DNA from: Chloroflexota bacterium
Lineage (GTDB): Bacteria; Chloroflexota; Anaerolineae; Promineifilales; Promineifilaceae
Direction of reading: 5' to 3'
DNA length: 8,250 nucleotides
Assembly (NCBI GenBank): GCA_020353135.1
Contig: CP070688.1
Span: 2,666,690 to 2,674,939, forward strand
Below, piece by piece: positions 1 through 8,250 of this stretch. Below the pieces are notes generated by a model that was given only the letters and a program-made list of their open reading frames with translations, had not been told where the DNA came from and did no database searches. Position numbers and translations under genes: made by a program. Within the stretch, counting starts at the first letter, position 1. Each line of letters opens with the position of its first letter.

Positions 1-198
1 CTGGCTGTGGACGGCGATCTGGTGCTGGAAATCATAGACGACGGCATTGGCTTACCGGCGGATAGATCGTCGGGAATTGGTCAACGGTCCATGCGGGAAC
101 GAGCGGCCGAACTGGGCGGTACGTGCACGATAGAGTCTCCGTCTGGCGAAGGCGTTCGGGTCCAGGCCAGATTGCCGCTTAATGGACAAAAAACATGA
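1..198 (+). CDS. Sensor histidine kinase, C-terminal end (partial, NarL/DegS type)
   Basis: This is the last 65 codons of a gene that begins left of the window. The fragment is the end of a HATPase_c (GHKL) ATP-binding domain. It shows the G1 box DDGIGL, a G2-like GIGQRSMRERA segment, and the closing strands GEGVRVQARLPL. The MRERA variant of the G2 region is typical of HisKA_3 kinases (NarX, DegS, LiaS type), which autophosphorylate on histidine and pass phosphate to a NarL-type regulator. The sensor region, phospho-histidine and N box lie outside the window, so the signal cannot be inferred. The TGA stop overlaps the ATG of the response regulator as ATGA (195-198), which implies translational coupling and a cognate pair. 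The family call is firm from the motifs and the partner gene. Confidence 0.9.
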   Translation: MAVDGDLVLEIIDDGIGLPADRSSGIGQRSMRERAAELGGTCTIESPSGEGVRVQARLPLNGQKT

Positions 199-854
199 GC
201 TCGCCAAGAATTCAAGTTCTGGTAGCCGAAGATTCCAAGGCCTTCCGCGATGGGTTGCGAGTTCTGTTGAAGGCGACGTCCGATATGACCCTGGTGGGTG
301 AATCGATCAACGGGCTTGAGGCTGTCAATCAGGCCAAACGCATCCAACCAGATGTGATCCTCATGGATTTACACATGCCTGATCTAAACGGCATAGAAGC
401 GACCCGGCGAATCCTGCTCACCAGCCCCCACATCGCCATTCTCGTCCTGACCATGTATGACGACGATGAATCCGTCTTCGCCGCCATGCGAGCCGGCGCG
501 CGCGGTTACTTGCTCAAAGGCGCGCTGAAGAATGAGATTCAACGGGCGATTCGCGGCGTCGCCGCCGGCGAAGCCATCTTCGGCCCGGCCGTGGCCCAAC
601 GTATGGCGGCTTATTTCGCACAGATGCCGCCGGCGGCGGCCAGTGCTTTTCCCGAGCTGACGGAACGTGAACAGGAGATCTTGCAGCTCATCGCCCAGCA
701 CCAAACGAACCAGGAGATTGCCCAAAAACTCCAGATCAGTCCCAAGACGGTCCGCAATCACGTCTCAAATATTTTCGCCAAGCTGCAGGTCGCCGGCCGG
801 GCCGAGGCGATCGCCCGGGCCCGTGACGCCGGACTGGGACGAGACGCCGCGTAG
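195..854 (+). CDS. NarL/FixJ-family response regulator (REC + LuxR-type HTH)
   Basis: This 219-residue protein has the standard length and layout of a NarL-family transcription regulator. The receiver domain spans about residues 5-122, with acidic pair E12-D13, phospho-acceptor D58 in DVILMDLHMP, switch T86 and conserved K108 in GYLLKG. A short Ala/Pro-rich linker (about 143-153) leads to a LuxR-type four-helix DNA-binding domain at about 154-215, recognisable by LTEREQEILQLIA and the recognition-helix region SPKTVRNHVSNIFAKL. Phosphorylation by the upstream kinase should promote dimerisation and DNA binding. The start is the ATG overlapping the kinase stop. The ribosome-binding site before it is weak (TGGA), which fits reinitiation after the kinase. 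Its target genes are unknown. The minus-strand operon converges on it rather than sharing a promoter, so regulation of that operon by this protein is possible but not shown. Confidence 0.96.
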   Translation: MSSPRIQVLVAEDSKAFRDGLRVLLKATSDMTLVGESINGLEAVNQAKRIQPDVILMDLHMPDLNGIEATRRILLTSPHIAILVLTMYDDDESVFAAMRAGARGYLLKGALKNEIQRAIRGVAAGEAIFGPAVAQRMAAYFAQMPPAAASAFPELTEREQEILQLIAQHQTNQEIAQKLQISPKTVRNHVSNIFAKLQVAGRAEAIARARDAGLGRDAA

Positions 855-886
855 ACAGGCACCCCCAACATACAGCCGCGTCTCGT
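839..886. terminator. Inverted repeat between convergent genes, candidate terminator
   Basis: A perfect 9-bp inverted repeat pairs ACGAGACGC (839-847) with GCGTCTCGT (878-886). The roughly 30-nt loop contains the response regulator's stop codon. It sits at the meeting point of the + strand regulator gene and the - strand glycosyltransferase gene, where a terminator serving one or both directions would be expected. On the + strand a weak T-rich stretch (TATTTCTTCC) follows about 10 nt after the stem. On the - strand no T tract follows. The long loop and poor T run make this a weak intrinsic terminator, and it could be a chance repeat. The rest of the 59-bp gap (855-913) shows nothing else. Confidence 0.4.
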
Positions 887-913
887 GGCGGAGTGTATTT
901 CTTCCTACTCCAG

Positions 914-2053
914 TTATAAGCCGGCGCGCTGCAATAAGTAAGCCAAAACGACGTCGGAATTAAAGCGCTCTTCCGCCAGCTTTCTCGCCGCCTGGCAGTG
1001 GACCAGGTAATCGCCGTTGATAGCCACGATGCCGGCGACGGCCTCCTCAAGCGTCGCGAATGTGAGCAATCCTTCACCGGTCGGAACATAGGGTTCGATT
1101 CCGGTGGATTGGACCAGGGCAGGTTTGCCGGATGCCAAGTAGCAGGCGGTCCGATCGCTGATCCAGCCGGCGTTTGCCCTCACATACCCGCCCTTTGCGA
1201 CGCTAAATTCCGCCCTTGAAGATTGAATAAATTCACGGTAACTGTGAGGATCGCCAGCATGCAAAAATGGATCCAGAATACGCCAGTCATTGCGGTGCAG
1301 AAGCCCGATTTCCTCGTGGTCGATCTGATAAATAGTCAGGGCCGGTTCCAGGCGTTGATTGGCTCGGAGAGGGAGCTGGACAAAACGTAAGAACTCATCC
1401 CGCTTGCCGCCATAATACTCGCCCTCGTAGCTGGCTCGCTGATCGCCCCACCAGTCGCCAACTGTGGAAAAGCGCTCGTTTTGCTCGTCAATACAGGCCG
1501 GCCACTGATCCAAAAACACCGGCGGCAAGATCGGGTGCCATTCGAAGCCCAGTGCCGGCATCGCGCTTTCCGGGCGGCCGATCGTTTGGCCTACGGTGAA
1601 GAAGATATTGAACTGATCCAGACCCATGTCCAACTGCTCCGCCCAAATCTGGGTGAAGCCGGGATCGACGTCGATGTAAGCCCGCCGCTCGATCTGCTTC
1701 AGGGGGGATCCATTTGGAATGCCCTTGCCACTAATGCCGATCAACAGATCGGTTCGGGCCGCTAGCTCCTGGAGTGTATTTTCTGACATGCCGTAATAGC
1801 GGCGACCGCCCTCGAAAACGACACAGGCTCGTTCCGAGAATTCGAAATCCCGGGCCGTGCCGACGAAGCGTTTCACCAGGTATTCCAGGCTGTGAACTTG
1901 TTTTTGAGGGTCCGGCCGGTCTAAATAATCGATCCAGTAGGCGTCGACACCCAACTTCAATAAGCCCAGTAGATACTGCATCGGCACCCAGGTAGAGCCG
2001 GCAAAATCCGGCCAGCTGGACCACATTTGCGTGAGGATGATGACCCTAGTCAC
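914..2053 (-). CDS. GT-B fold glycosyltransferase, CgeB-like
   Basis: This is a 379-residue protein if read from the GTG at 2053. The N-terminus (TRVIILTQMW, then FAGSTWVPMQYLLGLLKLG at about 18-35) looks like the first Rossmann-type domain of a GT-B glycosyltransferase. Residues about 280-345 (EFSVAKGGYVRANAGWISDR, then CYLASGKPALVQ, then a GLLTF segment and an acidic helix) match the nucleotide-sugar binding half seen in CgeB-like and Glyco_trans_1_2 proteins. The likely reaction is sugar transfer from a nucleotide donor to an unknown acceptor. No signal peptide or membrane helix is seen, so it should act in the cytoplasm. GTG is preferred to the in-frame ATG at 2128 because an AGGAGG lies 11 nt before it, the overlap with the upstream kinase gene shrinks to 8 nt, and the extra N-terminal residues are unlike the family. 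It is the last gene of the minus-strand run. Confidence 0.75.
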   Translation of the reverse strand: MTRVIILTQMWSSWPDFAGSTWVPMQYLLGLLKLGVDAYWIDYLDRPDPQKQVHSLEYLVKRFVGTARDFEFSERACVVFEGGRRYYGMSENTLQELAARTDLLIGISGKGIPNGSPLKQIERRAYIDVDPGFTQIWAEQLDMGLDQFNIFFTVGQTIGRPESAMPALGFEWHPILPPVFLDQWPACIDEQNERFSTVGDWWGDQRASYEGEYYGGKRDEFLRFVQLPLRANQRLEPALTIYQIDHEEIGLLHRNDWRILDPFLHAGDPHSYREFIQSSRAEFSVAKGGYVRANAGWISDRTACYLASGKPALVQSTGIEPYVPTGEGLLTFATLEEAVAGIVAINGDYLVHCQAARKLAEERFNSDVVLAYLLQRAGL

Positions 2054-3128
2054 CGCCGTCGTCGCCTCCTGGTGGCTGGCCGGAATCTTCTGATAGCACC
2101 GGTCGCAAAGCATTGAACCATGTTTCAATTTCGCTCAAAGCGTCGAATCCCCAGGAGGTATCGCCGTCGAGAATGGCTAGCGCTGGCCAGATCAGACGAT
2201 TGGTGATGCGCGATAATTCAGCCGTTTCGAATAGCTGATTCCATAGCGAGACAGACAGCCGCGGCCAGCCCAGGTCCGCCACGGCATCAAGGTAGCTATC
2301 GACTATCCAGCTTCGCTCTCCTTCTGGGAAACGCAGTAGAAAGGTAGATAGATCGTAACTGACCGGGCCAACAGCAGCATGATCCCAGTCGATGAAGCGC
2401 ACGATCGGCTCCACTTTCGCCTGCAAGACGAAGACGTTGCTGATCCATAAATCGCCATGCAACAGCGTTTCAGAACCACCAGCCCTCTGAAGCAGCTCGG
2501 CGCGCTGCGGCCTGGTCGCCTCCAACTGGTCGAGTCGCTCTAGCAGGCGTTCTCTCAACGCGCGATGCTCAGGTTTCAGGACGACGGCCGGGGTCCGGAT
2601 GGCCTCGATGCAGCGCTGAGCGTCGCGCACATTGCTCGCGTAAAAGGGCATGCCCAACTCCCCGCCCCAGAGCCGAACTTCGGCCAGCAAGGGATGCTCG
2701 GCAAAACGCTTGTGCAGTCGAGCGATGGACTCGACGGCCTTCTGCACGCTGCTCCTTCGGCCCTTTTGCGATTCCAGCGTTCGGCCACCCAAGTCTTCGA
2801 GCGCCAACCAGGTCGCTTGACCATCCGCTTCAGGCGCCATACCCAATAGCCGGGGCGCGCTGCCGGCCATGCCCCCAGCCGGTAGCCAACGCTGTACGAC
2901 CAGCCGGTTTCGCTGGGCGACGTCAGGATCGAGCCGTTTCACCACCATAGCGCGCGACTGCTTGCCAATTTGATAATGTAACCGGTACACATGCGCTTTG
3001 AGCTTTTCCACTTTAACGAGCTGCCCGCCGCCTTGCTCCGAGTCAATAAGGCGCCCTAGCAGATCGCGCAATGCCGGCGCCTCCAGCCCTTTGTCATCGC
3101 CTGTGAATCGTTCGAGATCTGCGATCAT
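2046..3128 (-). CDS. APH-fold phosphotransferase, third kinase of the operon
   Basis: This 360-residue protein belongs to the aminoglycoside phosphotransferase/choline kinase superfamily (APH, PF01636 type). Residue K64 in AMVVKR is the likely ATP-contacting lysine. The hinge is WLALEDLGG (about 107-115). The Brenner motif HGDLWISN (224-231) supplies catalytic D226 and N231, and D247 in FIDWDHAAVGPVSYDL is the metal-binding aspartate. All core residues are present, so it should be an active ATP-dependent kinase of a small hydroxylated molecule such as a sugar, amino alcohol or glycoside; the substrate cannot be read from sequence. ATG 3128 is the first start after an in-frame TGA and has only a weak ribosome-binding site. 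Its HGDLW/DWD motif version differs from the HGxFR/DWE version of the two kinases upstream, so it is the most divergent of the three. It overlaps the glycosyltransferase gene by 8 nt. Confidence 0.88.
   Translation of the reverse strand: MIADLERFTGDDKGLEAPALRDLLGRLIDSEQGGGQLVKVEKLKAHVYRLHYQIGKQSRAMVVKRLDPDVAQRNRLVVQRWLPAGGMAGSAPRLLGMAPEADGQATWLALEDLGGRTLESQKGRRSSVQKAVESIARLHKRFAEHPLLAEVRLWGGELGMPFYASNVRDAQRCIEAIRTPAVVLKPEHRALRERLLERLDQLEATRPQRAELLQRAGGSETLLHGDLWISNVFVLQAKVEPIVRFIDWDHAAVGPVSYDLSTFLLRFPEGERSWIVDSYLDAVADLGWPRLSVSLWNQLFETAELSRITNRLIWPALAILDGDTSWGFDALSEIETWFNALRPVLSEDSGQPPGGDDGGD
2065..2070 (-). promoter_or_regulatory. Ribosome-binding site that fixes the GTG start at 2053
   Basis: On the minus strand this is a perfect AGGAGG, placed 11 nt before GTG (2053-2051) and inside the last codons of the upstream kinase gene. 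It is the strongest Shine-Dalgarno match seen before any gene here and decides the start in favour of GTG over the ATG at 2128. The kinase's Gly/Asp-rich last residues (PPGGDDGGD) are encoded by this same stretch. Confidence 0.7.
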
Positions 3129-3196
3129 GAGTCTATTTCATGGTCGATAGCGCGGCCCGTTTGAGTGCGCGGCGCTGGTCCAGAATTACACGCTGT
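3129..3196 (-). other. 68-nt intergenic gap inside the operon
   Basis: This is the longest gap between genes of the minus-strand run. I see no convincing -35/-10 pair, no clear hairpin with a T tract, and no strong ribosome-binding site for the kinase gene that follows. A tiny ATG-AAA-TAG reading lies just before that gene's ATG, in another frame. An internal promoter cannot be excluded. Confidence 0.4.
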
Positions 3197-4174
3197 TTAA
3201 CAAGACCAGTAGCCGGCGCGAATGGCCACCGCCAGGTTCTTTTCGTAGGTGTCAAGCAAACTCACGGCCTTCGCCGTCGAATCATAAGGCAGGCTCATGC
3301 TAGCCCAGGCAACGGCTGCCAGCCGGCGGAACAGATACCCGATGACAACCATGCGCTCTAGCTGTGGTTTATCCATGTTGGGCCAGGCGGCGGCTACGAT
3401 TTGCCGGTAAATCTCCAGGTTTATCAAGCTGCCGGCGTATCTGTCCCGCGATGGCGCCAGGTCGGGGGCCGGCACGCCCCATCCAGCCATCTCCCAATCT
3501 AGCGGGTAGATGACGCTCCCTCCGGCTTCCTGGCGTACGAAAACATTCTTCGGCCGGAAGTCGCCGTGAACAAGCGTGCAAGGGATTTCCTCGCAAGCTG
3601 CCGCGACCCGGTCCCAGCACGCGGCGATCTCGTCTAGCCGCTTCGCCGCCGCCAACAATACAGTTCGATCCTCCTCGCTCAGCACCGGATTTCCTAGATT
3701 ATCCAGGATGTTTTTCCGTCCTGAGTCAAGATGGTTGAAATAATGACCCGGACCACGATCTGCCAGTCCGGCCGGCTTGACGACTGCGGCATTGGCGTGA
3801 AGTCGCCCCAACCAGGTCGAGACGGCGGCTTGCTGCTCGGGATCGCTGTGATCGATGCGCTGGTCGCCGATGTCTTCGAGAAATAGCCAGCACAACTGTT
3901 CGTCATCTCGGGCGTAACCGTAGTATCGAGGCGCCGACACAGGAAGTTGCGGTAGGATCTGTCGGTACAAGAAGTCCTCGACCCGCCCGGTGGAAAGATA
4001 GCATCTCTTGGCGATGACCGGCCGGCCAACAGTGCCGACCCCGTGCAACCTGAACACGGACCGCCTGCGGGTTGCTCCTTTCAGGGGTTCAACGTGGGAG
4101 GGCGCCAGGCCTTCACCGTTGAATCGCATCCAGGCTGAAACCGCCGGGTGCTGCATAACTTCTAGACAACTCAT
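3197..4174 (-). CDS. APH-fold phosphotransferase, second kinase of the operon
   Basis: This 325-residue kinase-like protein is of the APH superfamily. Visible elements are lysine K56 in PVIAKR, the hinge WLFLEDIGDQR (about 96-106), the catalytic motif HGDFRPKN (203-210, with D205 and N210), and metal ligand D226 in YPLDWEMAGWG. Every core residue is present, so catalysis is expected. The HGDFRPKN/DWE pair is nearly the same as the HGSFRPQN/DWE pair of the kinase just upstream, which suggests these two share a closer ancestor and arose by tandem duplication, although the rest has diverged strongly. The ATG at 4174 follows the upstream stop by 19 nt, with GGAG 11 nt before it. A gap of 68 nt follows before the next kinase gene. 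The substrate is unknown. Nothing singles out aminoglycosides, so a resistance role should not be assumed. Confidence 0.88.
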   Translation of the reverse strand: MSCLEVMQHPAVSAWMRFNGEGLAPSHVEPLKGATRRRSVFRLHGVGTVGRPVIAKRCYLSTGRVEDFLYRQILPQLPVSAPRYYGYARDDEQLCWLFLEDIGDQRIDHSDPEQQAAVSTWLGRLHANAAVVKPAGLADRGPGHYFNHLDSGRKNILDNLGNPVLSEEDRTVLLAAAKRLDEIAACWDRVAAACEEIPCTLVHGDFRPKNVFVRQEAGGSVIYPLDWEMAGWGVPAPDLAPSRDRYAGSLINLEIYRQIVAAAWPNMDKPQLERMVVIGYLFRRLAAVAWASMSLPYDSTAKAVSLLDTYEKNLAVAIRAGYWSC

Positions 4175-4185
4175 GTATCAACCAT

Positions 4186-4189
4186 CTCC
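4186..4189 (-). promoter_or_regulatory. Ribosome-binding site of the second kinase gene
   Basis: GGAG on the minus strand lies in the 19-nt space between the stop of the first kinase gene and the ATG at 4174, with an 11-nt spacer. It supports ATG 4174 as the start. Confidence 0.55.
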
Positions 4190-4193
4190 ATCG

Positions 4194-5213
4194 TTATGGT
4201 GTGATGGTCCCGTCGAAAAGCTCATCTTTGACTTTTTCTGCCATGCCCAGCAATTTGAACACCGTCTCTTCGGAGAAATTGAAGCTGGCCGAGTCGCCCA
4301 ATGATTTGATGGTTTTGTGCAAGCGGAAACAGTTGACGATGAATAGCAGTTCCTCTTCTTCTGGAACATGTACGCCATTGCGCGTGGCTTGTTGGCGATA
4401 GGCGCCTGTCATCTGCTGCAGCTTTGGTGGTCGAAAACCATCCAAAATGAATGCCAGATCGTACAAGGGCGCACCATAGGCGGCCAGTTCCCAGTCGATT
4501 GGACAGATCCTATTCGGTGACTGCACCAGGATGTTCTGCGGACGAAATGATCCGTGAACCAGCGTTCGCGGTTGCCTTACCATTACCTCGATCACCCGAT
4601 CATAATCCCGCAGAATAGCCTCCAGGCGGCCGGCACATTCCGGCTTGAAGTAGGCCATCGACGCCCGGGCTAGCGTGGCTTTCGATTGGAAAAAGGTCGC
4701 TTCGTGCTGCATCAAGTAATTGTAGCTGGCGAGGCGATTTGCTGACGGCAAGTAATATCCATGCAAACGGCCGAGCCAGGCGGCTGCCTTGATCCAATCT
4801 TCCAATCCGAGCGATCGTAGCTCTACGGCCTCAAGGTACTCGATCAACAACCAATACCGTTCCTGCTCCGGATCCCAAATTTCGCCGAAGTAACCGGCCG
4901 TATCCAGCGCTGCACTATCAAGTAGCTCCTGGTAGACGCGGACTTCCCGCCTACGTCGCGCGGGCAGATCATCTTTTGGAAGCCGGGAAGTGGCAAAGTC
5001 TTTCAAGTAGATCTTCTTGCTATTCCCTGAGTCAAATTGCACGGTCAAAAGCCAGGCCGGGAAGGAGGTCGATTCGTTGAAGGGCTCACACTTGAGTCCG
5101 GCGATCTTCGCCATGGACGAAGACCGGGCGGAAGCGCGGTCTTTCTTATCGAGAACCAGATGTTCGCCCAGGATTGTCCTCAAGGCATCGGTGCCTGGTA
5201 GATCAGTTGTCAT
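4194..5213 (-). CDS. APH-fold protein lacking the catalytic Asp, first kinase of the operon
   Basis: This 339-residue protein has the APH superfamily layout: likely ATP lysine K71 in IYLKDF, hinge WLLIEYL (121-127), Brenner-loop HGSFRPQN (220-227), metal-ligand D240 in CPIDWELAAYG, then the helical C-terminal lobe. The striking point is S222 where the family has its catalytic aspartate (HGD); the codon is TCA at 4550-4548, at least two base changes from an Asp codon. H220, N227 and D240 are kept, so ATP binding may survive while phosphotransfer is doubtful. It may act as a pseudokinase, a regulator or binding partner of the neighbouring kinases, or a kinase using another base. The frame is intact and full length, so this is not a decayed gene. 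ATG 5213 overlaps the exporter stop as ATGA and has AGGAAG six nt before it, which implies coupled translation with the exporter. Confidence 0.85.
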   Translation of the reverse strand: MTTDLPGTDALRTILGEHLVLDKKDRASARSSSMAKIAGLKCEPFNESTSFPAWLLTVQFDSGNSKKIYLKDFATSRLPKDDLPARRRREVRVYQELLDSAALDTAGYFGEIWDPEQERYWLLIEYLEAVELRSLGLEDWIKAAAWLGRLHGYYLPSANRLASYNYLMQHEATFFQSKATLARASMAYFKPECAGRLEAILRDYDRVIEVMVRQPRTLVHGSFRPQNILVQSPNRICPIDWELAAYGAPLYDLAFILDGFRPPKLQQMTGAYRQQATRNGVHVPEEEELLFIVNCFRLHKTIKSLGDSASFNFSEETVFKLLGMAEKVKDELFDGTITP

Positions 5214-7369
5214 TTTTGACTTCCTGACTTCACAGAGGCAACCGGATTGTTAACCTGATCTTCAGCTTGCCCGGCCGGATCACCATTGCTTGTGGTTGGA
5301 AGCAGCGTCCCATCATTATGCGCGCCAGGCGTGCGCCGCAGCACCTCTTCCAGCCCGCCCTGTCGATACCAGGCGACCCAGCGTTGCAGCGTGCGGTAAC
5401 CAACGCTCACACTCTCGCTCGCCGTGGCTATAGTCTCCCCGCTTCGCAGCAGGTAGAAGGCTTCCAACCGCTTTTGCATGTGAGGCCCGGATGCCATACG
5501 AAATCGATCCTCCAACTCTTCGAGACTCTCATGCCACTCGATTTTCAATGGACGGCCCTTTCGAATCTGACCGTTTCTCTCTGTCCCTTCGCTAGCCTGG
5601 CGGCCTACGGTCGAAAGCGTAATGGCTTCTGGTACGTCGGATCGAACATCAACCAGCCGCCCATCCTGGATGACCATCAACAAGTCACAATACGTGAGAG
5701 TTGACAGGCGATGGGCTATCAAGAAAGTCGTACGGCCTTTCATGAGCCGTACCATGGCCCTGATGATGCCGCTTTCGGTCTTGACGTCGACCGAGCTGGT
5801 CGGTTCATCCAGGATCAGGATGGGCGCGTCCTTCAAAAAGGCACGAGCCAAGGCGATGCGTTGCCGTTCGCCTCCGGAAAGTAGCATACCCCGCTCGCCG
5901 ACTTGTGTGTCGTAGCCATCTGGAAGCTTGATGATGAAATCATGGGCGTTGGCGGCCTTGGCGGCCTGAAAGATCTCTTCTTCCGTGGCTTCGGACCGGG
6001 CGTAAGCGATATTCTCGGCGATAGTGGTTGAGAAGAGCACCGTGTCCTGCAAGACGATGGCGAACTGATTGCGCAGGTCGATCAGCTTATACTCTCGAAG
6101 ATCGACCCCATCTAGCGTTATCTGTCCTTCTTGTGGATCATAAAAACGAGTCAACAGACCCATCACGGTGGATTTGCCGGCGCCTGTTTCGCCGGCAATA
6201 CCGATGCGCTTGCCGGCCGGCACTGAGAAAGTGATGTCGCGCAAAACATCTTTGCTGCCGTCATAGCTGAAGGAAACGCTCTGGAAACTCACGCCACCGT
6301 TGGCTCGGGCGATGGCACGGCCGTCGACCGGATCGGGCACTCCTGAAGGGATATCCTCGAGGGCAAAAGCACGCTCGGCGCTGGCCAGGTGGGGTTGCAG
6401 ACTGGCTGTCTTGCGGCTCACGGTTTTTAGGGGACCGTAAAGCTGCGCCAGGTAGCCCATAATCAACAACAGTTGTCCCAGGGTGATAATGCCAATGAAC
6501 ACGTGACGAACGCCCAGGTAGAGCACGATGGCGGTGCCAAGCGCTATTGTCATCGCCAGCAAAAGGCCTACCGTCCCTTCTGATAGTGTGTAGCGCAGGC
6601 GAGCACCCATGCCCATGCTAGATTGTTGTTCGAATCTCTGCTGCTCGCGATCTTCCTGTCCGAAGGCCATGACGACCCGCAAGGAGGCTAGCACTTCCTG
6701 TACCACGGAGAGGGCCGAACTCTCGACCCGCCTTACCTGGCGCGATTGCTGGCGAAGTCGGCGCCGGTACAGGCGGGCAATGAAGAATAAGATTGGTGAG
6801 ATGAGCAGGGCGACCAGCGCCAGTTGCCAATCGAGCCTGAACATCACAATCAACATGGCCGCGAGCGTGACTGTCGCCGAGACAAAGGGGGTGACGCCGT
6901 CGATGGCTAGGTAACGAATGGCGGCCGAGTCATATTGGATGCGGTAAATAGAGTCGGCCGTACCCTGGACGTCATGATAGGAGAGAGATAATCGTTGCAG
7001 GTGGCGGAAAAGGTCGGCCCGGAAGTGGAGTACTAGCTTTTCGCCGGTATAGGCGCGAAGAAGATTACTGCTCAGGGTTTGGAGTTGGGTTAAGAGAGCA
7101 ATCAGCAACACGAGCAGGGTGGCGAGAATCAGTAGTGCCTCTTTTGAGTCGGTGATCGTCGAAGGAAGCAAGACGTAGGCAAAATCGGGTAGCGGCTCCG
7201 AACCAATAACAGAATCGACGGCGATGGTCAAGGGTAAGGGGGTGAGAAGGGCCAGCGGAGCAGCCAGTAATCCAAGCAGAAAGATGGCCGCGATGTGTGC
7301 CCAGTACGGTCGCGTCTGGCGTATGACGCGCCCCATAATCTCAAGATCGCCGTAACGTTTATGCTCCAT
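5210..7369 (-). CDS. ABCB/MsbA-type ABC exporter with C-terminal HTH extension
   Basis: This 719-residue half-transporter should work as a homodimer in the inner membrane, exporting a substrate by ATP hydrolysis. The membrane domain (about 15-320) holds six likely helices near 25-50, 78-96, 155-176, 180-200, 265-290 and 293-312. The nucleotide-binding domain (about 358-572) is complete: Walker A GETGAGKST (K399), Q-loop Q441, signature LSGGERQ (497-503), Walker B ILILDEP (E522), D-loop SSVD and switch H553. The usual ending of such proteins (GTHxEL and a last helix) is missing after about residue 574. A linker and a homeodomain-like HTH (about 610-680) follow, with a polar 39-residue tail. 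The family norm is near 580-620 residues, so about 120 are extra. The ATG at 7369 overlaps the upstream glycosyltransferase stop as TAATG and lacks a clear ribosome-binding site; M12 is an alternative start. The substrate is probably a glycosylated lipid or metabolite, inferred from neighbours. Confidence 0.95.
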   Translation of the reverse strand: MEHKRYGDLEIMGRVIRQTRPYWAHIAAIFLLGLLAAPLALLTPLPLTIAVDSVIGSEPLPDFAYVLLPSTITDSKEALLILATLLVLLIALLTQLQTLSSNLLRAYTGEKLVLHFRADLFRHLQRLSLSYHDVQGTADSIYRIQYDSAAIRYLAIDGVTPFVSATVTLAAMLIVMFRLDWQLALVALLISPILFFIARLYRRRLRQQSRQVRRVESSALSVVQEVLASLRVVMAFGQEDREQQRFEQQSSMGMGARLRYTLSEGTVGLLLAMTIALGTAIVLYLGVRHVFIGIITLGQLLLIMGYLAQLYGPLKTVSRKTASLQPHLASAERAFALEDIPSGVPDPVDGRAIARANGGVSFQSVSFSYDGSKDVLRDITFSVPAGKRIGIAGETGAGKSTVMGLLTRFYDPQEGQITLDGVDLREYKLIDLRNQFAIVLQDTVLFSTTIAENIAYARSEATEEEIFQAAKAANAHDFIIKLPDGYDTQVGERGMLLSGGERQRIALARAFLKDAPILILDEPTSSVDVKTESGIIRAMVRLMKGRTTFLIAHRLSTLTYCDLLMVIQDGRLVDVRSDVPEAITLSTVGRQASEGTERNGQIRKGRPLKIEWHESLEELEDRFRMASGPHMQKRLEAFYLLRSGETIATASESVSVGYRTLQRWVAWYRQGGLEEVLRRTPGAHNDGTLLPTTSNGDPAGQAEDQVNNPVASVKSGSQK
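5220..5225 (-). promoter_or_regulatory. Ribosome-binding site inside the exporter's last codons
   Basis: AGGAAG on the minus strand sits 6 nt before the ATG at 5213 of the first kinase gene. It lies within the final codons of the exporter gene, next to the ATGA stop/start overlap. This ties the production of the kinase-like protein to translation of the exporter's C-terminal tail. Confidence 0.6.
5330..5542 (-). other. IS630-type HTH domain fused to the exporter C-terminus
   Basis: Exporter residues about 610-680 start with IEWHESLEELEDRF, continue with a helix ending in FYLLRSGE, then TIATASESVSVGYRTLQRW and VAWYRQGGLEEVLRR. This order of helices, with YRTLQRWVAWYRQGG as the recognition helix and wing-side turn, matches the N-terminal DNA-binding half of IS630-family transposases and the homeodomain-like HTH families related to it (HTH_23, HTH_29, HTH_32 type). 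No DDE catalytic domain follows, only a polar tail ending at the stop. The domain is in frame with an intact nucleotide-binding domain. The match is from memory of family consensus sequences, not from a search. Confidence 0.75.
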
Positions 7370-8250
7370 TAGAAGGGATCGTTTCGTATCTGTTCAATGG
7401 CGCGGAGGCTGGCATCCATGGCGGCCGCACAGTCTCCAACCGCCCGCATAAACAGGGCCGCAGCCAGCAAGCCCAAAAGGACGGACACAGGCCAGGCGCC
7501 TTGCATGGCGGACAGCAACGTTAGCACGGCCAATAAGCTCACTACAATCAGTACAATCGTCGCTAGTTTCGGCCACAGCCGGTAACGAATCATCTGCCTG
7601 CCCAAATCGTGATTCTCGCTAGCCATCAAGATTCGCAGCCCGCCCAGCAGTCCGCCGCGAATTTCCAGATCCCATCGGTCGAACTGACCACCTCGCAGAA
7701 TGACCGCGCCGCGCTCGTGGTAGATGGATTCCAATCGCTCTAACCGGGCTTCCGGCGCCTGGTACTTCTCACGCCACATGGACAGGCTGCGCGGACGGGG
7801 AAGGGCGTAATTGGACAGTCCCCGTCTGCGCCAGGGTGTTAGGCCAGCCGCCAGGCGGCCCGCTAGTCGCGCCAGCGGCTGCAAGAGGTGTAATAGAGCC
7901 ACAAGTGCGTGAAGCGCCGGGCGTTTCCATCCACCTGTCTGATATGCCGGGAACGTAGCTTTCCATCCGCGAATCACGGCATAGACGATTGGCGGTCCGG
8001 CCGCCACGATCAGCAACGGCAAAGCCAACAGCAAGGGCGCCCATAGAAGACCCATCAGCGTGAGTGATCCTAGCAGGACGATGACAAGGAACCATTCAGG
8101 CGCTAACATGAACGAGCCGAAGGTGCCTGGCCCGGTTTCGTAAATGGACTGGAAGAATCGACTTCCCCAGACACCATAGTATACGTGCCAGCGCTTGAAC
8201 AGCCGGGTGTTCTCCAGGCCGGTACCATATAGCCTGCCATGCCAATGAAG
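7369..8250 (-). CDS. Family-2 glycosyltransferase, membrane C-terminal part (partial)
   Basis: The frame stays open to the right edge, so the ATG at 8109 is an internal methionine and the gene starts outside the window; 293 codons plus the TAA are visible. The visible part opens with HWHGRLYGTGLENTRLF and RWHVYYGVW, followed by two hydrophobic helices (about 52-95), a weaker one (about 113-137), LTPWRRRG, RWDLEIRGG and DLGRQMIRYRLWPK, then two more hydrophobic segments (about 228-270). I recall this pattern from the C-terminal part of long, membrane-bound GT2 proteins that lie beside ABC exporters. The catalytic GT-A domain with its DXD motif would be upstream and is not seen, so the activity call rests on this resemblance and on context. 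It probably adds sugar to a lipid-linked or membrane acceptor. The stop overlaps the exporter's ATG (TAATG). Confidence 0.65.
   Translation of the reverse strand, partial: LHWHGRLYGTGLENTRLFKRWHVYYGVWGSRFFQSIYETGPGTFGSFMLAPEWFLVIVLLGSLTLMGLLWAPLLLALPLLIVAAGPPIVYAVIRGWKATFPAYQTGGWKRPALHALVALLHLLQPLARLAGRLAAGLTPWRRRGLSNYALPRPRSLSMWREKYQAPEARLERLESIYHERGAVILRGGQFDRWDLEIRGGLLGGLRILMASENHDLGRQMIRYRLWPKLATIVLIVVSLLAVLTLLSAMQGAWPVSVLLGLLAAALFMRAVGDCAAAMDASLRAIEQIRNDPF

Follow-up and report, generated by a model that had tools for sequence, protein, structure and literature searches.

Why the gene of an ABC exporter should run on, in the same reading frame, into a helix-turn-helix (HTH) domain of transposase type is the question raised by a locus of a Chloroflexota bacterium (GCA_020353135.1, contig CP070688.1). 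The window, meaning the whole stretch of DNA that was analysed, comprises 8,250 nucleotides. Judged by sequence comparison, the exporter and an HTH of transposase origin are truly fused, and the fusion is conserved, in one clade among the 120 relatives listed, and probably serves a cellular function. The components are familiar, as are the two kinds of event, and the titles and abstract openings of the open-access literature surveyed mention no ABC exporter with a DNA-binding domain joined to it. Host and transposase domains stand here in one frame and have been kept over several lineages, as in other host-transposase fusions, and since the literature surveyed on such fusions, at that same depth, is eukaryotic, the present one would add a bacterial case.

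An exporter and a helix-turn-helix in one reading frame

The fusion gene lies on the minus strand at 5213..7369 (stop codon at 5210-5212) and encodes 719 amino acids; its delimitation rests on the open reading frame, the domains and eight homologues of the same architecture. The transmembrane domain (PF00664, residues 28-314, 6428..7288, minus strand, Pfam E 1.4e-37) is followed by the nucleotide-binding domain (NBD; PF00005, residues 376-525, 5795..6244, minus strand, E 5.8e-33), the strands of which extend to about residue 576 in the secondary structure predicted by AlphaFold2. PF13384 (HTH_23) then matches residues 632-674 at 1.5e-7, scoring 31.5 bits where the cut-off is 24.6, when the full 719-residue protein is scanned with Pfam. 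The preliminary description had read the NBD as continuing in one frame into an HTH tail, a reading that was to fall if the tail matched no HTH; the single frame with its three domains agrees with it, and the tail, when searched, gave the HTH_23 match. Scanned alone, the 166-residue C-terminal piece matched HTH_23 at 5.9e-8 and the IS630 model NF033545 at 3.4e-6 (26.7 bits, cut-off 100), over model positions 2-52 of 299.

The order of ABC_membrane and then ABC_tran within one chain is that of the ABCB-type exporters. The score against TIGR02203 (MsbA) was 427.9 bits, below the equivalog cut-off of 602, and by this comparison the exporter is MsbA-like and not MsbA itself. The cyanophycin-associated ABC transporter (NF052233) was ruled out at 409.1 bits against a curated cut-off of 880. 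ABCB exporters of the MsbA kind are half-transporters that form homodimers, and the C-terminus of their NBD is cytoplasmic. Predicted transmembrane segments and a domain of DNA-binding type in one polypeptide would also give the protein the layout of a membrane-tethered one-component regulator. Searched by sequence, the solved structures returned a single irrelevant match (E 0.61).

The exporter's last helix had been described as missing. This found no support, at moderate confidence, since AlphaFold2 places a helix at residues 579-593, after the last NBD strand, with moderate to low confidence (block means 83, 67 and 33). Because of this helix, and of a similar, SDV...-like C-terminal stretch in most of the tail-less relatives inspected, the join seems to be placed after a complete exporter. 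The predicted helix and a hypervariable linker, delimited by its low identity, together make up residues 577-602 (5564..5641, minus strand); the linker measures 28-46 residues across the nine fused proteins, and pLDDT falls below 50 at residues 589-605. The full-chain model is weak in other places too, with a mean pLDDT of 70 and values below 50 in the NBD stretches 442-461 and 469-499. Next comes a conserved region resembling ORF A of IS630 elements (residues 603-682, 5324..5563, minus strand), recognized by domain matches, conservation and predicted structure, with predicted helices at 616-625, 629-642, 647-654, 658-671 and 673-678. From the helix order of HTH domains, residues 658-671 (YRTLQRWVAWYRQG; 5357..5398, minus strand) are assigned as the putative recognition helix. 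The protein ends in a variable extension (residues 683-719, 5213..5323, minus strand) with pLDDT below 50.

The neighbouring genes are on the minus strand as well. Upstream lies a gene that runs off the window, with its C-terminal part included (7369..8250); this part matches the corresponding end of a GT2-like gene found beside tail-less exporters. The piece has no Pfam match, and GT2 is our reading of those neighbouring genes and not a library match. The stop codon of the upstream gene and the start of the exporter share one base (TAATG). Downstream, the stop of the fusion gene (TGA) and the ATG of the next gene overlap as ATGA (5210..5213), which the preliminary description had pointed out and which is present at 5213-5210 in the ORF coordinates and sequence. 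That next gene is the first of three encoding kinases of the APH fold (4194..5213, PF01636 4.9e-18), the others lying at 3197..4174 (3.6e-15) and 2046..3128 (1e-15).

Relatives with and without the tail

The same architecture of NBD and HTH, which the preliminary description had proposed to look for elsewhere, was found in P0002-P0009. A whole-protein search scored 7,995 candidates, of which 7,934 passed, and nine of the 120 relatives listed combine ABC domains with HTH_23, namely these eight and the protein of the window itself, which is listed with a 4.46-Mb contig, so that at least nine such fusions exist. Where they align, the eight share 61-69% identity with the protein of the window, and one fused protein of 723 amino acids has two member sequences on four contigs from three sources. 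A protein search with the tail region, which requires shared 5-residue words, matched only the window's protein and P0002.

The remaining 111 of the 120 listed relatives are MsbA-like exporters without an HTH. They end 34-62 residues (median 49) past the AHR of the H-loop, whereas 151-168 residues follow it in the nine fused proteins. Tail-less exporters of about 600 amino acids in groups of GT2-like, ABC and APH-like genes are up to 68% identical to the fusion protein in the transmembrane domain and NBD. Orthologues ending near residue 600, with the HTH in a separate gene, had been named as evidence that would speak against the fusion; most relatives do end there, but the loci read held no second HTH gene, and there is a fused clade of nine. 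Six tail-less relatives are recorded with an organism; one belongs to the Pyrinomonadaceae and five to the Chloroflexota, three of the latter being Anaerolineae or Anaerolineales.

In a maximum-likelihood tree of the exporter part, with the tail excluded, the fused proteins form one clade (support 96/91) that is present in 96% of 200 bootstrap trees; this tree contains the nine fused proteins and 28 of the 111 tail-less ones, hand-picked for spread over the list. In a quick tree of all 120, one change suffices (support 91). Since the nine group as one clade, a single ancestral fusion is the best fit and the simplest account, although the tree alone cannot separate gain from loss.

Conservation within the nine is uneven. 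Mean pairwise identity is 70% in the transmembrane domain and 72% in the NBD, drops to 22.5% at residues 573-602, rises to 56% at 603-682 (59% in the HTH core) and falls to 24.4% at 683-719, and 18 of 84 tail columns are invariant. Such a conserved island between drifted stretches resembles a working domain on a linker, and at the protein level it suggests that the HTH was retained by selection while the linker drifted. In the predicted recognition helix, seven positions (R659, T660, R663, W664, W667, Y668 and R669) have the same residue in all nine. In 34 tail-like proteins without an exporter, which were gathered with a profile of the tails and are thus biased towards likeness, R663 is an arginine in 68% and the other six residues are kept in 88-100%.

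The other occurrences of the tail that were read or listed in the genomes sampled lie in short frames. A scan of genome contigs with a tail pattern matched 11 stretches and gave seven confirmed loci, with HTH frames of 87-232 amino acids, none of them fused. Searches with a tail profile had matches in 5 of 5 genomes of known loci and in 7 of 400, 2 of 29, 0 of 7, 7 of 158 and 0 of 177 genomes; these samples overlap, in the set of 400 no more than 13 candidates were scored for each genome, the two empty results came without a positive control, and the counts give no prevalence. Every place listed was in an open frame of 93-237 amino acids, far below exporter length.

Source of the tail

The relatives of the tail lead to transposases. 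A profile of the nine tails, used in a search that sees only lengths 0.55-1.75 times that of the query, matched 38 short proteins of 71-147 amino acids, several of which carry the name transposase or helix-turn-helix protein in their source records. Typical stand-alone ORFs begin with M-x-GRPL-x-I-x-W, near the start of the homology with the fused tails, and have the same HTH up to an RTPG-like motif, past which the longer ones carry a second HTH. Three of these proteins scored 60.8, 67.2 and 91.6 bits against the IS630 model, below its cut-off of 100, as proteins of half length would. In two loci (L025 and, by reading of the sequence alone, L027) a tail-like ORF is followed by an apparent second transposase ORF in another frame. 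A plasmid search with the tail returned five records, in none of which 80% query coverage was reached. In one of them, plasmid pMtWR-220 of Meiothermus taiwanensis, a gene with 49% identity across the match is followed by an annotated transposase gene, and the record has five matching places; in Chroococcidiopsis plasmid pCHRO.01, a 34% match overlaps a 1077-nt gene annotated as an IS630 family transposase. A viral scan found one relative among 19 stretches, an HTH ORF resembling a two-ORF IS630 element, without a fusion.

Given the stand-alone kin, the two-ORF loci and the plasmid matches, the best reading of the tail is as the first HTH of such an IS630 transposase, a region common to the one-ORF form (pCHRO.01) and the two-ORF form (pMtWR-220, L025, L027) from the start of ORF A to the RTPG-like motif. 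The earlier proposal that an HTH of IS630 type was captured from a transposase lineage and kept is thereby strengthened by the HTH_23 score above cut-off, the stand-alone kin and the conservation in nine proteins. Unlike IS630 transposases, the fused tail lacks the second HTH and the DDE domain and gives no sign of mobility. Pfam found no second HTH (HTH_32/33) in the window's protein, and all nine fused tails end about 40 residues or less past the first. No DDE family matched the fusion protein, and a crude C-terminal DDE motif, found in L016 and L025 and in no other IS630-like loci, was absent from the six frames of the window; neither scan revealed a DDE-bearing transposase fragment in the window.

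In a tree of the tails, the fused group falls together with P0121 (support 53/83) and the position of the P0007 tail is uncertain; the alignment is too short for the tree to name a donor lineage. An inverted-repeat search over window positions 5000-6000 gave one 13-nt pair, 85% complementary, within the gene at 5323-5335 and 5590-5602, which may have arisen by chance. One could speculate that the linker derives from the left end of an insertion sequence that has since decayed.

Possible roles of the tail and its neighbours

We infer that the HTH was gained once and is now a working domain. The reading we prefer, with a probability of about 0.5 on the sequence evidence, is that the DNA-binding domain of a transposase was exapted, that the exporter keeps it at the membrane and that it most likely still binds DNA at a few sites. 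A half-transporter dimer with a cytoplasmic NBD C-terminus would have two HTHs per pump at the membrane, presented on flexible linkers with the chromosome within reach. They might bind a few DNA sites, perhaps including the promoter of their own operon, and the amount of exporter in the membrane would then feed back on expression. A DNA target of this kind, such autoregulation and a possible influence of ATP or substrate belong to the conditional part of the proposal. DNA binding is favoured since the predicted recognition helix has been kept. An 80-residue domain makes the question directly accessible to experiment.

In two cited systems, transporters or membrane proteins directly govern transcription, as is proposed for the fusion: MalK controls gene expression by keeping MalT at the membrane (PMC10427625), and CadC, a membrane-tethered one-component regulator, is under the control of the transporter LysP (PMC5936718). 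Unlike the fusion, CadC is not a transporter and MalK works on a separate regulator. As far as these sources go, both are systems of two proteins, and an exporter with a built-in DNA-binding domain would unite the two in one chain.

The main rival, which we hold to be possible but rather unlikely, is that the HTH has been re-used as a protein-binding platform that recruits a cytoplasmic partner, for example a co-encoded APH-fold kinase or a regulator, and that DNA binding has been lost. The closest analogue calls for caution on DNA binding: in Caenorhabditis, F-box (A2) genes captured an HTH of Tc1/Mariner origin, from the IS630-Tc1-mariner group, and selection has kept it, and for the encoded proteins DNA binding was not detected, more protein partners were found and protein binding was proposed (PMC12062965). 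That case concerns a eukaryotic multi-gene family, as described there, and the present one a bacterial membrane transporter. The control that the ABC ATPase MalK exerts over gene expression through MalT also fits a platform, as does the flexible linker, and the exporter frame that enters APH-like sequence in one sampled relative (L023) indicates that an exporter C-terminus can carry a partner. Against this, the fused tails conserve the residues of the predicted recognition helix at least as well as transposase-like relatives do, which is unexpected if DNA contacts had been dropped.

It is more doubtful that the exporter is a transcription factor gated by its transport state, in which ATP-driven closure of the NBDs would pair the HTHs on a palindromic site so that export sets the expression of its own operon. 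A half-transporter with a cytoplasmic C-terminal HTH would suit such a device, and membrane-tethered regulators such as CadC, with LysP controlling it, provide a precedent. However, the variation of the linker in sequence and length and its low pLDDT argue against tight mechanical coupling, and simple tethering is therefore likelier than tight coupling to the ATP cycle.

There is little to recommend a non-functional passenger, that is, an insertion sequence at the 3' end of the gene whose ORF A was added by read-through and tolerated. The start of the tail homology at about the start of the stand-alone ORFs (M-x-GRPL) is as expected for such an event, but a passenger should have drifted as far as the linker and the C-terminal extension did (22-24% identity), and the HTH keeps 56-59% with its invariant columns. 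An assembly or gene-calling error that joins two genes, to which only P0121 lends itself as a separate ORF (141 amino acids, on an 877-bp contig) with a tail of the fused type, is rejected because eight other, distinct proteins, one of them listed with four contigs and three sources, have the same architecture, and the claim that the fusion is established stands.

The surrounding gene group does not depend on the tail, as tail-less relatives have the same GT2-ABC-APH group. A whole-exporter search of 400 genomes, with two candidates scored in each, gave seven close exporters, and these came from six genomes. Five of them stop 0-40 residues past the match, one (L023) continues without a stop through APH-like sequence, and for the last (L022) the locus breaks off too early to show whether there is a tail. 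A GT2-like gene lies upstream in all seven loci. APH-like sequence lies downstream in five; L022 stops at the exporter, and L024 has instead a relative (31% identical) of the window's gene at 914..2128 (minus strand), which has no Pfam match and may be glycosyltransferase-like. In L021, one open frame spans the GT2-like and exporter sequences, and these other fusions of neighbours in L021 and L023 hint that the GT2-ABC-APH products work together.

Genes around the exporter

The neighbourhood of the exporter in the window holds three APH-fold kinase genes in tandem (2046-5213), which lie in one apparent operon. Convergent with the exporter operon, on the plus strand, is a gene for a LuxR-type response regulator (195-854). 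Two of the sampled genomes carry an exporter relative that lies in one open frame with a neighbour. At locus L023, the exporter (1492-3240, minus strand) shares its frame with an APH-like kinase sequence (535-1461, minus strand), and at locus L021, the exporter (1507-3207, minus strand) shares its frame with a GT2-like protein (3424-4107, minus strand). These shared frames are either natural fusions or the result of lost stops, and in either case, they hint that the products of the joined genes act together.

Stand-alone genes resembling the fused tail

Three loci, L001 (7998-8462), L002 (5457-5921), and L003 (around 8001-8237), carry a stand-alone gene of the IS630 ORF A type with two HTHs, and a search of these genomes with the tail profile gave one match per genome. 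A crude motif scan found no second transposase ORF at these loci. The two-HTH gene is followed at L001 by a gene whose product has an M14 peptidase domain and at L003 by an ORF resembling that peptidase gene. The stand-alone two-HTH genes at these three loci have possibly been domesticated.

Nearly identical stand-alone HTH genes occupy the same genomic place in two Chitinophagales MAGs (L004, 3686-4138; L005, 7998-8450), flanked by what we take, by eye from the sequence, to be folC-like and exbD/tonB-like genes. No transposase motif was found close to this HTH gene in a crude scan.

Atypical homologues

The fused homologue P0009 lacks eight residues directly after the LSGG of the ABC signature (alignment A1, columns 531-538), reflecting either a natural deletion or an assembly fault. 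The tail-less relative P0034 reaches 721 amino acids, its surplus length being a repeated NBD segment. P0121, a separate 141-amino-acid ORF on an 877-bp contig, has an end that resembles the fused tails and lacks the second HTH; it is either a fused gene broken by a frameshift or an independent tail gene.
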